A stretch of DNA of 64,000 bases. Source: Natrinema sp. SYSU A 869. GTDB lineage: Archaea > Halobacteriota > Halobacteria > Halobacteriales > Natrialbaceae. The DNA lies in NCBI RefSeq assembly GCF_019879105.1, contig NZ_CP082249.1, positions 682,001-746,000 on the forward strand, in the 5' to 3' direction. The position numbers were made by a program, and so were the translations under genes. This document shows positions 1-64,000 of the stretch, one piece after another. The notes under the pieces were generated by a model, which was given only the letters and a program-made list of their open reading frames with translations, made no database searches and was not told the DNA's origin. Position 1 is the stretch's first letter. The number at the start of each line of letters is the position of its first letter.

Positions 1-506
1 TGAGCGTTTTGTAACTGTGTGTCGAGTCCGACTTCGCCGCCAACCTCCTCATCGCTCACGAGAGCGAACTGCATCGTGATCGGCGGCTCGGTATCCGTTT
101 TGGCGTACGTTCGGGCGACCTGGAGCATCGCTCCGATGGCACCCTTCATATCGGTCGTCCCCCGACCGTACAGTCGGTCGCCGTCTACCTCGCCGAGCGG
201 ATCGTACGTCCACTCCGCCTCGCGAAACGGAACCGTATCGAGATGGCCGTTGTACAGGAGCGTGAAGTCGCTGGCACCCGGCATCGTGGCGACAATGTTC
301 GGTTTCATCGGATCGATGGCGAAGCGCTCGCAGTCGCATCCGAGCGATCTGAACTCCTCGGCGAGCCAGTCAGCCAGCGCTCGCGTATTCCCCGGCGGAT
401 TCTGGGTATCTGCCGCCACGATTCGACGGGTCGTTTCGAGTAGTTCTCGGGGCTCGTTCTCGAGCCCCGACCACACCGGACCGACGGTGCCCCGATTGTC
501 GTCCAT
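1..506 (-). CDS. M20-family metallopeptidase (ArgE/DapE-like), C-terminus cut by window edge
   Basis: Open frame reading off the left edge of the window, so only the first ~168 residues are seen. It shows the M20 zinc-hydrolase signatures in order: GHLDTVP (metal His plus catalytic Asp, about residue 87), GRGTTDMKG (bridging Asp) and DEEVGGE (catalytic Glu and metal Glu). Members remove acyl or aminoacyl groups from amides (acetylornithine, succinyl-diaminopimelate, dipeptides). The substrate cannot be told from this part. The start ATG at 506 gives a normal-length N-terminus before the first motif. The family call is secure; the exact activity is not. Confidence 0.9.
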   Translation of the reverse strand, partial: MDDNRGTVGPVWSGLENEPRELLETTRRIVAADTQNPPGNTRALADWLAEEFRSLGCDCERFAIDPMKPNIVATMPGASDFTLLYNGHLDTVPFREAEWTYDPLGEVDGDRLYGRGTTDMKGAIGAMLQVARTYAKTDTEPPITMQFALVSDEEVGGEVGLDTQLQNA

Positions 507-616
507 GTCGTCTTTATACGAGCATTGAACGGCTAAAACCTCGGTGCCGGAAAGATACGGACCCGCGATCCTCGGCTGCACTCGACGGATTGCAGTCAGC
601 GATTCCGATCGTCACG

Positions 617-1066
617 TCACTCCCACGTGTAGCCGAACTCCTCTCCGTCGCGGTGGATGTAATCGGTTTCCAGCACTTCGCTTACCGTCCGACCGAGCGA
701 GTCCAACTCCTCCTCGATGCCCTGAATGTCGTCATCGTCGAGTCCCTCGTGAGTCGCCGCTAGATCGTCCGGAACCGCCGGCGCGCGGTAGCCAACATCT
801 TCTGCGGATGGGTTCCAGTAGAAGTCGAGTTTCTCGAGCAAGCCCGAATCGCGGACGGCCCGAAACTCCGTTTCGGACAGGTAGGTGTCCCTGGCCCACT
901 CGTCGAAGGCGTCTTCCCAAGCACCCGCCTCGAGGAAGTCGGCCAGCGCTTCGCGGCGAACGGTGTCTCCCGTTCGCTCCTCCGGTTCGTCGACGGCGTC
1001 GTAGTCACCGGGGTCCTGTGAGCCGTGGAGTCTCGGCGGATCAGGAATCTCGACATCGAGTGTCAT
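617..1066 (-). CDS. Acidic hypothetical protein, 149 aa
   Basis: Not recognised. The protein is very acidic with no membrane segment, cysteine cluster or obvious catalytic motif; several Trp/Tyr residues sit near the C-terminus (ending GYTWE). The frame extends upstream to a TTG at 1117, but the ATG at 1066 (MTLDVEIPDPP) is preferred because it is the first ATG. GC-rich third positions and low pI fit a real halophilic gene. It is likely a soluble cytoplasmic protein of unknown role. Confidence 0.65.
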   Translation of the reverse strand: MTLDVEIPDPPRLHGSQDPGDYDAVDEPEERTGDTVRREALADFLEAGAWEDAFDEWARDTYLSETEFRAVRDSGLLEKLDFYWNPSAEDVGYRAPAVPDDLAATHEGLDDDDIQGIEEELDSLGRTVSEVLETDYIHRDGEEFGYTWE

Positions 1067-1227
1067 GCCTTCTCGTTCGGTCGGCAGCGGTATGGTGTTT
1101 TCCCAGCGATTGGCCAACTACCGGTCTCGCATCACCGACTTCGTCGATACATCACGACCGGCTGACGATCCGTCAGCTCGGGAACATGGCCCCTACAGTT
1201 ATTTCAGCCGGGATACAACTAGCACAC

Positions 1228-1631
1228 ATGGCCAGCGGAAGCACCGGCGGACGGGACTACTCGCTCGTCGAGCTGTTCGCCATCAAGTTCGTTCTGGCCG
1301 ACGTGCTGATCATCGCGTTGTTGCTGTTGGCCGGCCCGGTGTACGCAATTCTGGCCACTGCCCTGATCGTGGTCGGGGGCTCCTCCTTTGGTACCTCGCC
1401 GGCCGGACGGGACGCGACGAATCGCGCGATGTCGAGCCGGAACGTGTTGAGAGGAGCGAGACGGCCGACAACGGGACCGACCCCGTGACGACGCTGCAGG
1501 AGCGATACGCCACTGGCGAACTCTCCGAGGCCGAGTTCGAGGCGAAGCTAGATCGACTGATTGAATCCAACGAGCGAGCCGATTCGGCGGATTTCGAGAC
1601 CGCGGAACTCTCCCTCGAGCGCCAGCGCTGA
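1228..1631 (+). pseudogene. SHOCT-domain membrane protein, split by an apparent -1 frameshift
   Basis: The N-terminal part (ATG 1228) encodes an acidic start and two membrane helices (ADVLIIALLLLAGPVYAILA, then VGG). The frame then becomes nonsense (SSFGTSPAG...). In the next frame, from about 1380, the protein continues as LLLWYLAG and ends in a classic SHOCT domain (VTTLQERYATGELSEAEFE), stopping at 1631. Adding one C to the GGGGGC run at 1375-1380 restores a single reading frame of 134 residues, and the span length (404 nt) is one base short of a multiple of three. SHOCT proteins are small, usually membrane-anchored and of poorly known function. This is either a recent mutation or a sequencing error. 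Confidence 0.75.
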
Positions 1632-1746
1632 CCCGTCGATCCGCCGGCGGACGGAGTTTGGCTACACGTCGCGACTGCCCGTCTGCCGTTGGCACTCGCG
1701 AACCCCATCCAAACACTCAATCGCCGGCCCGTCATACCGTCGAGCG

Positions 1747-2532
1747 ATGACTGACTACGAGGCGGTGATCCTCGACGTCGACGGGACGATCGTCCGCGGC
1801 GAGGCGTTGCTCCCCGCCGTCACCGACGGGCTACGTGCGCTCGAGGCGGCGGGCTGTTCGCGGCTGCTCTTCTCGAACAACCCGACGCGAGGGGCTGACC
1901 ACTACGGCGAGAAGCTCGCACCCCACGGGATCGACGTCGATCCGAACGCCGTCCTCACGTCGGCGACCGTCTCCGCGGAGTACCTCGCAGCAACCCACCC
2001 CAATGAACGGGTCTACCTCGTCGGCGGGGAGCGACTCGAGGCGATCCTCGCGGACGCGGCCGTCGAGTTGACGACGGATCCCGACGCGGCCGAGGTCGTG
2101 CTGGGATCGTTCGACAGGGACTTCTCCTTTGGCACGCTCTGGGAGTCTCTGCGGGCGCTCAAAGGTAACGTTCCCTTCTACGGCACCGATCCAGACGCGA
2201 CGATCCCGATCGATGACGGTGAGATTCCGGGCTCGGGAGCGATCCTCGCCGCGATGGCGGCCGTCGCCGGCCGCGAGGCGGACGCGATTCTGGGCAAACC
2301 ATCCTCGATCTCGGCCGCGGCGGCGATGGATCGGTTGGACACCGATCCGCGGAACGTACTGGTCGTCGGCGATCGACTCAATACTGACATCGAACTCGGC
2401 AATCGCGCCGGCATGGAGACAGCCCTCGTACTCACCGGTGTCACCGATCGCGCGGATCTTGCCGAGACTGACGCCGACACCGAGCCTGATCACGTCCTCG
2501 AGTCGCTGGCTGCGGTCGATACGTTGCTCTGA
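1747..2532 (+). CDS. HAD-superfamily hydrolase, NagD/AraL-like
   Basis: A 261-aa protein with all HAD motifs: DVDGT (nucleophile and acid Asp, residues ~9-13), SNN (motif II, ~residue 42), GKP (motif III Lys, ~180) and GDRLNTDIELG (motif IV, ~206). The C2-type cap between motifs II and III fits the NagD/AraL/4-nitrophenylphosphatase group, which dephosphorylates sugar phosphates or nucleotides. The long upstream extension of the open frame is out of character with coding sequence; the ATG at 1747 starts directly before the first beta-strand. The substrate is not predictable. Confidence 0.92.
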   Translation: MTDYEAVILDVDGTIVRGEALLPAVTDGLRALEAAGCSRLLFSNNPTRGADHYGEKLAPHGIDVDPNAVLTSATVSAEYLAATHPNERVYLVGGERLEAILADAAVELTTDPDAAEVVLGSFDRDFSFGTLWESLRALKGNVPFYGTDPDATIPIDDGEIPGSGAILAAMAAVAGREADAILGKPSSISAAAAMDRLDTDPRNVLVVGDRLNTDIELGNRAGMETALVLTGVTDRADLAETDADTEPDHVLESLAAVDTLL

Positions 2533-2595
2533 CAGACCAATTCCGATCGTTTCGCCCGTTCGTATACGGACACCCTATCATGCACACTCAGGAGG

Positions 2596-2604
2596 TATAT
2601 TTAT
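2596..2604 (+). promoter_or_regulatory. TATA-like box of the 75-aa glycine-rich gene
   Basis: TATATTTAT ends 25 nt before the ATG at 2630, the spacing of a leaderless haloarchaeal transcript. A GGAGGT just upstream lies too far from the ATG to act as a ribosome binding site. Confidence 0.5.
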
Positions 2605-2629
2605 CCGCAACAGTCACCAAATAGGACAC

Positions 2630-2857
2630 ATGAGAGAACGAATTACAGCGGTGTTGCTCCGTGCACGATACGCGGCAATCGGCGCAGCGATCGGCGCAGC
2701 GATCGGTGGCCTGTTCAGCCGAAACGCGGCCAGTACCGGCGGCGCAATCGGTGGCCTCGTGGGTGCGACGATTGCCGACACTCGCGGGACCCTCGAGGGA
2801 ACGCTCGAGGATGTCAGGGAGCTTGATCCCCGATCGCAGGAATCTAACGCGGAGTAA
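2630..2857 (+). CDS. Small glycine-zipper protein, 75 aa
   Basis: The protein has a basic N-terminus (MRERITAVLLRARY), then a Gly/Ala-rich hydrophobic stretch with repeated GAAIGAAIGG and GGAIGGLVGA motifs (residues ~18-48), then an acidic tail. The glycine-zipper pattern suggests a membrane-associated oligomer, but no family is recognised. It stands alone with its own TATA-like box. The ATG at 2630 is chosen from that box and from the loss of coding character upstream. Confidence 0.75.
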   Translation: MRERITAVLLRARYAAIGAAIGAAIGGLFSRNAASTGGAIGGLVGATIADTRGTLEGTLEDVRELDPRSQESNAE

Positions 2858-3039
2858 CACCGCGTCACTCGCCTCCGTCGTTCAGGTCGCAGACGGATCG
2901 AAATCGACTCGAGCGGTGACACCTATTTCTTGTTCGGTGCGACGATCAGCCGGATCGAATCGCAGCACTCGGAACGTATCGGAGAAAGCAATGAGACCGG
3001 AGGTGGACGCTCCGAGGCCGATACCACTCTCGACGAAGA

Positions 3040-3489
3040 TCAATCGGCTCTTCCCAGAGAGTCCTCGAGCGCCTCCCGTCGAAGCCGTTCACCTTCCTCC
3101 GTATCGACGGTCAACTCGGGAACCGTCGTCGGCGTGTTATCATCGTCAATTGCGACGTAGACGAAGTACGACTCGGTGGTCCGTTCGCGCTCCCTGGTCC
3201 GCAGGTTCTCGCGCTCGGCGATTAGCCGGACCTTCACGCTCGAGGTGCCCGCGTCGTACACGTAGGCGGTAATATAAGCCGTGTCACCGACAGGAATCGG
3301 CCGCTCGAAGTTCATCTGATTGACTCGCGCAGTGACACACATCTCGCCGGAAAATCGCATGGCTGACATCGCTCCCACCTCATCCATCCATTTCATCACG
3401 TTGCCGCCGTGAGCGACGTCGAGGGTGTTGGCGTGATTCGGCTGCACCATCTCCCGGTTCTCGATTACCGTTTCCCGAAGGGCCGTCAT
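3040..3489 (-). CDS. Acyl-CoA thioesterase, hotdog fold (YciA/ACOT type)
   Basis: A 149-aa single hotdog domain. It carries the acyl-CoA hydrolase signature N-H-AN-x4-HGG-x4-WMDE near residues 17-35, matching the BACH/YciA group in which the Asp and Asn act in thioester hydrolysis. The rest (RVNQMNFERPIPVGD, YVYDAGTSSVKV) is typical of the family. It likely hydrolyses cytosolic acyl-CoA to free acid and CoA. The frame stays open upstream but becomes basic and non-coding before the ATG at 3489. It is divergent from the TraB-like gene. Confidence 0.9.
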   Translation of the reverse strand: MTALRETVIENREMVQPNHANTLDVAHGGNVMKWMDEVGAMSAMRFSGEMCVTARVNQMNFERPIPVGDTAYITAYVYDAGTSSVKVRLIAERENLRTRERERTTESYFVYVAIDDDNTPTTVPELTVDTEEGERLRREALEDSLGRAD

Positions 3490-3646
3490 TGGTCGGTATT
3501 GCCCGACGGCACCAATCAGTCTTGCTTTCACCGGTCGGTGAGACTCGAGTAACAGTTCGGCCGGCACAACAGTTCGAATGTATAGATATTTTACACGCCT
3601 TCGCGGTCCGATACTGGTAAAAGTCGCCGCCGAGTTGGGGGGAGTA

Positions 3647-5419
3647 ATGAGCGATGCAGGCGAGGCCGACGTGCCGGAGCCGCCAGCACCACCTGAGCGT
3701 GAGCGTGGCTCTGTCGAGGTCCTCGGCACGGCACACGTCTCGCAAGCGAGTGTTGACGAGGTTCGCGAGACGATCGACCAAGAGGACCCGGACGTCGTCG
3801 CCGTCGAACTCGACGAAGGGCGGTACCGCCAGATGAAAGGCGGCACGCCCGACGACATCGAAGCGGGCGATCTCCTCTCCGGCAACACCGTCTTCCAGTT
3901 TCTGGCCTACTGGATGTTATCGTACGTCCAGTCCCGGCTCGGCGACCAGTTCGACATCGAACCCGGTGCCGACATGCGGGCCGCCATCGACGCCGCCGAA
4001 GCGAACGACAACGGTGTCGCCCTGGTCGACCGCGACATTCAGACGACGATCCAGCGGTTCTGGAGCGGGCTCACCCTAACCGAGAAGCTGAAGATGGTCG
4101 GCGGGCTCGCGCTCGGAATCACCGACCCCCGAACGCTCGGGCTCACCTTTGGTGCCGTCGGCGGCGCGTTCCTCGGGTTCATCGTCGCCGCGTTTCTCGC
4201 CCCAGTGCTCGGCTTCGGTGACCTCCTGTTAGTCGGCATTACCGACCCCACAGCGCTCCAGTACATCGGCGGCGGCGCAGTCGGCGCGCTCGTCGGCACG
4301 TTCGTCGGCCTCCTCTTTCTCCCCTCCCTCGAGTCCGCCGGGCAGTATACCGGCAGCTACCTCTCGGGGTTTTCGATACGGATTCTCGCCGGACTGGTCC
4401 TCGGGATCAGCGGTTGTCTCGCACTGGTCGCGACCGGGACCTTCGTCGGGCCGTTCTCGGCCGCGATCGTCGAGAGCGCCGGTATCTATGCGGTTCGGGG
4501 CACAGCCGGGACACTGGCCGGACTCGGGATCGGCGTCACAATCGGTGCCGTCCTCGGACTCGGCCTCGACGGACTCGGCGGTGACGTCGAGGACATCGAT
4601 GAAATCGATATCGAGGAGATGACCGACGGGGACGTCGTCGCCGCCATGATGGAGGAGTTCCGCCAGTTCAGTCCCCGCGGTGCGAACGCCCTGATCGACG
4701 AACGAGACGCCTACATCGCACACAACCTCCATGACCTTCGCGAACAGGGGTACGACGTCCTCGCCGTCGTCGGTGCCGGCCACAAAGCCGGGATCGAACG
4801 CCACTTGCTGAACCCCGAGGAGATTCCGACGCTCGAGTCAATTTCCGGAACCGCCTCGAGCCGCCGGTTCTCGCCACTGAAGATCCTCGGCTATCTGATC
4901 ACCGTCGGCTTCCTCGCCTTCTTCTTCCTGTTGATCATGGCGGGGGTCAGGAACGCCTTCCTGCTGAAGCTGTTCGCGGCCTGGTTCCTGTTCAACGGGC
5001 TCTTCGCGTTCACGCTGGCGCGGCTGGCCGGCGCGCGCTGGACTAGCGCGGGCGTCGGCGGTGCGGTCGCCTGGCTGACGAGTATCAACCCGCTGCTCGC
5101 GCCCGGTTGGTTCGCCGGCTACGTCGAACTCAGACATCGCCCGGTCAACGTGCGGGACATCCAGACGCTAAACGAGATCGTCGGCGATACCGAGCGGCCG
5201 ATCGGCGAGGCCCTTGATTCGATGTTCGATGTGCCGCTGTTCCGGCTGATAATGATCGTCGCGCTCACGAACATCGGGAGCATGATCGCGACGGGGCTGT
5301 TCCCGTTCGTGGTACTGCCGTGGCTGGCACCCGAAATCGGCGGCGTCGACGCACTCATGGGCCAACTGCTTCAGGGAGCCCAGAATAGCCTCGAGCTACT
5401 CAGAGGATTCCTCTCATGA
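3647..5419 (+). CDS. TraB/PrgY-family membrane protein
   Basis: A 590-aa protein. The N-terminal soluble domain (~20-160) has the TraB/PrgY signature GTAHVS followed by VVAVELDEGRY, and a later conserved segment YDVLAVVGAGHKAGI (~375). A multi-helix insertion lies around 165-340, and four or so membrane helices make up the C-terminus (~420-590). TraB/PrgY proteins in enterococci bind or degrade pheromone peptides; the wider family is related to GumN/Tiki metal-dependent proteases. The archaeal role is unknown. The ATG at 3647 follows a close purine-rich GGGGGGAG. The last four bases overlap the next gene (ATGA), so the two are translationally coupled. Confidence 0.9.
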   Translation: MSDAGEADVPEPPAPPERERGSVEVLGTAHVSQASVDEVRETIDQEDPDVVAVELDEGRYRQMKGGTPDDIEAGDLLSGNTVFQFLAYWMLSYVQSRLGDQFDIEPGADMRAAIDAAEANDNGVALVDRDIQTTIQRFWSGLTLTEKLKMVGGLALGITDPRTLGLTFGAVGGAFLGFIVAAFLAPVLGFGDLLLVGITDPTALQYIGGGAVGALVGTFVGLLFLPSLESAGQYTGSYLSGFSIRILAGLVLGISGCLALVATGTFVGPFSAAIVESAGIYAVRGTAGTLAGLGIGVTIGAVLGLGLDGLGGDVEDIDEIDIEEMTDGDVVAAMMEEFRQFSPRGANALIDERDAYIAHNLHDLREQGYDVLAVVGAGHKAGIERHLLNPEEIPTLESISGTASSRRFSPLKILGYLITVGFLAFFFLLIMAGVRNAFLLKLFAAWFLFNGLFAFTLARLAGARWTSAGVGGAVAWLTSINPLLAPGWFAGYVELRHRPVNVRDIQTLNEIVGDTERPIGEALDSMFDVPLFRLIMIVALTNIGSMIATGLFPFVVLPWLAPEIGGVDALMGQLLQGAQNSLELLRGFLS

Positions 5420-6048
5420 GCTATCGCACCACCCAGCAGTCCGATCCCGAACTGCGCTTTAGCGACACGGAGATCCGAGATCTCTCGATCGCATGGCTCA
5501 CGCTCAGCGTCGCGTTCGCGCTATTGTTCGCGCCGGTCCATCGCGGCGGAAGCGTCAGCACGTTCGTCACGATGGTCGGGCTGAGCCTCGTGACCGTCGG
5601 CGTCGCGTTCCTCCTCCATGAGGTCGCACACAAGGTCGTCGCGATCGAACACGGCCAGATAGCCGAGTTCCGGGCCGACTATCAGATGCTCTTCCTGGCG
5701 ATCATGGGAGCACTCGTCGGCTTCCTCTTCGCCGCGCCCGGGGCCGTCTACCACCGCGGACGGGTGACCCAACGCGAGAACGGCCTGATCGCGCTCGCAG
5801 GCCCAGTGACGAACCTCCTGTTAGCGCTGCTCTTCCTCCCGCTGATGATCTTCCCCGAGCCGTTCGGGACGATCGGTCAGATGGGGATCTGGATCAATCT
5901 CTTCCTGGCCGCGTTCAACATGATCCCCTTTGGCCCACTTGACGGCAAGTCAGTCCTCGAGTGGCATAAGGGGATTTTCGCTATCGTCTTCGTCCCAACA
6001 GTGCTGCTCGCGGCGTACGTGGTCCTGTTCGTCGGGCCGTTCGGCTAG
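5416..6048 (+). CDS. M50 (site-2 protease-like) membrane metalloprotease
   Basis: A 210-aa, mostly hydrophobic protein. The zinc motif HEVAH lies in a membrane helix (~residue 69) and the second M50 signature appears as FGPLDGKSV (~residue 175, the usual NPxxDG region). These are the metal-binding elements of intramembrane proteases that cut transmembrane or signal-peptide segments. It overlaps the TraB-like gene by ATGA, which suggests co-expression and a possible joint role in membrane protein or peptide turnover. That link is inference. Confidence 0.92.
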   Translation: MSYRTTQQSDPELRFSDTEIRDLSIAWLTLSVAFALLFAPVHRGGSVSTFVTMVGLSLVTVGVAFLLHEVAHKVVAIEHGQIAEFRADYQMLFLAIMGALVGFLFAAPGAVYHRGRVTQRENGLIALAGPVTNLLLALLFLPLMIFPEPFGTIGQMGIWINLFLAAFNMIPFGPLDGKSVLEWHKGIFAIVFVPTVLLAAYVVLFVGPFG

Positions 6049-6144
6049 TCGACGCGGCTACTCACCGGCTACCCGATCGGCCGGCCCCGGCTAACTCGAT
6101 ACCGGACCGGTGACCTTTTGCTCGCGCCGGGAGGTCCTTCGAGT

Positions 6145-7140
6145 ATGACCGATACGGACGACGAGGAACGCGACGCGGAGGGACTCACCTACGCCGAGAC
6201 CGGCGTCGACATCGAGGCCAGCGAGGACGCGACTGCGGCCTTGCTCGAGGCCTTCGGCAGCGACCTACGGACCGAGTACGCGGGCTTGCTCGACATCGGC
6301 GATCGGTATCTCGCGCTGGCGACCGACGGCGTCGGGACGAAGCTGCTGGTCGCCGAAGCGATCGAGGACTTCTCGACGATCGGCATCGACTGCATCGCGA
6401 TGAACGTCAACGACCTCGTTGCGGCGGGGGTCGAACCCGTCGCCTTCGTCGACTACCTCGCGATCGACGAACCCGACGAGGAGCTGACCAACGGGATCGG
6501 CGAGGGGCTCGCAGTCGGTCTCGAGCAGGCGGACCTCACCATGCTCGGCGGCGAGACGGCGGTCATGCCCGAGGTCGTGAAAGGATTCGATCTGGCGGGC
6601 ACCTGTGTCGGACTCGCCGGGAAAGACGAGATTTTTGACGGCGAAGCGAAGGTCGGCGATGCACTCGTCGGATTCCCCTCGAACGGCATCCACTCGAACG
6701 GATTGACGCTCGCTCGCGAGGCAGTGACTCGAGACTACGAGTACGCGGACGAGTTCCCGCTGGACCCGGAGAAAACGATCGGTGAGGAACTGCTTCGGCC
6801 GACCCGGATTTATACTGACCTGCTTGAGCCGATGCGCGATCACGAGGTCCGCGCGGCGGCTCACGTCACGGGCGGCGGCTGGACGAATCTGCTTCGGATG
6901 GGCGAGTGCGAGTACGTCATCGACGACCCGCTGCCGGCTCAACCGGTCTTCGAGTTCGTCCAGGCGGAAGGGGACGTAACCGACGCGGAGATGCATCGGA
7001 CGTTCAACATGGGTACCGGCTTCGTCGTCGCGCTTCCTGAGGACCGCGCTGAGGAGCTGGCCGCGGCGACTAACGGGCAGGTTATCGGGCATGTCGCCGA
7101 CGGCGACACCGTCGAAATTCGCGGTCTCTCGCTGTCCTGA
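6145..7140 (+). CDS. purM: Phosphoribosylformylglycinamidine cyclo-ligase (AIR synthetase)
   Basis: A 331-aa enzyme of de novo purine synthesis that closes FGAM to aminoimidazole ribotide with ATP. Family landmarks are LTYAETGVDIEA at the start, the ATP-site segment LALATDGVGTKL, MNVNDLVAAGVEP, MLGGETAVMPEV, FPSNGIHSNG, and GGGWTNLLRM near the C-terminus. Full length for PurM. The ATG at 6145 gives a short acidic leader, as is usual in haloarchaea. It stands between the M50 protease gene and a short zinc-ribbon gene without an obvious operon. Confidence 0.97.
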   Translation: MTDTDDEERDAEGLTYAETGVDIEASEDATAALLEAFGSDLRTEYAGLLDIGDRYLALATDGVGTKLLVAEAIEDFSTIGIDCIAMNVNDLVAAGVEPVAFVDYLAIDEPDEELTNGIGEGLAVGLEQADLTMLGGETAVMPEVVKGFDLAGTCVGLAGKDEIFDGEAKVGDALVGFPSNGIHSNGLTLAREAVTRDYEYADEFPLDPEKTIGEELLRPTRIYTDLLEPMRDHEVRAAAHVTGGGWTNLLRMGECEYVIDDPLPAQPVFEFVQAEGDVTDAEMHRTFNMGTGFVVALPEDRAEELAAATNGQVIGHVADGDTVEIRGLSLS

Positions 7141-7257
7141 ACGAGACCGGCCGACCGTTCTGTGGCTGATTCGCTATTTAGGACGTGCACGTGGCGACCG
7201 GCCAGTTCGTTCCGATCGGAGTGTGCTGATCGGTCGTGTGATGAAACGAAATAACGA

Positions 7258-7273
7258 TAGTAATATGTTACTA
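7258..7273. promoter_or_regulatory. 16-bp inverted repeat upstream of the zinc-ribbon gene
   Basis: TAGTAATATGTTACTA has 6-bp perfect arms around TATG, in an AT-rich patch of otherwise GC-rich DNA. A related half site CTAGTAAC follows about 20 bp downstream. It may be a promoter or operator element for the small gene at 7342. There is no direct evidence. Confidence 0.3.
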
Positions 7274-7341
7274 CCTACCATACAGGTCCACTAGTAACGG
7301 AAGATCGGATCGGAATCGTCACGTAGCATCTCGGATTGACT

Positions 7342-7473
7342 ATGAGAGACATACGCTGTCCGAACTGCAAGGGGACCGACGGCACCGAAGTCGACGGTGA
7401 ACTGCTCGGCCCGGAGGTCAACCGAACGTTCGAGTGTGAACGCTGTGGCCACATGTGGAACGTCGTCGTCTGA
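7342..7473 (+). CDS. 43-aa zinc-ribbon protein
   Basis: A short ORF of 43 residues with two CxxC knuckles (CPNC at residues 6-9, CERC at 32-35). It begins MRDIRCPNCKG and ends HMWNVVV. This is the typical rubredoxin-like zinc ribbon seen in many very small haloarchaeal proteins, probably binding one Zn. Partner and role are unknown. Its size and acidic middle (TDGTEVDGELLGPEV) agree with a real gene. Confidence 0.8.
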   Translation: MRDIRCPNCKGTDGTEVDGELLGPEVNRTFECERCGHMWNVVV

Positions 7474-7634
7474 GACGACCGTTCGCCTCCCGGTCGGCAC
7501 TCTCACACCGTCCACCACGAATAGCGGATCGTTCCGAACGCTGCTATCCGACTACCGGGAGCGTACCACATCCCGATCGGCTTCGATAGTGGCTCCATTC
7601 ACCGATCCAACTTGCTTTCCGCAGTCATCTCCGA

Positions 7635-8195
7635 CTACTCGGATTTGCCGGTCGCCGCTCGAATCGTGTCGTACTCCTCGTCGCTGTTGGCGATGAACTG
7701 GACATCCTCGAGCGTCTCGGGCTCGTACTGCTCGAGTTCCTCGCCGATGATCGCGGCCCCCGCCGCGAGGTCGAAGCCGGCGACCCCACAGCCCAGTGCC
7801 GGAACGACAAGCGAGCGACAGCGGAGGTCGTCGGCTTTCTCGAGCGCGTTTCGAGTCGCATCCCGAATGCTTTCCGCGGTTGCTTCGCTGTCGTCATCAG
7901 AACCACCGGTTCTGGTTGGCTCACGAGACTCCGTCGGAGTCTCGTGAACGCCGTAATGGGGCATCGCCGCGGCGTGAATAACGTAGTCAGCCTCGAGATC
8001 GTAGGCGTCGGTGACCGCGACCGCGCCGAGGTCGACCGGTCCTGTTTCCATCGCTTCCTCGTTGATCTCCTCGCCCGCACCGCGGCGGAGCGCGCCGGCG
8101 ACGCCGGACCCCATCCGGAGGCTGGTGCCGGCCGCGTTGACGAGCGCGTCGGCGGACTGTGCGGCGATGTCGCCCTGGATGACGTCGTATTCCAT
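7635..8195 (-). CDS. Macrodomain (ADP-ribose-binding) protein
   Basis: A 186-aa single macrodomain. Signatures are the N-terminal IQGDIAAQSADALVNAAG (binding-loop Asp and the NAA motif), GVAGALRRGAG, and the glycine-rich VPALGCGVAGFD near the C-terminus. Such proteins bind ADP-ribose or O-acetyl-ADP-ribose and often remove ADP-ribose from proteins or nucleic acids. Around residues 83-105 an acidic, low-complexity insert (HETPTESREPTRTGG...) falls exactly on a 27-bp DNA palindrome. The ATG at 8195 places the GD-motif at the usual distance from the start. Confidence 0.92.
   Translation of the reverse strand: MEYDVIQGDIAAQSADALVNAAGTSLRMGSGVAGALRRGAGEEINEEAMETGPVDLGAVAVTDAYDLEADYVIHAAAMPHYGVHETPTESREPTRTGGSDDDSEATAESIRDATRNALEKADDLRCRSLVVPALGCGVAGFDLAAGAAIIGEELEQYEPETLEDVQFIANSDEEYDTIRAATGKSE
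7921..7947. repeat. 27-bp near-perfect palindrome inside the macrodomain gene
   Basis: Two perfect 13-bp arms (TCACGAGACTCCG and its complement) flank a single T. The palindrome encodes part of a Ser/Thr/Glu-rich loop that ordinary macrodomains lack, so it looks like an in-frame insertion. Confidence 0.8.
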
Positions 8196-8269
8196 ATGTG
8201 AGGCGTCCGGACCGAGGCCAATGAAACTGATCGTGGCACGTGACCGATTCGGCTCGTGAGTGTGGCGGT

Positions 8270-8593
8270 TCAGTCCGTTCGAATCCAGTCGGCCCGTAAC
8301 GGCTTGGTCGCGATATCGGTGTTCGAGATCCCGTAAAATTTCTCGCGGCCGACCGGCGTCCGGAGTCGCAGGACACAGGTATCGTTTGTCACCTCGAACG
8401 CGGTCACCGTTCGATGAGAACGTCGATGATCGAACCGAAAGCGTCGGTTCGCGTCCGCTTCGACGGTGACCCGATTGCCGAGTGGCCAGCTCAGCGACTC
8501 GACGCGTTCGATGTCGATGTCGAACAGGTGAGCGATCAGGCCCCGACCACGTCGACCCATTGTCCCCTGTGATCGGTTCTCGTGTGAACTCAT
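8270..8593 (-). CDS. Hypothetical protein, 107 aa, Arg-rich
   Basis: Not recognised. Unlike most neighbours it is basic (many Arg), with a probable all-beta core (HRTVTAFEVTNDTCVLRLRTPVG). There is no membrane segment or metal motif. ATG at 8593. The segment just upstream (8594-8810) has no gene. The composition allows a nucleic-acid-binding role, but this is a guess. Confidence 0.6.
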   Translation of the reverse strand: MSSHENRSQGTMGRRGRGLIAHLFDIDIERVESLSWPLGNRVTVEADANRRFRFDHRRSHRTVTAFEVTNDTCVLRLRTPVGREKFYGISNTDIATKPLRADWIRTD

Positions 8594-8810
8594 ATGATGA
8601 ACAATTCACTGATACCCGAAAAAAGATGCTATCTTCGCGTGGGCCTCTCTCGCATGGGTCAGTGGTCCCTGCCGATGGCGGGTCCGCAGCAAACGACGGG
8701 TGCTGTACGAGCCCCCGAGTCACCTCGAGAAGTGGAAACGTGAAGTCTGAAAAGGAACGCCGCCGCTCTGGATGTTCTAGATGCGCTGAATGTCCGCTCA
8801 TCTCAGAGTC

Positions 8811-8852
8811 TTAGGTCGACCAAAACCTTTTTAGAATTAGGCCCACCTAATT
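8811..8852 (+). promoter_or_regulatory. Tandem DtxR/IdeR-like operators around a TATA-like box
   Basis: The first site is TTAGGTCGACCAAA (8811-8824). The second is a perfect 7-bp inverted repeat, AATTAGG-CCCA-CCTAATT (8835-8852). The T-rich CCTTTTTTAG between them lies about 25 nt before the ATG at 8860 and could be the TATA box. TTAGG half sites facing CCTAA are the hallmark of DtxR/IdeR-family metal-dependent repressors, whose haloarchaeal members include Idr and SirR. The second site sits between TATA box and start codon, where a bound repressor would block transcription. Confidence 0.65.
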
Positions 8853-8859
8853 CAGCGTG

Positions 8860-9027
8860 ATGGACGTACCCGCCCGCAGGGAGGATCCCGAACTCGACGA
8901 GGAACTCGAGGAGCCGGCAGCGGTCGTGAGCAGCCACGAAACCCGCCCCGGAAAGATCGTCTTTACCGAACGAGACAATAGCGACGGCTGGATCGCGACC
9001 GATCTGGCCGTCAAACTCGAGCGGTGA
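8860..9027 (+). CDS. 55-aa acidic protein under a metal-type operator
   Basis: A small acidic protein (MDVPARREDPELDEELEE...) with a more structured C-terminal half (SHETRPGKIVFTERDNSDGW). It has no cysteine, membrane helix or signal. The pattern looks like a conserved haloarchaeal small protein, but no function is known to me. The ATG begins 7 nt after a perfect TTAGG/CCTAA palindrome, so metal-dependent (probably iron or manganese) control is the main clue to its role. Confidence 0.75.
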   Translation: MDVPARREDPELDEELEEPAAVVSSHETRPGKIVFTERDNSDGWIATDLAVKLER

Positions 9028-9170
9028 ACTCGTCGTCACTCGAGGTCCACGGACTTCCAGTCTGTATCGACCGTGAACTACGCCGTCACTTGTGATCGGC
9101 GAAAAACTGTCTGTCGTCTTCGATCGTCGTCGACGCGACTTCGTTTTGGAACCGCTCGTCAGCGTCGCGC

Positions 9171-9716
9171 TCAGTGAGTCGCGTCCTCGAGCACCAGCGT
9201 GTCATCCTCGAGGTAGTGTTCGAAGTGGTGACCGTCGTCCTCGAGTTCGACGAGGATCTCGCGCAGGATCTCGGCGGTCGCGTGGTCGCCGAGGTTCTCC
9301 GCGAGTTCGATGCTGTCGCGCATCGACTCGATGATGTCGCCGTACATCTCGAGGTCGTTTTCGAACATCGTGCGGACGTCGTAGACGTCCTCGCCCTCGA
9401 ACTCGACGGTCGCACGCTCTTCTTGGTTCGACGGGCCGGAGACCGGGACACCGCCAAGTGCCTGGGCGCGCTCGGCGATGATGTCGGCCCCTTCCTCGAC
9501 GTGTTCGTAGGCCTCCTCGAGGAACTCGTGGAGGGGCAGGAACTCCGCACCCTCGACGACCCAGTGGTGTTTCTTCAGCTGGTGGTAGAGCACGTACGAG
9601 TTGGCCAGTTCCGTGTTCAGTGCGTCGACGATCTGCTCGGCCTTGTCCTGCTCGAGGCGAAGCGCGTTCTCCTCGACACTGTCAGCCGATTGGCGGACGG
9701 TTTTTTGGGTGCTCAT
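9171..9716 (-). CDS. dpsA: DpsA, ferritin-like DNA-protecting iron-storage protein
   Basis: A 181-aa Dps-family four-helix protein with N-terminus MSTQKTVRQSADSVEENALR, like known haloarchaeal DpsA. The ferroxidase signature is present: HHWVVEGAEFLPLHEFLEEA (His, Trp, His, Glu in the usual spacing), with a second-subunit-type EMYGDIIESMRD helix. Dodecamers oxidise Fe(II) with peroxide and store Fe(III), limiting Fenton damage. The frame allows an ATG at 9725, but MSTQ at 9716 matches the family. CTTTAA about 30 nt upstream is a likely TATA box, with a palindrome further upstream. Confidence 0.95.
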   Translation of the reverse strand: MSTQKTVRQSADSVEENALRLEQDKAEQIVDALNTELANSYVLYHQLKKHHWVVEGAEFLPLHEFLEEAYEHVEEGADIIAERAQALGGVPVSGPSNQEERATVEFEGEDVYDVRTMFENDLEMYGDIIESMRDSIELAENLGDHATAEILREILVELEDDGHHFEHYLEDDTLVLEDATH

Positions 9717-9772
9717 CCTATCCACTGATACGCGCGCATTTCACTTAAAGCTTCCCCATGCAAGAACATTTC

Positions 9773-9787
9773 TTTGGTATACCTAAA
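9773..9787 (-). promoter_or_regulatory. Imperfect palindrome upstream of dpsA, metal-regulator-like
   Basis: TTTGGTATACCTAAA reads as TTTAGGTATACCAAA on the dpsA strand. Its core shares GGT-N2-ACC with the operator at 8811. It lies about 20 bp upstream of the likely dpsA TATA box (CTTTAA near 9747), a position more suited to activation than blocking. A link to the same DtxR-type regulator is inference. Confidence 0.5.
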
Positions 9788-9922
9788 GATTAGTTTTCGT
9801 GTTTTGGCTCTCTATTTGCGTATCAACCGCAATGAACGTGTTACCGAACGACACCGTCAATATACTCTTTGTTTTTTCAGGGCTGAGTAAACATTTTCAG
9901 TGAGGGGGTTCAAGGAACAGAT

Positions 9923-11392
9923 ATGGCAACGAGAATCGCACAGCGGCGGGAGCGGATCTACGTCGACGGCGAATGGCTCGAGACCGAGAACGTGCTGTCA
10001 GTCTCGGACCTCGCTGAGGGCGGGACGTTCGCACAGGTAGCCGCTGCGAGTCCGACGGAGGCCCGAACTGCACTGGCCGCTGCCCACGAGATCAAACCAG
10101 AGCTGCGGGAGACGACAGTCGTGGAGCGAGCCGAGTGGTGTGAGACGATCGCCGACGGACTCCGCGAGCGCGAAGAAGAGCTCGCGGAAGTCATCGTCCG
10201 GGAAGCCGGCAAACCGATCTCGTCGGCTCGTGGCGAGGTCGGCCAGGCGGCCGAGCGCTTCGATCGGGCGGCCGAGGAGGCACGCAACATCGTCAGCAAG
10301 GGCGAGTACCGCGAAGGGTCGACGGCCGGCCACGAGGGCTGGCAGGCGATCGTCAAACACGAGCCGATCGGCGCGGTGTTGTGTATCACGCCGTACAACT
10401 ACCCGCTCGCCACGACGGCGCTGCAGGTCGCACCCGCGCTCGCAGCCGGTAACAGCGTTCTGCTGAAGCCAGCGAGCAAGACGCCCATTTCGGCGGCGAT
10501 CCTTGCCGACGTCATCGCCGATGTCGACGGGATTCCTGACGGCGCATTCAACTTCGTCCCTGGCGAAGCCAGCGAGATCGGCGATTTCCTGTCCGGAGAC
10601 GACCGGATCAACGCGATCGCGATGACTGGTTCCTCGGGCGCGGGCAAACACGTTGCCCGCGAGAGTGGCATGGTCAACCTGCACATGGAACTGGGCGGGA
10701 ACGCCCCGGCCGTCGTCTTCGACGACGCCGACCTCACGGACGTTGCGGGCAACTGCGCTAAAGGATCGTTCAAGTACGCCGGCCAGCGTTGCTCGGCCAT
10801 CTCGCGCGTGCTTGCCCACGAGTCGGTCCACGACGACCTCGTTGACCTGATCGACGGCCAGATGGACGCTTGGCAGGCAGGCGACCTCTTCGAGGAAGAC
10901 ACTGCCTTCGGCCCACTGATCAGCGAGGATCAGGCCGATTGGGTCGAGACACTCGTCGAGGACGCCGTCGACAAGGGCGCAGAGATCGTTCGGGGCGGGG
11001 AACGGCGCGCTCCGGATGGCGTCCCAGACGAACTCGCCAATCAGTTCTTCGAGCCGACGCTGCTCGCGAACGTCCCCCGCGACGCTCGCATCGTGGACGA
11101 AGAGCAGTTCGGACCCATCGCTGCGATCACGACCTTCGAAGACGAGGACGAAGCCCTCGAGATCGCGAACAGTTCGGACCTCGCGCTCGATGCGGCGGTC
11201 TTCACGAACGACTACAAGCGTGCGATGCGGATGGCGAACCGCATCGATGCCGGCGCGGTCCGGATCAACGGCGCGCCGAGCCACGGGATGGGCGACGTTC
11301 CGTTCGGCGGCAACAAGGACTCAGGGATCGGTCGCGAGGGTCTCGACGCCTCGATCCACGCGATGATGCGCGAAAAGAGCATTATTCTGTAA
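9923..11392 (+). CDS. Aldehyde dehydrogenase superfamily protein (GapN/lactaldehyde-type)
   Basis: A 489-aa NAD(P)-dependent aldehyde dehydrogenase. N-box PYNYPLA and cofactor segment VLLKPASKTP are followed by FNFVPG, MTGSSGAGKHVA (Rossmann glycine turn), MELGGNAP (catalytic Glu) and GQRCSAI (catalytic Cys, ~residue 290). It ends in the family's PFGGNKDSGIGREG. The overall pattern resembles non-phosphorylating glyceraldehyde-3-phosphate or lactaldehyde dehydrogenases more than betaine-aldehyde enzymes, but the substrate cannot be fixed. ATG at 9923. Monocistronic, facing a lipoprotein gene across a hairpin terminator. Confidence 0.93.
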   Translation: MATRIAQRRERIYVDGEWLETENVLSVSDLAEGGTFAQVAAASPTEARTALAAAHEIKPELRETTVVERAEWCETIADGLREREEELAEVIVREAGKPISSARGEVGQAAERFDRAAEEARNIVSKGEYREGSTAGHEGWQAIVKHEPIGAVLCITPYNYPLATTALQVAPALAAGNSVLLKPASKTPISAAILADVIADVDGIPDGAFNFVPGEASEIGDFLSGDDRINAIAMTGSSGAGKHVARESGMVNLHMELGGNAPAVVFDDADLTDVAGNCAKGSFKYAGQRCSAISRVLAHESVHDDLVDLIDGQMDAWQAGDLFEEDTAFGPLISEDQADWVETLVEDAVDKGAEIVRGGERRAPDGVPDELANQFFEPTLLANVPRDARIVDEEQFGPIAAITTFEDEDEALEIANSSDLALDAAVFTNDYKRAMRMANRIDAGAVRINGAPSHGMGDVPFGGNKDSGIGREGLDASIHAMMREKSIIL

Positions 11393-11424
11393 GTCGGCGG
11401 TCACCCTGCGGTCACCACCATTGA

Positions 11425-11447
11425 ATCCGGATTAAATCCATCCGGAT
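11425..11447. terminator. Hairpin between convergent genes
   Basis: The 8-bp palindrome ATCCGGAT occurs twice, separated by 7 nt, so the copies pair into a stem of 8 bp. It lies in the 62-bp gap between two converging genes, where a bidirectional terminator is expected. Confidence 0.5.
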
Positions 11448-11454
11448 CCCGTAC

Positions 11455-12576
11455 TCAGAAGGAATACGAGTATGCAGCGACGACCGTTTCGGTCTCGCCC
11501 CCGACGGCGACGACGGTCAGTTCTCCCGACGCCCCCGTCTCGTACTCGAACGTTATCGTCTGTCCGACCTCGGTCATTTCGTCTTCGTTCCCGCTCTCGT
11601 CGCTGATTTCGAGACGGTCCGCCTCACTTCTCGAGATATAAGACATAGTTACCGTCCGGTCCGACGAGTCGGAGTCGATAGACACTCCCGCCCGCGGTCG
11701 GGTCGGTTCGCTTCCGCGTTCGGCGAACAGATCCTGATACTCGTACTCCTCAGTCGGAACGGTTCTCGTTGCCACGACGACATTGCCGTCGACCTCAACC
11801 GTCACGTCCTCAAACCGGTCCGATATCATCTCCTCGAATTCGTCCGCCCGATCGGCATCGGCATAGACGGCAGTCGACGTATCGGACCCGACCGACAACG
11901 AGAACGCGACACCGGTGCCGTCGGCGTCACCCTCGTACTCGCCCCAGAGGAACGTGCTTTCGCCGACGCACTCGGTTAACTGCGCGAAGTGTTCGTGCTC
12001 GTCGACACGACGGTTCGTTCCCTCGACGCCCGCCGCGAGGATCGCATCGAGGTCCGCGCCGTCGTCGGGGCTCACGACAACCGTTTCCGCGGAGATGGCG
12101 ACAGAGACGCCGTCGCGCTCGAGGATTTCGAACTCGCCGGCCGCAGATTTGCTCTCGGCGTCGACTGCATCGGGATCGAACGAGCCGGCGACGACGACGA
12201 CGTTCCCGGCGACGCCCTCGGATCCGAATCTGAGTACGGACTCCACTGCCGATTTGTCGTCCGTGAGTTGCTCGACGATCTCACCGCCTTCGACGTCTGG
12301 CACCGTCGGCACGTCCTCGACGACGGCCGCCTGCAGATCGTCCTCATACCGTCGGACCGCAGTGAGGTCTCGATAGTGAAAGAGGAGTTCAGCGCTGCCC
12401 GACGCGGGGACCCAGCGCTCGAGAGGCGTCATACTGCTCGCGCTGCTGTCGTCCGGTTCATTCGATTCGTCGGTTTCGTTTTCAGAGAGGGTGTCGAGAC
12501 AGCCCGCACTGAGTGCGGTGAGGCTCGTCCCGAATCCCACGGCCGCGAGTAGTCGCCGCCGTGAAGTGTGTTCCAT
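11455..12576 (-). CDS. Secreted Tat lipoprotein, function unknown
   Basis: A 373-aa protein beginning MEHTSRRRLLAAVGFGTS. The twin Arg, hydrophobic stretch and lipobox LSAGC (Cys ~residue 25) mark a Tat-exported lipoprotein anchored outside the cell. After an acidic Glu/Ser/Asp linker comes a long acidic beta-rich region with no recognised domain. The C-terminal ~60 residues (ITFEYETGASGELTVVAVGG) look like a beta-sandwich. The ATG at 12576 is the one that starts the signal peptide. Confidence 0.85.
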   Translation of the reverse strand: MEHTSRRRLLAAVGFGTSLTALSAGCLDTLSENETDESNEPDDSSASSMTPLERWVPASGSAELLFHYRDLTAVRRYEDDLQAAVVEDVPTVPDVEGGEIVEQLTDDKSAVESVLRFGSEGVAGNVVVVAGSFDPDAVDAESKSAAGEFEILERDGVSVAISAETVVVSPDDGADLDAILAAGVEGTNRRVDEHEHFAQLTECVGESTFLWGEYEGDADGTGVAFSLSVGSDTSTAVYADADRADEFEEMISDRFEDVTVEVDGNVVVATRTVPTEEYEYQDLFAERGSEPTRPRAGVSIDSDSSDRTVTMSYISRSEADRLEISDESGNEDEMTEVGQTITFEYETGASGELTVVAVGGETETVVAAYSYSF

Positions 12577-12706
12577 ACGAATATCAATTGCTTGTAACGG
12601 GTATCGGATATAGGTTTCCTGATTCAATCGGATCCGGGTCGAATACGGTAGTCACGCTCGGCACTACGTCGACAGAACTACCGCCATCGACGGTTGAACT
12701 TCGAGC

Positions 12707-13672
12707 ATGTCTCGCGAAGTGCTCGTCGCCGGCGAAACGCTGATCGACTGGGTTCCCGAGCGCCCGGGGCCGCTCGAGGACGTGGGTGGATTCGAGCGCC
12801 GCCCCGGCGGTGCGCCAGCGAACGTCGCTGTCGGGCTCGCTCGCCTCGAGCGGTCGCCGCTGTTCTGGACTCGCGTCGGTGCGGACTCGTTCGGGCGGTA
12901 CCTCGAGCGAACCCTCGCCGATCACGGCCTTCCCGACCGGTTCGTCGAACGCGACGGGGACGCAAAGACGACGCTCGCGTTCGTCTCCCACGACGAGAGC
13001 GGCGACCGCGAGTTCACCTTCTATCGGGACGGGACCGCCGACACGCGCCTCGAGTCCGAGCGGGTCGACGATGAGACGCTGGCCGGCTGTGAGTGGGTCC
13101 ACGCGGGCGGCGTAACGCTGGCGAGTGGGCCAGCTCGCGCGGCGACGCTGGACCTACTCGAGCGGGCCGCGGCTGCGGACTGTACGGTCTCGTTCGATCC
13201 AAACTTCCGGCCCGAGCTGTGGGCCGACGCCGAGGCGTTCGCGAGCGTGGTCGGCGACGCGCTCGCACACGTCGACGTCTGTATCGCGACAGTCGCGGAA
13301 CTCGAGGCGCTCGGGTTCAGTGGCGAGACCCCGACGGCGATCGCTCGAGCGACGGTCGACGCGAGCGGGGTCCACACCGTCTTCGTCACGCGTGGCGGGG
13401 AAGGTGCCGTCACGGTCGCGGCCGACGACGCGCCGTGGCCCGCGGCCGCGGTGACCCATCCCGGCTTCGCGGTCGAGACCGTCGATACGACGGGTGCCGG
13501 TGACGCCTTCGTCGCCGGAACGATCACCGCTCTCCGAGAGGGACGAGGGCTCGAGGAATCGGTGGCCGTCGCGAACGCGGTCGCGGCGATGGCAACGACC
13601 GACTCGGGTGCGATGGCGGCGCTGCCGACTCGCGAGGCAGTGGACGAACTGCTCGAGCGGGAGTCGGACTGA
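12707..13672 (+). CDS. PfkB-family sugar kinase (fructokinase-like)
   Basis: A 321-aa ribokinase-fold kinase. PfkB signature 1 is RRPGGAPANVAVGLARL (~29-45) and signature 2 DTTGAGDAFVAG (~260-271), with the catalytic Asp in GAGD. FDPNFRPELW is the typical substrate-lid neighbour in fructokinases. It phosphorylates a sugar using ATP; fructose or 2-keto-3-deoxygluconate are the usual haloarchaeal substrates, and GETLIDWVP at the start favours fructokinase. Monocistronic start at ATG 12707. Confidence 0.93.
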   Translation: MSREVLVAGETLIDWVPERPGPLEDVGGFERRPGGAPANVAVGLARLERSPLFWTRVGADSFGRYLERTLADHGLPDRFVERDGDAKTTLAFVSHDESGDREFTFYRDGTADTRLESERVDDETLAGCEWVHAGGVTLASGPARAATLDLLERAAAADCTVSFDPNFRPELWADAEAFASVVGDALAHVDVCIATVAELEALGFSGETPTAIARATVDASGVHTVFVTRGGEGAVTVAADDAPWPAAAVTHPGFAVETVDTTGAGDAFVAGTITALREGRGLEESVAVANAVAAMATTDSGAMAALPTREAVDELLERESD

Positions 13673-13738
13673 CGGCGGCGGGACGGGCCGTGTGGTTGCA
13701 AGCCGGAGCGCTATCCGGGCCTGTGACAGACAGCGAGT

Positions 13739-14911
13739 ATGGGTCTCAACGTTCGCGGTGCGGCCCCCTTCGCGAAATCGGTGGTGGCGGGGATTCAGGA
13801 GAAGAACGTGACGTTCATGGCGGCCAGCATCGCGTACCAGGCCTTTATCTCGCTGATTCCGCTGCTCGTACTGGTCTTCTTTCTCGTCTCGTTTCTCGGC
13901 GGCGAGGGGTTCGCCCAACAGGTGTCGTCAGCGACCGAAGGCTTCCTCCCCGAGAGCGGCCAGGTCATTCTCGAGGACGGGATCGAAGGTTCGACCGGGA
14001 GCGCGGGAACATCGATTATCGGACTCCTCATCCTCCTGTGGGGGTCGTTGAAGATCTTTCGGGGGCTGGACACCGCGTTCTCGGAGATCTACGCGTCGAC
14101 CGAGGACAACTCGCTGGTCGACCAGTTGCGCGACGGGGCCGTCGTCTTCGGGACGATCGGGGTCGCGCTCGTAGCGGCCGGGGCGACTAGCATCGTCTTC
14201 GCGTTCTTCCCCAACAGCCTCTTTATCGGGCTGTTGAACCCGCTGTTGCTCGTCGTCGGGCTGACGATCGCTTTCCTCCCGATGTACTACCTCTTCCCCG
14301 ACGTCGACATCTCCGTCCGCGAGGTGTTGCCAGGGGTCGTCGTCGCAGCTGTCGGCTGGGCGGCACTGCAGTCGCTCTTTCAGGTCTACGTCGCCCTCTC
14401 GAGCAGTTCCGAGTCAGCGGGACCGATCGGTGCCATCCTCCTCCTGTTGACCTGGCTGTACTTCGGCGGCCTGATACTGCTCGTCGGGGCCGTCGTCAAC
14501 GCCACCCACTCGGGACACATCGATATCGAACCCGAGGCGACGGCCGACGGAGACGAGGCGCTCGAGGCCATCCCCGAGGATGCGGATCGGGAATCGTTCG
14601 TCGACGCGGACCAGCGCGAACACGAGCGCCTCGAAGCGCGACTCACGGAACTCCGGCGCGAACGCGACCAGTTACGAAACGACCGCGAATCCCAGCGGAC
14701 GCGTCGCTACCGGCTCGAGGACCGGGTCAACGGCCTCGAAGAACGGGTTGATAACCTAGAAGCGACGAACCGGGAACTCGAGGCGGAAAACGAGCAACTC
14801 CGTCGCGAACTCGCGGCCCGTCGGGGGTCGTCGTGGCGACGGCGGTTACGCGGCGTACTGACGCGGGTCCGGACGCTGAACATCGGTGTCGTCGAGGATC
14901 GAAACGAGTAG
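13739..14911 (+). CDS. YihY/BrkB-family membrane protein with C-terminal coiled coil
   Basis: A 390-aa protein. The YihY/virulence-factor BrkB domain spans ~1-265 with about six membrane helices, and has the family motif TFMAASIAYQAFISLIPLL near the start and LLLLTWLYFGGLILLVGAVVN at the end. After residue ~270 there is a long charged coiled coil (heptads ERLEARLTELRRERDQL, LEERVDNLEATN) and a basic tail. The family was once called ribonuclease BN; that assignment was wrong and the function is unclear. The coiled coil suggests oligomerisation or a partner at the inner face. Confidence 0.92.
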   Translation: MGLNVRGAAPFAKSVVAGIQEKNVTFMAASIAYQAFISLIPLLVLVFFLVSFLGGEGFAQQVSSATEGFLPESGQVILEDGIEGSTGSAGTSIIGLLILLWGSLKIFRGLDTAFSEIYASTEDNSLVDQLRDGAVVFGTIGVALVAAGATSIVFAFFPNSLFIGLLNPLLLVVGLTIAFLPMYYLFPDVDISVREVLPGVVVAAVGWAALQSLFQVYVALSSSSESAGPIGAILLLLTWLYFGGLILLVGAVVNATHSGHIDIEPEATADGDEALEAIPEDADRESFVDADQREHERLEARLTELRRERDQLRNDRESQRTRRYRLEDRVNGLEERVDNLEATNRELEAENEQLRRELAARRGSSWRRRLRGVLTRVRTLNIGVVEDRNE

Positions 14912-15131
14912 CACCCGACCGGCGTCAGCACGAACGTCAGATATCAGCGACCGATCCCGTTCCTCCCGTCGGTCCGACCGCTCCGGCCGGACGACCGACG
15001 GATCGTGGAAATCGCGGCGATCGAGGCGGTCCGCACTCCGGCTCACACTGTTCGGGCTGACGAGTGAGTAATCGGACTCGAGCGACGGCGGAGCCGCGAT
15101 ACTCAACTGCGTAACTGACGTCCGTTCACGC

Positions 15132-15389
15132 GTGACTCACGACCGAATCCACGCCCGAAAGCCGACGCACGACATCGAACGGTGGTCCGTCGGGACTATC
15201 GAACGCGTCACCGAGCGAGACGGCCACTGTGTCTTCGACGTGCGGACCGACGCGGGCGAAACGGTCGAACTCGTCGTCACGGTCGCAATCCGGGACCTCG
15301 TCCTGCGCAGACTGGACCTCGAGGAGGGCGAGTTACCGATCGGTACGCGCGTCTGGTACCGAAAACGTGGCGGAATCAGTGGCGGGTAA
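15132..15389 (+). CDS. Hypothetical protein, 85 aa
   Basis: A small protein with a likely beta-barrel pattern (IERVTERDGHCVFDVRTDAG ... RVWYRKRGGISGG) and a GTG start at 15132. It is conserved-looking for haloarchaea, but I know no function. No membrane or metal motif. It lies alone between the YihY-like gene and the PQQ-repeat lipoprotein. Confidence 0.7.
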   Translation: MTHDRIHARKPTHDIERWSVGTIERVTERDGHCVFDVRTDAGETVELVVTVAIRDLVLRRLDLEEGELPIGTRVWYRKRGGISGG

Positions 15390-15454
15390 TCGTTTTTGAA
15401 CGCGGAATACTCAGTACAAACAAAGTACTTACCGATAGATGTCAATGAGGGAGT

Positions 15455-16783
15455 ATGCGCCGCCGAACGATCCTCGCGACGATCGGTGCCGTCACGTCGG
15501 GCGTAGGAGGCGGCTGTCTCGAGCTGACGCGTACCGACTCCAGCGACCCGAACCAAGCGACCGCCGAAACTGACGACGGTATCGCCGAGGGAACGTGGCC
15601 GCAAGTCGCCTACGACGCTCGAAACACCCGTCACACGCCGGACGCGCGCGGCCCCCGCAACGGTGCTGACGTCGCCTGGACGGCGCTCGGCGATCGACCG
15701 GTGTATCCGCCGGTCGTCGACGATGCTCTCTACCTGACCGAGGCCTGGACCGACGGGGCTGCGTTGGCAGTGGCGGGGAACGGCGAGATTCAGTGGGCTA
15801 TCGACGACCTGCCGCCGATGCGCTGGGCACCGGCGCTCCACGGGGATCGACTGCTCGTGGTCACGCGCGAGACGGGGAATGTGGTCCGCCTCCATGCGCT
15901 GGATACCGCGACCGGCGATCAGGCGTGGGTCCGCGAAGACGGAATCACCGCCTCTAGCGGTGAGCGACCCCCAACCGGACCAACCGTCCGCGACGGGTCC
16001 GTCTATCTCGGGTCGAATCGAGGGGTGATCGCGTGCGAGGCGTCGACGGGGGACCTCGAGTGGACGGCCGTGCTCGGCGAGCACGTCGTCGAAACCGATA
16101 ACGGGCCGACGTGGCGGACCGACTGGGCGACGCCGGCGGTCACTGCCGATCGAGTGTTCACGTTCGATACGAACGACGGACATCGGGAAACGCGAGACGT
16201 CTACGCCGTCGACCGCGCGACCGGTGACCACGAGTGGACCGCCGAGTTGGCGGTCGAAGACGGCTGGTCGCTCGAGGGACACGTCGTCGCCGGCCGCGAC
16301 CGCATTTTCGTGTCGGCACTGGACCCGCACGTCTCAATGGGAGTCGACGATACCGACTGGTCGGGGACCGAGCGGCTGTTTGCGCTGGACGCGGCGACCG
16401 GTGCCGTCGAGTGGGAGTGGGAGCTACCCCGGAAGACGCTCAGCCCGCCGGCGTACGCGGACGGGACGCTGTACGTAGGGGAGTGGTATCCCGACGCCGA
16501 TACCGGTCGCTTACATGCCGTCGATGCGACTGACGGAAGCGTTACCTGGACGTACCGAACCGAGAACGACGGCGTCCGCTCACCAACCGTCGCTGGCGAC
16601 ACCGTCTACGTCGCGCAGGGCGAGGGACTCGCGGCCGTGGCGGTCACCGATGGGAGTCGACGATGGCGATTACGGATCGGTTCGCGTGTCGGTTCACCCG
16701 TCGTCGTCGGCGACACCCTATACGCCCACACGAACCCCGATCACGACACCGAGAGCCGACTGCTTGCAGTCCGTGAATCGTAA
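15455..16783 (+). CDS. PQQ-repeat beta-propeller lipoprotein
   Basis: A 442-aa protein. The signal MRRRTILATIGAVTSGVGGGC has twin Arg and a lipobox Cys, so it is likely Tat-exported and lipid-anchored. The body is a beta-propeller of repeated PQQ-like blades, each with an ALDxATGxxxW-type motif (ALDTATGDQAW, AVDRATGDHEW, ALDAATGAVEW, AVDATDGSVTW). Such proteins may act as scaffolds or bind quinone cofactors. The short degenerate blades give no sign of a true PQQ dehydrogenase active site. Start at the ATG beginning the signal. Confidence 0.92.
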   Translation: MRRRTILATIGAVTSGVGGGCLELTRTDSSDPNQATAETDDGIAEGTWPQVAYDARNTRHTPDARGPRNGADVAWTALGDRPVYPPVVDDALYLTEAWTDGAALAVAGNGEIQWAIDDLPPMRWAPALHGDRLLVVTRETGNVVRLHALDTATGDQAWVREDGITASSGERPPTGPTVRDGSVYLGSNRGVIACEASTGDLEWTAVLGEHVVETDNGPTWRTDWATPAVTADRVFTFDTNDGHRETRDVYAVDRATGDHEWTAELAVEDGWSLEGHVVAGRDRIFVSALDPHVSMGVDDTDWSGTERLFALDAATGAVEWEWELPRKTLSPPAYADGTLYVGEWYPDADTGRLHAVDATDGSVTWTYRTENDGVRSPTVAGDTVYVAQGEGLAAVAVTDGSRRWRLRIGSRVGSPVVVGDTLYAHTNPDHDTESRLLAVRES

Positions 16784-16854
16784 TTTGTCGCGGCCAGAAG
16801 CGGAAACCGGTTCCGTACTCCCGCGACGGGTCTCTCTCCGTTCGCTCGGCGGCG

Positions 16855-17280
16855 CTATCCCTGTGCGAGCGGATCGAAACTATCGACCGGCATGACGGAG
16901 TAATCAACGGTCAGCGCGTCCTTGGTCGCCCTGATCTTGCCGACGAACGTCGAGATATCCTCGAGTTCGCCCTCGAGGACGAACAACTCCATGCAGTAGT
17001 GGTCGCCGACGTGACTGTGGAAGTTCGAGGCGACGAGGTCCTCGTGTTCGTGGCGCAGGTGCATCATCTGCTCTTCGACGCTCGTGGTCTCGTAGTCGAA
17101 CAACACGGTGACGATTCCCATCAGATCCCGCTCCTCGAGTCGAGTATCCTCGAACTCCCCGAGCAGGTTCCGCGAGGCTTCCCTGACGACTTCGCTCCGA
17201 CCGGTGTAGCCGTGCTCCTCGGCGAACTGATCGAGCCGCGCGAGGAGTTCGTCCGGCATCGAGACGCTGACGACTGCCAT
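16855..17280 (-). CDS. nikR: Nickel-responsive regulator NikR
   Basis: A 141-aa protein with an N-terminal ribbon-helix-helix ([20 protein letters not shown], ~4-45) and a C-terminal ACT-like metal domain. The high-affinity nickel site is recognisable as [17 protein letters not shown] (two His and the Cys at family spacing), with another His-rich segment LRHEHEDLV. NikR tetramers bind nickel and repress nickel uptake genes. No nickel transporter lies next to it. The ATG at 17280 follows the AT-rich TTTTATTAT, and the open frame upstream is unlikely to be coding. Confidence 0.93.
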
Positions 17281-17433
17281 ATAATAAAACAACCGCACCA
17301 ATCTATTAAGGATTATCATTACACGCGGTCACTGATACTGCGAGCGCACGCGACCGGCGGCCGTGGTGTCGGCTGCAGTCGCAAATGGGTCTTCAGTCGA
17401 CGCGGGATCGGCCGCCTCGAGTGTCTGGCCGCC

Positions 17434-18204
17434 CTAAACGTGCTCCTTGGGGAGCAAATCCTCGAACTTCTGGGCGGCGAGCCACTCACAGAGTTGCACG
17501 AGCTGGTCGCTTGCCGCCTCGAACAGCTGTTCGCCTTTTTCGGCAGAGGCGTCCGTCTGGTCCCCCAAGACCCCGTTGTCGGTGTTGTCGGCTGCGTCGT
17601 AGAACGTCCGCGAGCCGTGTTTGACCGTCTCAGCCGCCTCGACGCTCGGGACACCGGTCTCTCTGGCCTCCTCGAGGCGGTCGTCGTGGACCAGGTCAGG
17701 CTCGAGGTACTGAATCATCGAGGTCTCCTTCGGCCCGCCGTGGGGGCCGTTCTGCTCGAACAGGTCGTCGACCAGTTCGGGGATCGACTCGTCCCACATC
17801 CACTCGATGGCGTATGCAGCCTCGTCCTGCCGGAGCCGTCCGCCGACCTCCCGCAGGTGGGGAACGTTCCCGCCGTGGGCGTTGACGTAGATTACCCGAT
17901 CGATGCCGTGGACGGTGAGGTTCCGGGTTAGCGACTCCATGTACTCCCTGAACGCCGGCGGATCTACCCACATCGTCCCGTGGAACTGCCGGTGATGGCC
18001 GCTGACGCCGATATTGACCGTTGGGGTACAGAGATAGCCCGTCCGGTCGGCGACCTCGCGTGCGAACGCCTCCGCGATCAGGTGGTCGGTCGCCTCCGGC
18101 AGATGCGGTCCGTGCTGTTCCGTCGATCCGAGCGGCACGAGTGCGACCGATTCCGATTCGAAGTACGTCTCGAGGTCTGGCCATGCCTTGTCGCCGAGAT
18201 ACAT
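17434..18204 (-). CDS. Creatininase-family amidohydrolase (possible ArfB FAPy deformylase)
   Basis: A 256-aa protein. Metal-site motifs are LGSTEQHGPHLPEATDH (~26-42: Glu, His and Asp ligands), GVSGHHRQFHGT and VNAHGGNVPHL (~115). The family includes creatininase, MftE peptidase and the archaeal 2-amino-5-formylamino-6-ribosylaminopyrimidinone phosphate deformylase (ArfB), which acts just after GTP cyclohydrolase III in riboflavin/F420 synthesis. The first-step enzyme is encoded at 34.3 kb, so ArfB is the most attractive role, but paralogues are common. The ATG at 18204 is used; the long upstream extension is basic and non-coding. Confidence 0.85.
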   Translation of the reverse strand: MYLGDKAWPDLETYFESESVALVPLGSTEQHGPHLPEATDHLIAEAFAREVADRTGYLCTPTVNIGVSGHHRQFHGTMWVDPPAFREYMESLTRNLTVHGIDRVIYVNAHGGNVPHLREVGGRLRQDEAAYAIEWMWDESIPELVDDLFEQNGPHGGPKETSMIQYLEPDLVHDDRLEEARETGVPSVEAAETVKHGSRTFYDAADNTDNGVLGDQTDASAEKGEQLFEAASDQLVQLCEWLAAQKFEDLLPKEHV

Positions 18205-18940
18205 GATGCTCTCTCGTATGCGGATCACCAATAGCGTAGTGCCACGACACAAGCGACTCACGAGTCGAGACACGGACGCGGCGACGAAACCCGGCAACGG
18301 CTATCGCCCGGTCGAACGGGGGAGCATCACGTCGATGAGGGGCGGCCGGTAACATTGTATTACCTGATCCGGGTTACTCGGAGCGTGTTCGAGAGGACTC
18401 TATCGCTACTATTCCGACAAAACGGCCGCATTAGCTCTGAATCCGACGATATGTCCGATAAGACGGCGGAAAATCGACGGTTCGGACACGGCCTCACGTC
18501 GCCGTATCACTACGGAAGAGACCGGCAGAGAAATACTATTCCGTGCGTTCTACGTCGCGGTCGGTCGCGCGAACCCGCCATAATCTTGCTTGCATTCGTC
18601 ACGGCACCGGTCACAACCCATGAGTGAAACTGGACACGTTCGGTGGCCTGATGACGGCGGTGGTTCGTAGCCGACCCTCGGTCGTCGCTATTGCGGTTCT
18701 GAACTCGGTCACAATACGCGTTTATCGCCCGACGGCTTGAGGCTCATTTCATTCCAGATTCCAATCCTGCTCGTCGTATCGTCCGGAACCCGTATCGATC
18801 CGTCACGGTACGGCCGTCACACAATTCATTGTAACAGACACTTCAACCGTCCCAATTTCGTCGGTTGAGAACGATTGGTTTCATGACTGATTGATACGGA
18901 CTCAATTACAAAGGACGGACAACACCAACCGGAGTCGTAC
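18205..18940. other. Gene-poor stretch, 736 bp
   Basis: No convincing gene. A 58-codon frame starting at 18451 (MSDKTAENRRFGHG...) has mixed codon use and no family resemblance. The segment near 18904 (CAATTACA) may be the TATA region of the following gene. Confidence 0.5.
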
Positions 18941-19741
18941 ATGGTTCCACCGTACCCTGCCCAAGCACAGGTTCCCGACTGGCTGCAAGATCCCGTCGCG
19001 GAACTGATCACGTTCCTCCCGCGGCTGATCGGCGCACTGGTCATTCTCGCGATCGGGTGGGTCCTCGGCCGCGTCGCAGCTGGCGTCGTCCGACGACTCG
19101 CCGATGGCGTCGAACTCGATCGAATGGTCCTCGAGACGCCGCTGGGTCGCATACTCGGCGGCACAGAACGAGCGGTCTCGAACGCGTTCGGGACGTTGGC
19201 GAAGTGGTTCGTCTACGGCCTCGCAATCCTGGCGGCCGCGAACGCGCTCGCGATTCCAACGCTGTCGCAGTGGATCTCGGCGGCGGTCTCGTACCTGCCG
19301 GCGTTCATCGCAGGACTGCTCGTCATTACCTTCGGGTTCGTCGTCGCCGACTTCATCGGCGATGCCATCGAGCGGACTCGCGCAGCGACTGAGACCGCCT
19401 ACACCAGTTGGTTCGCCACCGGCGCACGGATGTTCCTGTATTTCACGGCGATCGTCATCGGCCTCGATACGATGGGGATCGACGTCGGCATCCTCTACGT
19501 GTTCGCTCGAGCGCTCGCGTGGGGCCTCGGCGCGGCAATCGCCATCGGCGCTGGCGTCGCGTTCGGCTGGGGTGGCAAGGACTACGTCGCCGAAAACATC
19601 GACAGCTGGATGAACCGGACGAGCAATGTCGCGCCGAGCGAGGGAGAGTCCGCCGGCGAGCGGTCGCGAAGCAGTGAACGGACCGGCAGCAGTCCGAGTA
19701 CCGATCGCGAACCCGGACCCGGACCGGGCGACGATGACTAA
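18941..19741 (+). CDS. Mechanosensitive-channel-like membrane protein
   Basis: A 266-aa protein with about five hydrophobic helices from residue 25 to 215. The segments (FLPRLIGALVILAIGWVLG; YLPAFIAGLLVITFGFVVAD) match the conserved transmembrane-helix repeat found beside MscS-type channels. It lacks the C-terminal MscS beta domain, and ends in a Ser/Gly/Glu-rich soluble tail (~220-266). A role in turgor response is plausible by family only. ATG at 18941. Confidence 0.8.
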   Translation: MVPPYPAQAQVPDWLQDPVAELITFLPRLIGALVILAIGWVLGRVAAGVVRRLADGVELDRMVLETPLGRILGGTERAVSNAFGTLAKWFVYGLAILAAANALAIPTLSQWISAAVSYLPAFIAGLLVITFGFVVADFIGDAIERTRAATETAYTSWFATGARMFLYFTAIVIGLDTMGIDVGILYVFARALAWGLGAAIAIGAGVAFGWGGKDYVAENIDSWMNRTSNVAPSEGESAGERSRSSERTGSSPSTDREPGPGPGDDD

Positions 19742-19807
19742 CCCCGGTAACTGATCGCGGTCACGACTGACTGCGAAATCGCACAGACGATACTGACGGC
19801 GTGACGA

Positions 19808-20341
19808 TCAGTTGGCTTCGATCTCGGCTGTGGCTCGCTCCGTATTCGGCTCGTCGGTTTCGCTGCGCGGAAACAGCGGCTTGACCGGAACGATTACGTG
19901 GGCTCGCACGAGCCGCCCCTCGTTCCGTCGCCACTTTTTCAGGTGTGCGATCGAGTGCGAGCCGTCGTAGCCGTCCTCGATTTGCTCACAGATCTCGTCG
20001 AACTCGTCCTCGTTGAACAGTTCGGCCGAGAGCGGGTCCGTCTCGACTGCGACGCTCCCGCGTCGCGCGTAGACATCGAGGCGGCCCTCGAACGCGTACT
20101 CGAGATCCTCGATCCAGCCGTGGATCTCGCCGACCGTCGGCTGGTCGGGCGCTGTCGGAAAGGTGATCGACGCTTGATACCGGTCGGGACGCTCCCGAAC
20201 GTGTCGCTGCCAGAGTCGTCCCAGCCGCCGTGCAGTCCCGGCACCGGGTAATTGTGCTGCGATGTGAGTCGCTCGGTCGGACGCGGCCGAGGCCCGTCGA
20301 TGGAGAGCCGTCACGGGGTCGGGTCGATCGCGTTCCCTCAT
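19808..20341 (-). CDS. Hypothetical protein, 177 aa
   Basis: Not recognised. The basic N-terminal half (HRRASAASDRATHIAAQLPG, RLGRLWQRHVRERPDRYQ) is followed by a folded acidic domain (ITFPTAPDQPTVGEIHGWIE ... AHVIVPVKPLF). No membrane helix or catalytic motif. ATG at 20341; it is convergent with the channel-like gene and close to the divergent gene at 20482. Confidence 0.65.
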   Translation of the reverse strand: MRERDRPDPVTALHRRASAASDRATHIAAQLPGAGTARRLGRLWQRHVRERPDRYQASITFPTAPDQPTVGEIHGWIEDLEYAFEGRLDVYARRGSVAVETDPLSAELFNEDEFDEICEQIEDGYDGSHSIAHLKKWRRNEGRLVRAHVIVPVKPLFPRSETDEPNTERATAEIEAN

Positions 20342-20481
20342 TCGTTCTCACGTTCGAGTTGCGGGCACCGGTAATACGTCCTTTGTTGTGCGGACGTGTC
20401 CGACCGGCGATCAGTGCACGTGATGTCCGTCGTCGACAGTTCGCGAGAGTTTTGTGCAATGCGTTGCTACCGGAGTACAGA

Positions 20482-20934
20482 ATGCCTCGTACGGCCACCA
20501 GCCCCTCGATACCGCTTCTCGCCGGTTCCGTCGCGATCGTCGCGGCCGGCGTCGCGGTTAATACTGGCTTTGACTCCCCGCTTCGAACACTACCGGCGCT
20601 CGTGTTGATCGCGCTCGGTGTTGCCGGCGTCACGAGCACTGCGAAAGAGGACGGAACAGCACGGCTCCGACGCACCGCGAAACGATGGTGGATGCTCGCG
20701 TTCGGTACCTTTCTCCCCTACGCGCTGGCGACGGCCCCCGACAGCGAATCGGCGGCCGCCGTCGGCGACGCACTCGCCGGACCAGTCATCGGCATCGCAC
20801 TCGAGTCGATCGCCGGCGCGACCGTTCTCTGTGCAGTGTCGATGACGGTCCTCTATGGCTTCGCCTGGTACGGCATCCATCCGGGCCAACCGACGCCCGA
20901 GGAGCGCGTCTTCACCGACGGCGGCGACGAGTAG
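20482..20934 (+). CDS. Small four-helix membrane protein, paralogue of the gene at 24188
   Basis: A 150-aa protein with four hydrophobic segments and a short acidic C-terminal tail. The tail (YGIHPGQPTPEERVF) and the helix-2/3 region (RRTAKRWWMLAFGTFLPYALA) resemble the protein encoded just after the sensor kinase (GSAAPAEEPDEQVF; RRTLAWTALGLWLPF). Function unknown. Its position 58 nt before the kinase start suggests co-transcription and a possible role in membrane sensing. ATG at 20482. Confidence 0.75.
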   Translation: MPRTATSPSIPLLAGSVAIVAAGVAVNTGFDSPLRTLPALVLIALGVAGVTSTAKEDGTARLRRTAKRWWMLAFGTFLPYALATAPDSESAAAVGDALAGPVIGIALESIAGATVLCAVSMTVLYGFAWYGIHPGQPTPEERVFTDGGDE

Positions 20935-20992
20935 CGCGCTCAAGGTTGGCGTCGGCGCTGGACTTATCCGTTCGAACGGCCTCCTACTCTCA

Positions 20993-23900
20993 ATGACTGA
21001 ACGGGCGGAACCAGCGGCGCCAGCCCCCTGGAGCGACGGTAACGATCGGGCGGCGATCCAGTGGTACCGGACGTTCGTCGATACGGTTGCAGACGGGGTT
21101 TTCCAGCTCGACGCAGACGATCGCATCGTCGGGGTCGACGACACCCTCCTCGAGCTGACGGGCTACACCCGCGAAGCGCTCCGTGGCGAGCACATCGCAG
21201 TCCTCCTCGGTGAGTTCAGTACTGGATCGTTCGTGGGAGGGTCCGCTACCGACGTGACCGAATTCGAGCGATCGATCCGGACAGCCGACGACGCCACGAT
21301 TCCCTGCGAGCTACGGCTCGGGACGGTCCCCGGCGCTGACGGTCGACGGGGATCGATCGGCGTCGTCACCGAACTCGACCGCGACTCTCGAGCGGCGTCG
21401 GGATCCGTGTCAACTCGGCCTCATCCGTTCGGATCGATTACCGGCGTACTTGAGGAGGCCGACGTGGGGGTCTTCGTGCTCGACAGCGAGTTCGACGTCG
21501 CGTGGATCAACGACGCCACCGAGCGGTACTTCGGGCTCAACTCGGCGGACGTGGTCGGACAGGACAAACGGACCGTGATCGACGAGACGATCCGCGACCG
21601 AGTTGATGATCCGGACGAATTCGTCGACATCCTCAGCGCGGCCTACGACGACAACAGCGACGCCGCGCGGTTCGAGTGCCGCGTGACCCCGGGGGACGAC
21701 CGCGAGGAACGCTGGCTCGAGCACCGGAGCAAGCCGATCGAATCCGGCCCGTACGCGGGCGGACGGGTCGAACTCTACTACGACGTGACCGAACAGCACC
21801 GGCATGCCTACCAGCTCCGACAGCTGAACGAGGCCGTTCGTGAGTGGCTCGGCACCGGAACGCGCGAGGCCGTCGCCGAGCAGGCCTGTCGCCATCTCTC
21901 TGATATCCTCGATCTCGAGCTCAACGGCGTCTTTCTCTCCGATTCCGAGCGGACGGCCCTCGAGCCGGTCGCCTGGTCCGAGGCCGCGGCGGCCCTGTTC
22001 GACGAACTCCCGACGTTCGCGGCGGGAGAGGGGTTCGCCCGGCGCATCTTCGACTCCGGCGAGCCGGTGATCTCCGACGACGTACCCGTTGATTCGGATA
22101 GTTACAACCCCGAGACACCGATCCGAAGCAAGATCGGTCTCCCGATCGGGGACCACGGCGTCGTTATCATCGGATCCGAAGTGCCCGGCGCGTTCGACGA
22201 GAGCGATCTCTCGCTCGCAAAAGTCGCCGCGTCGAGTCTCGAGGCGACCTTCGACCGGATCAGCCACGAAGAGACCCTCGAGCGCGAGCGGGCCCAGACC
22301 GAGACGCTGCTCCAGACGGCACCGGTCGCGATTTCGGTCGAGGACGCCGACGGTGAGACCGTGCTGGCGAACCGACACGCGCAGACGGCGCTCGGACTTG
22401 ACGACCGCGACCCGCTCGGCGAGACGGAGCTACTCGCTGAACAGACCGTCGTCGATGTCGACGGCAACCCGGTCGGGCCCGATCGCGGGCCATCAGCCCG
22501 TGTCAGGGAGACCGGCGAGCCGGTCTCCGACGAGGTGCTCGTGATCGAGGGGCCGTCGGGCGAACGGATATGGTTCTCCGTCACCGCAGTCCCCGTGTTC
22601 GGTGCCGATGGTGAACTCGAGCGGGTCATCTCGGCCGGCGAGGACATCACGGCGCTCAAAGATCACGAGCGCCGCCTCGAGCGACGCAAGCGGGAGCTCG
22701 AGACCGAACTGAGCGAGATCCTCGGCCGCGTCTCGGACGCGTTCTACGCGCTCGACGACGACTGGCGGTTCACACACGTCAACGACCGCGCGAAAGAGCT
22801 TCTCGGGTACGCGGACGAGGACCTCGTCGGCAAGAACATCTGGGAAACGTTTCCCAGCGGAACGAGATCAGATCTCATCGACCACTATCGGGAAGCCATG
22901 GAGACCCAGCAATCCGTTTCGTGGGAACGCTATTCGGACTCGTTGGACATCTGGATGGAAATCCAAGTGTATCCCTCCGAGACGGGACTGTCGGTGTACT
23001 TCCACGATGTCACCGATCGGAAGCGACGCGAGCGACACCTCGAGCAGTACGAACGGATCATCGAGACCATCGAGGACGGCATCTACACCCTCGACGAGGA
23101 CGGGCGATTCACGATGGTCAACGACGCGTACGTCTCCCTCACCGGCTACGACCGTGAGGAGTTACTCGGAAGCCACGGTTCACTCATCGTCGACGAACGA
23201 GTAATGGAACTCACCCGACAGGTCGCCGACGACGAGGGCGACAAGCCGACGATAGAGACGGATATCGAGACGAAATCCGGCGCACGAGTCCCGGTAGAGG
23301 CGACGGTAACGTCGATTACGACCGCGGACACCGGTTGCGAACGGATCAGCGTCGTTCGGGATGTCACCGAGCGACAGGAACGACAGCGCCGGCTCGAGGA
23401 ATCGAACGAGCGCTTAGAACAGTTCGCCTACGCCGCCTCGCACGACCTTCAGGAACCCCTGCGGATGATTACCAGCTACCTCCAGTTGATCGAGGATCGA
23501 TACGCCGACGACCTCGACGAGGACGGCCAGGAGTTCATCGACTACGCCGTCGACGGGGCTGAGCGCATGCGGGAGATGATCGACGGCCTCCTCGAGTACT
23601 CCCGGGTCGAAACGCAGGGCGAGCCCTTCGAACCGGTCGATCTCGATGCGATCCTCGCAGACGTTCGCGAGGACCTCCAGTTCTGTATCGACGAACGGGA
23701 CGCCGAGATCACGGCGGACGACCTGCCCCGTGTCGTGGGCGATGCGAGCCAGCTCCGGCAGGTGTTCCAGAACTTGCTCTCGAACGCGATCGAATACAGC
23801 GGCGACGAGCCACCGCGGATTCACATCAGCGTCGAGCGTGCCGGCCGGAACTGGGAGCTCACAGTCCGCGACGAGGGGATCGGCATCGAACCCGACGACC

Positions 23901-24088
23901 AGGATCGAATCTTCCAGGTGTTCCAGCGCCTCCATAGCCGCGAGGACCACGCTGGGACTGGAATCGGGCTTGCGCTCTGTCATCGGATCGTCGAGCGCCA
24001 CGGCGGCGAGATCCGAGTCGACTCCGACCCGGGCGAGGGGGCGGCGTTCTCGTTTACCCTCCCGGCCGTCGATACGGGCGCGGACTGA
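20993..24088 (+). CDS. Multi-PAS/GAF sensor histidine kinase, 1031 aa
   Basis: Domains in order: PAS (~22-135), PAS (~145-270), GAF (~280-430), PAS (~430-555), PAS (~565-685), PAS (~685-800), HisKA (~805-895) and HATPase (~905-1027). The phosphorylated His is in AYAASHDLQEPLRMITSYLQ; the ATPase N box is NLLSNAIEYS, G1 DEGIGI and G2 GTGIGLAL. No membrane helices, so it is a cytoplasmic sensor for redox, light or small ligands. No response regulator is adjacent. The ATG at 20993 starts a short linker before the first PAS domain. It lies between two related small membrane protein genes. Confidence 0.95.
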   Translation: MTERAEPAAPAPWSDGNDRAAIQWYRTFVDTVADGVFQLDADDRIVGVDDTLLELTGYTREALRGEHIAVLLGEFSTGSFVGGSATDVTEFERSIRTADDATIPCELRLGTVPGADGRRGSIGVVTELDRDSRAASGSVSTRPHPFGSITGVLEEADVGVFVLDSEFDVAWINDATERYFGLNSADVVGQDKRTVIDETIRDRVDDPDEFVDILSAAYDDNSDAARFECRVTPGDDREERWLEHRSKPIESGPYAGGRVELYYDVTEQHRHAYQLRQLNEAVREWLGTGTREAVAEQACRHLSDILDLELNGVFLSDSERTALEPVAWSEAAAALFDELPTFAAGEGFARRIFDSGEPVISDDVPVDSDSYNPETPIRSKIGLPIGDHGVVIIGSEVPGAFDESDLSLAKVAASSLEATFDRISHEETLERERAQTETLLQTAPVAISVEDADGETVLANRHAQTALGLDDRDPLGETELLAEQTVVDVDGNPVGPDRGPSARVRETGEPVSDEVLVIEGPSGERIWFSVTAVPVFGADGELERVISAGEDITALKDHERRLERRKRELETELSEILGRVSDAFYALDDDWRFTHVNDRAKELLGYADEDLVGKNIWETFPSGTRSDLIDHYREAMETQQSVSWERYSDSLDIWMEIQVYPSETGLSVYFHDVTDRKRRERHLEQYERIIETIEDGIYTLDEDGRFTMVNDAYVSLTGYDREELLGSHGSLIVDERVMELTRQVADDEGDKPTIETDIETKSGARVPVEATVTSITTADTGCERISVVRDVTERQERQRRLEESNERLEQFAYAASHDLQEPLRMITSYLQLIEDRYADDLDEDGQEFIDYAVDGAERMREMIDGLLEYSRVETQGEPFEPVDLDAILADVREDLQFCIDERDAEITADDLPRVVGDASQLRQVFQNLLSNAIEYSGDEPPRIHISVERAGRNWELTVRDEGIGIEPDDQDRIFQVFQRLHSREDHAGTGIGLALCHRIVERHGGEIRVDSDPGEGAAFSFTLPAVDTGAD
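22507..22528. repeat. Tight hairpin inside the kinase gene
   Basis: GGAGACCGGC and its exact complement are separated by only GA, giving a 10-bp perfect stem in the third PAS domain coding region. Confidence 0.7.
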
Positions 24089-24187
24089 GACGCAGACAGG
24101 GACGGATCCGACTCGAGCGGGCGGTCCGAAACGCCTGCAGTCAGCCAACAGCTATATATCCGGCCGCCTACTCAACCCGGCAAAGCG

Positions 24188-24646
24188 GTGCACGACGTGA
24201 TTCCGACAACACGCGGCTCGGATCGATCCCTGCTCGCTGCCTCGCTCGTCTGCTTCGCCGTCGCCGGCGTCACGAACATCGCCGCCGACGGAATCGGCTT
24301 CACACTCGGAGCGACAGGGCTCGCCATCGGCGGCGTCTACTGTCTCGCTCGCGACGCTCAGTCCGTCACTCGGCGGACCCTCGCTTGGACCGCGCTGGGG
24401 CTGTGGCTCCCGTTTCTCGGGGTTGCAGGGAGTCACGCCATCGGCCTCGAGACGATCGGCTCGATCGCGCCGGGGCCGACACGGGTGACGGTCGCCGGAC
24501 TCACTGCAATCACGTGGGCGACGCTGCTGGCCGCGGCCGGGACGACGATCTTCCTCGGCTTTCGTGAGTACGGGTCCGCGGCTCCCGCTGAGGAGCCCGA
24601 CGAACAGGTGTTCGACGGTGAGACAACCGACTACCCGACGCGATAA
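24188..24646 (+). CDS. Small four-helix membrane protein, paralogue of the gene at 20482
   Basis: A 152-aa protein with a GTG start at 24188, four hydrophobic helices and an acidic C-terminal tail (EEPDEQVFDGE). It resembles the protein encoded upstream of the sensor kinase. Function unknown. It follows the kinase by 99 nt on the same strand, so the three genes may form a unit. Its last 16 nt overlap the end of the convergent methyltransferase gene. Confidence 0.7.
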   Translation: MHDVIPTTRGSDRSLLAASLVCFAVAGVTNIAADGIGFTLGATGLAIGGVYCLARDAQSVTRRTLAWTALGLWLPFLGVAGSHAIGLETIGSIAPGPTRVTVAGLTAITWATLLAAAGTTIFLGFREYGSAAPAEEPDEQVFDGETTDYPTR

Positions 24647-25299
24647 CTCACCGCGATTCCCTCGCCGAGGGGCACGGCGATCGTCTCGAAGGCCGGATCG
24701 GCACGGACCATCTCGAGATAGTCGATGACCCCCTGCGTGTGTTCGTTGACGTCCGTTGGGGCACCGTCCTCGGCCCACTCGAGCAGGTCGTCGAACTCGA
24801 CGACGCTGGCCGTGATCGGGTTGTCAGCGATGACGACACCGCCGACGGGGACCTTCGAGCGGACCGCCTCGAACGCGTCCGCGTATCGGCTCTTCTGATG
24901 GTCGATCAGTACGACATCGAACGGGCCGTCGTAGCGGTCGATCGTCGCCATCGCGTCGCCGAGTTCGTACCGCGTAATATCGTTGTAGCCGCCCGCAGCC
25001 ATGTACTCGCGGGCGAGCTCGAGTTCGTCTTCGTCGACCTCTGTGAGGACGATCTCGCCGTCGTCGGGGAGCACGTCGGCGAACCAGTAGGCCGAGTAGC
25101 CGTAGCCCGATCCGAACTCGAAGACGCGCTCGGCGTCGTTCAGGCGGGCGACGAACCGGAGGAACGCGCCGACATCGGGGCCGACGTGGGGGAACCCCTT
25201 GGCGGCAGCGTACTCGTCCATCTCGATCAGCGTCTCGTCGGGATCCGGGCCGACCGCGCGAACGAAGCGAGCGATCTCGTCGGTAAGAACGTCGGTCAT
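24631..25299 (-). CDS. SAM-dependent O-methyltransferase
   Basis: A 222-aa class I methyltransferase of the catechol-O-methyltransferase-like (PF01596) type. The SAM-binding glycine motif is VFEFGSGYGYSAYWFA (~60-75), the acidic residue for ribose is LTEVDEDE, and the metal-site region is VVLIDHQKSRY followed by VVIADNP. It methylates a hydroxyl on a small molecule; the substrate is unknown. The ATG at 25299 is preferred over upstream options that add a basic, non-coding leader. Confidence 0.92.
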   Translation of the reverse strand: MTDVLTDEIARFVRAVGPDPDETLIEMDEYAAAKGFPHVGPDVGAFLRFVARLNDAERVFEFGSGYGYSAYWFADVLPDDGEIVLTEVDEDELELAREYMAAGGYNDITRYELGDAMATIDRYDGPFDVVLIDHQKSRYADAFEAVRSKVPVGGVVIADNPITASVVEFDDLLEWAEDGAPTDVNEHTQGVIDYLEMVRADPAFETIAVPLGEGIAVSYRVG

Positions 25300-25439
25300 A
25301 CGTACACATACGGTCGCCAGCCCATAGGGTTCAGGGAGGCCAGATCGGGACCGATCTGGACTTCCGACGGCGGTCCCGGCGTCGGCTCTCAGCGGTTCCG
25401 GCTCACCGGGAACGAAACGCGGTCGGGATGCTCGGTGAA

Positions 25440-25626
25440 TCACTCGAGGACGTACTCGTAGCGGTCGTTTTTCACCCACTGGCCACGTCCGGATGGACGA
25501 GATAGCGGAGCCGAAGTCGACCCAGGACTCCTATTGGACGATGGTGACCAACGGCCTGTTGCGTACCTCGAGTTCGCCCGGCGTCTCCGCCACGCGTTCG
25601 CGGTAGCAGGCGATGTTCTGGGCCAT
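25440..25626 (-). pseudogene. Coding-like remnant, broken, unrecognised
   Basis: Two stretches on this strand have strong halophile coding character in different frames: 31 residues from 25626 (MAQNIACYRERVAETPGELE...) ending in a stop at 25531, and a C-terminal tail (GQWVKNDRYEYVLE) ending at 25440. Together they look like the 3' part of a decayed gene. No family is recognised and the upstream part is missing. Confidence 0.3.
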
Positions 25627-25788
25627 GCGCTCGCCCAGGTAGTGGCTTCTCTATTCATTCGAGCGGCTTTCTATGCGCTGGTGAAAACGATTGTGCTCAG
25701 CTCCGTCGGCGGAACGGTGACGGGCGGCCGTCATCCACCGTCGCTGACAGTACCATTTTTCACGCTCGGAACCGTCGTCTCGCCCGAG

Positions 25789-26235
25789 ATGTCCGCCGAC
25801 CATCCCCTCGCCGAATCCGTCGACAACCTGGTGTATGAACCGATACAGGTCTCCGACCACGGGATCGATCTGACGGTCAGTGCCATTTACGAGGTGGCCG
25901 CTCCCGGCCGTCTCGACTTCGGCGGCGACGAACTCGAGGATGCCGACCTCGAGCCCGTCCCGACGGAACTCGAGACCCCCCACGACGAGTTCGGCTGGTG
26001 GCACCTCGACGGTGGCCAGTACGTCATCCAGCACAACGAGTTCCTGACTGACCTCGCGGAGCCGGCACAGCTCCAGCCCCGCAACGAACTGCTGGCTCGC
26101 GGCGGCTCCCATCCGTCGATGCAGGTGCGAGACCACCTGCCGTTGATCCCGCTTTCGGTGGCCGATGGGGGCCTCAAGATCAAGGAGAACGCGCGGGTAT
26201 CGACGTTAGTGCCGATCGGAACTGATCCGCAGTAA
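25789..26235 (+). CDS. dCTP deaminase/dUTPase-like protein
   Basis: A 148-aa protein of the dCTP deaminase/dUTPase trimer fold. Landmarks are HGIDLTVSAIYEV near the start (family GxDLT), GQYVIQHNEFL, and HPSMQVRDHLPLIPLSV in place of the usual Arg-Ser motif. The canonical catalytic SSxxR motif is replaced by LQPRNELLARGGSHPS, so this may be a diverged subfamily with altered activity. The ATG at 25789 (MSADHPLAESVDN) is chosen because the upstream part of the frame is not coding-like. Confidence 0.75.
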   Translation: MSADHPLAESVDNLVYEPIQVSDHGIDLTVSAIYEVAAPGRLDFGGDELEDADLEPVPTELETPHDEFGWWHLDGGQYVIQHNEFLTDLAEPAQLQPRNELLARGGSHPSMQVRDHLPLIPLSVADGGLKIKENARVSTLVPIGTDPQ

Positions 26236-26435
26236 TCACTCGCCGATCGGATCGGTTCAGGAAGCGAACGGTCGTTCACCGGTCCCGGCTCTCGGCCGAG
26301 AGCTACCGGTTTGTTTCGAAGTGGGGGTCGGAGAGCTGATCGACGAGCCTGTTTGTGCCTCACGCGCGACGAGTGGTGGCCGCGATCTCGGGCTCGAGCG
26401 ACACTCAAACGGCGGGAAAACGAATACTGTGACCG

Positions 26436-27236
26436 CTAACGGCCTTCGTATTCGGGATCGCGGTCCTCGAAGAAGGCGTCGACGCCCTCCTCGTGATCCG
26501 CGGTCTCGAAGACGATCCCCTGTGCCGTCGCCTCGTCGGTCAGGGCCTGCTCAAGCGATTTCTCTAAGCCCTCGCCGACGAGTCGGTTGGCGTGACGGAG
26601 CGCGATCGGCGGCCCGGAGACGATCTTCCCGACGAATTTCTCGACCCGCTCGTCGAGTTCGTCGTTCCCGTAGACGTGGTTGACGAGGCCGAGATCCTGG
26701 GCGCGATCGGCACCGATGATATCGCCGGTGAGGACGAGTTCCTTCGCGACGTTCTCGCCGACGACCCGGGGCAGCAGGTAGGAGGTACCTGCGTCGACGC
26801 TCAAGCCGACCTGGCGGAAGACGAACCCGAAAACGGCGTCCTCGCTGGCGAGTTGCATGTCACAGGCCAGTGCGAGGTTCGCGCCGGCACCGACGGCGGG
26901 ACCGTCGACCAGCGCGACCGTCGGCACCGGGAACTCGATCAGCGTCCGCATCAGTTCGTTCGTCGAGCGCTCGAGCGAGCGGACCCGCTCGTCGGCGGGC
27001 ACCTCGTTCTCGATCCCCTCGACCATCGACTCGATGTCGCCACCGGCCGAGAACGCGCCGCCCGATCCCTCGAGGACGACACAGCGCGCGTCGCTGTCCT
27101 CGATCTCCTCGAGTGCCTCGGAGAGACCCTCGCTGATCCCTTCCGAGAGGGCATTGCGTCGATCCGGCTGATTGAGCGTGATCGTCGCGACCCCCTCGTC
27201 GTCGATCTCGAGGAGGACTGCATCGCCGAGTGCCAT
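26436..27236 (-). CDS. Enoyl-CoA hydratase/isomerase family protein
   Basis: A 266-aa crotonase-fold enzyme. NQPDRRNALS, the oxyanion-hole segment GSGGAFSAGGDI (~58-69) and GPAVGAGANLALACDM (~110-125) are all present, as is FVFRQVGLSVDAGTSYLLPR. It hydrates enoyl-CoA in beta-oxidation or a related acyl-CoA reaction. Its ATG overlaps the stop of the upstream acyl-CoA ligase by one base (TAATG), so the two are translationally coupled and likely act in the same fatty or aromatic acid degradation route. Confidence 0.93.
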   Translation of the reverse strand: MALGDAVLLEIDDEGVATITLNQPDRRNALSEGISEGLSEALEEIEDSDARCVVLEGSGGAFSAGGDIESMVEGIENEVPADERVRSLERSTNELMRTLIEFPVPTVALVDGPAVGAGANLALACDMQLASEDAVFGFVFRQVGLSVDAGTSYLLPRVVGENVAKELVLTGDIIGADRAQDLGLVNHVYGNDELDERVEKFVGKIVSGPPIALRHANRLVGEGLEKSLEQALTDEATAQGIVFETADHEEGVDAFFEDRDPEYEGR

Positions 27237-28816
27237 TATTCGGCCTCCGCGTCGTCTTCGTCCTGTTCGCGGAGCTTGAACTTCTGGACCTTGCCGGTCG
27301 TCGTCCGCGGGAGTTCCTGAACGAACTCGACCTCACGCGGGTGTTTGTACTCCGCGAGGTTGGTCAGGCAGTACTCCTTGAGTTCGTCTTCCGTGACGTC
27401 GCCGTCCGGCGTGCGGACGACGAACGCTTTGACAGTCTCCCCGCGGCGTTCGTCGGGGATGCCCGCGACTGCGGCGTCGGCGACGTCGGGGTGTTCGAAG
27501 AGCAGTTCCTCGACTTCCCGCGGATAGACGTTGTAGCCGCCGGTGACGATCATGTGCTTCTCCCGGTCGACGACGTAGAAGAAGCCGTCCTCGTCGTGAT
27601 AGCCGATGTCGCCAGTGTGGAACCACCGCCGGCCGCCCGCTTCGGTGAACGCCTCCTCGTTGGCCTCGGGCAGGCCGTAGTAGCCCTTCATGACGTTCGG
27701 CCCGGCAACAACGATCTCCCCGGTGATGTCATGGAGGTCGGCCTCCTCCTCGTCGACCGGTCCTTCCTCGACCGGCAGGATTTCTCCGAAGTCGTCATCC
27801 ACGACCTTCGAGTCGACGCCGGGAACGGTCTTACCGATACTCCCGACGCGGCGTCCGTCGATCGGGCTGTTGAAGTGGGTGATCGGGCTGGTCTCGGTCA
27901 GTCCGTATCCCTCGTAAATTTTCGGCTCGTAGAGCTCCTCGAACTGGCGCAGGACCTCGACCGGAATGCCGGAGCCGCCGACGCCACAGAGCCGCAGCGA
28001 CGACATATCGAACTCCTCAGCGTTCGGCTGGTTGATGACGTCGTTGTACATCGCCGGCACGCCGTGCATGATCGTCAGCTCCTCGTCCTCGATGAGCGAG
28101 ACGGCATCCTGTGCGTCCCACGAGGCCATCGGGTAGTACGCAGCGCCGTTGAACAGCGCCGTGTTCATCACGACGGTCATCCCATAGATGTGGAACAGCG
28201 GGAGGACGCCGAGCTGTTTGTCGTCCGGCCGAATTCCGTCGGGAACGAGTTCCGACGCCGCGTTCGCGTTCGACGCGAGGTTCCCGTGAGTGAGCTGGAC
28301 GCCCTTCGGCTGGCCGGTCGTCCCCGACGTGTACGGCTGGACCGCGTCGTCGTCATCGTCACGCTCGGCGATTCCGGGATCGCCCGGCTCGAGGAACTCC
28401 TCGAGCGTACTCGCGCCCTCGGCCTCGCCACCGATGCTGACCACGTGTTCGACATCGGTCTCGTCTTGGACCTCCGTGACGAAGGGAACGAGATCGGCGA
28501 GCGCGACGACGACCTTTGCCCCGCTGTCGGCGAGCAGATGGCTGATTTCACGGGCCTTATACTGGGGATTCATCGGGACGACGACCCCCCCGGCCCGAAG
28601 CGTCCCGTGGAAGGCGATCAGGAAGGGCGGCACGTTCGGCAGATAAAGCGCGACGCGGTCGTCCTCGCCGAGCCCCCGTTCCTCGAGTGCGGTCGCGAAG
28701 GCACCCGTCTGCCCCCAGAACTCCTCGTAGCTCGTTTCGGACCCCTGGAAACCGATCGCGGTATTGTCGCCGTGTTCCTCAACGGCGTCCGCGACGTTAG
28801 TGACAAGATTTGTCAT
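27236..28816 (-). CDS. Acyl-CoA synthetase (long-chain fatty acid-CoA ligase type)
   Basis: A 526-aa adenylate-forming enzyme. AMP-binding P-loop is YTSGTTGQPKGV (~174), A5 GYGLTETSP (~305), A7/A8 TGDIGYHDEDGFFYVVDREK (~400) and the C-terminal catalytic Lys is in RTTTGKVQKFKLRE. It activates a carboxylic acid with ATP and CoA. Chain length is not deducible. The ATG at 28816 starts the adenylation domain at the usual point; the upstream extension is not coding-like. It is first gene of a two-gene unit with the enoyl-CoA hydratase. Confidence 0.95.
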   Translation of the reverse strand: MTNLVTNVADAVEEHGDNTAIGFQGSETSYEEFWGQTGAFATALEERGLGEDDRVALYLPNVPPFLIAFHGTLRAGGVVVPMNPQYKAREISHLLADSGAKVVVALADLVPFVTEVQDETDVEHVVSIGGEAEGASTLEEFLEPGDPGIAERDDDDDAVQPYTSGTTGQPKGVQLTHGNLASNANAASELVPDGIRPDDKQLGVLPLFHIYGMTVVMNTALFNGAAYYPMASWDAQDAVSLIEDEELTIMHGVPAMYNDVINQPNAEEFDMSSLRLCGVGGSGIPVEVLRQFEELYEPKIYEGYGLTETSPITHFNSPIDGRRVGSIGKTVPGVDSKVVDDDFGEILPVEEGPVDEEEADLHDITGEIVVAGPNVMKGYYGLPEANEEAFTEAGGRRWFHTGDIGYHDEDGFFYVVDREKHMIVTGGYNVYPREVEELLFEHPDVADAAVAGIPDERRGETVKAFVVRTPDGDVTEDELKEYCLTNLAEYKHPREVEFVQELPRTTTGKVQKFKLREQDEDDAEAE

Positions 28817-29000
28817 AGTCCATGCGGTACGTTCGCGCGTATCGTAAAAAAGATTTACATCGTTCGGGGAGGACGCCGGGATTCCTTTCCATTGATAAGT
28901 GGTGTGATAGCTCCCGAGAAGCGGACAACCGCGACACGACTCGCGATGGATCGGTCGCGACTGGAGGGTATTTACGACCGTATTCCTAACTGTGCGTATC

Positions 29001-29621
29001 ATGTATCAGGATATCCTCGTTCCGACAGACGGGAGCGACGGAACCCGTCGATCGATCGCGCACGGGTTGACGATCGCGGATCGCTTCGATGCGACGGTCC
29101 ACGCACTGTCGATCGTTCCGGAAGGACCGCTCGGGACGCTTCAGACCGACGAAGCGATTCCGGCCGCCGAGCGAGCGGTCGAGCGGGTCGAAGCCGAAGC
29201 GACCCGGGAGGGCGTCGACGCCGTGACGGCCGTCGAACGGGGTGTCCCCCATGAGGAAATCCTCGAGTACGCCGACGAACACGGCATCGATCTGATCGTC
29301 ATGGGGACGCAGGGCCGGACCGGGCTCGATCGGGTGCTGGTCGGCAGCGTCACGGAGCGGATCGTCCGAATGGCTGACGTGCCGGTCGTGACCGTCCGCC
29401 TGAACGACAAGATCCGGATCGAAGACGCGGACGAAGCCGCACGAATCGCCAGAAAGACGGCCGAACAGGAGGGGTACGGTGACGTGACCGTTCGCGAGGA
29501 TCCCCACCGAACCAGCGCCTCGTGGATCATCCCGATTGAGACCGATTCGGGACCGCTTCACGTCCACGTCGACGCCCTGACGAGCGAGGCCCGCGTCGCG
29601 AAAGGATCCGAAACCGAATAG
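29001..29621 (+). CDS. Universal stress protein (UspA) with C-terminal extension
   Basis: A 206-aa protein. The UspA domain (~1-142) starts MYQDILVPTDGSDGTRRSI and holds the ATP-binding GTQGRTGLDRVLVGSVTERI (G-2x-G-9x-GS), so it should bind ATP. Beyond the usual length, ~62 extra residues follow (AARIARKTAEQEGYGDVTV ... LHVHVDALTSEA), forming a small alpha/beta unit not standard in UspA. A GTG at 28992 is also in frame, but the ATG at 29001 matches the family start. Confidence 0.92.
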   Translation: MYQDILVPTDGSDGTRRSIAHGLTIADRFDATVHALSIVPEGPLGTLQTDEAIPAAERAVERVEAEATREGVDAVTAVERGVPHEEILEYADEHGIDLIVMGTQGRTGLDRVLVGSVTERIVRMADVPVVTVRLNDKIRIEDADEAARIARKTAEQEGYGDVTVREDPHRTSASWIIPIETDSGPLHVHVDALTSEARVAKGSETE

Positions 29622-30346
29622 AGATCGACGGCACTCGATCGCGTCGGCGGAGCCGAGTAGTTTGTCCGATGGGAGTAAGCGGAACCAACAGCAGGTACGG
29701 ACTGCCGTCGCCGTTCTGGGGACGCCTACACGGAATGGTCTCGTTTCTCCACAAAACAGTAGCACTCCTTTTTGCTTACATTCTGATTTGCGAACACGAA
29801 TGAGGGAGACACTGTGAACCGACGGACGCTACTGCGAGGGACCGCGGCGAGTGGTCTCGTACCTATCACATACAGCCGCGCCCGATCCCAGTCCGACGAG
29901 TCGGCGGCGGTCCGGATTGCGGACGCGTCCGGCCCGGTCGATTGTTCGTCGCTATCGGATCTGGGATTTCGTCTCCCGTCGGTCTGTCGCCGGTTTTTCC
30001 GGGCACTGCGATCGCCGCCGCGACTCCCATAGAAACGATGTATCGTCCGGACGCCTGAAGTTCGATCTGCGACGGACTAGTCGGGTCAGCCAATCATTCA
30101 CGGAGAAACACCATCCGCTGCTCGTGGAACGACTGCCCGCGGGGGCGGTAGGTGGTGGTTTCGAGTGCACCCCGCGGACAGTTACACGGGAACGATCCGT
30201 AATCATAAACCTACCCACATCGGCTCTCGACGCCTCCATCGACGCCCGACGCTGTTCAGTCGACGCGATCCCGCCGGTGCTCACGACTGAGCATGAGCTA
30301 CATCGCCATCCTCGCAGTCGTCTCTCGGAATAGCCGAATCGATTCT

Positions 30347-30407
30347 TACACTAATCGCGCGACTGCTTTGCGATCAGATGTGTACTGGCTATCAGTGGCG
30401 ACGATAG
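30347..30407. repeat. Degenerate copy of the nested palindromic element
   Basis: TACACTAATCGC pairs loosely with GCGATCAGATGTGTA, followed by CAGTGGCGACGATAG. The right half aligns with the better-preserved element at 30666-30749 (GCGATCAGCGTGT ... CAGTGGCTACTATA). It looks like an eroded relative about 300 bp away. Confidence 0.45.
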
Positions 30408-30444
30408 TTTCGGTTGATATGACAACTCAGCTATGAATACCTTT

Positions 30445-30456
30445 TAGTGATCACTA
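30445..30456. promoter_or_regulatory. 12-bp perfect palindrome before a small membrane-protein gene
   Basis: TAGTGATCACTA lies 15-26 nt before the ATG at 30471, overlapping or adjoining the TATA-like CTTTTAG. This is where a repressor would act on a leaderless promoter. No regulator is identified. Confidence 0.4.
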
Positions 30457-30470
30457 TCATATGGTAACGT

Positions 30471-30641
30471 ATGTCAAGCAAGGAGGGCGAGCGATTGATC
30501 ATCAGCGGGGAAGCGATGGGATCGAAACGACTCACACGCTTTTTACACTCGTTCGACTCACCCGAGCCGGTGGCTCTGGTGTTGATCGCATTGCTGCTGT
30601 TCGTCGTCGTTGTCACGGGGAATCTACTCGGGTTCTGGTGA
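30471..30641 (+). CDS. 56-aa single-helix membrane protein
   Basis: Begins MSSKEGERLIISGEAMGSKR, with a charged cytoplasmic part followed by one hydrophobic helix (PVALVLIALLLFVVVVTGNL, residues 32-51) and an aromatic end GFW. A TATA-like CTTTTAG lies about 27 nt upstream. Its coding character is better than the overlapping alternatives. Function unknown. Confidence 0.65.
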   Translation: MSSKEGERLIISGEAMGSKRLTRFLHSFDSPEPVALVLIALLLFVVVVTGNLLGFW

Positions 30642-30665
30642 GGACGTGGCGGCCGACCCGTGAAC

Positions 30666-30749
30666 TATAGTAGCTACTGAAAGTCACTACACACCTGATC
30701 GCATGACAGCTGTGCGATCAGCGTGTAAATCGTTTCAGTGGCTACTATA
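30666..30749. repeat. 84-bp nested palindromic element
   Basis: Outer arms TATAGTAGCTACTGAAA and TTTCAGTGGCTACTATA pair at 16 of 17 positions. An inner arm ACACCTGATCGCA (30691-30703) pairs with TGCGATCAGCGTGT (30713-30726) around a 9-nt loop. The arms are joined by GTCACT on the left and AAATCG on the right. The same joining motifs occur in the element at 35100. Non-coding; possibly a mobile miniature element or an RNA structure. Confidence 0.8.
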
Positions 30750-31397
30750 TCCGCCGAGAACGACCACTCGAGACCGCCAGTGTCTCGGTCGGACTGCCTC
30801 GAATGCGGATGAACGGTTACAAACAGCAACGGACCCGATTACTGCCGATCGACACCAGATCGGGATCAGCGACGACCGACAGCAGCGATTCCGACCACTC
30901 ACCCAGCGTAACAACTAGCCAACAAGTTTATGACAACCAGGTACTACATAACTGATGGCGAGGAACTGATTCAGTCGTTGCCCCCCTGACAGAATCTGTC
31001 CATCCGAGACGGACGGTCCTCGCCCTCCGAGATCGGTCCAGCGCCAAGTCAATAGCCATATTGTCTTCCGATCTCGGATTCCACCCACCCCTGCCATCCC
31101 CATCACAGGGTTGGGACTTCAACACCGGCCTCTGGCCGGCGCTTCTCGAGCCGACAACTCGAATCAGCTATCAGGCCCTTACTGACCGATACGGTCGCGT
31201 GCGACGGACCATACCCACCTCGCTGCCGCACCCTATCGACTCCGACCTCGAGCGCGCTATACGCGTCCCGCACTCGAGTTCATCGAGCCGTCAGATATGA
31301 GCTGTCAGAGTATCCGTCTGTTCAGTCACCGCTAATGGTTGGTACAACCGTTAATTTATATACTATTAATACGATATCTGCCTATGGGGATATTCGA
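30750..31397. other. Gene-poor stretch, about 650 bp
   Basis: No convincing gene on either strand. Frames at 30915-31125 (minus) and 31061-31300 (plus) lack family resemblance or consistent codon use. The segment could hold remnants of a mobile element, but no inverted terminal repeats or transposase motifs were found. Confidence 0.4.
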
Positions 31398-31523
31398 ATG
31401 ACAGATCGATCTGGGGGCGGGAGGACGTATCCAAAAGGCCACTGTCAACAGTGTGGCGAGCCGTTACGGCTCAGCCCGTGTCTCAACTGCGGCTGGTCGA
31501 AACGCATGGACCGCAAACGGTAA
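31398..31523 (+). CDS. 41-aa zinc-finger protein
   Basis: Starts MTDRSGGGRTYPKGHCQQCGE. Two CxxC pairs (CQQC at residues 16-19, CLNC at 28-31) form a compact zinc ribbon, and the C-terminus is basic (WSKRMDRKR). The ATG at 31398 is chosen after a hydrophobic, non-coding-like leader from 31335. Role unknown; the basic tail might bind nucleic acid. Confidence 0.7.
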   Translation: MTDRSGGGRTYPKGHCQQCGEPLRLSPCLNCGWSKRMDRKR

Positions 31524-31664
31524 TCGGAGTCTGCCGTCCGCGACAGCGTCGTCCGCAGTCCATCGGTGATCGCCTGGGGGTACCCTGAGACTGGAGCCCC
31601 GGCCACGTCTCGCTGGCTGCGATCTCGAATGGCTGCTGCTCACGAATTTGTTCGCAGTAGCCAA

Positions 31665-31737
31665 GCCAGGGCGGGGATTTGAACCCCGGAAGTCTCGATT
31701 ACAAGTCGAGTGCATGAACCGCCCATGCTCCCCTGGC
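31665..31737 (-). tRNA. tRNA-Thr (anticodon UGU)
   Basis: A 73-nt cloverleaf on the minus strand. Acceptor stem GCCAGGG/CCCUGGC, D arm GCAU/AUGC, anticodon stem CUCGA/UCGAG around CUUGUAA (anticodon UGU), and T arm CGGGG-UUCAAAU-CCCCG. No CCA is encoded, and no intron is present. Confidence 0.93.
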
Positions 31738-31749
31738 GCAGTCTGTGGG

Positions 31750-32265
31750 TTAGCCGTCCTCCTTTGAATGTGTATCGTTTTCGTCCCGGTCTTCGAGTGA
31801 CCGACCCATCGTCACCCGAAACTCATCGTACCCCTTGCGACGGTAAAACTGTTGGGCGGATTCGTTATCGGCCATCACCTCGAGCAACATCGTGTCAGCG
31901 CCCCGCTGAACGAGTGAGTCCTCGGCTGCCTCGAGCAACGCCGTGCCGATCCCGCGGTTCCGATAGGCGGGCTCGACGTAGATATTCGAGAGCAGGCCGC
32001 GGGTGGTGTCGAGTTCGAGGGTGCCGCGTTCGATCGAGACCGAGGCGAAGCCGATGATCGCGCCGTCAAGGCGTGCGACGAGCAGGCCGTCGTTGACCAG
32101 GTAGGCCCCGAGCGTCTCTCGCATGGCCTCGCGGTTCGCCTCGGGGCGGACCGCCGAATCGTGTCGGCGCTGGTCAGTGGCGAGCCGGACCCAGAGCTCG
32201 GCGAGGGTGTCGAGATCGGCTCGAGACGCGGATTCAATCGTCGGCTGCGGGTCGTTGTGGGGCAT
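31750..32265 (-). CDS. GNAT-family N-acetyltransferase
   Basis: A 171-aa GCN5-related acetyltransferase. The acetyl-CoA-binding motif is YRNRGIGTALLEAAE (R/Q-x-x-G-x-G/A, ~108), preceded by LLSNIYVEPAY and followed by VMADNESAQQFYRRKGYDEF, the classical C-terminal element. The acceptor is unknown. The first 32 nt overlap the end of pgk, so the pair is likely co-transcribed. ATG at 32265. Confidence 0.92.
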   Translation of the reverse strand: MPHNDPQPTIESASRADLDTLAELWVRLATDQRRHDSAVRPEANREAMRETLGAYLVNDGLLVARLDGAIIGFASVSIERGTLELDTTRGLLSNIYVEPAYRNRGIGTALLEAAEDSLVQRGADTMLLEVMADNESAQQFYRRKGYDEFRVTMGRSLEDRDENDTHSKEDG

Positions 32266-33457
32266 TCTTGAGTGCGGTCACGGCAGGAAGCGATTCGGCG
32301 GTGAGCATTCGCAACGCGGCCCCGCCGCCGGTACTGATGTGGGAGAACTCGTCGATACCGAGTTTGCGCAGTGCGGAGGCCGTGTCACCGCCGCCGACGA
32401 TACTCGTTGGAATGTCGGTGGCAGCGCCGTAGAGCTGTCGGGTGCCCGTTTGGAATCGGTCGTCCTCGAAGACGCCGGCCGGCCCGTTGAGGATGACCGT
32501 CTCCGCATCCATGAGGATCCGCCGGTAGTAGTTCAGCGTCGATTCGCCGATGTCCATCGCGGACTCCCCGTCGCCGGGGGGCAAGGCGTTGACGCCGAGT
32601 TCGTGGCGCTGACCGTCCCGTGCGACGGCGACATCTCGCGGGAGCGCGATCCGGTCGCCATGGGCGTCGAGCAGGTCTGCGGCGCGGTCGATCTCGTCCC
32701 AGTAGCCTTGATCGTAGATGAAATCGGAGCTGGCATCGCCGAGATCGACGCCGTCCGCGATGAGGAAGACGTTGCCGACGACGCCCGCGGTGAGGACGTG
32801 GTCGGCCAGCCCCTTCTCGAGGACGGACCAGGCGACGTCGATCGAGTCGGGCACTTTCGCGCCGCCGAGGACGTAGACGCGGGGGTGGCCGGTCTCCTCG
32901 ATCGATCCCAGCACCTCGAGTTCGGACTCCATCACGCGGCCGGCGTAGCTGGGAAGCACCGTCGGGAGACCGACGAGCGAGGGCTGTGAGCGGTGGGCCG
33001 CGGCGAAGGCATCGTTGACGTAGGCGTCCAGCACCGGCTCGAGGCCCTCGACGAGGTGGGTCCGAGCGGCCCGTTCGGGGTCGAACTCCATGTACTCCTC
33101 GCTGTAGAAGCGGGTGTTCTCGAGGACGACGCAGTCGCCGTCAGAGAGACCCCTGACGGCCTCGCGGGCGGCGTCGGTGAAGGTCGCATCGACGTAGTCG
33201 ACGGGCTGGCCAAGCAGTTTCGCGAGGCGATCGGCGTGGGATGCGAGCGAGACGAAGTCGTCGCCGCCGGGTCGACCCTGATGAGCGAGGACGGCGACCT
33301 GACCGCCGTGCTCGAGCAGTTCCGAGAGGGTGTCGACGTGTGCGCGCAGTCGGGCGTCGTCTGCGAGCGTGTCATCATCGTCGATCGGACTATTGACGTC
33401 GACGCGAACACCGACGGTAGTCCCTTCGACGTCCAGGTCGTCGAGGGTCTCGATCAT
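32234..33457 (-). CDS. pgk: Phosphoglycerate kinase
   Basis: A 407-aa glycolytic/gluconeogenic enzyme transferring phosphate between 1,3-bisphosphoglycerate and ADP. Motifs are RVDVNSPI (substrate Asp/Asn), LAHQGRPGGDDF, VLENTRFYSEE, AFAAAHRSQPS, LGGAKVPDS, NGPAGVFED and the nucleotide-site GGGDTASALRKLG. The C-terminal GGGAALRM is also conserved. Full length. The ATG at 33457 precedes a standard N-terminus (MIETLDDLDVEG). It overlaps the downstream acetyltransferase gene. Confidence 0.97.
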   Translation of the reverse strand: MIETLDDLDVEGTTVGVRVDVNSPIDDDDTLADDARLRAHVDTLSELLEHGGQVAVLAHQGRPGGDDFVSLASHADRLAKLLGQPVDYVDATFTDAAREAVRGLSDGDCVVLENTRFYSEEYMEFDPERAARTHLVEGLEPVLDAYVNDAFAAAHRSQPSLVGLPTVLPSYAGRVMESELEVLGSIEETGHPRVYVLGGAKVPDSIDVAWSVLEKGLADHVLTAGVVGNVFLIADGVDLGDASSDFIYDQGYWDEIDRAADLLDAHGDRIALPRDVAVARDGQRHELGVNALPPGDGESAMDIGESTLNYYRRILMDAETVILNGPAGVFEDDRFQTGTRQLYGAATDIPTSIVGGGDTASALRKLGIDEFSHISTGGGAALRMLTAESLPAVTALKNAPQRPAADD

Positions 33458-33558
33458 TATCGACCTGTCCACCGCGCCACCCGAAAGGTCTTTCTATCGG
33501 AGAGATACGGATCGGGAGCCGCTGATACGGGCCTACCGGTGGAGGGGCCGGCTACCGA

Positions 33559-34167
33559 TCACACCGTCCGGCAGTCCGCACAGACCAGTTGGCCGTTGGC
33601 GTCCCAGAGCGAGTCAGCGAGCGAGCCACAGGCCTCACAGACGCCCTGGGTCGTGTATTCGTCGCCGCCGTTGGGACGCAGCGGCGCGTCGCTCTCCTCA
33701 GTCGCGCGTGCGGGTCCGGGTTCGACGACCGCTCGATCGCGGTCGACCGGCGGCTCGCTCGAGCGGGCCGGGGTCATCGTTGCCTGGAACGAGCCCGCGG
33801 CAGCGATGACGTCTCGCTGGGTAATCAGGCCGGCGACGCCGTCATCATCTTCGACGACGACGTTGCGGATGTTCTGGCGGGCCATCGTAGTCGCGACGTC
33901 GGTGAGCGACCGATTGGGACCGACCGTGATGACCGGCGTCGTCATCACGTCGCCGATGGTGGTCTCGGCCGGATCGAGATCGTCGGCGACGAGCCCAAGC
34001 ACGTCCCACTCGGTCATGATACCGACCGGCTTCGCGCCGCGAACGACTAGTGCGCAACTCGTCCGTTCCTCACGCATGAGTCGAACGACCTCGCGGACGG
34101 TGTCAGACTCGCTGACGCCGACGTAATCAGACGTCAAGACATCTCTGACGGACAGTTCCGATTCCAT
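33559..34167 (-). CDS. CBS-domain pair protein with C-terminal zinc ribbon
   Basis: A 202-aa protein. Two CBS domains (~5-58 and ~68-125: VRDVLTSDYVGVSESDTVRE, IGDVMTTPVITVGPNRSLTD) form a Bateman module that typically senses adenine nucleotides. An acidic/proline-rich linker leads to a zinc ribbon CEACGSLADSLWDANGQLVC (~175-194) plus CADC. It may be a regulatory adaptor. ATG at 34167. Confidence 0.92.
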   Translation of the reverse strand: MESELSVRDVLTSDYVGVSESDTVREVVRLMREERTSCALVVRGAKPVGIMTEWDVLGLVADDLDPAETTIGDVMTTPVITVGPNRSLTDVATTMARQNIRNVVVEDDDGVAGLITQRDVIAAAGSFQATMTPARSSEPPVDRDRAVVEPGPARATEESDAPLRPNGGDEYTTQGVCEACGSLADSLWDANGQLVCADCRTV

Positions 34168-34251
34168 GTGTGAATGGTACCCACGAACGGGCTAAAAGGT
34201 ACCCCCGTCACACTTAAGCAAACCGGCGGCGAAGTTCTCTCCCTTCGGGTT

Positions 34252-35022
34252 TCAGGCCGTCTCCCACTCGAGTTCGACCCGGGACCCGTCCGCCCGGCAG
34301 GTCTCGAGTGCGTGTTTCGCCTCGAAGCCGGCCTCGTGGGCGCTCTTCCCGCGGCCGACGCCGACCTGCATCCCGACGTCGACGGCCTCCTCGACGTGGG
34401 CGACGGCCTCCTCGTAGTCGCCTTTCGCGAGGTCGGGACAGACGACGATGACGTTGTCGCCGCCGACGAAAAAGGAGAGACTGTCGTGGGCGTAGCGCAT
34501 GTGTCGCATGAGTTCGGCATACCCCTGCTCGATCTCGATGAAGGTGTCGAAGGCGTTGAGTTCGTCCGTGTAGTTGCCGGTCGCGTTGATCACGTCGAAG
34601 TGTGCGATCTGGATGTCCTCGTCGGCCCGGTAGTCGTCCTCAATGACTCGGCCCTTGAGACACTCGCGTCGGTTTTCGTCCTGTGCGCTGCCGGCATCCT
34701 GTAGGCGTTCGGTCGCGTCGGACAGCGCTTGAACCGGACTCGTGCCGGTCGCGACGCCGAGGCTCAGGCTGACGGGATAGCGGTTGCCGACCGATTCCTG
34801 TAGCAGTGCGTGGTCTTCGAGCGAGCAGCCGTTCGTGACGGCGATCATGTTGTCGAAGCGAGTGAAGAAGACGTAGCCGCCGCGATTGCCCACGAACTGA
34901 GAGATATCGGCGAACAGTCGGGACTGCATGGTCTGAAGGTCGGCCTCCCGACGCGGCTCCGGCGTCACGGTCCACGGCCCGTAGTTGTCGATCTGAACGA
35001 GCGTTACCTGCGTGTTAGTCAC
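34252..35022 (-). CDS. gch3: GTP cyclohydrolase III (ArfA)
   Basis: A 256-aa archaeal enzyme converting GTP to formylated diaminopyrimidine (FAPy), the first step of riboflavin and F420 synthesis in archaea. Two cyclase-like halves are visible: TLVQIDNYGPWTVTPEPRRE with NRGGYVFFTRFDNMIAVTNG, and IAHFDVINATG with SFFVGGDNVIVVCPD. The metal/phosphate motifs (TRFDN, GGDN) are intact. GTG start at 35022, matching the family N-terminus. A candidate second-step enzyme (ArfB-like) lies at 17.4 kb. Confidence 0.95.
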   Translation of the reverse strand: MTNTQVTLVQIDNYGPWTVTPEPRREADLQTMQSRLFADISQFVGNRGGYVFFTRFDNMIAVTNGCSLEDHALLQESVGNRYPVSLSLGVATGTSPVQALSDATERLQDAGSAQDENRRECLKGRVIEDDYRADEDIQIAHFDVINATGNYTDELNAFDTFIEIEQGYAELMRHMRYAHDSLSFFVGGDNVIVVCPDLAKGDYEEAVAHVEEAVDVGMQVGVGRGKSAHEAGFEAKHALETCRADGSRVELEWETA

Positions 35023-35099
35023 TGTAGGCGATCATTTCGAACGCCGTCGTATAAGTGATACGTAATCCAGATTCGTGATGCGGCTCGGACGCGTCCCTC

Positions 35100-35180
35100 A
35101 TACGGTCTCCTGTAAGTCATTGCCGGCGCAACCCCGTCCGCTCTGGGGTTGCGCCGGTAAATCGTTACAGTAATCCGTAT
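35100..35180. repeat. 81-bp nested palindromic element, second member
   Basis: Outer arms ATACGG(N4)CTGTAA and TTACAG(N4)CCGTAT, with a perfect 13-bp inner stem CCGGCGCAACCCC/GGGGTTGCGCCGG (35123-35135/35145-35157) and a 9-nt loop. The joints (AAGTCATT left, AAATCG right) match those of the element at 30666 although the arm sequences differ. Its right edge touches the stop codon of the gene at 35180. Confidence 0.85.
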
Positions 35181-35506
35181 CAGGCGTGTTTCTTCTCGGG
35201 ATTCTCGCCCTGCGGGTGGTACTTCCAGAAGTTACCAGCGCGCATCGCATCGCCGACGGCCTTGTGCATGTCGAGCATCGTCTCGAACTCCTCGGGTTCG
35301 ACGTACTCGAAGATCTCGCTCAGCGGGACGACCGTCTCGTAGTTGATCCGGATCGGGTAGTCGCCGTACTCCTCGACGAACTCGTCGCGGTCCATCGGGT
35401 AGTCCTCCTCCTCGTCGACTTTGTCCGCGATGATCCGCATGTCGAACTTGCGCATCCCCTCGCTGCCCTCCTCGCCGTCGGGATCGACCGGCCAGTTGCT
35501 GCTCAT
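35180..35506 (-). CDS. Small conserved haloarchaeal protein, 108 aa
   Basis: An acidic protein beginning MSSNWPVDPDGEEGSEGMRK, with a dense YPMDRDEFVEEYGDYPIRIN region and a C-terminal FWKYHPQGENPEKKHA. I recall proteins of this type as a haloarchaea-specific uncharacterised family (DUF5785-like). No catalytic or metal motif. The ATG at 35506 is used. Just downstream of its stop is a palindromic element. Confidence 0.85.
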   Translation of the reverse strand: MSSNWPVDPDGEEGSEGMRKFDMRIIADKVDEEEDYPMDRDEFVEEYGDYPIRINYETVVPLSEIFEYVEPEEFETMLDMHKAVGDAMRAGNFWKYHPQGENPEKKHA

Positions 35507-35538
35507 ACCCGGACGTGTGTAGGGGTCCCGCAAAAGGA

Positions 35539-37809
35539 TTACTCCTCGTCGCCGCCGGTCCGCGGTCGGTCGACCAGGTCAACGCCGGTCAGTTCGAACC
35601 GTGCCCCGCCGTTGTCCCCCTCGGTGACGGTCACCGTCCAGCCGTGGGCCTCGGCGATCCGCTCGACGATCGCGAGCCCGAGACCGGTCCCGGCCCCGTC
35701 GCTCGAGTAGCCGCTCTCGAACACCTCGTCGCGCTCGTCGGCCGGGATGCCGGAGCCGTCGTCCGCGACGAAGAAGCCGTTGCCGTCCGCGTCGTCGAGT
35801 TCGCCGACGGTGAGCGTCAGGTCGGTATCGTCATGTTCGACGGCGTCCTGACGAGCCTGCGAGTCAGGGCTCGTCGAGCCATGCTCGACGGCGTCCCGCT
35901 GAGATCCCGAAGCGGGGCTCGTGGAACCGTGTTCCACGGAATTACTGATGAGGTTCTCGAGGAGTTGCGTGAGCCGCGCCCGGTCGGCTTGGACGACGGC
36001 GTCCGTCTCGATCTCTAGTGCAGCGGCGGCCGTCTCGACGTGCCGCCAGCAGTCCTCGGTAAGGGTCGCGAGATCGACGGGTTCGGTGTTGGGGTCCGGA
36101 TCCCGCTCACGTGCAACCGTCAAGAGGTTCTCAATCAGGACCGCCATTCGGTCGTGGGCCCACGCGACGGCCTCGAGATCCTCGTCGGTACAGTCATCGG
36201 TCTCGCGGGCCTGTTCGAGGTGGCCCTGTGCGACGTTCAGTGGGTTTCGGAGGTCGTGGGAGACGATCCCGGCGAATCGATTGAGGCGTTCGTTCTGTGC
36301 CGTCAGTTCTCGCTCGCGGGCTTTGCGGTCGGAAATATTGCGCAAGACGCCGACGGTCCCGCTGAAGTGACCGTCCTCGTCCGTCGGCAGGGCCGCGATA
36401 TGGTTCTCGTTCGGGTGGCGTTCGCCGTCTTTCGTGATCGTCTCCATTTCGAACGACACGTGCTCGCGGTCGTCGTCGCACAACAGTGCCTCGATTTCCG
36501 ATTCGGCGGTGTCGATATCGTCGTCGTCCATGATGATCGAGACGTGTTCGCCGACCATCTCTTCGGGCTCGTACCCCGTCGTCGTTTCCTCGGCGTTGAT
36601 CGGAGGGACGACCTCGGTGAGATAGCCGTCGGCGTCCAACGTGTACACCTCGTCGGGAATCGTCTCGAGGATCGTCTCGTAGCGCTCGAGTTCACGTTCG
36701 CGCGCTTTGCGCTCGGTGATGTTGCGAACGACGCCGGCGACGCCCCGGTATCGGCCGTTCTCGAGGGGTAACAGCGAGAGGTGGTCCTCACAGCGGATCC
36801 GCTCGCCGTCGCTCGTTTCGACGGTGATCTCGTACGTCCGCTGGCGCTCGCTGTCGTCCGAGAGCAGAGATGTGATGCACGCTTCTCCGCCTTCTACGGA
36901 CGGCTCATCGAGGAGAAATGAGACGTGCTTGCCGACGATATCGCTCTTCTCGTAGCCGGTCATCTCGGCGTAGGCGTCGTTGACGAACGCGTATCGCCCC
37001 GCGGAATCGACCGTGTAGACGGGGTCCCCGAGGGCGTCGATGATCGTCTCGTAGCGCTCGAGGTCGCGTTCGCGTTCCTTGCGGTCCGTCATCTCTCGAA
37101 CCGTACAGATGAGGTCGCCGTTGCCGGTCGTCGACAGCGAGTGGGCCTCGACGAATGTACTGCCGTCCGCCCGCAGGCCGGTCGTCTCGCCGTACCAGTC
37201 GCCCTCAGCCATCACCGTCGGAATGATTTCGTCGCGGACGGTCTCGATATCCTCGTCCGGGTAGAGTAGACCCCAGTGTTCGCCGATCAGTTCCGCCGGC
37301 TCGTAGCCGTAGAGGTCGGCGTAGGACTGATTCACGTAGACGAATTGGCCCGCATCGTCGAGTAGGCTGATGCCTTCCCGTGCGGTTTCGACGGCGCGGA
37401 GCTGGCGCTCGCATTGCGAGTGATCGCGGGCCGTCTCGATGGCCCCGATGATCCCGTCTCTCAGTCTCGCGGACCCGCTACTCCCGTCGTCTTTCGGGAC
37501 GTAGTCCGTCACCCCGGCTCCGATCGCCTCGCTCGCGAGGGCTTCCGAGCCCGAATCGGTGTACAGGACGAACGGCACCTCCTCGTGGGTCGCTCGGACG
37601 GCATCGAAAAACGCCAGTCCGTCCATCTCGGGGAGTTCGTACTCCGAGACGAGACAGTCGATCTCGGTGTGCTCGAGGCGATCGAGTCCGTCGCTCGCGC
37701 TGGTCACACTGAGCGTTTCGATGGGGACCTCAGCTCGCTCGAGGCACTCGGCGGTTGCGGCCGTCCACGTCGGGTCGGTGTCCACGTGGAGGACGCGAAT
37801 CGGGTCCAT
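35539..37809 (-). CDS. Response-regulator/PAS hybrid sensor histidine kinase
   Basis: A 756-aa cytoplasmic kinase: receiver domain (~3-115), three PAS domains (~135-255, ~260-385, ~385-515), HisKA (His in RFAGIVSHDLRNPLNVAQGH, ~525) and HATPase (~630-740; G1 DDGSGI, G2 GTGLGLAIV). The receiver has Glu where the phospho-acceptor Asp is expected (CLVSEYELPEMDG), so it may not be phosphorylated. The ATPase N box is expanded by repeats of a VEHGSTSP motif. The ATG at 37809 begins the receiver; an upstream ATG would add 28 residues. Confidence 0.94.
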   Translation of the reverse strand: MDPIRVLHVDTDPTWTAATAECLERAEVPIETLSVTSASDGLDRLEHTEIDCLVSEYELPEMDGLAFFDAVRATHEEVPFVLYTDSGSEALASEAIGAGVTDYVPKDDGSSGSARLRDGIIGAIETARDHSQCERQLRAVETAREGISLLDDAGQFVYVNQSYADLYGYEPAELIGEHWGLLYPDEDIETVRDEIIPTVMAEGDWYGETTGLRADGSTFVEAHSLSTTGNGDLICTVREMTDRKERERDLERYETIIDALGDPVYTVDSAGRYAFVNDAYAEMTGYEKSDIVGKHVSFLLDEPSVEGGEACITSLLSDDSERQRTYEITVETSDGERIRCEDHLSLLPLENGRYRGVAGVVRNITERKARERELERYETILETIPDEVYTLDADGYLTEVVPPINAEETTTGYEPEEMVGEHVSIIMDDDDIDTAESEIEALLCDDDREHVSFEMETITKDGERHPNENHIAALPTDEDGHFSGTVGVLRNISDRKARERELTAQNERLNRFAGIVSHDLRNPLNVAQGHLEQARETDDCTDEDLEAVAWAHDRMAVLIENLLTVARERDPDPNTEPVDLATLTEDCWRHVETAAAALEIETDAVVQADRARLTQLLENLISNSVEHGSTSPASGSQRDAVEHGSTSPDSQARQDAVEHDDTDLTLTVGELDDADGNGFFVADDGSGIPADERDEVFESGYSSDGAGTGLGLAIVERIAEAHGWTVTVTEGDNGGARFELTGVDLVDRPRTGGDEE
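35830..35941. repeat. Tandem repeat in the kinase ATPase domain, with tight hairpins
   Basis: A ~48-bp unit encoding (D/S)(A/S)VEHGSTSPxSxxxR is present as two full copies plus a partial third. It contains two 8-bp perfect hairpins with 3-nt loops: CGTCGAGC-CAT-GCTCGACG (35872-35890) and CGTGGAAC-CGT-GTTCCACG (35920-35938). Confidence 0.8.
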
Positions 37810-38406
37810 TGAGACGCCCCGACGCGGGGATTCGTCTCGAATGTTCATGAACTGTTTCTCGGGACGATGGGGATATAGATTGGGGCCACTCACGAACCGC
37901 TTTCGGCGGCCGTTAAGCCCTGTCTGTCGAAATTCCTGATTATCGGTTGTGGATATTTATGGTGGAGAATTGCGATCGATCGGAGCGCCGTCCCCGGAAT
38001 CGGTGTCCCAAATCCGACCGGAAGCCGTTCGAGATAGCGCCGCGAACCGAGCGACGAGGAACGCTGCGAACTGGGTATCAGTCCCATCGCGAGGATGGCC
38101 CCCGCTCGAGCGGCGGTGATTACGTACCGAGGCGGGATCGATCGCGTTCGTGCCGGTCTCTTTCACCAACTTTGCAGTAGATATAAGTCATAACAGCTAA
38201 ACGAATAGACTGGAAGCCGATCTCCAGAAATGGGGCGTTATTGAAACGTCCCGGGTGGAACCAGCACCCGAGACTTGGCTTCCATCCGATGCGGACCGAA
38301 GCCATGATTGCGTACATTCTACCGGGATATAAACGTCCCGCACGATCATTGAATCGCCCGACACGACCAGTCTCGACGTTGCAACAGAGTACGAGCGGTG
38401 GCCGTG
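37810..38406. other. Gene-poor stretch, about 600 bp
   Basis: No convincing gene. It holds the promoter side of the kinase gene and, near 38252, a small hairpin (CGGGTG/CACCCG). Frames on both strands are short and basic. Confidence 0.45.
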
Positions 38407-38574
38407 ATGCGTAACGATCAGACAGCGAGTGACGACACTGACTCGTCGTCACCGCCCGACTGTCCGCGCTGTGGCGAGCGGGTCGCGTTCGTCACCGTCA
38501 CCGGTCCCATGACGGCATCGGCCAGTCCCTGTGGCTGTACGGTCCCGCCAAATCTGGTCCAGCGCGAGGAGTAG
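38407..38574 (+). CDS. 55-aa cysteine-rich small protein
   Basis: Begins with an acidic Ser/Asp-rich leader, then CPRCGERVAFVTVTGPM and a second pair CGC (residues 42-44) before a polar end. CPRC plus CGC suggests a single zinc site. ATG at 38407; a GTG directly before it is also in frame. Function unknown. Confidence 0.65.
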   Translation: MRNDQTASDDTDSSSPPDCPRCGERVAFVTVTGPMTASASPCGCTVPPNLVQREE

Positions 38575-38764
38575 CCCGGGGCTCGGACTCGAGCCCCGAC
38601 GATCAACCGGCCGTTCGGCGGTGCCGATCGAAATCACCACCCTGCCGACATCGTTCGTCGGACGGTCGGTTCGGAATTGGGGCCTCGAGTACAGCTCTTT
38701 TGAAGGCTATTTTGACTCTAAGTGGTTTAATTTAAACGCTTAATACTGTGATGTCGTGACAGGG

Positions 38765-38770
38765 TTTATA
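38765..38770 (+). promoter_or_regulatory. TATA-like box of the McrBC-like module
   Basis: TTTATA lies 28 nt before the ATG at 38799, in a markedly AT-rich stretch. The position fits a leaderless transcript for the whole three-ORF module. Confidence 0.5.
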
Positions 38771-38798
38771 GGTAGATACTGTCTCGATTTAGAAAATA

Positions 38799-39722
38799 AT
38801 GGGAATGGGACAATCAACGGATGATGGGGCAAACGATGATCCACCGACTGTCTATCAGGTTCCGATAAAGACGGAAGACGACGAGCCAATTCGGACTAAT
38901 TTCGAGCGAACTGTTGTTGAGGGAGTTCGCCGGGAACAACTCGAAGATCTCTGTGAAATCCCGCTTGAGCAGAAGATGCTCCGAGTATGGGGTAATCGAG
39001 AAGACAAACCAGCCGATACCGGTGATTATCTCTTATTTGCCGATCGGGATGGCCGCCATGGAGGCGACTATATGCTTCTTGCCCGTGTGGATTTTGCGAC
39101 GATTCTAGACGAGGAGACTGCAGCGGCGTTTACGGATACAATTGGATGGGGAGAGGTGACGGATGTCTCGTATCCTCACGTACTGTTTCTCGACCCTGTG
39201 TACGAGACGACCCTCGATCAGGAGGACTTTTGGGAGACACTTGGCTTCCGAGGGTGGCCGAACGACACGTTCAGCGGCATCAACTTTGATCGCGCCGGGT
39301 CGACATTCTTCACAGAGTATACTTCGGTCGACGGGTTCATCGAAGAAATTCAGGGTAACAAGATCTATCCGATCGAATCGGCCGACGAATATGAGACTCT
39401 CGAGGCAGCGATAGCCGATGTCCGAACTCGACTCGAAGACTCCGCAACAGAAACGTCGTGGCTCAAAACCCGTCTCGGTGAGGTACTCGTCGCAGAGTGG
39501 TCGACCGCTCTCACTGGATTCAAACCGTCTGGTACCGTTTCCTCGAGTACTGCCGCTACGTTCGATCAACTGCGAGGAATCTACGAGTCGATTGAGCCCG
39601 AACTCGAGACCATTGCCGACGAACTCGGCGTGGGTTCTCACCTCTCGTTTTCACCAGCGAAGATGCTCTTTCTCTGCTGGGTACGCATTTTCAGGAGGAG
39701 ATCGACGAAGGGGCTCCGTTGA
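38799..39722 (+). CDS. N-terminal part of McrB-like protein: PUA/EVE-like domain and helical linker
   Basis: 307 codons. Residues ~40-190 look like a PUA/EVE-type modified-base reader (LRVWGNREDKP, GDYLLFADRDGRHGGDYMLLARVDF, YPHVLFL), followed by a helical region (~190-285). From about residue 284 (after GVGSHLSF) the frame turns implausible, hydrophobic then Arg-rich, ending WVRIFRRRSTKGLR, while the +2 frame reads on as TSEDALSLLGTHFQEEIDEG into the next ORF. This is therefore probably the first third of one gene interrupted near 39650. AT-richer than neighbours, suggesting acquisition by transfer. Confidence 0.75.
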   Translation: MGMGQSTDDGANDDPPTVYQVPIKTEDDEPIRTNFERTVVEGVRREQLEDLCEIPLEQKMLRVWGNREDKPADTGDYLLFADRDGRHGGDYMLLARVDFATILDEETAAAFTDTIGWGEVTDVSYPHVLFLDPVYETTLDQEDFWETLGFRGWPNDTFSGINFDRAGSTFFTEYTSVDGFIEEIQGNKIYPIESADEYETLEAAIADVRTRLEDSATETSWLKTRLGEVLVAEWSTALTGFKPSGTVSSSTAATFDQLRGIYESIEPELETIADELGVGSHLSFSPAKMLFLCWVRIFRRRSTKGLR

Positions 39723-41452
39723 GCCAACCGCGGCTGAACAGTATTCTCCGCGACACCTACACCGCGGCCGATGAGAAAACAACCTCAGTACTCCCGTTGG
39801 CAGATGGGGGACATTCAGTAGTCTCTCACATTCGGACGGAATCGCCGACTGTGTACAAGTTCACGGCTCCGTGTGACTATTGGCTAACGAGTATCGAATA
39901 TAGCTCGGTGTCGTTCGGAGAAGAACATCGTGACCAGTGGGAAACCCTCTCGGAAGGCGACGTCGTTGTTCTCCATTCTCGTGCGGAGCCATCGGACGAG
40001 GCTCTCAGTCAACAGCCGAACGGCATACTCGGAGTCGGAATTCTCGGAAGTACGTTCGAGAAAGACGAACCGTGGTGGCGGGACGAACACGAACGTGGAG
40101 AGTCGTATCCGCTGATCGCGACGTTCGATCAGCTCTTCCTCACCGGTTCGATCGACGATATCGATACGCCTCGATCGATCACCGAAAAAACGCCATCGGA
40201 AATCGACCGAGAGTCCGCTGCACTGACCACGGATCTCCTCCCGATTACACGAGCCAACAGTATCTGTAACGATGTGGCTGATACCGAATTCCCGGTCCAG
40301 TCACTGCACGCGATCTTTCGAACTGACGACGGTGCAATCGATTACGAACGGCCAGTGGCGCTCATCGATGCGATTGCGGACGAATTGAAAGCAGTTCCGA
40401 CGGTCAACGTTCACAAATCGTATCAAGGATCGATTCAGACCGACCCACTCGACGGTCTCTACTTTCCAGGCGATCAGGGAGAGCGGATTCTCGAGCAGAT
40501 CACGACAGCCCTGCAATCCGGCAAACATGTCCTCCTGACTGGACCGCCAGGAACCGGGAAGACGGAGATCGCCCGTCGAGTCTGCACCTCACTTGCGAAA
40601 AGTCATCCATATCTCTACTCTGATTTCGAAATGACGACGGCGACTGCTGACTGGTCGACGTTCGATACGGTCGGCGGATACATGCCAAACGAATCCGAAA
40701 CCAGCGGTGACGACCTTGCGTTCACACCGGGGATCGTCCTCAATCGCCTCAAAAACAACCAGACGGATGCTCAGTCGAACGAGTTACTCATCATCGATGA
40801 ACTGAATCGTGCCGACATTGACAAAGCGTTCGGCCAGCTTTTCACAGTCCTCTCGGGGCAGTCGGTTCAGCTTCCGTATACGAAAAACGGCCGTGAGATC
40901 GAGGTGACGACGATCAACGACAGTTCCGGTTCCCTGGCAGACCACCAGTATCTCGTTCCGAATTCGTGGCGGATCTTCGCGACGATGAACACCTACGACA
41001 AGACATCGCTCTACGAGATGAGTTACGCGTTTATGCGTCGGTTCGCATTTATCCGCGTTCCTGCCCCTGAACTTCCCGAGGACCGAGCAGACGAAGAACA
41101 GTTAGAGGAGATGGTCTACGATTACGCGGATGCGTGGGGCCTCAATCTCAATCGCCCCGAAGCGATGGCTATCGGTCGCGTCTGGCGGGAGACGAACAAC
41201 GCAGTGGAGGAACGGGCGATCGGTCCTGCGATCATCGAGGATATCCTCCGATACATCAATCAGCATCCCGAAGACGAACTCGAGTATCATCTCACGCAAG
41301 CAGTCATCAGCTACGTGTTCCCACAACTCGAGGGCGTTCCGAAGCGTCGAAAGATCGTTCAAGAGATAGCCGCTGTCGGAGAAATCGACGAAGCGCTGCT
41401 CGAACGTGCGGCACGAGAGATGCTTCAGGTGAGCGTTGTAGAGAATGAATAA
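39719..41452 (+). CDS. McrB-like AAA+ NTPase
   Basis: 577 codons from a TTG at 39719, but the true start is probably 38799 through a frameshift. Residues ~40-170 form a second PUA/EVE-like domain (VYKFTAPCDYWLTSIEY ... EGDVVVLHSRAEP). The AAA+ domain has Walker A GPPGTGKT (~275), Walker B LLIIDELNRADIDKAFGQ (~356) and sensor 1 FATMNTYD, the McrB-type hallmark, plus a later RRFAFI. McrB proteins use GTP or ATP to translocate DNA and drive a nuclease partner. It overlaps the nuclease gene by 8 nt. Confidence 0.88.
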   Translation: MSQPRLNSILRDTYTAADEKTTSVLPLADGGHSVVSHIRTESPTVYKFTAPCDYWLTSIEYSSVSFGEEHRDQWETLSEGDVVVLHSRAEPSDEALSQQPNGILGVGILGSTFEKDEPWWRDEHERGESYPLIATFDQLFLTGSIDDIDTPRSITEKTPSEIDRESAALTTDLLPITRANSICNDVADTEFPVQSLHAIFRTDDGAIDYERPVALIDAIADELKAVPTVNVHKSYQGSIQTDPLDGLYFPGDQGERILEQITTALQSGKHVLLTGPPGTGKTEIARRVCTSLAKSHPYLYSDFEMTTATADWSTFDTVGGYMPNESETSGDDLAFTPGIVLNRLKNNQTDAQSNELLIIDELNRADIDKAFGQLFTVLSGQSVQLPYTKNGREIEVTTINDSSGSLADHQYLVPNSWRIFATMNTYDKTSLYEMSYAFMRRFAFIRVPAPELPEDRADEEQLEEMVYDYADAWGLNLNRPEAMAIGRVWRETNNAVEERAIGPAIIEDILRYINQHPEDELEYHLTQAVISYVFPQLEGVPKRRKIVQEIAAVGEIDEALLERAAREMLQVSVVENE

Positions 41453-42791
41453 GGACGAACTCCTCGATCAGCTTACCGAGGATATCCTCGCTTACGTGAT
41501 GCGAGGGTCATTCCCGGAGCGCGAACTGGCGCAATCGATCAAACCGGACCAACTTGACGAACGGTTCGAGGAGTACGAACTGCTCCTTGATCTTCACTTC
41601 GTTCTCAAATCGGATGTCGTATCGTTCGTCAGAGAGCTTTCGAAACATCTGCGGAACATCCGTACGGAAACGCAAACGGTGTCACGGACACGGCGTGGTG
41701 CCGTTGACGGACGAATCAACTGGGGAGCGACCATCAAAAAACGCTATTCCGAACATCCCCGAGATAGGTCGGTCTTCGTCTGTGACAACCGGTCGATAGA
41801 CTACGATATTCCCGAGAATATCGTCCTTAAACGGTTGATCTCGATCATTCACACGACGATCCGAGAGGCCGAGGAGTATCTCCGGGGCGAGTACGAGTGG
41901 GTTCAGGAGACTTGGAAAGGTAACGAGAACCTCATCGACGAGTTGCAACGAATCGTCGAGCGAAACGTCCACGTTCGTCGCATTCGCGACCCAGACACGT
42001 ACGAGCCGACCGAGCGGATGCTCACGACTGCCGCTAACTCGCGACAGGAGGTATACCGCGAGGCTGCGTCCCTTCTCAAATCTCGAGAGCGGTTGTTCGA
42101 GGGAGACGCGGACGAAATCAGGGCGTTGCTCGAGGAAACGGCAATCGCACCTGATGATCAAGACTCGCTCTTCGAACTCTTCGTTCTCTTTCGGTTCGTC
42201 GCGACGCTCGAACGGCTACAAGAGAGTCAACCGGAATTCAAAACGATCGCAACGGGTCGACAAGAGGTGGCTCGATTCGATGGTGACAAGGAAATTGCAC
42301 TCTATCACGATAACTCCGCGTCTGATCGGAATCTATCGTTCGTTGCAGTTCCCGATGAAGAGCAGGAGCAACTCTCACGGACCGACGAAGTTCAGCTCAC
42401 GGCACAAGATATCGCGAGCGATTACTTCGACCGAGAATTTCGAAATCACACAGGTCGCCCCGACGTAATCGTCCTCGAGATTATCTCTGAATCCGAGGAT
42501 CAGCACGAGTATCTGATTGTAGAAGTGAAAAACAGTACCAACACGGACACGATCCGCCGCGGAATCAAGGAAACGCTGGAATATCTCGCGTTTCTCCGGG
42601 TCAATGAGGATTACGTCTTCGGTCGTGATGATGAGAATTACTTCGGGTCTGGCTGGAACGGACTTCTAGTCGTTCAGGATCTCAACGACGAGACCGCTTC
42701 GTTCGAGGCGCAATCCGACAATCCAGTCACGATCCTCCAAGCAGCAGAGTTAGAAAAGCAGTTAGCCGCCATGTTACGCGAAATTCTATAG
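41445..42791 (+). CDS. McrC-like PD-(D/E)XK nuclease partner
   Basis: A 448-aa protein. The N-terminal and middle parts are helical and charged, resembling McrC/DUF2357-type partners. The C-terminal nuclease core shows RPDVIVLEI (metal Asp), YLIVEVKNS (the ExK motif, ~365) and a following helix with RRGIKETLEYLAFLR. It overlaps the AAA+ gene by 8 nt. Known McrBC systems cut DNA carrying modified cytosines; here the reader domains differ, so the target is open. Lower GC than the flanks. Confidence 0.82.
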   Translation: MNKDELLDQLTEDILAYVMRGSFPERELAQSIKPDQLDERFEEYELLLDLHFVLKSDVVSFVRELSKHLRNIRTETQTVSRTRRGAVDGRINWGATIKKRYSEHPRDRSVFVCDNRSIDYDIPENIVLKRLISIIHTTIREAEEYLRGEYEWVQETWKGNENLIDELQRIVERNVHVRRIRDPDTYEPTERMLTTAANSRQEVYREAASLLKSRERLFEGDADEIRALLEETAIAPDDQDSLFELFVLFRFVATLERLQESQPEFKTIATGRQEVARFDGDKEIALYHDNSASDRNLSFVAVPDEEQEQLSRTDEVQLTAQDIASDYFDREFRNHTGRPDVIVLEIISESEDQHEYLIVEVKNSTNTDTIRRGIKETLEYLAFLRVNEDYVFGRDDENYFGSGWNGLLVVQDLNDETASFEAQSDNPVTILQAAELEKQLAAMLREIL

Positions 42792-42875
42792 ACTCACTTG
42801 AAGTTCTGGATCAGTCTGTTCGACGGAGTGTACCGTCGTCGAACGCGAACGGTAGTGAATGCGAAAATGTAGCTC

Positions 42876-44048
42876 TCAGTCGTCGGCCGTCGTCTCTGCT
42901 TCCTCGTCCAGAATCTCCTCGCGGTGTTCATCCAGCAGCGGCGCGCGACCGCGGGGCTTCGGTTCGGTCTCGCTCATCTTGATCGGGTTGCCCGCGATCT
43001 CGACGTCTCTGTCGGCACCGGGCTGTTCGACCGGCACGAGCATGTCCCGGGCGCGGACGTGGTCGTCTTCGAAGATCTCTTCGGTGGTCTGGACGGGCGC
43101 GGCTGGGACCCGGCCCTCGAGGCTTCCGACGAGTTCGTCGTTCGTCAACTCGATCGCCCAGTCGGCCAGTTCCTCGCGAAGCGCCGCGCGGTTCTCGAGG
43201 CGCTCTGCAGTTGTGGGGTACGACTCGGCGAGGTCCTCGCGGTCCATCACGGCACAGAGTTCGGCCCAGTGGTTGTTGTTGAACGCGGCGATGACGGCGT
43301 AGCCGTCGGCGGTCTCGAAGGCGTTGTAGGGAAACAGCGTCGGGTGGGAGTTGCCCCGGCGGGTGGGAGCCTCGCCGGTGTAGGACTGCTGGTAGACGGC
43401 TCGTTCGGTGAAGCTGAGCATCGAGTCGTACATGGCGGTGTCGACGTACTGGCCCTCACCGGTCTGTTCGCGGTGGTTGACCGCTGCCAGAATCCCGATG
43501 CAGTTCAGCGTCGCGGTGAAGAGGTCGCCGACGCCGGGGCCGGTCTTGGTCGGCGGGCCGTCGGGCTGGCCGGTGGTCTCCATGACGCCGCCGAGTGCCT
43601 GCGCGATGAGGTCGAAGGAGGGCTGGCCCTGCCGATCTGTTTCACCCGTTCGCGGATCGCCGAAGCCCCGAATCGAGGAGTAGATGATCTCCGGATTGTA
43701 CTCTGTAAGCGTCTCGTAGCCTAGATCGTACTTCTCCATCGTCCCCGAGCGGTAGTTCTCGACGACGATGTCGGCCTCCTCGACCAGTGAGAGGAAGTCC
43801 GCGCGGTCCTCGTCGTCGCCGAGGTTTAGCTCGATGCTGCGCTTACCGCGGTTGACGCTCTGGAAGTAGCCGCCGTAGGCTTCCGCCTCGGGGTCGTCGA
43901 CGAACGGCGGGTTCGACCGGATCATGTCGCCGCCCGGCCGCTCGATTTTGACCACGTCTGCGCCCATGTCCGCGAGCAACATCGTGCAATACGGCCCAGC
44001 CAGCACCTGGGTCAGATCCAGCACGCGAAGGTTCGAGAGTGCACCCAT
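42876..44048 (-). CDS. mct: Succinyl-CoA:mesaconate CoA-transferase (class III CoA-transferase)
   Basis: A 390-aa CaiB/BaiF-family enzyme. N-terminal RVLDLTQVLAGPYCTMLLAD and KIERPGGDMIR are family hallmarks; the catalytic Asp is in DTAMYDSMLSFTER. Placed beside the other methylaspartate-cycle genes, it most likely activates mesaconate with CoA from succinyl-CoA. It is transcribed away from glmS, so the cycle is encoded on two divergent units with a 179-bp shared promoter region. ATG at 44048. Confidence 0.92.
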   Translation of the reverse strand: MGALSNLRVLDLTQVLAGPYCTMLLADMGADVVKIERPGGDMIRSNPPFVDDPEAEAYGGYFQSVNRGKRSIELNLGDDEDRADFLSLVEEADIVVENYRSGTMEKYDLGYETLTEYNPEIIYSSIRGFGDPRTGETDRQGQPSFDLIAQALGGVMETTGQPDGPPTKTGPGVGDLFTATLNCIGILAAVNHREQTGEGQYVDTAMYDSMLSFTERAVYQQSYTGEAPTRRGNSHPTLFPYNAFETADGYAVIAAFNNNHWAELCAVMDREDLAESYPTTAERLENRAALREELADWAIELTNDELVGSLEGRVPAAPVQTTEEIFEDDHVRARDMLVPVEQPGADRDVEIAGNPIKMSETEPKPRGRAPLLDEHREEILDEEAETTADD

Positions 44049-44194
44049 GTGTGTACGACTTCCTTCCTAAACCATTCCCAAAACCTTTACTATTGATTAT
44101 GTAGTTTGTCTCTAAATACCACACTCCGTGTGAACATCCACCATATGGACGCTGTTAGGGTGTTTAAGGAGTATTATCATGGAAGATCATTAGG

Positions 44195-44200
44195 TTTATA
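44195..44200 (+). promoter_or_regulatory. TATA-like box of the methylaspartate operon
   Basis: TTTATA lies 27 nt before the ATG at 44228, and only 12 nt before an in-frame ATG at 44213. The spacing supports 44228 as the real glmS start on a leaderless transcript. Confidence 0.5.
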
Positions 44201-44227
44201 CCCCAGTCCATCATGGTTCTGGATACG

Positions 44228-44668
44228 ATGTCCCAAACGGTCGTCCTCGGCGTGATCGGCTCGGATGCCCACGTCGTTGGCATCACAATCTTAGAGCAAG
44301 CCTTCAGCGCAGCCGGCTTTGATGTCGTGAACCTCGGCGTTCAGACCTCCCAGGAGGAGTTCGCCGAGGCCGCGGTAGCCCACGATGCGAGCGCTGTACT
44401 GGTCTCGTCGCTCTACGGCCATGCCGAGCAGGACTGCCAGGGATTCCACAGCGTCCTCGAGGACGCGGGCGTCGACGCGGTCAGCTATATCGGCGGCAAC
44501 CTCGCCGTCGGCCAGGACGACTTCGAGCAGACCCGGCAGACGTTCCGGGAGCTCGGGTTCGACCGCGTCTTCGATTCCGAAACCGATCCCGAGGACGCGA
44601 TCGCCGCGCTCCGTGAGGATCTCCGGATCTCACCGACGGAGTCGGAACGGGCGACTATCAGTTCGTAG
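44228..44668 (+). CDS. glmS: Methylaspartate (glutamate) mutase, small B12-binding subunit
   Basis: A 146-aa cobalamin-binding protein. DxHxxG appears as SDAHVVG (residues ~11-17; His is the lower cobalt ligand), followed by VSSLYGH and YIGGNLAVG, the second and third conserved B12-domain motifs. With GlmE it interconverts glutamate and 3-methylaspartate. The ATG at 44228 is preferred over 44213 on TATA spacing and family start. It is first in a collinear operon. Confidence 0.95.
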   Translation: MSQTVVLGVIGSDAHVVGITILEQAFSAAGFDVVNLGVQTSQEEFAEAAVAHDASAVLVSSLYGHAEQDCQGFHSVLEDAGVDAVSYIGGNLAVGQDDFEQTRQTFRELGFDRVFDSETDPEDAIAALREDLRISPTESERATISS

Positions 44669-44676
44669 ATGCCCAG

Positions 44677-46110
44677 ATGATACGAGACGAACGCATTCCA
44701 TCCGACGAGCTACGGCGTATCGACGAGGAAATTCGGTCGAATTGGCCGACAGGCGCGGACGTCGACTTCGAGGACGCCATCGAGTACCACGAGTCGCTGC
44801 CGGACCACAAGCGATTCGCGGACGTCCTCGAGTCGGCCGACAAGCCTCTCCTCCAGCCCCGAGCCGGCGTGCCGCGGCTCGACGATCAGATCGAACTCTC
44901 ACAGTACCTTCTTGAGGAGGGGAAGGCGGATCTCATTCCGACCACTATCGACTCGTACACGCGCGATAACGAGTACGAGAAGGCCCAGCAGGGGCTGGAC
45001 AAAGCCCTCGAGACGGGCGACGATACCTTGAACGGCTTCCCGGCCGTCAACCACGGGGTCGACGGCTGCCGGGAACTGATCGACACGGTCGACGCGCCGA
45101 TCGAGGTCCGTCACGGCACGCCGGACGCTCGGCTGCTCGCGGCGATCACCTTCGCCGGCGGCTTCCAGAGCTTCGAGGGCGGGCCGATCTCCTACAACAT
45201 CCCGTACACGAAACGTCACGGACTCGAGGAGACCATCGAAAAGTGGCAGTTCGTCGACCGCCTCGCGGGGGCCTACACCGAACGCGGTGTGCGAATCAAC
45301 CGCGAGCCGTTCGGCCCGCTGACCGGGACGCTCGTCCCGCCGTCGATCGCGATCGCGATCATGATCGTCGAGGGGAAACTCGCCGCGACCCAGGGCGTTC
45401 GCTCGATCACGCTCGGCTACGGCCAGGTCGGCAACATCGTGCAGGACGTCGCCGCGCTGAACGCGCTCAAGAAGTTGGGCAACGAGTATCTGCCCGACGA
45501 GGTCGTCGTCACCACCGTCTTCCACGAGTGGATGGGCGGCTTCCCGCCGGACGAGGCGCGGGCCAACGGCGTCATCAGCCTCGGTGGCATGACCGCCGCC
45601 ATCGCCCAGCCGGACAAGGTCATCACCAAGTCGCCCCAGGAGTTCCAGGGGGTGCCGACCATGGAGGCCAACTCGGCTGGTCTGCGCACGACGCGGCAGG
45701 TCATCGACATGGCCATCGAACAGCAGATCGACATCGATGGCATCGAGGAGGAACAGGACCTCATCGAGCGCGAGACCCGGTGTCTGATGGACACCATCTT
45801 CGAGCACGGCGACGGCGACGTCGTTCAGGGGACGCTCAAGGCCTTCGATTCGGGCGCACTCGACGTTCCGTTCGCACCCAGCGACAGCGCGGCAGGTGCT
45901 GTCTTGCCCGCACGGGACGACGACGGTCGCGTCCGCATCTTCGAGTGGGCCAACCTCGAGATGGACGACGACATCAAGGAAATTCACAAGGCTCGACTCT
46001 CGCAACGTGCCACGACTGAGGGCCGCGACCAGTCGTTCCGGATGGTCGCGGACGACGTCGACGCGATCAGCGACGGCAAACTCATCGGCCGACCACAGGG
46101 TGACGTCTAA
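44677..46110 (+). CDS. glmE: Methylaspartate (glutamate) mutase, large subunit
   Basis: A 477-aa TIM-barrel catalytic subunit. Conserved stretches are GKADLIPTTIDSYTRDNEYE, FAGGFQSFEGGPISYNIPYT, GQVGNIVQDVAALNAL and FHEWMGGFPPDEARA. It binds adenosylcobalamin with GlmS and rearranges L-glutamate to (2S,3S)-3-methylaspartate. ATG at 44677 is 8 nt after the glmS stop; its stop is directly followed by the ATG of the ammonia-lyase gene. Confidence 0.96.
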   Translation: MIRDERIPSDELRRIDEEIRSNWPTGADVDFEDAIEYHESLPDHKRFADVLESADKPLLQPRAGVPRLDDQIELSQYLLEEGKADLIPTTIDSYTRDNEYEKAQQGLDKALETGDDTLNGFPAVNHGVDGCRELIDTVDAPIEVRHGTPDARLLAAITFAGGFQSFEGGPISYNIPYTKRHGLEETIEKWQFVDRLAGAYTERGVRINREPFGPLTGTLVPPSIAIAIMIVEGKLAATQGVRSITLGYGQVGNIVQDVAALNALKKLGNEYLPDEVVVTTVFHEWMGGFPPDEARANGVISLGGMTAAIAQPDKVITKSPQEFQGVPTMEANSAGLRTTRQVIDMAIEQQIDIDGIEEEQDLIERETRCLMDTIFEHGDGDVVQGTLKAFDSGALDVPFAPSDSAAGAVLPARDDDGRVRIFEWANLEMDDDIKEIHKARLSQRATTEGRDQSFRMVADDVDAISDGKLIGRPQGDV

Positions 46111-47388
46111 ATGGAAATTACAGGAATACACGCCACGCCCGGCTACTCCGGGTTCTTCTTCGACGACCAGCGCGCGATCAAGCAGGGAGCAGAGCACGAT
46201 GGCTTCACCTACGAGGGCGAGCCCGTCACCGACGGTTTCGACGAGATTCGCCAGGCCGGCGAGACGATCATCGTCGACGTCGAACTCGCCGACAGTACCG
46301 TGGTGCGCGGCGATTGCGCCGCGGTCCAGTACTCCGGTGCCGGCGGGCGCGACCCGCTGTTTCAGGCCGAGGCGTACGCCCCCGTCATCGAGGGCCCCGT
46401 CGCCGACGAACTCGAGGGACGGGATGCCACCGACTTCCTCACCAACGCGGAACTGCTCGAGGAGATGGAGGTGGACGGCGACCGGCTCCACACAGCGATC
46501 CGGTACGGCGTTTCGCAGGCGCTACTGGCCGCCGCCGCAGAAGCCGAGAACACGACGCGCACGGACGTGATGGCCGACGCGCTCGGCACCGAGCCCGCGA
46601 CGGAGCCGGTGCCCGTCTTCGGGCAGTCCGGCGACGACCGCTACAATAATACGGAAAAGATGTTCGTCAAGGGCGTCCCCGTCCTGCCTCACGCGCTCAT
46701 CAACAGCGTCGAGAAGATCGGCGCAAATGGCGAGACGCTGCTCGAGTACGTCGAGTGGCTCACCGAACGATCCCAAGAACTGGGCCCTGACGGCTACGAG
46801 CCCTGGTTCCACATCGATGTCTACGGAATGATTGGGGAAATCTTCGGCGCACCCTACGACCGCGACGAAGTAGTCGACTACTTCGCCGCGCTCGAGGAAG
46901 CCGCAGCCCCCTACTCGGTCCAGATCGAGGGGCCGATGGACGTCGGAGACCGTGCGGATCAGATCGATGCGATGGTCGAACTCCGCGAGGGGCTCGCCGC
47001 GGCGGGCGTCGACGTCGACATCGTGGCCGACGAGTGGTGTAACACCTTCGCGGACGTGCGGGCGTTCGTCGACGCCGAAGCGGCGGACCTCGTGCAGGTC
47101 AAGACGCCCGACCTCGGCGGCGTCCACCGCAGCGGACAGGCGGTCCGCTACTGCGAGGGGACCGGAACCCGCGCCTACCTCGGCGGCACCTGCAACGAGA
47201 CCGAAACCTCCGCGCGGGCCTGCGCTCACGTCGCGCTCGCGACTGACGCCGCACAGGTGCTTGCAAAGCCCGGGATGGGCTTCGACGAGGGATACATGAT
47301 CGTCGAAAACGAGATGCGGCGGACGATCGCCCGACGGGAGCGGGACCGCAAGCAGACCGAGACTGACGAGGTGACTGGAGATGACTGA
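46111..47388 (+). CDS. mal: Methylaspartate ammonia-lyase
   Basis: A 425-aa enolase-superfamily enzyme that removes ammonia from 3-methylaspartate to give mesaconate. Features: ATPGYSGFFFDDQRAIKQGA at the start, HIDVYGMIGEIFG, metal-site YSVQIEGPMD and IVADEWCN, and the base region QVKTPDLGGVHRS. Full family length. TAA-ATG junction with glmE and a short ATGA-type overlap with mch (47381-47388) make this part of one tightly coupled operon. Confidence 0.96.
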   Translation: MEITGIHATPGYSGFFFDDQRAIKQGAEHDGFTYEGEPVTDGFDEIRQAGETIIVDVELADSTVVRGDCAAVQYSGAGGRDPLFQAEAYAPVIEGPVADELEGRDATDFLTNAELLEEMEVDGDRLHTAIRYGVSQALLAAAAEAENTTRTDVMADALGTEPATEPVPVFGQSGDDRYNNTEKMFVKGVPVLPHALINSVEKIGANGETLLEYVEWLTERSQELGPDGYEPWFHIDVYGMIGEIFGAPYDRDEVVDYFAALEEAAAPYSVQIEGPMDVGDRADQIDAMVELREGLAAAGVDVDIVADEWCNTFADVRAFVDAEAADLVQVKTPDLGGVHRSGQAVRYCEGTGTRAYLGGTCNETETSARACAHVALATDAAQVLAKPGMGFDEGYMIVENEMRRTIARRERDRKQTETDEVTGDD

Positions 47389-48499
47389 TTGGACCGATCC
47401 GGACACGTTCGCACGGGCGCTTGAGCAAGTCGAAACCAAGGAAAAGGGTAACTGCTTCGAGGATTTCGAGGAGGGTGACCTCATCGAACACGATCCCGGA
47501 CTCACCCTCACGGAGTGGGGGAACGAGTCCTGGATGAGCCAGACCTTGAACCACGACCCGGCCTACTGGCGAAGCGACGCCGCCGCGGAACGTGGGTTCG
47601 ACGAACCGCCGATCCACCCGGACTATCTGACCGCAGCCACCCTCGGGATCACCGTCGAGGATCTGAGCGAGAAGGGCGGCTACTTCCTCGGGCGGACCGA
47701 TGTCCGGTTCCCCGAATCGCCCGTCTACGCGGGCACCGAACTCCATGTCGAGAGCGAGGTCGTCAACACGGCTACCTCGAGTTCCCGACCCGAGTACGGT
47801 ATCGTCTCCTGGCGAACCCGCGGCACGGACGCCGAAACCGGCGATGTGCTGTGTTCCTACGAGCGGACAAACATGATTCCGCGGCGTGAACCCGTGGCGA
47901 CGGATGGTGGTGGGGGTGGCACTGCAGCCGCCGAAGAGGACGGTGACGACGGTCCCGACCTCCCTGACGAGTTCATCGCTCCTGACGGCGGCTACTACGA
48001 GGACTTCGTCGATGCGCTCGAGCAGGCCGCGGATGAGAACGCCGCCGTCGCCTACCGGCACGAGCGCGGTCGCACGCAAGACGACGTGACCGTCGCTTCG
48101 CTACCGTTGGCGACGCTCAACACGGCCAAACAGCACCACAACGTCGACGTGATGGCCGACTCGCCGTCGGGAGACATCGTCACTTACGGCGATGTGACTC
48201 GCTCGACGGCGCTGGGTCACGCCCGCTCCGACGAGGAGACCTGGCGCGAGGTCGGCTTCGACGACGAATCCTTCCACACGTTCGTCGCGGTTGGCGACAC
48301 CGTCTACGCCTTCACGCGCGTGCTCGAGGCCGAAGACAGCGTCGAGGAACCCTCGACTGACTCTCGGACATCGTCCGAGAACGACGCCTCGAGCGACGAG
48401 GCGGGGACAGTCACCTTCGAGCACATCGCGTTCAATCAGGACGACGAACCCGTCTATTCGGGGACGCGAACCGCGGAGATTCGAAAGCGTTCTAAATAA
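47381..48499 (+). CDS. mch: Mesaconyl-CoA hydratase (double MaoC hotdog)
   Basis: A 372-aa protein with two hotdog repeats: the first (~20-170) with LNHDPAYWRSDAAAERGFDE, the second (~210-370) with HERGRTQDDVTVASLPLATLNTAKQHHN. It hydrates mesaconyl-CoA to 3-methylmalyl-CoA. A glycine-rich linker lies at ~175-190. A second low-complexity insert near residues 325-345 (STDSRTSSENDASSDEA) coincides with two DNA hairpins. Overlaps mal by 8 nt; followed at 55 nt by the lyase gene. Confidence 0.94.
   Translation: MTDWTDPDTFARALEQVETKEKGNCFEDFEEGDLIEHDPGLTLTEWGNESWMSQTLNHDPAYWRSDAAAERGFDEPPIHPDYLTAATLGITVEDLSEKGGYFLGRTDVRFPESPVYAGTELHVESEVVNTATSSSRPEYGIVSWRTRGTDAETGDVLCSYERTNMIPRREPVATDGGGGGTAAAEEDGDDGPDLPDEFIAPDGGYYEDFVDALEQAADENAAVAYRHERGRTQDDVTVASLPLATLNTAKQHHNVDVMADSPSGDIVTYGDVTRSTALGHARSDEETWREVGFDDESFHTFVAVGDTVYAFTRVLEAEDSVEEPSTDSRTSSENDASSDEAGTVTFEHIAFNQDDEPVYSGTRTAEIRKRSK
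48362..48403. repeat. Two tight hairpins in the mch coding region
   Basis: TCTCGGAC-ATC-GTCCGAGA (48362-48380) and CGCCTCG-AGCGA-CGAGGCG (48385-48403) lie side by side and encode a Ser/Asp/Glu-rich loop of the hydratase. Confidence 0.75.
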
Positions 48500-48553
48500 C
48501 ACGATCGAACATTACAAACGACCGCAGACAATCACGAACCCAGATACGAACAC

Positions 48554-49597
48554 ATGACTGACGACATTCGACTCTGCCGTACGTTCCAGACTGCACCGGC
48601 CGCCGTCCCGAAAGACGACTCGGCGAAGTATCTCACCTCCGCGCTCGAGGCGGAGGGGTTCCAGGCCCCCGACTGGCTCGTCCCCGACATGGAAGACGGG
48701 ACGGCACCGGACATGAAAGCCGAGGGCCTCGAGAACACTATCGAGAAGGTTCCCCAGTACGATTTCCCCGGCGAAATCTGGCCCCGCGTCGAGTGGAGCT
48801 ATGAGGACGAGGAATATTGCGAGAAGGGCCGCAATCAGATCGACCGCCTCGTCGGCGAACTCGGCGACGAGATCGATGGCGTCGTCGTCCCCAAGGTCGG
48901 TCGCCTCGCGGACGTCCAGCGCGCCGCCGAGGTCGTCGCCGAAGCAGAAGCCGAACACGGCTACGACGACGGCTCGATCGGCCTCTCGATCATCATCGAG
49001 ACCGGTCGCGCTCGCTCGGATCTCCGCGAAATCTCCAAGTTCGGTGAGGACTCCCGACTCACCGCGCTCGTCTTCGGGCCCGTCGACTACGCTGCCGAAC
49101 TCGGCGGCCGCGACCTCGGCGACGGCATGCCCCGCTGGGACGGCCTGCTCGAGGCCCTCTCAAACGAAGCCAGCGCGGGCGGCCTGCTCTCGATCGGCGG
49201 TCCCTTCGACGACCTGTTCAAGGAACGCGCCGGTCTGACCTACTACAACGCCGACGAGTACGCTGATCAGGTCGAACACGAAGCTCAACTGGGACTCGAC
49301 GGCTCCTGGTCGCTGTACCCCAAACAGACCGTCCAGGCCAACACCGTCCACATGCCCACTCCCGAGGAACTCGAGCGCGACGTCCACAAGATCGAGCGCT
49401 TCAACGAGGCCAAACGCAAGGGCACCGGCGCAGTCACTATCGACGGCCAGATGGTCGACGAGGCCACCTTCAAGAACTTCCGAAACACGGTCCAACAGGT
49501 CCGCGCGATCGACGACATCCGACCCGCACAGACCGAGGACTACTACGACGCGGCCCTGCTCTCTCGAGCACGCGACCTCGAGCTATCATATCGCTGA
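48554..49597 (+). CDS. HpcH/HpaI-CitE-family lyase (probable beta-methylmalyl-CoA lyase)
   Basis: A 347-aa protein. WLVPDMEDGTAPDMK (metal-site Glu/Asp region), GVVVPKVGRLADVQRAAEVV, LSIIIETGRARSDLREI (catalytic Glu) and LVFGPVDYAAELGGRDLG place it in the malyl-CoA lyase/CitE family. As last gene of the operon it should split 3-methylmalyl-CoA into glyoxylate and propionyl-CoA, closing the assimilatory part of the methylaspartate cycle. The ATG at 48554 follows an AT-rich gap of 54 nt. Confidence 0.92.
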   Translation: MTDDIRLCRTFQTAPAAVPKDDSAKYLTSALEAEGFQAPDWLVPDMEDGTAPDMKAEGLENTIEKVPQYDFPGEIWPRVEWSYEDEEYCEKGRNQIDRLVGELGDEIDGVVVPKVGRLADVQRAAEVVAEAEAEHGYDDGSIGLSIIIETGRARSDLREISKFGEDSRLTALVFGPVDYAAELGGRDLGDGMPRWDGLLEALSNEASAGGLLSIGGPFDDLFKERAGLTYYNADEYADQVEHEAQLGLDGSWSLYPKQTVQANTVHMPTPEELERDVHKIERFNEAKRKGTGAVTIDGQMVDEATFKNFRNTVQQVRAIDDIRPAQTEDYYDAALLSRARDLELSYR

Positions 49598-49991
49598 AGG
49601 CTCGAGGCCGTACCGGTTCGGTTGACTGACTGATTTCGGTTTCGGCCCTGGTGAATCGCCGGACGGCGTTCGACTTTTTCACTCATCGAGCGGAAGGCCA
49701 GGCCGTCCAACGTTCACAGATAGTGCTGGATGTTCTTATATAAAATATATTGATATATCAGGGGCTATATCTTCGCCGGTCGAAAGTTCGTATCGACCTG
49801 GATGATCGGTGGAACTCGAGTCCGGCACGACGGTTCGAGACGGGCGTCTTGGGCGTCATACTCCGACAAGAGCGCGTTCTCGCCTCATACTCATTCTGAC
49901 TACTGATTGTCATCCACCATTGACAAACGACCAACAATAATTTACTATGATCGTAAATACTAATAATGGGAGATGGTTGAGTACGACTCAC
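49598..49991. other. Intergenic region with AT-rich promoter DNA
   Basis: No gene. It holds a long A/T stretch around 49735-49760 and an inverted repeat TTTAC-N7-GTAAA near 49942-49958 just before the permease gene, which could be part of its promoter or an operator. Confidence 0.5.
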
Positions 49992-51434
49992 ATGGCGTAT
50001 GTGCCGCTACAGGCGGTGGAGTTCTCGCATAGTCCATTAATCACGTTTATCATTGGCCTTATTGCAGTCATCGCGTTGCTGGTGTGGCTCGATCTTCCGG
50101 CGTTTGTCGGGCTGATCATGGCTGCGTTCACCGTCGGCGTCGTCAACACGGTCTTCGTCCCCGACTTCGGAGCAGCGGACGCCGGGTCTCGAGTCGCGGC
50201 CGCGTTCGGTGACAACATGGCCGGGATCGGTATTCCGATCCTGATGGCCGCAGTCATCGGCAAATCGATGCTCGAAAGCGGGGCGGCCCAGCGGATCGTT
50301 CGGGGCTTCCAGAACGTTCTCGGAGAGTCCAACTCGGACATCTCTCTGCTGGGGAGCAGTACCTTCCTCGCCGTCCCCGTCTTCTTCGACAGCGTCTTCT
50401 ACCTCATGGCACCCCTCGCGCGTTCGATGCGAGCCCGTGTGGGTCGAGATTATACCCTGTTCCTCGTCGTCGTCGGGGCCGGTGCAGCGACCACGCACGT
50501 CTTCGTCCCCCCAACGCCGGGACCGCTTGCCGTCGCAGCGGAGATCGACACGGATCTGGGAATGACGATCGCCATCGGAATCGCTACTGCGATCCCAGCG
50601 GCGATCCTCGCTGGCCTCGTCTATGGCCGATGGATCAACGCCAGGCTCGATATCCCGCTTCGTGACACCATGTCGACGACGACCGAAGAACTCGAGGATG
50701 TCGCCGACAAACCGACGAGCACCCTGCCGGGCATGCTCGAGGCCTCGGCACCGATTATTCTGGCTGTCGTCCTCATCGCGTCGCTGACCATCGTCGAGGG
50801 ATTCGGGGACGTCTTGCCGTCGCTCGAAGCGATTCGACCGATCACCGCCTTCCTCGGGGACAAGAACGTCGCACTTACGGTCGCCGCCCTCGCCGCGGCG
50901 TACTCCTTCAGGCGACACAACGACCTCTCCCGTAGCGAGTGGGCCGACGAGCTTACGGAGGCGCTGAAAAGCGGTGGGAACATCGCTGCCATCACCGCCG
51001 CCGGTGGTGCCTTCGGTGCTCTCCTTGCGGCCTCGGGGATCGGTGACTATCTCGCAGGAGCCCTCGAGGGCGTCGGTATCGGCCTGCTGGTCACCGCCTG
51101 GCTCATCGCCGCGATCGTTCGCATCGCGCAGGGATCGGCGACGGCCGCGATGCTGACGGCCGCCGGTATCATGGCCCCGCTCACTAGCCAACTCGGCGTC
51201 CACCCCGCCTACCTCGTGATGGTGATCGGTGCGGGTGCCAACATCTTCTCGTGGTACAACGACTCCGGCTTCTGGCTGGTAAAGGAGATCGGCGGCCTAA
51301 CGCAGGCCGAGACACTCCAGACGTGGACTGTCTTGACGACGATCATCTCCATCTCGGGGCTGCTAACGACCCTAATCTTCTCGACGCTCTTCCCCTACCC
51401 GATCGAGCAACTCGGAGCGGTTCTTCCGCTTTAA
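49992..51434 (+). CDS. GntP-family gluconate/organic-acid permease
   Basis: A 480-aa protein with about 12-14 membrane helices. Family-typical segments are FGDNMAGIGIPILMAAVIGKSMLESGAAQRIVR (in pieces), FVPPTPGPLAVAAE, GAFGALLAASGIGDYL, RIAQGSATAAMLTAAG and FSWYNDSGFWLVKEIGGL. GntP proteins are H+ symporters for gluconate, glycerate or related hydroxy acids. Placed after the methylaspartate operon, it could supply a C3-C6 acid, but that is inference. The ATG at 49992 is used; one at 49947 overlaps the promoter-like region. Confidence 0.93.
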   Translation: MAYVPLQAVEFSHSPLITFIIGLIAVIALLVWLDLPAFVGLIMAAFTVGVVNTVFVPDFGAADAGSRVAAAFGDNMAGIGIPILMAAVIGKSMLESGAAQRIVRGFQNVLGESNSDISLLGSSTFLAVPVFFDSVFYLMAPLARSMRARVGRDYTLFLVVVGAGAATTHVFVPPTPGPLAVAAEIDTDLGMTIAIGIATAIPAAILAGLVYGRWINARLDIPLRDTMSTTTEELEDVADKPTSTLPGMLEASAPIILAVVLIASLTIVEGFGDVLPSLEAIRPITAFLGDKNVALTVAALAAAYSFRRHNDLSRSEWADELTEALKSGGNIAAITAAGGAFGALLAASGIGDYLAGALEGVGIGLLVTAWLIAAIVRIAQGSATAAMLTAAGIMAPLTSQLGVHPAYLVMVIGAGANIFSWYNDSGFWLVKEIGGLTQAETLQTWTVLTTIISISGLLTTLIFSTLFPYPIEQLGAVLPL

Positions 51435-51890
51435 CGCTCTCTTTTCACTATTTAGTGCTCAGTGTCTCGTCTCAGCTTCCCAAGCCGTCCGGACTGATCG
51501 ACCACCGCGATGGCGCGCGCTGTTGGCCGGCTGAGCGAAAGCGAAGCCGGCCGACAACAGTGTGTGAGGTCTTCGCGAGTAGCACGAGCGAATGGCTCGG
51601 AAGACGCACCGCGTCTTCCGGTGGATGAGTGAGCGAGCATAGCGAGCGAACGTTAGCGCGGAACCGGAGGTTCCGCGAACCATGCGAACGGCGGCAGAGC
51701 CGCCGTGAGCAGAAATCGGTTGGGGAGGGCGTGGCGATTCCTTGTTGCCACGATAGCAGGCTAGCGATTTCGATCACGGTATCAGATCTTGTCTGATCTG
51801 TTCTTCCCGTTGCTATTCGAATGTTATCAAAAACCGTGAGAAGTAGTACGGATGGCCTCGCTGTCGCTCATGGAACTGTTCGCAATAGCA
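51435..51890. other. Non-coding, highly structured region
   Basis: No supported gene, though frames are open on the minus strand. The DNA is dominated by hairpins (listed separately) and repeated GAGCGAGC-type runs. It may be a structured RNA or the remains of a mobile element near the tRNA-Ser gene. Confidence 0.6.
51521..51706. repeat. Array of four hairpins
   Basis: In order: GGCCGGCT/AGCCGGCC (51525-51532/51545-51552, extended by TGTTG), GGAAGACGC-ACC-GCGTCTTCC (51599-51619), CGCGGAACC-GGA-GGTTCCGCG (51657-51677) and ACGGCGGC-AGA-GCCGCCGT (51688-51706). The last three have 3-nt loops and perfect 8-9-bp stems. Confidence 0.85.
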
Positions 51891-51891
51891 A

Positions 51892-51964
51892 CGGTGGGGA
51901 TGGGATCTGAACCACCTGAACGTTGGTCGCGGTGCTCCCTCGTTCCGTAGTTCAAATCCCACCG
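51892..51964. repeat. Fragments of the tRNA-Ser 3' end, direct and inverted
   Basis: The 22 bp at 51892-51913 repeat the 3' end of the tRNA-Ser gene at 52002-52023 with one mismatch (GATCTGAACC for GATTTGAACC). An inverted T-arm-like copy, GTTCAAATCCCACCG, lies at 51950-51964. Such fragments are the usual scar of integrase-mediated insertion at a tRNA gene. Confidence 0.65.
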
Positions 51965-52001
51965 TTTCCGCTTCGCTCCTCACGTCCGTTCGTCACAGAA
52001 G

Positions 52002-52085
52002 CGGTGGGGATGGGATTTGAACCCATGAGGCTTGACAGCCACCTGCTCTCAAGGCAGGCGCGTTGGGCCGCTCTGCCACCCCACC
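52002..52085 (-). tRNA. tRNA-Ser (anticodon UGA)
   Basis: An 84-nt class II tRNA on the minus strand. Acceptor GGUGGGG/CCCCACC, anticodon stem CCUGC/GCAGG around CUUGAGA (anticodon UGA), a long variable arm, and T arm AUGGG-UUCAAAU-CCCAU. Discriminator G, as in serine tRNAs. Confidence 0.94.
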
Positions 52086-52126
52086 TCACCTGTACGTTCT
52101 CCGCACGTTCAAAAAGGGTTGTCGGT

Positions 52127-52867
52127 CTATTCGCGCTCGAGTGCACCATCGGTTCCGACAGTAATCCCCAACTCATCTACGAGTACAGCCGTCGCCTCGG
52201 CTCCCGGCCGTTCGGCCGCCTGCCGGGCCTCGAGCCCGGCGACAGTCGCTCGTAGCCCGGCCGGCGTCGCCACGGTGGGAAGCATGGGCGCGAAGCCGAC
52301 GCTGAGGCCGGCATCCGCCGCTCGGCTGGCGAGCGTCGAGAGTTCTGGCATCGCGTACGCGTCCGTGAAATCGATCGGCTCCGCAAAGCCCGCGAAATAG
52401 GTGCTCCCCTCAGTAGACGGACCCAGCACGACCTCGTGACGCCGGAGCGACATCGCCGCCCCGTCGATTTGCGTTCGATCGACCAGCGGAACCGTCGGCT
52501 CGAGCACCCCCACGCTCTGGGCATCCTCTCGCTCGAGCAGGTGCGTGACGGTGTTGCCCACGCGAGCGGCGCGGCTCGAGCCGACCTGCCGTTCGAAGCG
52601 AACGTCCGTCTCGTCGCCGAGTGCGTCGAGGGCGAGCGCCCGAACCTCGGCTTCGGGGTCGCCGTCCGCGTACGCGTCGGGGAGCGTCTCCGCGTCGCGG
52701 TAGTTGAGCAGGAGGTCGCCACCACTCGAGGCGACGGCCCAGCAGACGTCGGCGACGGCGGCCTCGTAGAGCGACACGGCCTCGGCTTCGGTCAGCGGTG
52801 ATCCGTCGGCGAGCGACGAGAGGACGAGCCCGTCTCGCGGCGGATCGACCGGAACGACGACGATCAT
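52127..52867 (-). CDS. DUF2064-like (glycosyltransferase/nucleotidyltransferase-fold) protein
   Basis: A 246-aa protein beginning MIVVVPVDPPRDGLVLSSLA. The alpha/beta pattern with an early variable loop, GVLEPTVPLVDRTQIDGAAM in the middle and VLGPSTEGSTYFAGF later, resembles the DUF2064 / GT-A-like nucleotide-sugar fold. The catalytic residues are not clear, so activity is open. The ATG at 52867 is chosen; upstream coding character fails. Confidence 0.7.
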   Translation of the reverse strand: MIVVVPVDPPRDGLVLSSLADGSPLTEAEAVSLYEAAVADVCWAVASSGGDLLLNYRDAETLPDAYADGDPEAEVRALALDALGDETDVRFERQVGSSRAARVGNTVTHLLEREDAQSVGVLEPTVPLVDRTQIDGAAMSLRRHEVVLGPSTEGSTYFAGFAEPIDFTDAYAMPELSTLASRAADAGLSVGFAPMLPTVATPAGLRATVAGLEARQAAERPGAEATAVLVDELGITVGTDGALERE

Positions 52868-52978
52868 ACCTATGCTCCGAGCGCGCGGTCCTTGAACGCG
52901 GCGCTTCCGGGGGTCGAGCGGCCGAACGTCGATGCAGAATGAAGATGAATTATAACGGTGTAACGTCTCCGGTTCAGT

Positions 52979-53197
52979 ATGGACCAACGGTCAATCGCCG
53001 GACTGCTTGCGATGCTCGTGATCGCCGCGCTGGCGGTCCTCGGCGTGTACGGATTCAGCACTGGGTATCTGGTCAACTCCCCGGGAGACTTCTTCGCCCC
53101 GACGATCGGCGTGCTCGCCGTCGCGGTCCTCGCCGTCGGGGCGTTAATCGCCTCGGGCGTCGGCTCGAAACGCTGGCGCGAGAACCCGTACTGGTAA
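52979..53197 (+). CDS. 72-aa two-helix membrane protein
   Basis: Two hydrophobic helices (IAGLLAMLVIAALAVLGVYG and IGVLAVAVLAVGALIASG) separated by a short loop (TGYLVNSPGDFFAPT), with a polar end KRWRENPYW. A TATA-like ATTATAAC lies about 25 nt upstream of the ATG, so the start is well supported. Function unknown. Confidence 0.8.
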   Translation: MDQRSIAGLLAMLVIAALAVLGVYGFSTGYLVNSPGDFFAPTIGVLAVAVLAVGALIASGVGSKRWRENPYW

Positions 53198-53221
53198 CCG
53201 CTTGCGGTCAGCGCCGAGTCC

Positions 53222-53824
53222 TTACCGCTCCTGCCGTCCCTTCGTCTGCCGATAGTCCGACGCCATCAGTTCCGCAAACGCCTCGAGCCACGCCTGCGTC
53301 TGGTCGTCCGTCTGCTCCCGCGGGTCGATCATGGGAACGAGTTCGAACCCGCGGCCCCGAATCCGCGTCGCATGGTCGTCGGGGAGCACGAGGTCATCGA
53401 CCGGCGTCGTCGTGTACTCGACGCCGAGTTCGGTCAGCGCGCGCTCGCCGATGGGGACGAGAATTTCGGGGTTGATCATCCGGATCTCGGCGCTGAGATA
53501 GGGCTCGCAGTTGCCAATCTCCTCGTCGGACGGCCGCCGGTCGGGGTCGCGACAGCGCGTGAGATTCGTCAGGTAGACGTTCTCGAGGGCGGGCTCCCCG
53601 GCCGGCGAGGTCACGTCACAGAGGCCGAGGCGCTCGAGCATCCGTCGCAGCCCGCCGTCGCCGTCGCTGCCGCCCGCGCCGGCAAAGGGGACGCCGGTCT
53701 CGTCCGCCCGCGCCGTCGGTCGCTCGCCGACGAACAGGAAGTCCGCACCGACATCGCCGTAGCCGTGGACGACCTGCGTGCGTGTCTCACAGAGCGCCGG
53801 ACAGTTCCGACACTCCTCGTCCAT
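53222..53824 (-). CDS. Uracil-DNA glycosylase superfamily protein (type IV/V-like)
   Basis: A 200-aa protein. An N-terminal cysteine cluster CRNCPALC with later Cys residues (TRCRD, NCEPYL) fits the iron-sulfur-containing uracil-DNA glycosylases. Active-site region FLFVGERPTARADETGVPF replaces the standard GExPG motif, and YLTNLTRCRDP matches family motif 2. It probably removes uracil from DNA or belongs to a related branch. The ATG at 53824 puts the first cysteines at residues 5 and 8. Confidence 0.88.
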   Translation of the reverse strand: MDEECRNCPALCETRTQVVHGYGDVGADFLFVGERPTARADETGVPFAGAGGSDGDGGLRRMLERLGLCDVTSPAGEPALENVYLTNLTRCRDPDRRPSDEEIGNCEPYLSAEIRMINPEILVPIGERALTELGVEYTTTPVDDLVLPDDHATRIRGRGFELVPMIDPREQTDDQTQAWLEAFAELMASDYRQTKGRQER

Positions 53825-54025
53825 ACCGTAGGGGTTCGCTCGAGACCGTTGATTCGCGTCCACACTCGCATCTCGAGGGGCAGACGCAAAAGCGACGCGC
53901 CCGAGCCGGCTCCGCTCGAACGTCGGTCGACACCTGTCCGCCTCGAGACGGCGGTAATGCTGGCAAGGAACGTCCGGCAAAAAGCGCAGTATCGCCGTTT
54001 CAGGGCCGATCTACCGGCGGTGTGT

Positions 54026-55033
54026 TCACTTCTTGGACTGGGCAGCCTCGATCCAGTCGCTCGCTCGGTCGTCCGAGATTTCCGCCACCTCGGCGACGAT
54101 ATCCGCGTGTGCATCGGCGAGATCGGCAACGGTCTCGATGCCCGCATCGGCGAGTCGATCGGCATACGTCTGGCCGACGCCCTCGAGGGTCTGGAGGTTC
54201 TGCTGTACCGCGTCGACTTCCTGTTCGGTCGCCGTTTCGATCGCACTCGTCGTTTCGTCGGCGATATCTTCGGTCGCTTCGGCGGCCTCACCAACCAGGT
54301 CTTGTGCGCCTCGCTGGGTCGTTTCGGCGACCGCTTCAGTCTGTCTCTGGGACGTCCGGACAGCGGATTCGGTCCGTTTCTGGGCCGTTTTTGCCATGTC
54401 TTCAGTTTGCTGTTGGACGGTTTCAGCCGCGTCTTCGGCGCGGCGGACGCCTTCGACGGTCTGCTGTTCGGTCTCTCGCTGTGCTTCGAGCATCGATTCG
54501 GTCGAGTCCACGAGCAGCTGTCGTTGCTGATCGGTTAGCTCGTCGACCGCATCGATAAACTCCGCTTCGAACTCGTTCCAGGCTTCGCTCTGGGTTTGTT
54601 CGAACTCCCCAAATTGCTCGTCGACGGTCGACCGGACGTCGAATCCGTTCCCGTCAAGCGCCGACTCGAGAGCATCGAACTGAGCATGAAGGAGCTGCTG
54701 AAACAGATCCGTCGACTGTTCGAACTGTTCGTTTAGCATGTGTTGGGTTTGTGCCGCCCCGTCCTCGAACTGTTCGTCGACCGTCGACCGAATATCATAC
54801 TCGTCCTCGTCGAGTGCCGACTCGAACGCATCGAATTGTGCGTCGAGGAACTCGCGGACGAGTTCGGTTCCCTGCCGCTGAGCGCTTCGCTGGGCCGCGA
54901 ATCCGTTCCGAAGGAACGTCTCGGTGGCGTTCTCCTGGAGCTCGAGGCCTTGCTCGAACAGTTTTCGGCTCTGCGTGATCGACTGGCGTTGCAACTCGAA
55001 CGTCGCTTCGATGGGGGTCGTCGCGTCAGTCAT
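54026..55033 (-). CDS. Long coiled-coil protein with C-terminal helix-hairpin-helix
   Basis: A 335-aa Gln/Glu/Thr-rich helical protein. A ~70-residue unit is duplicated: AQFDAFESALDEDEYDIRST and AQFDALESALDGNGFDVRST. The middle is a continuous amphipathic coiled coil (ETEQQTVEGVRRAEDAAETV). The end is a helix-hairpin-helix fold (LEGVGQTYADRLADAGIETV, ~285-330) of the kind that binds DNA. The coiled part resembles polyester-granule phasin-like proteins, but no firm family is known to me. ATG at 55033. Confidence 0.8.
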   Translation of the reverse strand: MTDATTPIEATFELQRQSITQSRKLFEQGLELQENATETFLRNGFAAQRSAQRQGTELVREFLDAQFDAFESALDEDEYDIRSTVDEQFEDGAAQTQHMLNEQFEQSTDLFQQLLHAQFDALESALDGNGFDVRSTVDEQFGEFEQTQSEAWNEFEAEFIDAVDELTDQQRQLLVDSTESMLEAQRETEQQTVEGVRRAEDAAETVQQQTEDMAKTAQKRTESAVRTSQRQTEAVAETTQRGAQDLVGEAAEATEDIADETTSAIETATEQEVDAVQQNLQTLEGVGQTYADRLADAGIETVADLADAHADIVAEVAEISDDRASDWIEAAQSKK

Positions 55034-55258
55034 GGTTTCTGAGAGCAGTGACGAGCGTCGTTGAGTCCCGTCGCCGCCAATCAGACGAACAGTGACTAGT
55101 GGGATATATCCTGACCCTAAATGGTTTTAGATGGTCTCTGATACCACTCTACGGTTCGGCGGTGTCGCAGATCAGAGAGGCAACTCGAGGACCGTGAACA
55201 CAGACGGGGACGTTCGATTGGACCGACGAGTGCCGGAACCGGGGATACCGATGCCGGT

Positions 55259-55543
55259 TCAGCGATCGAGGCCGCCGCGCTCGGTGACCTCGAGAATGAA
55301 CTTCACGTTGCGGACGATTTCCTCGGGCGAGGTGTCTTCGTCCTCGTCGTAGAGGTCGCTGGTCCGATACAGGATGTTCGCGAGCTGTTTGCTCTCGCTG
55401 GTGTCTCCGCGGACGTCGTCAGCGATCTCGCGGAGGCGTTCGACGCGTTCGGGGTCCGGATCGAATCCGGTAGCAGGTTCAGTGCCATCGTCCGCTTCGG
55501 TCCCGTTCTCCTCCCCGTTTCCGCCGTTACCGCCGGTACTCAT
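55259..55543 (-). CDS. 94-aa protein coupled to Mrp
   Basis: The Gly/Asn/Glu-rich leader is followed by a helical domain (PERVERLREIADDVRGDTSE, then SPEEIVRNVKFILEVTERGG). Not recognised beyond being an acidic haloarchaeal small protein. Its ATG overlaps the mrp stop (ATGA, 55540-55543), so the two are co-translated. A role with iron-sulfur cluster handling is possible by context only. Confidence 0.75.
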   Translation of the reverse strand: MSTGGNGGNGEENGTEADDGTEPATGFDPDPERVERLREIADDVRGDTSESKQLANILYRTSDLYDEDEDTSPEEIVRNVKFILEVTERGGLDR

Positions 55544-56616
55544 CGATCGGGAGAAGCGGCCTCGCTGCGTCGGCTCTGGGAGATTCCCTGCCGGTGGACG
55601 ATCCCGGTATTGTTGGCGACGTTCTCGGTGATCGTTCGCAGGGCGTCGCTGGTGCCATCATTATCTTTGAGGACCGTCGGCTTGCCGCCGTCGCCGCCCT
55701 CGCGGACGGCCGGATCGAGCGGGATCGAGCCGAGGAACGGGAGTTCGTGTTCCTCGGCAAAGTCTTCGCCGCCACCGGAGCCGAAGATGTCGTGTTCACC
55801 GCCGCAGTCGGGGCAGGCAAAGGTTGACATGTTCTCGGCGATGCCCAGCACGACGGTGTCGTGTTTGGCGAACATCTCGAGGCCCTTGCGAGCGTCGTCC
55901 AGCGCGACGTCCTGGGGTGTCGTGACGATGACCGCGCCGGTGACGGGCATGGTCTGGAGCATCGTCAGCTGGGTGTCGCCGGTGCCCGGCGGGAGGTCAA
56001 CGACGAGGTAGTCCAGATGCCCCCACTCGACGTCCTCAGTCAACTGGGTGATGACCTTGTGGACCATCGGACCGCGCCAGATGACGGGGTCGTCCTCGCC
56101 GGTGAGGAAGGCCATGCTCATGAGCTTCACGCCGTACTTCTCGGGCGGAACGAGCGTCTCGTCCTCGGTGGCCATCGGCGGCTCGTCGGCGTCGACCATC
56201 CGCGGGACGTTCGGTCCGTAGACGTCGGCGTCGAACAGGCCGACCCGGGCCCCGAGTTGCGAGAGGCCAGCGGCGAGGTTGACCGCGACGGTCGACTTGC
56301 CGACGCCACCCTTCCCGGAGGCGACGGCGATAACATTCTTGACGTTCGGGAGGACCTGTTCCTCGCTGGTGAGATCGTCGCGATCGGGCACGCTCGCGGT
56401 CAGATCCGCCTCGAGGCCCTCATCGGTGAGTACCTCGCGGACCTCGGCAGCGATGTTGCTCTCGCTCGGCGAGTAGGGGGCACCCAAGGCGAGATCGATC
56501 TCGACTTGGTCGCCGTCAACGGTGATGTCGTTGACGAGTCCGAGCGAAACGATATCGTCGCCGAGTTCCGGATCTTCGACCGTCCGGAGGCGGTCGCGAA
56601 CGGCGGCTTCGTCCAT
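55540..56616 (-). CDS. mrp: Mrp/NBP35-family iron-sulfur cluster carrier ATPase
   Basis: A 358-aa protein. An N-terminal MIP18/DUF59 domain (~1-85, ELGDDIVSLGLVNDI) is joined to a ParA-type ATPase with deviant Walker A SGKGGVGKSTVAVNLAAGL (~100-118) and YLVVDLPPGTGDTQLT. A CPDC motif follows at ~275. Such proteins carry [4Fe-4S] clusters to apo-targets. Full length, ATG at 56616. Overlaps the next gene by ATGA. Confidence 0.95.
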   Translation of the reverse strand: MDEAAVRDRLRTVEDPELGDDIVSLGLVNDITVDGDQVEIDLALGAPYSPSESNIAAEVREVLTDEGLEADLTASVPDRDDLTSEEQVLPNVKNVIAVASGKGGVGKSTVAVNLAAGLSQLGARVGLFDADVYGPNVPRMVDADEPPMATEDETLVPPEKYGVKLMSMAFLTGEDDPVIWRGPMVHKVITQLTEDVEWGHLDYLVVDLPPGTGDTQLTMLQTMPVTGAVIVTTPQDVALDDARKGLEMFAKHDTVVLGIAENMSTFACPDCGGEHDIFGSGGGEDFAEEHELPFLGSIPLDPAVREGGDGGKPTVLKDNDGTSDALRTITENVANNTGIVHRQGISQSRRSEAASPDR

Positions 56617-56800
56617 GTTACTAGCTACTTCCGGGCGTCGAAAAGGGTTGTGTTCGCATACGGTGTCGTGTCTTCCACAATCGTCCCTGCTACTGTGCCC
56701 GATACGTACGACACGGGTTGACCACTAGCGCTTGATTCACGCTGTCTCGTCCGTTGTCAAATGAAACCCATTTATTATGACTCGTCTGATACGACGTGAT

Positions 56801-57850
56801 ATGTCCCGCGGGATTGGTGAATTCGGCCCGGTCCAAGACATGGTTCCGGAGTGGGCTGCGGTCCTCGTCGCGCTTGCGACGCAGTTAGGCGATGTCTGGT
56901 TCCTCAGTCTGCTGGTCGGCATCATTTACTGGGTGTATACGACAAAACGCGAGGATGCCGCCGTAATAATGGGTTGTACCTTCGCTGGACTCGCGCTCGT
57001 TAGCGCACTCAAACACGTATTTGCGTTACCACGTCCCGGGCAACCGTTAGTACCGATCGAGACGCTGCCGTGGGTGATTCAACCCCTCTATGAATCCACT
57101 GCGATGGCCAGCGGCTACGGGTTCCCAAGCGGCCATGCGTTGATGACGACGATCGTTTACGGTAGCCTGGCACATCGTCTCTCGATTAGCACCCGTCGCC
57201 GTCGATTTGTCAGCGCGGGACTCGTCATCGCTGCAGTGTGTTTTTCGCGCGTCGCACTCGGCGTCCATTACCTCGTCGACGTGACCGCTGGGGTCGCCAT
57301 CGGGGCGGCATTTCTGTTCGGTGTAGAGCGGCTGCTGACTCGCTTTCCGTCCGATCACGGAACGATCGCGTTCGGACTCGCAATCATCATCAGTGCGATC
57401 AACCTCGTCGTTGGTACCGTCGATGCCGGTGACGTCTCGTTACTCGGCGCGGCCCTCGGGACGTTCGGAGGCTGGCAACTCGTCGTTCTCGGCCAGCGTC
57501 TCTTCGCGATCAAACGGCCGTCGAACGCGGTTCGACCGCTCGTCTGGAGGGGTGCGCTCGCAGCCGGAGCGGTTGCCCCGTTGATTATTGCGTTGGACGA
57601 GTTTCGGCTGCTTTCGCTTCCCGCGCGCGGCGGGGCCTTCGGACTCGTCCTCGCGCTGTTCATCACCGCCCCGGTCTTGAGACACTCCGAGCGTGCTACC
57701 CGCTTCCGGACGGCACTCGTCTTCTGGGCGACGATGGCGATCCATGGGCTTCAGTACCTGCTCTCCCCAGATCCGTGGCGACGTGCGATAGCGCTCAGCC
57801 GTCGGTACAGTGTGCGAGTTCACCGATGGATTCGCGTGCGCCTCGGATAA
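56801..57850 (+). CDS. PAP2-family membrane phosphatase
   Basis: A 349-aa integral membrane protein. PAP2 signatures are KHVFALPRP (KxxxxxxRP, ~70), PSGHALMT (~107) and SRVALGVHYLVDV (~150), i.e. the complete phosphatase triad. An additional hydrophobic C-terminal half (~185-325) is unusual for plain PAP2 lipid phosphatases. A TATA-like TTTATTATG at 56771-56779 lies about 22-30 nt before the ATG at 56801, so the in-frame ATG at 56777 is inside the promoter. Confidence 0.92.
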   Translation: MSRGIGEFGPVQDMVPEWAAVLVALATQLGDVWFLSLLVGIIYWVYTTKREDAAVIMGCTFAGLALVSALKHVFALPRPGQPLVPIETLPWVIQPLYESTAMASGYGFPSGHALMTTIVYGSLAHRLSISTRRRRFVSAGLVIAAVCFSRVALGVHYLVDVTAGVAIGAAFLFGVERLLTRFPSDHGTIAFGLAIIISAINLVVGTVDAGDVSLLGAALGTFGGWQLVVLGQRLFAIKRPSNAVRPLVWRGALAAGAVAPLIIALDEFRLLSLPARGGAFGLVLALFITAPVLRHSERATRFRTALVFWATMAIHGLQYLLSPDPWRRAIALSRRYSVRVHRWIRVRLG

Positions 57851-57930
57851 TTTCCCTCGAGTCATATTCCGGACTCCCTCGAGAATATCCCGTCTGAAAC
57901 ACCACTGCAGACGGTGTGGTCGGCCGGTCC

Positions 57931-58251
57931 TCATTCCTTGAAGTCGAACCGCGGCCCACCGTACGTCGGCGGATCGGGCTCGAGTTCCACCCCCTGCTTG
58001 TAGCGCACGAAGTTCAGATAGAAGGGACGGCCACAGCCGTCGATGGACTCCCCCTCGAGGTCGGTGACGGTCCCGTCTTCGCCACAGAGAAACTCGATCC
58101 CGTCGGCCGCCTCGAACTCCTCGTCCGGGTCAGCATACTCCCACCCCGGCTGGGGAACTTTGGTCACGGACCGGTCGGCGAGGTCCGGTTGGCGCTCGAC
58201 ACTCACGACGGCTCCACAGTGTGGACAGGTGTACCGGACGGTGACGGTCAT
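57931..58251 (-). CDS. 106-aa protein with a CPHC zinc-binding start
   Basis: MTVTVRYTCPHCGAVVSVER, then a conserved acidic core (GIEFLCGEDGTVTDLEGE) with two further Cys (CGRPFYLNF). Four cysteines in two pairs probably bind a zinc. Downstream PPTYGGPRFDFKE closes the protein. The ATG at 58251 is chosen as it lies directly before the zinc motif; ATG codons further upstream are less coding-like. Role unknown. Confidence 0.8.
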   Translation of the reverse strand: MTVTVRYTCPHCGAVVSVERQPDLADRSVTKVPQPGWEYADPDEEFEAADGIEFLCGEDGTVTDLEGESIDGCGRPFYLNFVRYKQGVELEPDPPTYGGPRFDFKE

Positions 58252-58487
58252 CGGCGGGGTTAGGGCCGGGACGGAGGTGACAATTACGGTCGATCTGGCT
58301 TCGGCCATGATACCCGGCCGACCCATATTCTATTTCTACTACTGCGATACACACCAAAGAAACAGTGATAGCACTACGATCCGTCTTGCACGCGAAACGA
58401 GAGTAGGCGAGATGCAGGGAACCCGTCGGCTCCGTCGATTCGCACCGGTCCCGAACCGTTTACTCGATGGCCACTCGACGAACGACC

Positions 58488-58811
58488 ATGACCGAATTCG
58501 ACCCCGAGAAATTCGAGGAGAAGTACGTCTATTACTTCGAGGAACTCGAGGAGGCGTACTCCGCGGCCTACCAGCAGTTACACGGCCAGTACGATTCGGA
58601 AGTGCTCCGGGCCATCGACCGACAGGTCTTGAGCGAGAGCGAACCGTTTTATGAAGGCGACGGCGAGTTTCGCGTCGAACTCCCCGAAAATCCGCGGGAA
58701 CGAGTGGGGGCAGTAGCCAACCACGAGCAGTTCGAACCCGTCCTCGAGGTGTTCGTCGACCGAATCGAGGCCGAGTTACGGCGGCTTTTCGAATTCGACG
58801 AGAACGCATGA
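58488..58811 (+). CDS. Small conserved haloarchaeal protein, 107 aa
   Basis: An acidic helical protein (FDPEKFEEKYVYYFEELEEA, later DGEFRVELPENPRERVG) with no metal or catalytic motif. The pattern resembles a haloarchaea-restricted uncharacterised family I recall as DUF5783. A TATA-like TTTACTCG about 27 nt before the ATG at 58488 supports this start over the in-frame ATG at 58467. Function unknown. Confidence 0.82.
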   Translation: MTEFDPEKFEEKYVYYFEELEEAYSAAYQQLHGQYDSEVLRAIDRQVLSESEPFYEGDGEFRVELPENPRERVGAVANHEQFEPVLEVFVDRIEAELRRLFEFDENA

Positions 58812-58892
58812 GAGCGATCCGGTGACGGCTACGCGGTGGGATGGCTGAGAGCACCCGGAACACCTTTTGCGCTGACCGAAAACCATCAGAGT

Positions 58893-59744
58893 ATGATCGA
58901 CGAGACGGCCGAGGAAATCCGTGAGATGCAGACACATAGTTCCTCGGTGGTCGCGGTCCACGCGACCCAGGCCCTCGAGGAACTGGTCGAGCGGGAGTTC
59001 GCGACCGTCGAGGAGTACACACGCGCCCTCGAGCGCAACGGCTCCGTCCTGCGGCGGGCGAACCCGTCCCACGCCTCGCTGCAGAACGCCGTTCGGGAGG
59101 TCGTCGACGACGTGACCGACGCCGATCCCGACAGCGTCGAGGCGGCGCGACGGCTCACCAGCGAGAAGATCGACGAGGTCGTCTCGCGGATCGAGTCCGG
59201 CAAGCGGCTGGCGGCCGAAAACGCCGCGGAAATCCTCGAAGACGGCGCGACGCTGCTGACCCACGACTACTCTTCGACGGTGATCCAAGCGCTCGAGCAG
59301 GCAACCGAGGCCGGCAAGACGTTCGATGTCTACGTCACCGAAGCGCGGCCGCGGTATATCGGGCGCAAGACCGCTCGAACCCTCGCTGAACTCGAGGGCG
59401 TCGACACGACGCTGATCACCGATAGCGCACACGGAATCTCCCTCGAGGAGTGCGATCGGGTCGTCGTCGGTATGGACTGTATCGTCGACGAGACGCTGTA
59501 CAACCGCGTCGGCACCTTTCCGATCGCGGCAACGGCCGCTCAGCGAGACGTGCCGGTCACCGTCCTCGGGTCGGCCTCGAAGATCATCACCGAGGGGTTC
59601 GTCTTCGAGAACGAGTACCGGCCAGGCAGCGAGGTATTGCCCGAGCCCGCCGACGGGTTCGGCGTCAAGAATCCCGTCTACGACGCGACGCCGGTCGAGT
59701 TGCTCGAGAGCGTCATCACGGACGAGGGACGGAAACCGTTCTGA
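58893..59744 (+). CDS. Ribose-1,5-bisphosphate isomerase / eIF2B-alpha-like protein
   Basis: A 283-aa protein of the eIF2B-alpha/MtnA/R15P isomerase fold. Conserved segments: TLLTHDYSSTVIQALEQA, VYVTEARPRYIGRKTA, ITDSAHGISLEECDRVVVGMD and TFPIAATAAQRDVPVTVLGS. In archaea this branch converts ribose-1,5-bisphosphate to ribulose-1,5-bisphosphate in the AMP pathway with type III RuBisCO; translation-factor-like members also exist. No RuBisCO gene is in the window. ATG at 58893, chosen from family start. Confidence 0.9.
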   Translation: MIDETAEEIREMQTHSSSVVAVHATQALEELVEREFATVEEYTRALERNGSVLRRANPSHASLQNAVREVVDDVTDADPDSVEAARRLTSEKIDEVVSRIESGKRLAAENAAEILEDGATLLTHDYSSTVIQALEQATEAGKTFDVYVTEARPRYIGRKTARTLAELEGVDTTLITDSAHGISLEECDRVVVGMDCIVDETLYNRVGTFPIAATAAQRDVPVTVLGSASKIITEGFVFENEYRPGSEVLPEPADGFGVKNPVYDATPVELLESVITDEGRKPF

Positions 59745-59876
59745 CTGATCGATCGGTCCCCGACCCCCGACGATATCGCTCGAGGTGGTAATCGGACTCC
59801 GTCCGAACGGTCGCGAATTTGAGACAGTCGGGCACGGGTGGCAACGGCCTATCCACGTCGCTGCCGTATCGGTCGT

Positions 59877-61169
59877 ATGCGTCTCGTACAGGTGTTCGTT
59901 CCCCGAGATGAACTAGACCTCGTCATCGAGACAGCAGAGGAAGCCGGCGTCGACTACACCGTCTCTCGGGACACGGACCGCGGCGAGTTCGAGGCACTCG
60001 TTTCGATTCCTGTCCCGCCGCCGGCCGTCGAACCACTGTTGGCAAACCTTCGAGCTGCAGGTCTCGACGAGCGATCGTACACGGTCGTCACGGCCGCGGA
60101 AACGATCGTCTCGAAGCGAACCGACGAGTTGACCGGCCGGTTTTCGGGAACCAGAATCTCCCGCGAGGAACTCCGGGCTCGAGCGGCCGATCTCGCACCG
60201 GCAGCGTCGACCTATTTCGGCCTGCTGATCGTGAGTACGGCGATCGCGACGGCCGGGTTGTTGCTCGACTCGGCGGCAACGATCATCGGTGCAATGGTCG
60301 TCGCCCCACTGATGGGACCGGCGCTGGCGGCCAGCGTGGGGGTGATCGTCGATGACGAGTCGCTCGCAACGCGCGGTGTCACGTTACAGGTAATCGGACT
60401 CGCGGCCGCCGTCCTGACGGCAGCGGTGATGGGCTGGGCGCTCAGGGGGACCGTGTTACTCCCACCGGGGTTCGAGATCACGACGGTCCCGCAGATTCGC
60501 GAGCGGATCACGCCTAACTTTCTCGCCCTGTTTCTCGCGCTGGGCTCCGGCGTCGCTGCGGTCATCAGCCTCACTCGCAACGTCGGATCGGTGCTCGTCG
60601 GCGTCGCGATCGCCGTCGCGCTCGTTCCGCCCGCAGCCACCGCCGGCCTCGGGATCGCCTGGGGAGATCCGACGGTCGTTCTCACCGCGGGCACGCTCGT
60701 CCTCGTTAATATGCTCTCGATCAATCTCACCGCGTTGCTCCTGTTATGGCTGTCCGGCTATCGGCCGGAACGAACGGAGACCGTCGAACGCGTTTACGGT
60801 CGGCTCCGCTCGCGCGTCGCGGTGCTCCTCGTCGCGATTATCGTCCTTTCAGTCGTTCTCGGCGGCGTCACCTACGGCACGTACCGCACTGCCGCGGTCG
60901 AACACGACGTCACAACCGAACTCGAGACGATGAGCGAGGCGGAACTCGCGGCCGGCTCCGAACTGCAGTTCCGGGAGACCGCGATCGACTACGAACTCAT
61001 CGACGTCTACACCGGTGGACAGCCGATAGTCACCGTTCACGTCGACCGACCACCCGGTGAGGGGCTCCCGGACGACTTCGCCGACGACGTGCGCGAACGC
61101 CTCGAGTCGGCGGCCGGCATCGATCTCGAGGTGATCGTCGAACTGGCGACGACCCTCCGGAGCGGTTGA
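59877..61169 (+). CDS. DUF389/TIGR00341-family membrane protein
   Basis: A 430-aa protein. A ~100-residue alpha/beta domain (MRLVQVFVPRDELDLVIETA) is followed by the DUF389 membrane domain with about seven helices (SAATIIGAMVVAPLMGPALA; LVNMLSINLTALLLLWLSGY). A soluble C-terminal domain (~345-430) completes it. Function unknown. The ATG at 59877 begins the N-terminal domain; the earlier in-frame start adds a basic leader. Confidence 0.92.
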   Translation: MRLVQVFVPRDELDLVIETAEEAGVDYTVSRDTDRGEFEALVSIPVPPPAVEPLLANLRAAGLDERSYTVVTAAETIVSKRTDELTGRFSGTRISREELRARAADLAPAASTYFGLLIVSTAIATAGLLLDSAATIIGAMVVAPLMGPALAASVGVIVDDESLATRGVTLQVIGLAAAVLTAAVMGWALRGTVLLPPGFEITTVPQIRERITPNFLALFLALGSGVAAVISLTRNVGSVLVGVAIAVALVPPAATAGLGIAWGDPTVVLTAGTLVLVNMLSINLTALLLLWLSGYRPERTETVERVYGRLRSRVAVLLVAIIVLSVVLGGVTYGTYRTAAVEHDVTTELETMSEAELAAGSELQFRETAIDYELIDVYTGGQPIVTVHVDRPPGEGLPDDFADDVRERLESAAGIDLEVIVELATTLRSG

Positions 61170-61182
61170 ATCTGGCGAGCCG

Positions 61183-61877
61183 TTACTCCCGCTTTCCGAA
61201 CGTCCGCGGCGAGCCCTTGGTCGGCGCGGCCCAGTCGACCGCGTTGCGAAGTACCCGCCGAATCGCCTCGTTCTCGTAGATCGGATACGTTTCGTGGCCT
61301 GGTCGGAAGTAGAAGATTCGACCCTTTCCACGCCGGTAACAGCAGCCACTGCGGAACACCTCACCGCCCTCGAACCAACTGACGAACACCTGGCGATCGG
61401 GTTCGGGCACGTCGAACGGCTCGCCGTACATCTCCGTCTCGGGGAGTTCGATGGATTCGTCAAGCCCATCGGCGATCGGGTGGCCGGGATCGACGACCCA
61501 GAGTCGTTCGGTCTCGCCGTCTTCACGATACTGGAGGCTACAGGACGTCCCCATGAGCCGCTTGAATATCTTCGCATAGTGACTCGAGTGAAGCGGAATC
61601 AGTCCCATTCCCTCGAGGACGTGCTCGCGAACTCGGTCGACGACCTCGTCTCGCACCTCGTCGTGGGCCTCGTGGCCCACCACAGCAGGACGTCCGTCGA
61701 CGCGAGGACGTCCTCAGTGAGTCCGTGCTCCGGCTCCTCGAGCGTCGCGGTCCGGACCGCGTGGTCATCGTTGAGCGCGTCAGCGAGGGTCTCGTGGATG
61801 CCGTCCGGGTAGACGGCCGCGACCGCATCGTCCTCGCGTTCGTGGCGGAACTCGTTCCAGATCGTGACGTCGACCAT
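61183..61877 (-). pseudogene. ThuA-domain protein, split by an apparent -1 frameshift
   Basis: The first ~66 residues (MVDVTIWNEFRHEREDD ... STDVLLWW) read in one frame. The rest ([20 protein letters not shown] ... [15 protein letters not shown]) is in another. Known ThuA proteins read straight through WWGHxAHDEV, and adding one C to the CCC run at 61676-61678 (plus-strand sense) joins the halves into a 231-aa protein. The span is one base short of a multiple of three. ThuA proteins belong to the class I glutamine-amidotransferase-like fold and occur with trehalose-use genes. It is divergent from the Gfo/Idh gene. Confidence 0.8.
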
Positions 61878-62231
61878 AGCGGATTCCTCCTCCCTCCGTC
61901 GTCTTATACTGTCGGCCGGAACGGGCTGATTCATTGCGATCGGTCCGACCGATCAGTCACTGGCCTTCGGTCAGCGGTATCGCTCGAGCAATTCGGTGAG
62001 GAACCTGCGTCAGTCGAATACTAGATTTTATCGATATACTCGAACCACGCCGTGGTAACAGTACTGTAATACGTGAAATACAGATTGATCGAACAGATTA
62101 ATCGGTCACAACCCTTATTTTGATCGCCGACTGCCTCTTTCTATGGAACGGAACCGGACGCGAACGACAGCGAAATGGCTTGTTTCTCAGTTTACTGCCA
62201 TTGCTACTGTAACGAAATCGAGTATTTGGAC
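61878..62231. other. Divergent promoter region between thuA-like and Gfo/Idh genes
   Basis: No gene. AT-rich patches near 62024 (AGATTTTATC) and 62110 (CCTTATTTTG), plus a 10-bp palindrome ACAGTACTGT near 62060, are possible promoter or operator elements. Confidence 0.5.
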
Positions 62232-63341
62232 ATGATTGGCGACGGTATCGGGGTCGGAATTGTCGGCCTCGGCGGGATGGGTAATCTCCACGCGAAGAGC
62301 GTGCGAGCACAGGGTGCCGACATCGTCGCCGGCGTGGACCTCGTCCCCAAGAAACGCGATCAGTTCGCCGACGAGTTCGGCGCACAGACCTACGAGACCC
62401 ACGAGGAACTCGTCGAAGACGACACGGTCGACGCCGTCATCGTGACGACGCCCAACCGATTTCACGAACCGATCGCCGTCGCAGCGCTCGAGGCGGGCCT
62501 GGATGTCCTCGTCGAAAAGCCCCTCGCACACACTCTCGAGAGTGCAGAACGGGTCGCCGAGGCGGCAACTCGTTCCGAGGGAATCTGTATGGTCGGCTTT
62601 CATAACCGTCACGCTGCGTCGATGGCCATGTTCGACGAACAACACGCGCGCGGTCGTTTTGGCGACTTGACCCATATCGAGACCAACTACGTCCGCCGAC
62701 GCGGGGTCCCCGGTCCCGGCTCGTGGTTCACCGATCCCGAACTCGCAGGCGGCGGTGCCCTGTTGGATATCGGCGTTCACGCGCTCGATCTCGCACTGTA
62801 TGCGCTCGACTTCCCCGAAATCGTCGAAGTAAGCGGCGTCACCCGGACGACGTTCGGCACCAGCGAGGACTACGCCGACCCTGAGGGCTTCGGCGACAAC
62901 TGGGACGCTGAGGCCGAAACCTATGAGGTCGATGACTCTGTCAGCGCCTTCATCCGCACTGCTGACGGCCAGACGATCTCGCTCGAGGCCGCGTGGGCGA
63001 CCAACCGCGAGGAGAGCATGGACTTCCGCGTGCGCGGCACGCAGTCCGGTGCCCAATTCGATATCGGCGACACCGATCTGCAGATTCTCGAGGCCGGAAC
63101 CGCCGGCTGTGACCACTACGCCGACATCGACATGACCGGTGACTCGTCCGTGACCGGCTATGGGGAACAGGACGAACAGTTCCTCGAGGCGATCGCGACG
63201 GCTGGCGACCCGGAGACGAACACGGTCGAGGAGGCCCTGACCGTCCAGCGCGTGATCGACGCGATCTACCGCTCGAGCGAGTCTGGTCGCGCGACCCAAC
63301 TCGCAGAGCCCCAGCTCGAGGCGACGACGAGACTCCCGTAG
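62232..63341 (+). CDS. Gfo/Idh/MocA-family oxidoreductase (ThuB-like)
   Basis: A 369-aa NAD(P)-dependent dehydrogenase of sugars. Rossmann motif VGIVGLGGMGNLHAKSV (~7-23), then VIVTTPNRFHEP, and the catalytic Lys in VLVEKPLAHTLESAERV (EKP). The C-terminal alpha/beta domain has GGGALLDIGVHALDLALYAL with the conserved Asp/His. Placed by a ThuA gene and a sugar ABC system, a role in glucoside or trehalose oxidation is likely. ATG at 62232 after a non-coding, Cys-rich leader. Confidence 0.93.
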   Translation: MIGDGIGVGIVGLGGMGNLHAKSVRAQGADIVAGVDLVPKKRDQFADEFGAQTYETHEELVEDDTVDAVIVTTPNRFHEPIAVAALEAGLDVLVEKPLAHTLESAERVAEAATRSEGICMVGFHNRHAASMAMFDEQHARGRFGDLTHIETNYVRRRGVPGPGSWFTDPELAGGGALLDIGVHALDLALYALDFPEIVEVSGVTRTTFGTSEDYADPEGFGDNWDAEAETYEVDDSVSAFIRTADGQTISLEAAWATNREESMDFRVRGTQSGAQFDIGDTDLQILEAGTAGCDHYADIDMTGDSSVTGYGEQDEQFLEAIATAGDPETNTVEEALTVQRVIDAIYRSSESGRATQLAEPQLEATTRLP

Positions 63342-63647
63342 CATGGCTCCGTAGCAGGCCGTCGTCTCACCGATCGACTCTCAGACGAGTTCTCGAAACG
63401 AGAACGCCGTTCGTCCAAGCGGACCTTCTGTTTTGCGCTACCTCTCTCGAGGGACGACCGATTTGAGCGCTCACTCGATCCAATCGACTCGAGTTTCGGG
63501 CGAGAATCGACCCGTGAAACCGCAAAGATCCCTCGATACGGCGTTTACTGCATGGTGGGGCAGTCAGACCTCGCGGTTGCTATGCGAACGTCCATCAAAG
63601 ATTTTAATACACTATATATCACAATCGTTCGACTAGGAGCCTTAACT
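63342..63647. other. Intergenic promoter region of the ABC transporter
   Basis: No gene. TATA-like CTATATATC (63612-63620) and a Shine-Dalgarno-like AGGAG (63635-63639) 9 nt before the next ATG mark a promoter with a short leader. Confidence 0.6.
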
Positions 63648-64000
63648 ATGAACCGAAGAAATATTGATAAGAACGGGAAATCGCGCCGCGCAGTGTTGCA
63701 GGCGACGGGCGCAATCGGTGTGGCTGCAGTCGCCGGCTGTCTCGGTGGGGGAGGCGATGCGGAAAGTCTCGATGACCTTCTCGAAGAGGAGCCGGACGAG
63801 TTCGAACCGCTCGAGATCGGCCACTGGTGGACCGCGGGTGGCGAAGAGAAGGCCTTCAACGCCCTCATCGAGGGATTCAGCGAGGAGTATTCCGATATCG
63901 AGGTCAATCCGTCGCCGTCGCCCGGTGGTGCCGGCAGTGCACTGGAGACGGACGTTCGTAACCGAGTCGTCGACCAGGACCCGCCGAGTACGTTCCAGGT
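63648..64000 (+). CDS. Sugar ABC transporter substrate-binding lipoprotein, 3' end outside window
   Basis: The first ~117 residues only. A twin-arginine signal SRRAVLQATGAIGVAAVAGC with lipobox Cys (~residue 31), a Gly/Asp/Glu-rich linker, then EIGHWWTAGGEEKAFNALIE, the typical start of extracellular family 1 sugar-binding proteins. It should deliver a sugar to an ABC permease encoded downstream. A good ribosome binding site precedes the ATG. Confidence 0.92.
   Translation, partial: MNRRNIDKNGKSRRAVLQATGAIGVAAVAGCLGGGGDAESLDDLLEEEPDEFEPLEIGHWWTAGGEEKAFNALIEGFSEEYSDIEVNPSPSPGGAGSALETDVRNRVVDQDPPSTFQ

Follow-up and report, generated by a model that had tools for sequence, protein, structure and literature searches.

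The window analysed here, a 64,000-nucleotide stretch of Natrinema sp. SYSU A 869 (contig NZ_CP082249.1, positions 682,001 to 746,000; genome G000, 5.67 Mb in 3 contigs), carries what we hold with good confidence to be a two-gene restriction cassette of the McrBC type (Type IV, modification-dependent), from a haloarchaeal branch in which McrB bears stacked reader domains. A reading made from the sequence alone had called this locus an McrBC-like module, and the motor, a partner with the McrC fold, strict pairing of the two genes and the homology of reader 1 all support that call. In such a system, expected to recognise and cut foreign DNA that carries chemical marks, the readers would turn a modified base out of the helix and bind it, hexamers of McrB would join McrC and translocate on DNA via nucleotide hydrolysis, and McrBC would cleave near the marks.

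Gene structure, motor and nuclease

As shown in Table 1, the cassette lies between a histidine-kinase gene and mct. The three frames described earlier (38799-39722, 39719-41452 and 41445-42791) were all found, together with the motifs GPPGTGKT, LLIIDELNRAD, MNTYD and RPD...ExK. The cassette was AT-rich as noted, with a G+C content of 0.53 vs 0.64 in the flanks, and the suggestion that it has its own promoter agrees with a promoter-like TTTATA that is constant in all seven aligned carriers while the sequence farther upstream is variable. Similarity among the aligned carriers starts at about 38748, which gives the left border. The genes mcrB and mcrC are neighbours in the same direction and make up the whole cassette; LlaJI-type restriction-modification systems with a McrB/McrC-like nuclease, in contrast, have methyltransferase genes in the cassette, and none lies between the flanks here. 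In all 80 loci retrieved a motor homologue was followed by a nuclease homologue, the N-terminal part being variable. This gene order, with the third-codon-position bias described below, places the gene trio far beyond chance.

Table 1. Features of the McrBC-type cassette (positions in the window).
Feature	Position	Strand	Basis or remark
McrBC cassette (promoter, mcrB, mcrC)	38748..42876, borders approximate	.	between histidine-kinase gene and mct
TATA-box-like TTTATA	38765..38770	+	29-34 bases 5' of ATG; kept in 7 carriers
mcrB-like gene, ~884 codons	38799..41452	+	split into frames 38799-39722 and 39719-41452
Reader 1, YTH/EVE-like (PUA superfamily)	38844..39368	+	related to TgMcrB N-terminal domain
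Helical linker bundle between readers, spans frameshift	39372..39770	+	model of relative L001
One-base deletion vs five relatives	39689..39690	+	alignment with five relatives
Reader 2, probable PUA/EVE/YTH-like domain	39812..40309	+	model pLDDT above 90, fold matches, profiles
McrB-type AAA+ motor	40470..41449	+	Walker A GPPGTGKT, Walker B LLIIDE, NxxD motif NTYD, RRF
mcrC: N-terminal DUF2357-like part and C-terminal PD-(D/E)XK nuclease (D340, E360, K362)	41445..42791	+	

The description as three frames did not stand, since the first two form a single mcrB gene with a frameshift and the relatives are open across the junction. Near 39689 the window is one base shorter than all five aligned relatives, each of which is uninterrupted. 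The cassette occupies the same site in seven Natrinema relatives, and mcrB was open over 883-892 codons in all six that were read fully. In a 9 kb alignment with the closest relative, G144, this deletion was the sole frame-disrupting indel within coding parts. Most differences between the two mcrB genes were at the third base of a codon (63 of 100 and 80 of 113 in the two halves). Such a bias in both halves indicates either that selection on the protein was at work until recent times or that the gap is a sequencing error. By these alignments 38799-41452 is one mcrB-like gene, broken in the sequenced copy. Programmed frameshifting was ruled out, as the break is conserved in no relative and five of five remain in frame.

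The window copy could be a decaying pseudogene or an assembly error, its two-frame layout being functionally meaningless; this reading covers the sequenced copy only and stands beside the main explanation. The deletion is unique to the window among the relatives aligned, and disrupted copies also occur at loci L022, L029 and L034, whereas the codon-position bias continues 3' of the break and the relatives are intact. We lean somewhat towards a real break over a sequencing error. Unless the deletion is such an error, the system of the sequenced genome is probably inactive or cut to a one-reader product.

The motor matched the solved McrB structures (E. coli McrB 6ut6, E 1.6e-16, and 6hz4, E 3.6e-15; TgMcrB was also matched) and Pfam AAA_5 (1.3e-16). 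Walker A, Walker B and the NxxD motif were invariant over 34 aligned motor homologues, NxxD occurring as NTYD, NAYD or NSYD, and with these three motifs present the predicted motor is of the McrB type. The AAA+ motor with NxxD, the PD-(D/E)XK McrC and the gene order mcrB-mcrC are all as in E. coli K-12 McrBC. The E. coli reader, MrcB_N (DUF3578), is however absent from the window protein, being added N-terminally in some relatives, and the family of the E. coli McrC, PF10117, did not match the window nuclease.

The motor also bears on whether the system might target RNA, like the proposed CoCoNuT systems (PMC11090510). These likewise have McrB/McrC homologues and, in some cases, YTH-like domains, and RNA binding is possible for YTH and EVE domains. 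However, the CoCoNuTs belong to the NxD clade of McrB motors (PMC11090510), from which the NxxD of the window motor sets it apart. The coiled coils and RNA-related domains of CoCoNuTs were not recognised in the window system, nor was any HEPN, cold-shock or Hsp70 part, and its PD-(D/E)XK motif is complete. We consider RNA targeting highly improbable.

The nuclease was named by neither Pfam nor PADLOC, PF10117 included, and its profile found no match in the PDB by sequence search; Pfam DUF2357 matched weakly in one homologue. The best four PDB fold matches of its AlphaFold2 model (mean pLDDT 78) were all McrC chains (6hz4_M, 6ut6_G, 6ut7_G and 6ut5_G). The whole-chain TM-scores against known McrC were low, about 0.2, which we attribute to a differing arrangement of the parts; our evidence is that the four leading matches agree. 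Residues D340, E360 and K362 were invariant in 42 homologues, bacterial ones included, down to 25% identity. The PD-(D/E)XK nuclease partner proposed earlier is thus upheld by the fold search and by the invariant catalytic residues, and 41445-42791 is, on the model, McrC with a complete PD-(D/E)XK motif.

Reader domains and their combinations

The first 559 residues of the N. versiforme protein were modelled (pLDDT 82), giving two alpha/beta domains with a helical bundle between them. Foldseek matches of this two-reader model were the TgMcrB N-terminal domain, PH1033, MJECL36, THYN1, YTH and ASCH, all of the PUA superfamily. These matches are not resolved by half, and each half was compared separately by sequence. 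The two reader-like domains reported earlier were thus recovered by profile comparisons and by the fold search.

The profile of reader 1, whose alignment took in single-reader proteins of Halapricum and relatives, matched the TgMcrB reader 6p0f with an E-value of 2.7e-8 over about 145 residues, and the two have invariant Trp and Phe columns in common. Reader 1 is by this similarity homologous to the YTH-type reader of TgMcrB. Reader 2 alone gave no significant match to the PDB in a profile search (E 0.58). In an all-against-all profile comparison of ten sets its P-value was 3e-4 against TgMcrB and 2e-3 against reader 1, while unrelated domain pairs gave 0.015 or higher. Fold and weak sequence evidence together make reader 2 a probable PUA/EVE/YTH-like domain, so that the earlier assignment of both readers to the PUA/EVE group holds by homology for reader 1 and at probable strength for reader 2. 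For the TgMcrB reader, binding of N6-methyladenine has been reported (PMC7641849, PMC7897488), and by kinship to that reader, reader 1 would be a better candidate for this mark than reader 2.

Two other matches in this part of the protein were set aside. Influenza HA2 matched the N-terminal profile (E about 5e-4) on the helical linker; we regard this as a chance similarity of helices, and it was absent from the domain-wise searches. HalX matched the first frame (E 0.015) and was dropped as being under Pfam's cut-off.

Among homologues the N-terminal part occurred in several combinations. Reader 1 was the sole recognised reader at L033-L035 and reader 2 at L027, whereas L001-L005 have both. A winged-helix part with a weak SRA-like match stands ahead of both readers at L010 (by Pfam) and at L006, L008, L009, L011 and L013 (by alignment). 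MrcB_N takes that place at L014, L016 and L018 (Pfam) and at L017 and L019 (alignment), and MTaX1 is combined with reader 2 at L020 (Pfam) and at L021 and L023 (alignment). As each reader also occurs without the other, the predicted readers are modular. A motor with two readers had been thought unusual, but two or three readers proved common in this haloarchaeal McrB branch.

The double reader may widen the range of marks recognised, working as an OR gate in which either reader suffices. This is the least certain step of our explanation, and we are about evenly divided on it; it is favoured because each reader is the sole recognised one in some sibling systems. The same sibling systems (L027 with reader 2, L033-L035 with reader 1) argue against an AND gate, in which a mark would have to be bound by each reader; two kinds of mark or a set spacing would then be needed, and methylated host DNA would be spared. 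Such an arrangement would fit with several carriers encoding putative adenine methyltransferases, since these would then need a safeguard or motif specificity. We regard the AND gate as unlikely. For probing what the second reader contributes, whether by an OR gate or otherwise, the branch offers a natural series of reader 1, reader 2, both, and both with MrcB_N or the SRA-like part.

A chromosomal slot with exchangeable restriction systems

The methylaspartate-cycle gene mct lies beside the cassette site in 29 of 29 genomes of the genus. The slot contained McrBC in 8 Natrinema genomes (the window included), a large Type IIG restriction-methyltransferase in 6 and neither in 15; nine of the 29 genomes carry McrC, that of G391 being located away from the slot. 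In G322 the site is empty, with the left flank running to 38604, the right flank starting from 42876 and 27 bases between them. In G004 a Type IIG cassette fills the same interval as mcrBC of the window, and its protein matches Eco57I (4.6e-38), parts of MmeI and TaqI_C. Five Type IIG copies of the slot were examined, four with the motif NPPY and one with NPPW. Remnants of the Type IIG gene were found just outside mcrBC on the left in G193, on the right in G395 and on both sides in G397 (the left piece being 64 bases), and G143 has a Type IIG scar without mcrBC. McrBC and Type IIG cassettes are both AT-rich (G+C 0.53-0.57 vs 0.64-0.69).

On the tree of flanking genes the presence of McrBC takes at least 4 changes (6 on the best tree). 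Between G107 and G193 identity is 96.1% in mct but 77.6% in mcrC, and this difference indicates separate histories for their cassettes. The cassettes of G000 and G144 (mct 92.9%, mcrC 92.7%) would fit vertical descent. In other genera the system is at other places, including 22 plasmid records. No convincing flanking repeats were found at the cassette borders, a tRNA search within 30-50 kb for an attachment site returned a single tRNA-Thr 7 kb off, and a phage collection gave one distant match, to the motor only. Restriction systems are swapped in this slot, probably through recombination in the flanks. The slot exchange with Type IIG and the plasmid copies elsewhere lend weight to the earlier suggestion of a transferable defence cassette.

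A chromosomal housekeeping role would agree with the cassette adjoining methylaspartate-cycle genes in Natrinema, and deletion of McrBC slowed the growth of Thermococcus kodakarensis (PMC13385129). Homologues located only beside housekeeping genes had been named as the finding that would speak against defence. This is so within Natrinema, where the neighbour is always mct, but the slot swaps its content and other genera have the system elsewhere. A housekeeping role, to which we give very little credence, is also opposed by the patchy presence of the system (9 of 29 genomes), by its swapping with a Type IIG enzyme, by the separate histories that the cassettes of sister species have and by the plasmid copies.

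That an adenine methyltransferase is exchanged here for a system whose reader resembles that of TgMcrB suggests a writer/reader conflict. The slot might then be a switch, a lineage keeping either a Type IIG enzyme that methylates adenine or an McrBC with a reader 1 that attacks m6A, the two being in conflict, and McrBC might enter by taking the place of the writer gene's interior; the Type IIG remnants flanking mcrBC in G193, G397 and G395 were noted in this connection. We consider such a switch, together with this mode of entry, distinctly doubtful. Type IIG-family homologues occur elsewhere in seven of the nine McrC carriers of Natrinema, and 15 of the 20 non-carriers have any. Two carriers, G164 and G397, gave strong N6_Mtase matches, while G000 and G144 have neither Type IIG-family homologues nor strong N6_Mtase matches. 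A general, genome-wide exclusion between writers and readers of N6-methyladenine is not supported by these Natrinema counts; a motif-specific conflict is possible. As some McrBC-bearing relatives encode putative adenine methyltransferases, reader 1 cannot be directed indiscriminately against every N6-methyladenine. The slot, with close relatives carrying either Type IIG, as G025 and G091 do, or McrBC, as G107 and G193 do, would allow a direct study of the conflict between making marks and attacking them.

Relation to described McrBC systems

Thermococcus gammatolerans McrBC (PDB 6p0f, 6ut5, 6ut7) is close in its parts, having the McrB motor, the McrC fold and an N-terminal domain homologous to reader 1. 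It has a single reader, whereas the window protein has two with a helical linker and some relatives have a third. EVE-McrB proteins (Bell et al. 2020, PMC7641849) also fuse a PUA-superfamily reader to a McrB motor, and they are described as often carrying additional domains (PMC7641849); stacked readers of the present architecture and nuclease subfamily are, however, not described in the available text of that survey. The reader combination and the slot history were not found in the literature searched, which covers the field in part, and supplements of McrBC censuses may list the proteins. The parts of the cassette are of known kinds; together they form a real McrBC variant that stacks its readers, occupies a defence slot and is poorly annotated. 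Although members of this branch are found widely among haloarchaea, routine annotation overlooks them: the plasmid records list McrC as 'hypothetical protein' and McrB as 'AAA' or 'MoxR ATPase'.

Interrupted mcrB and a possible restart

In the window, a TTG overlaps the stop of the first mcrB frame (TTGA) and could act as a restart for the second frame. The predicted restart product would retain reader 2, the motor and the McrC partner, all of which are likewise found with the natural one-reader protein of the relative L027. Interrupted copies of the system also occur at L022 (reader 1 in a separate frame), L029 (split mcrB) and L034 (split mcrC), so its inactivation may be recurrent.

Genes adjoining McrBC in relatives

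In two Natrinema relatives, the interval between mcrC and the methylaspartate-cycle gene mct encodes a nucleotidyltransferase-fold protein and a partner of 171-174 aa, which may together form an MNT/HEPN-type toxin-antitoxin pair; the HEPN part of this reading is a guess. Halogranum amylolyticum has an additional, canonical McrBC pair immediately upstream of the stacked-reader McrBC, with a 970-aa McrB-like protein whose partner matches PF10117 (E 5e-55). In Haloferax larsenii, the MTaX1-bearing McrBC relative has as neighbours an N6-adenine methyltransferase of the D12 class together with HmaB/HmaC-like proteins, and similarly sized genes are present in L020 and L023.

Coordinates of the features described (L-numbers, homologous loci from other genomes)
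Feature	Locus	Position
Region of the first-frame stop and overlapping TTG	window	39692-39721
Gene pair between mcrC and mct, Natrinema	L147	8875-10075
Gene pair between mcrC and mct, Natrinema	L180	11167-12358
Canonical McrBC pair, Halogranum amylolyticum	L019	286-4470
Methyltransferase and HmaB/HmaC-like genes, Haloferax larsenii	L021	11110-17715
AT-rich stretch	window	30001-32000
tRNA-Thr gene	window	31664-31737

Another AT-rich stretch of the window

Another AT-rich stretch (G+C 0.55-0.59) adjoins the tRNA-Thr gene.
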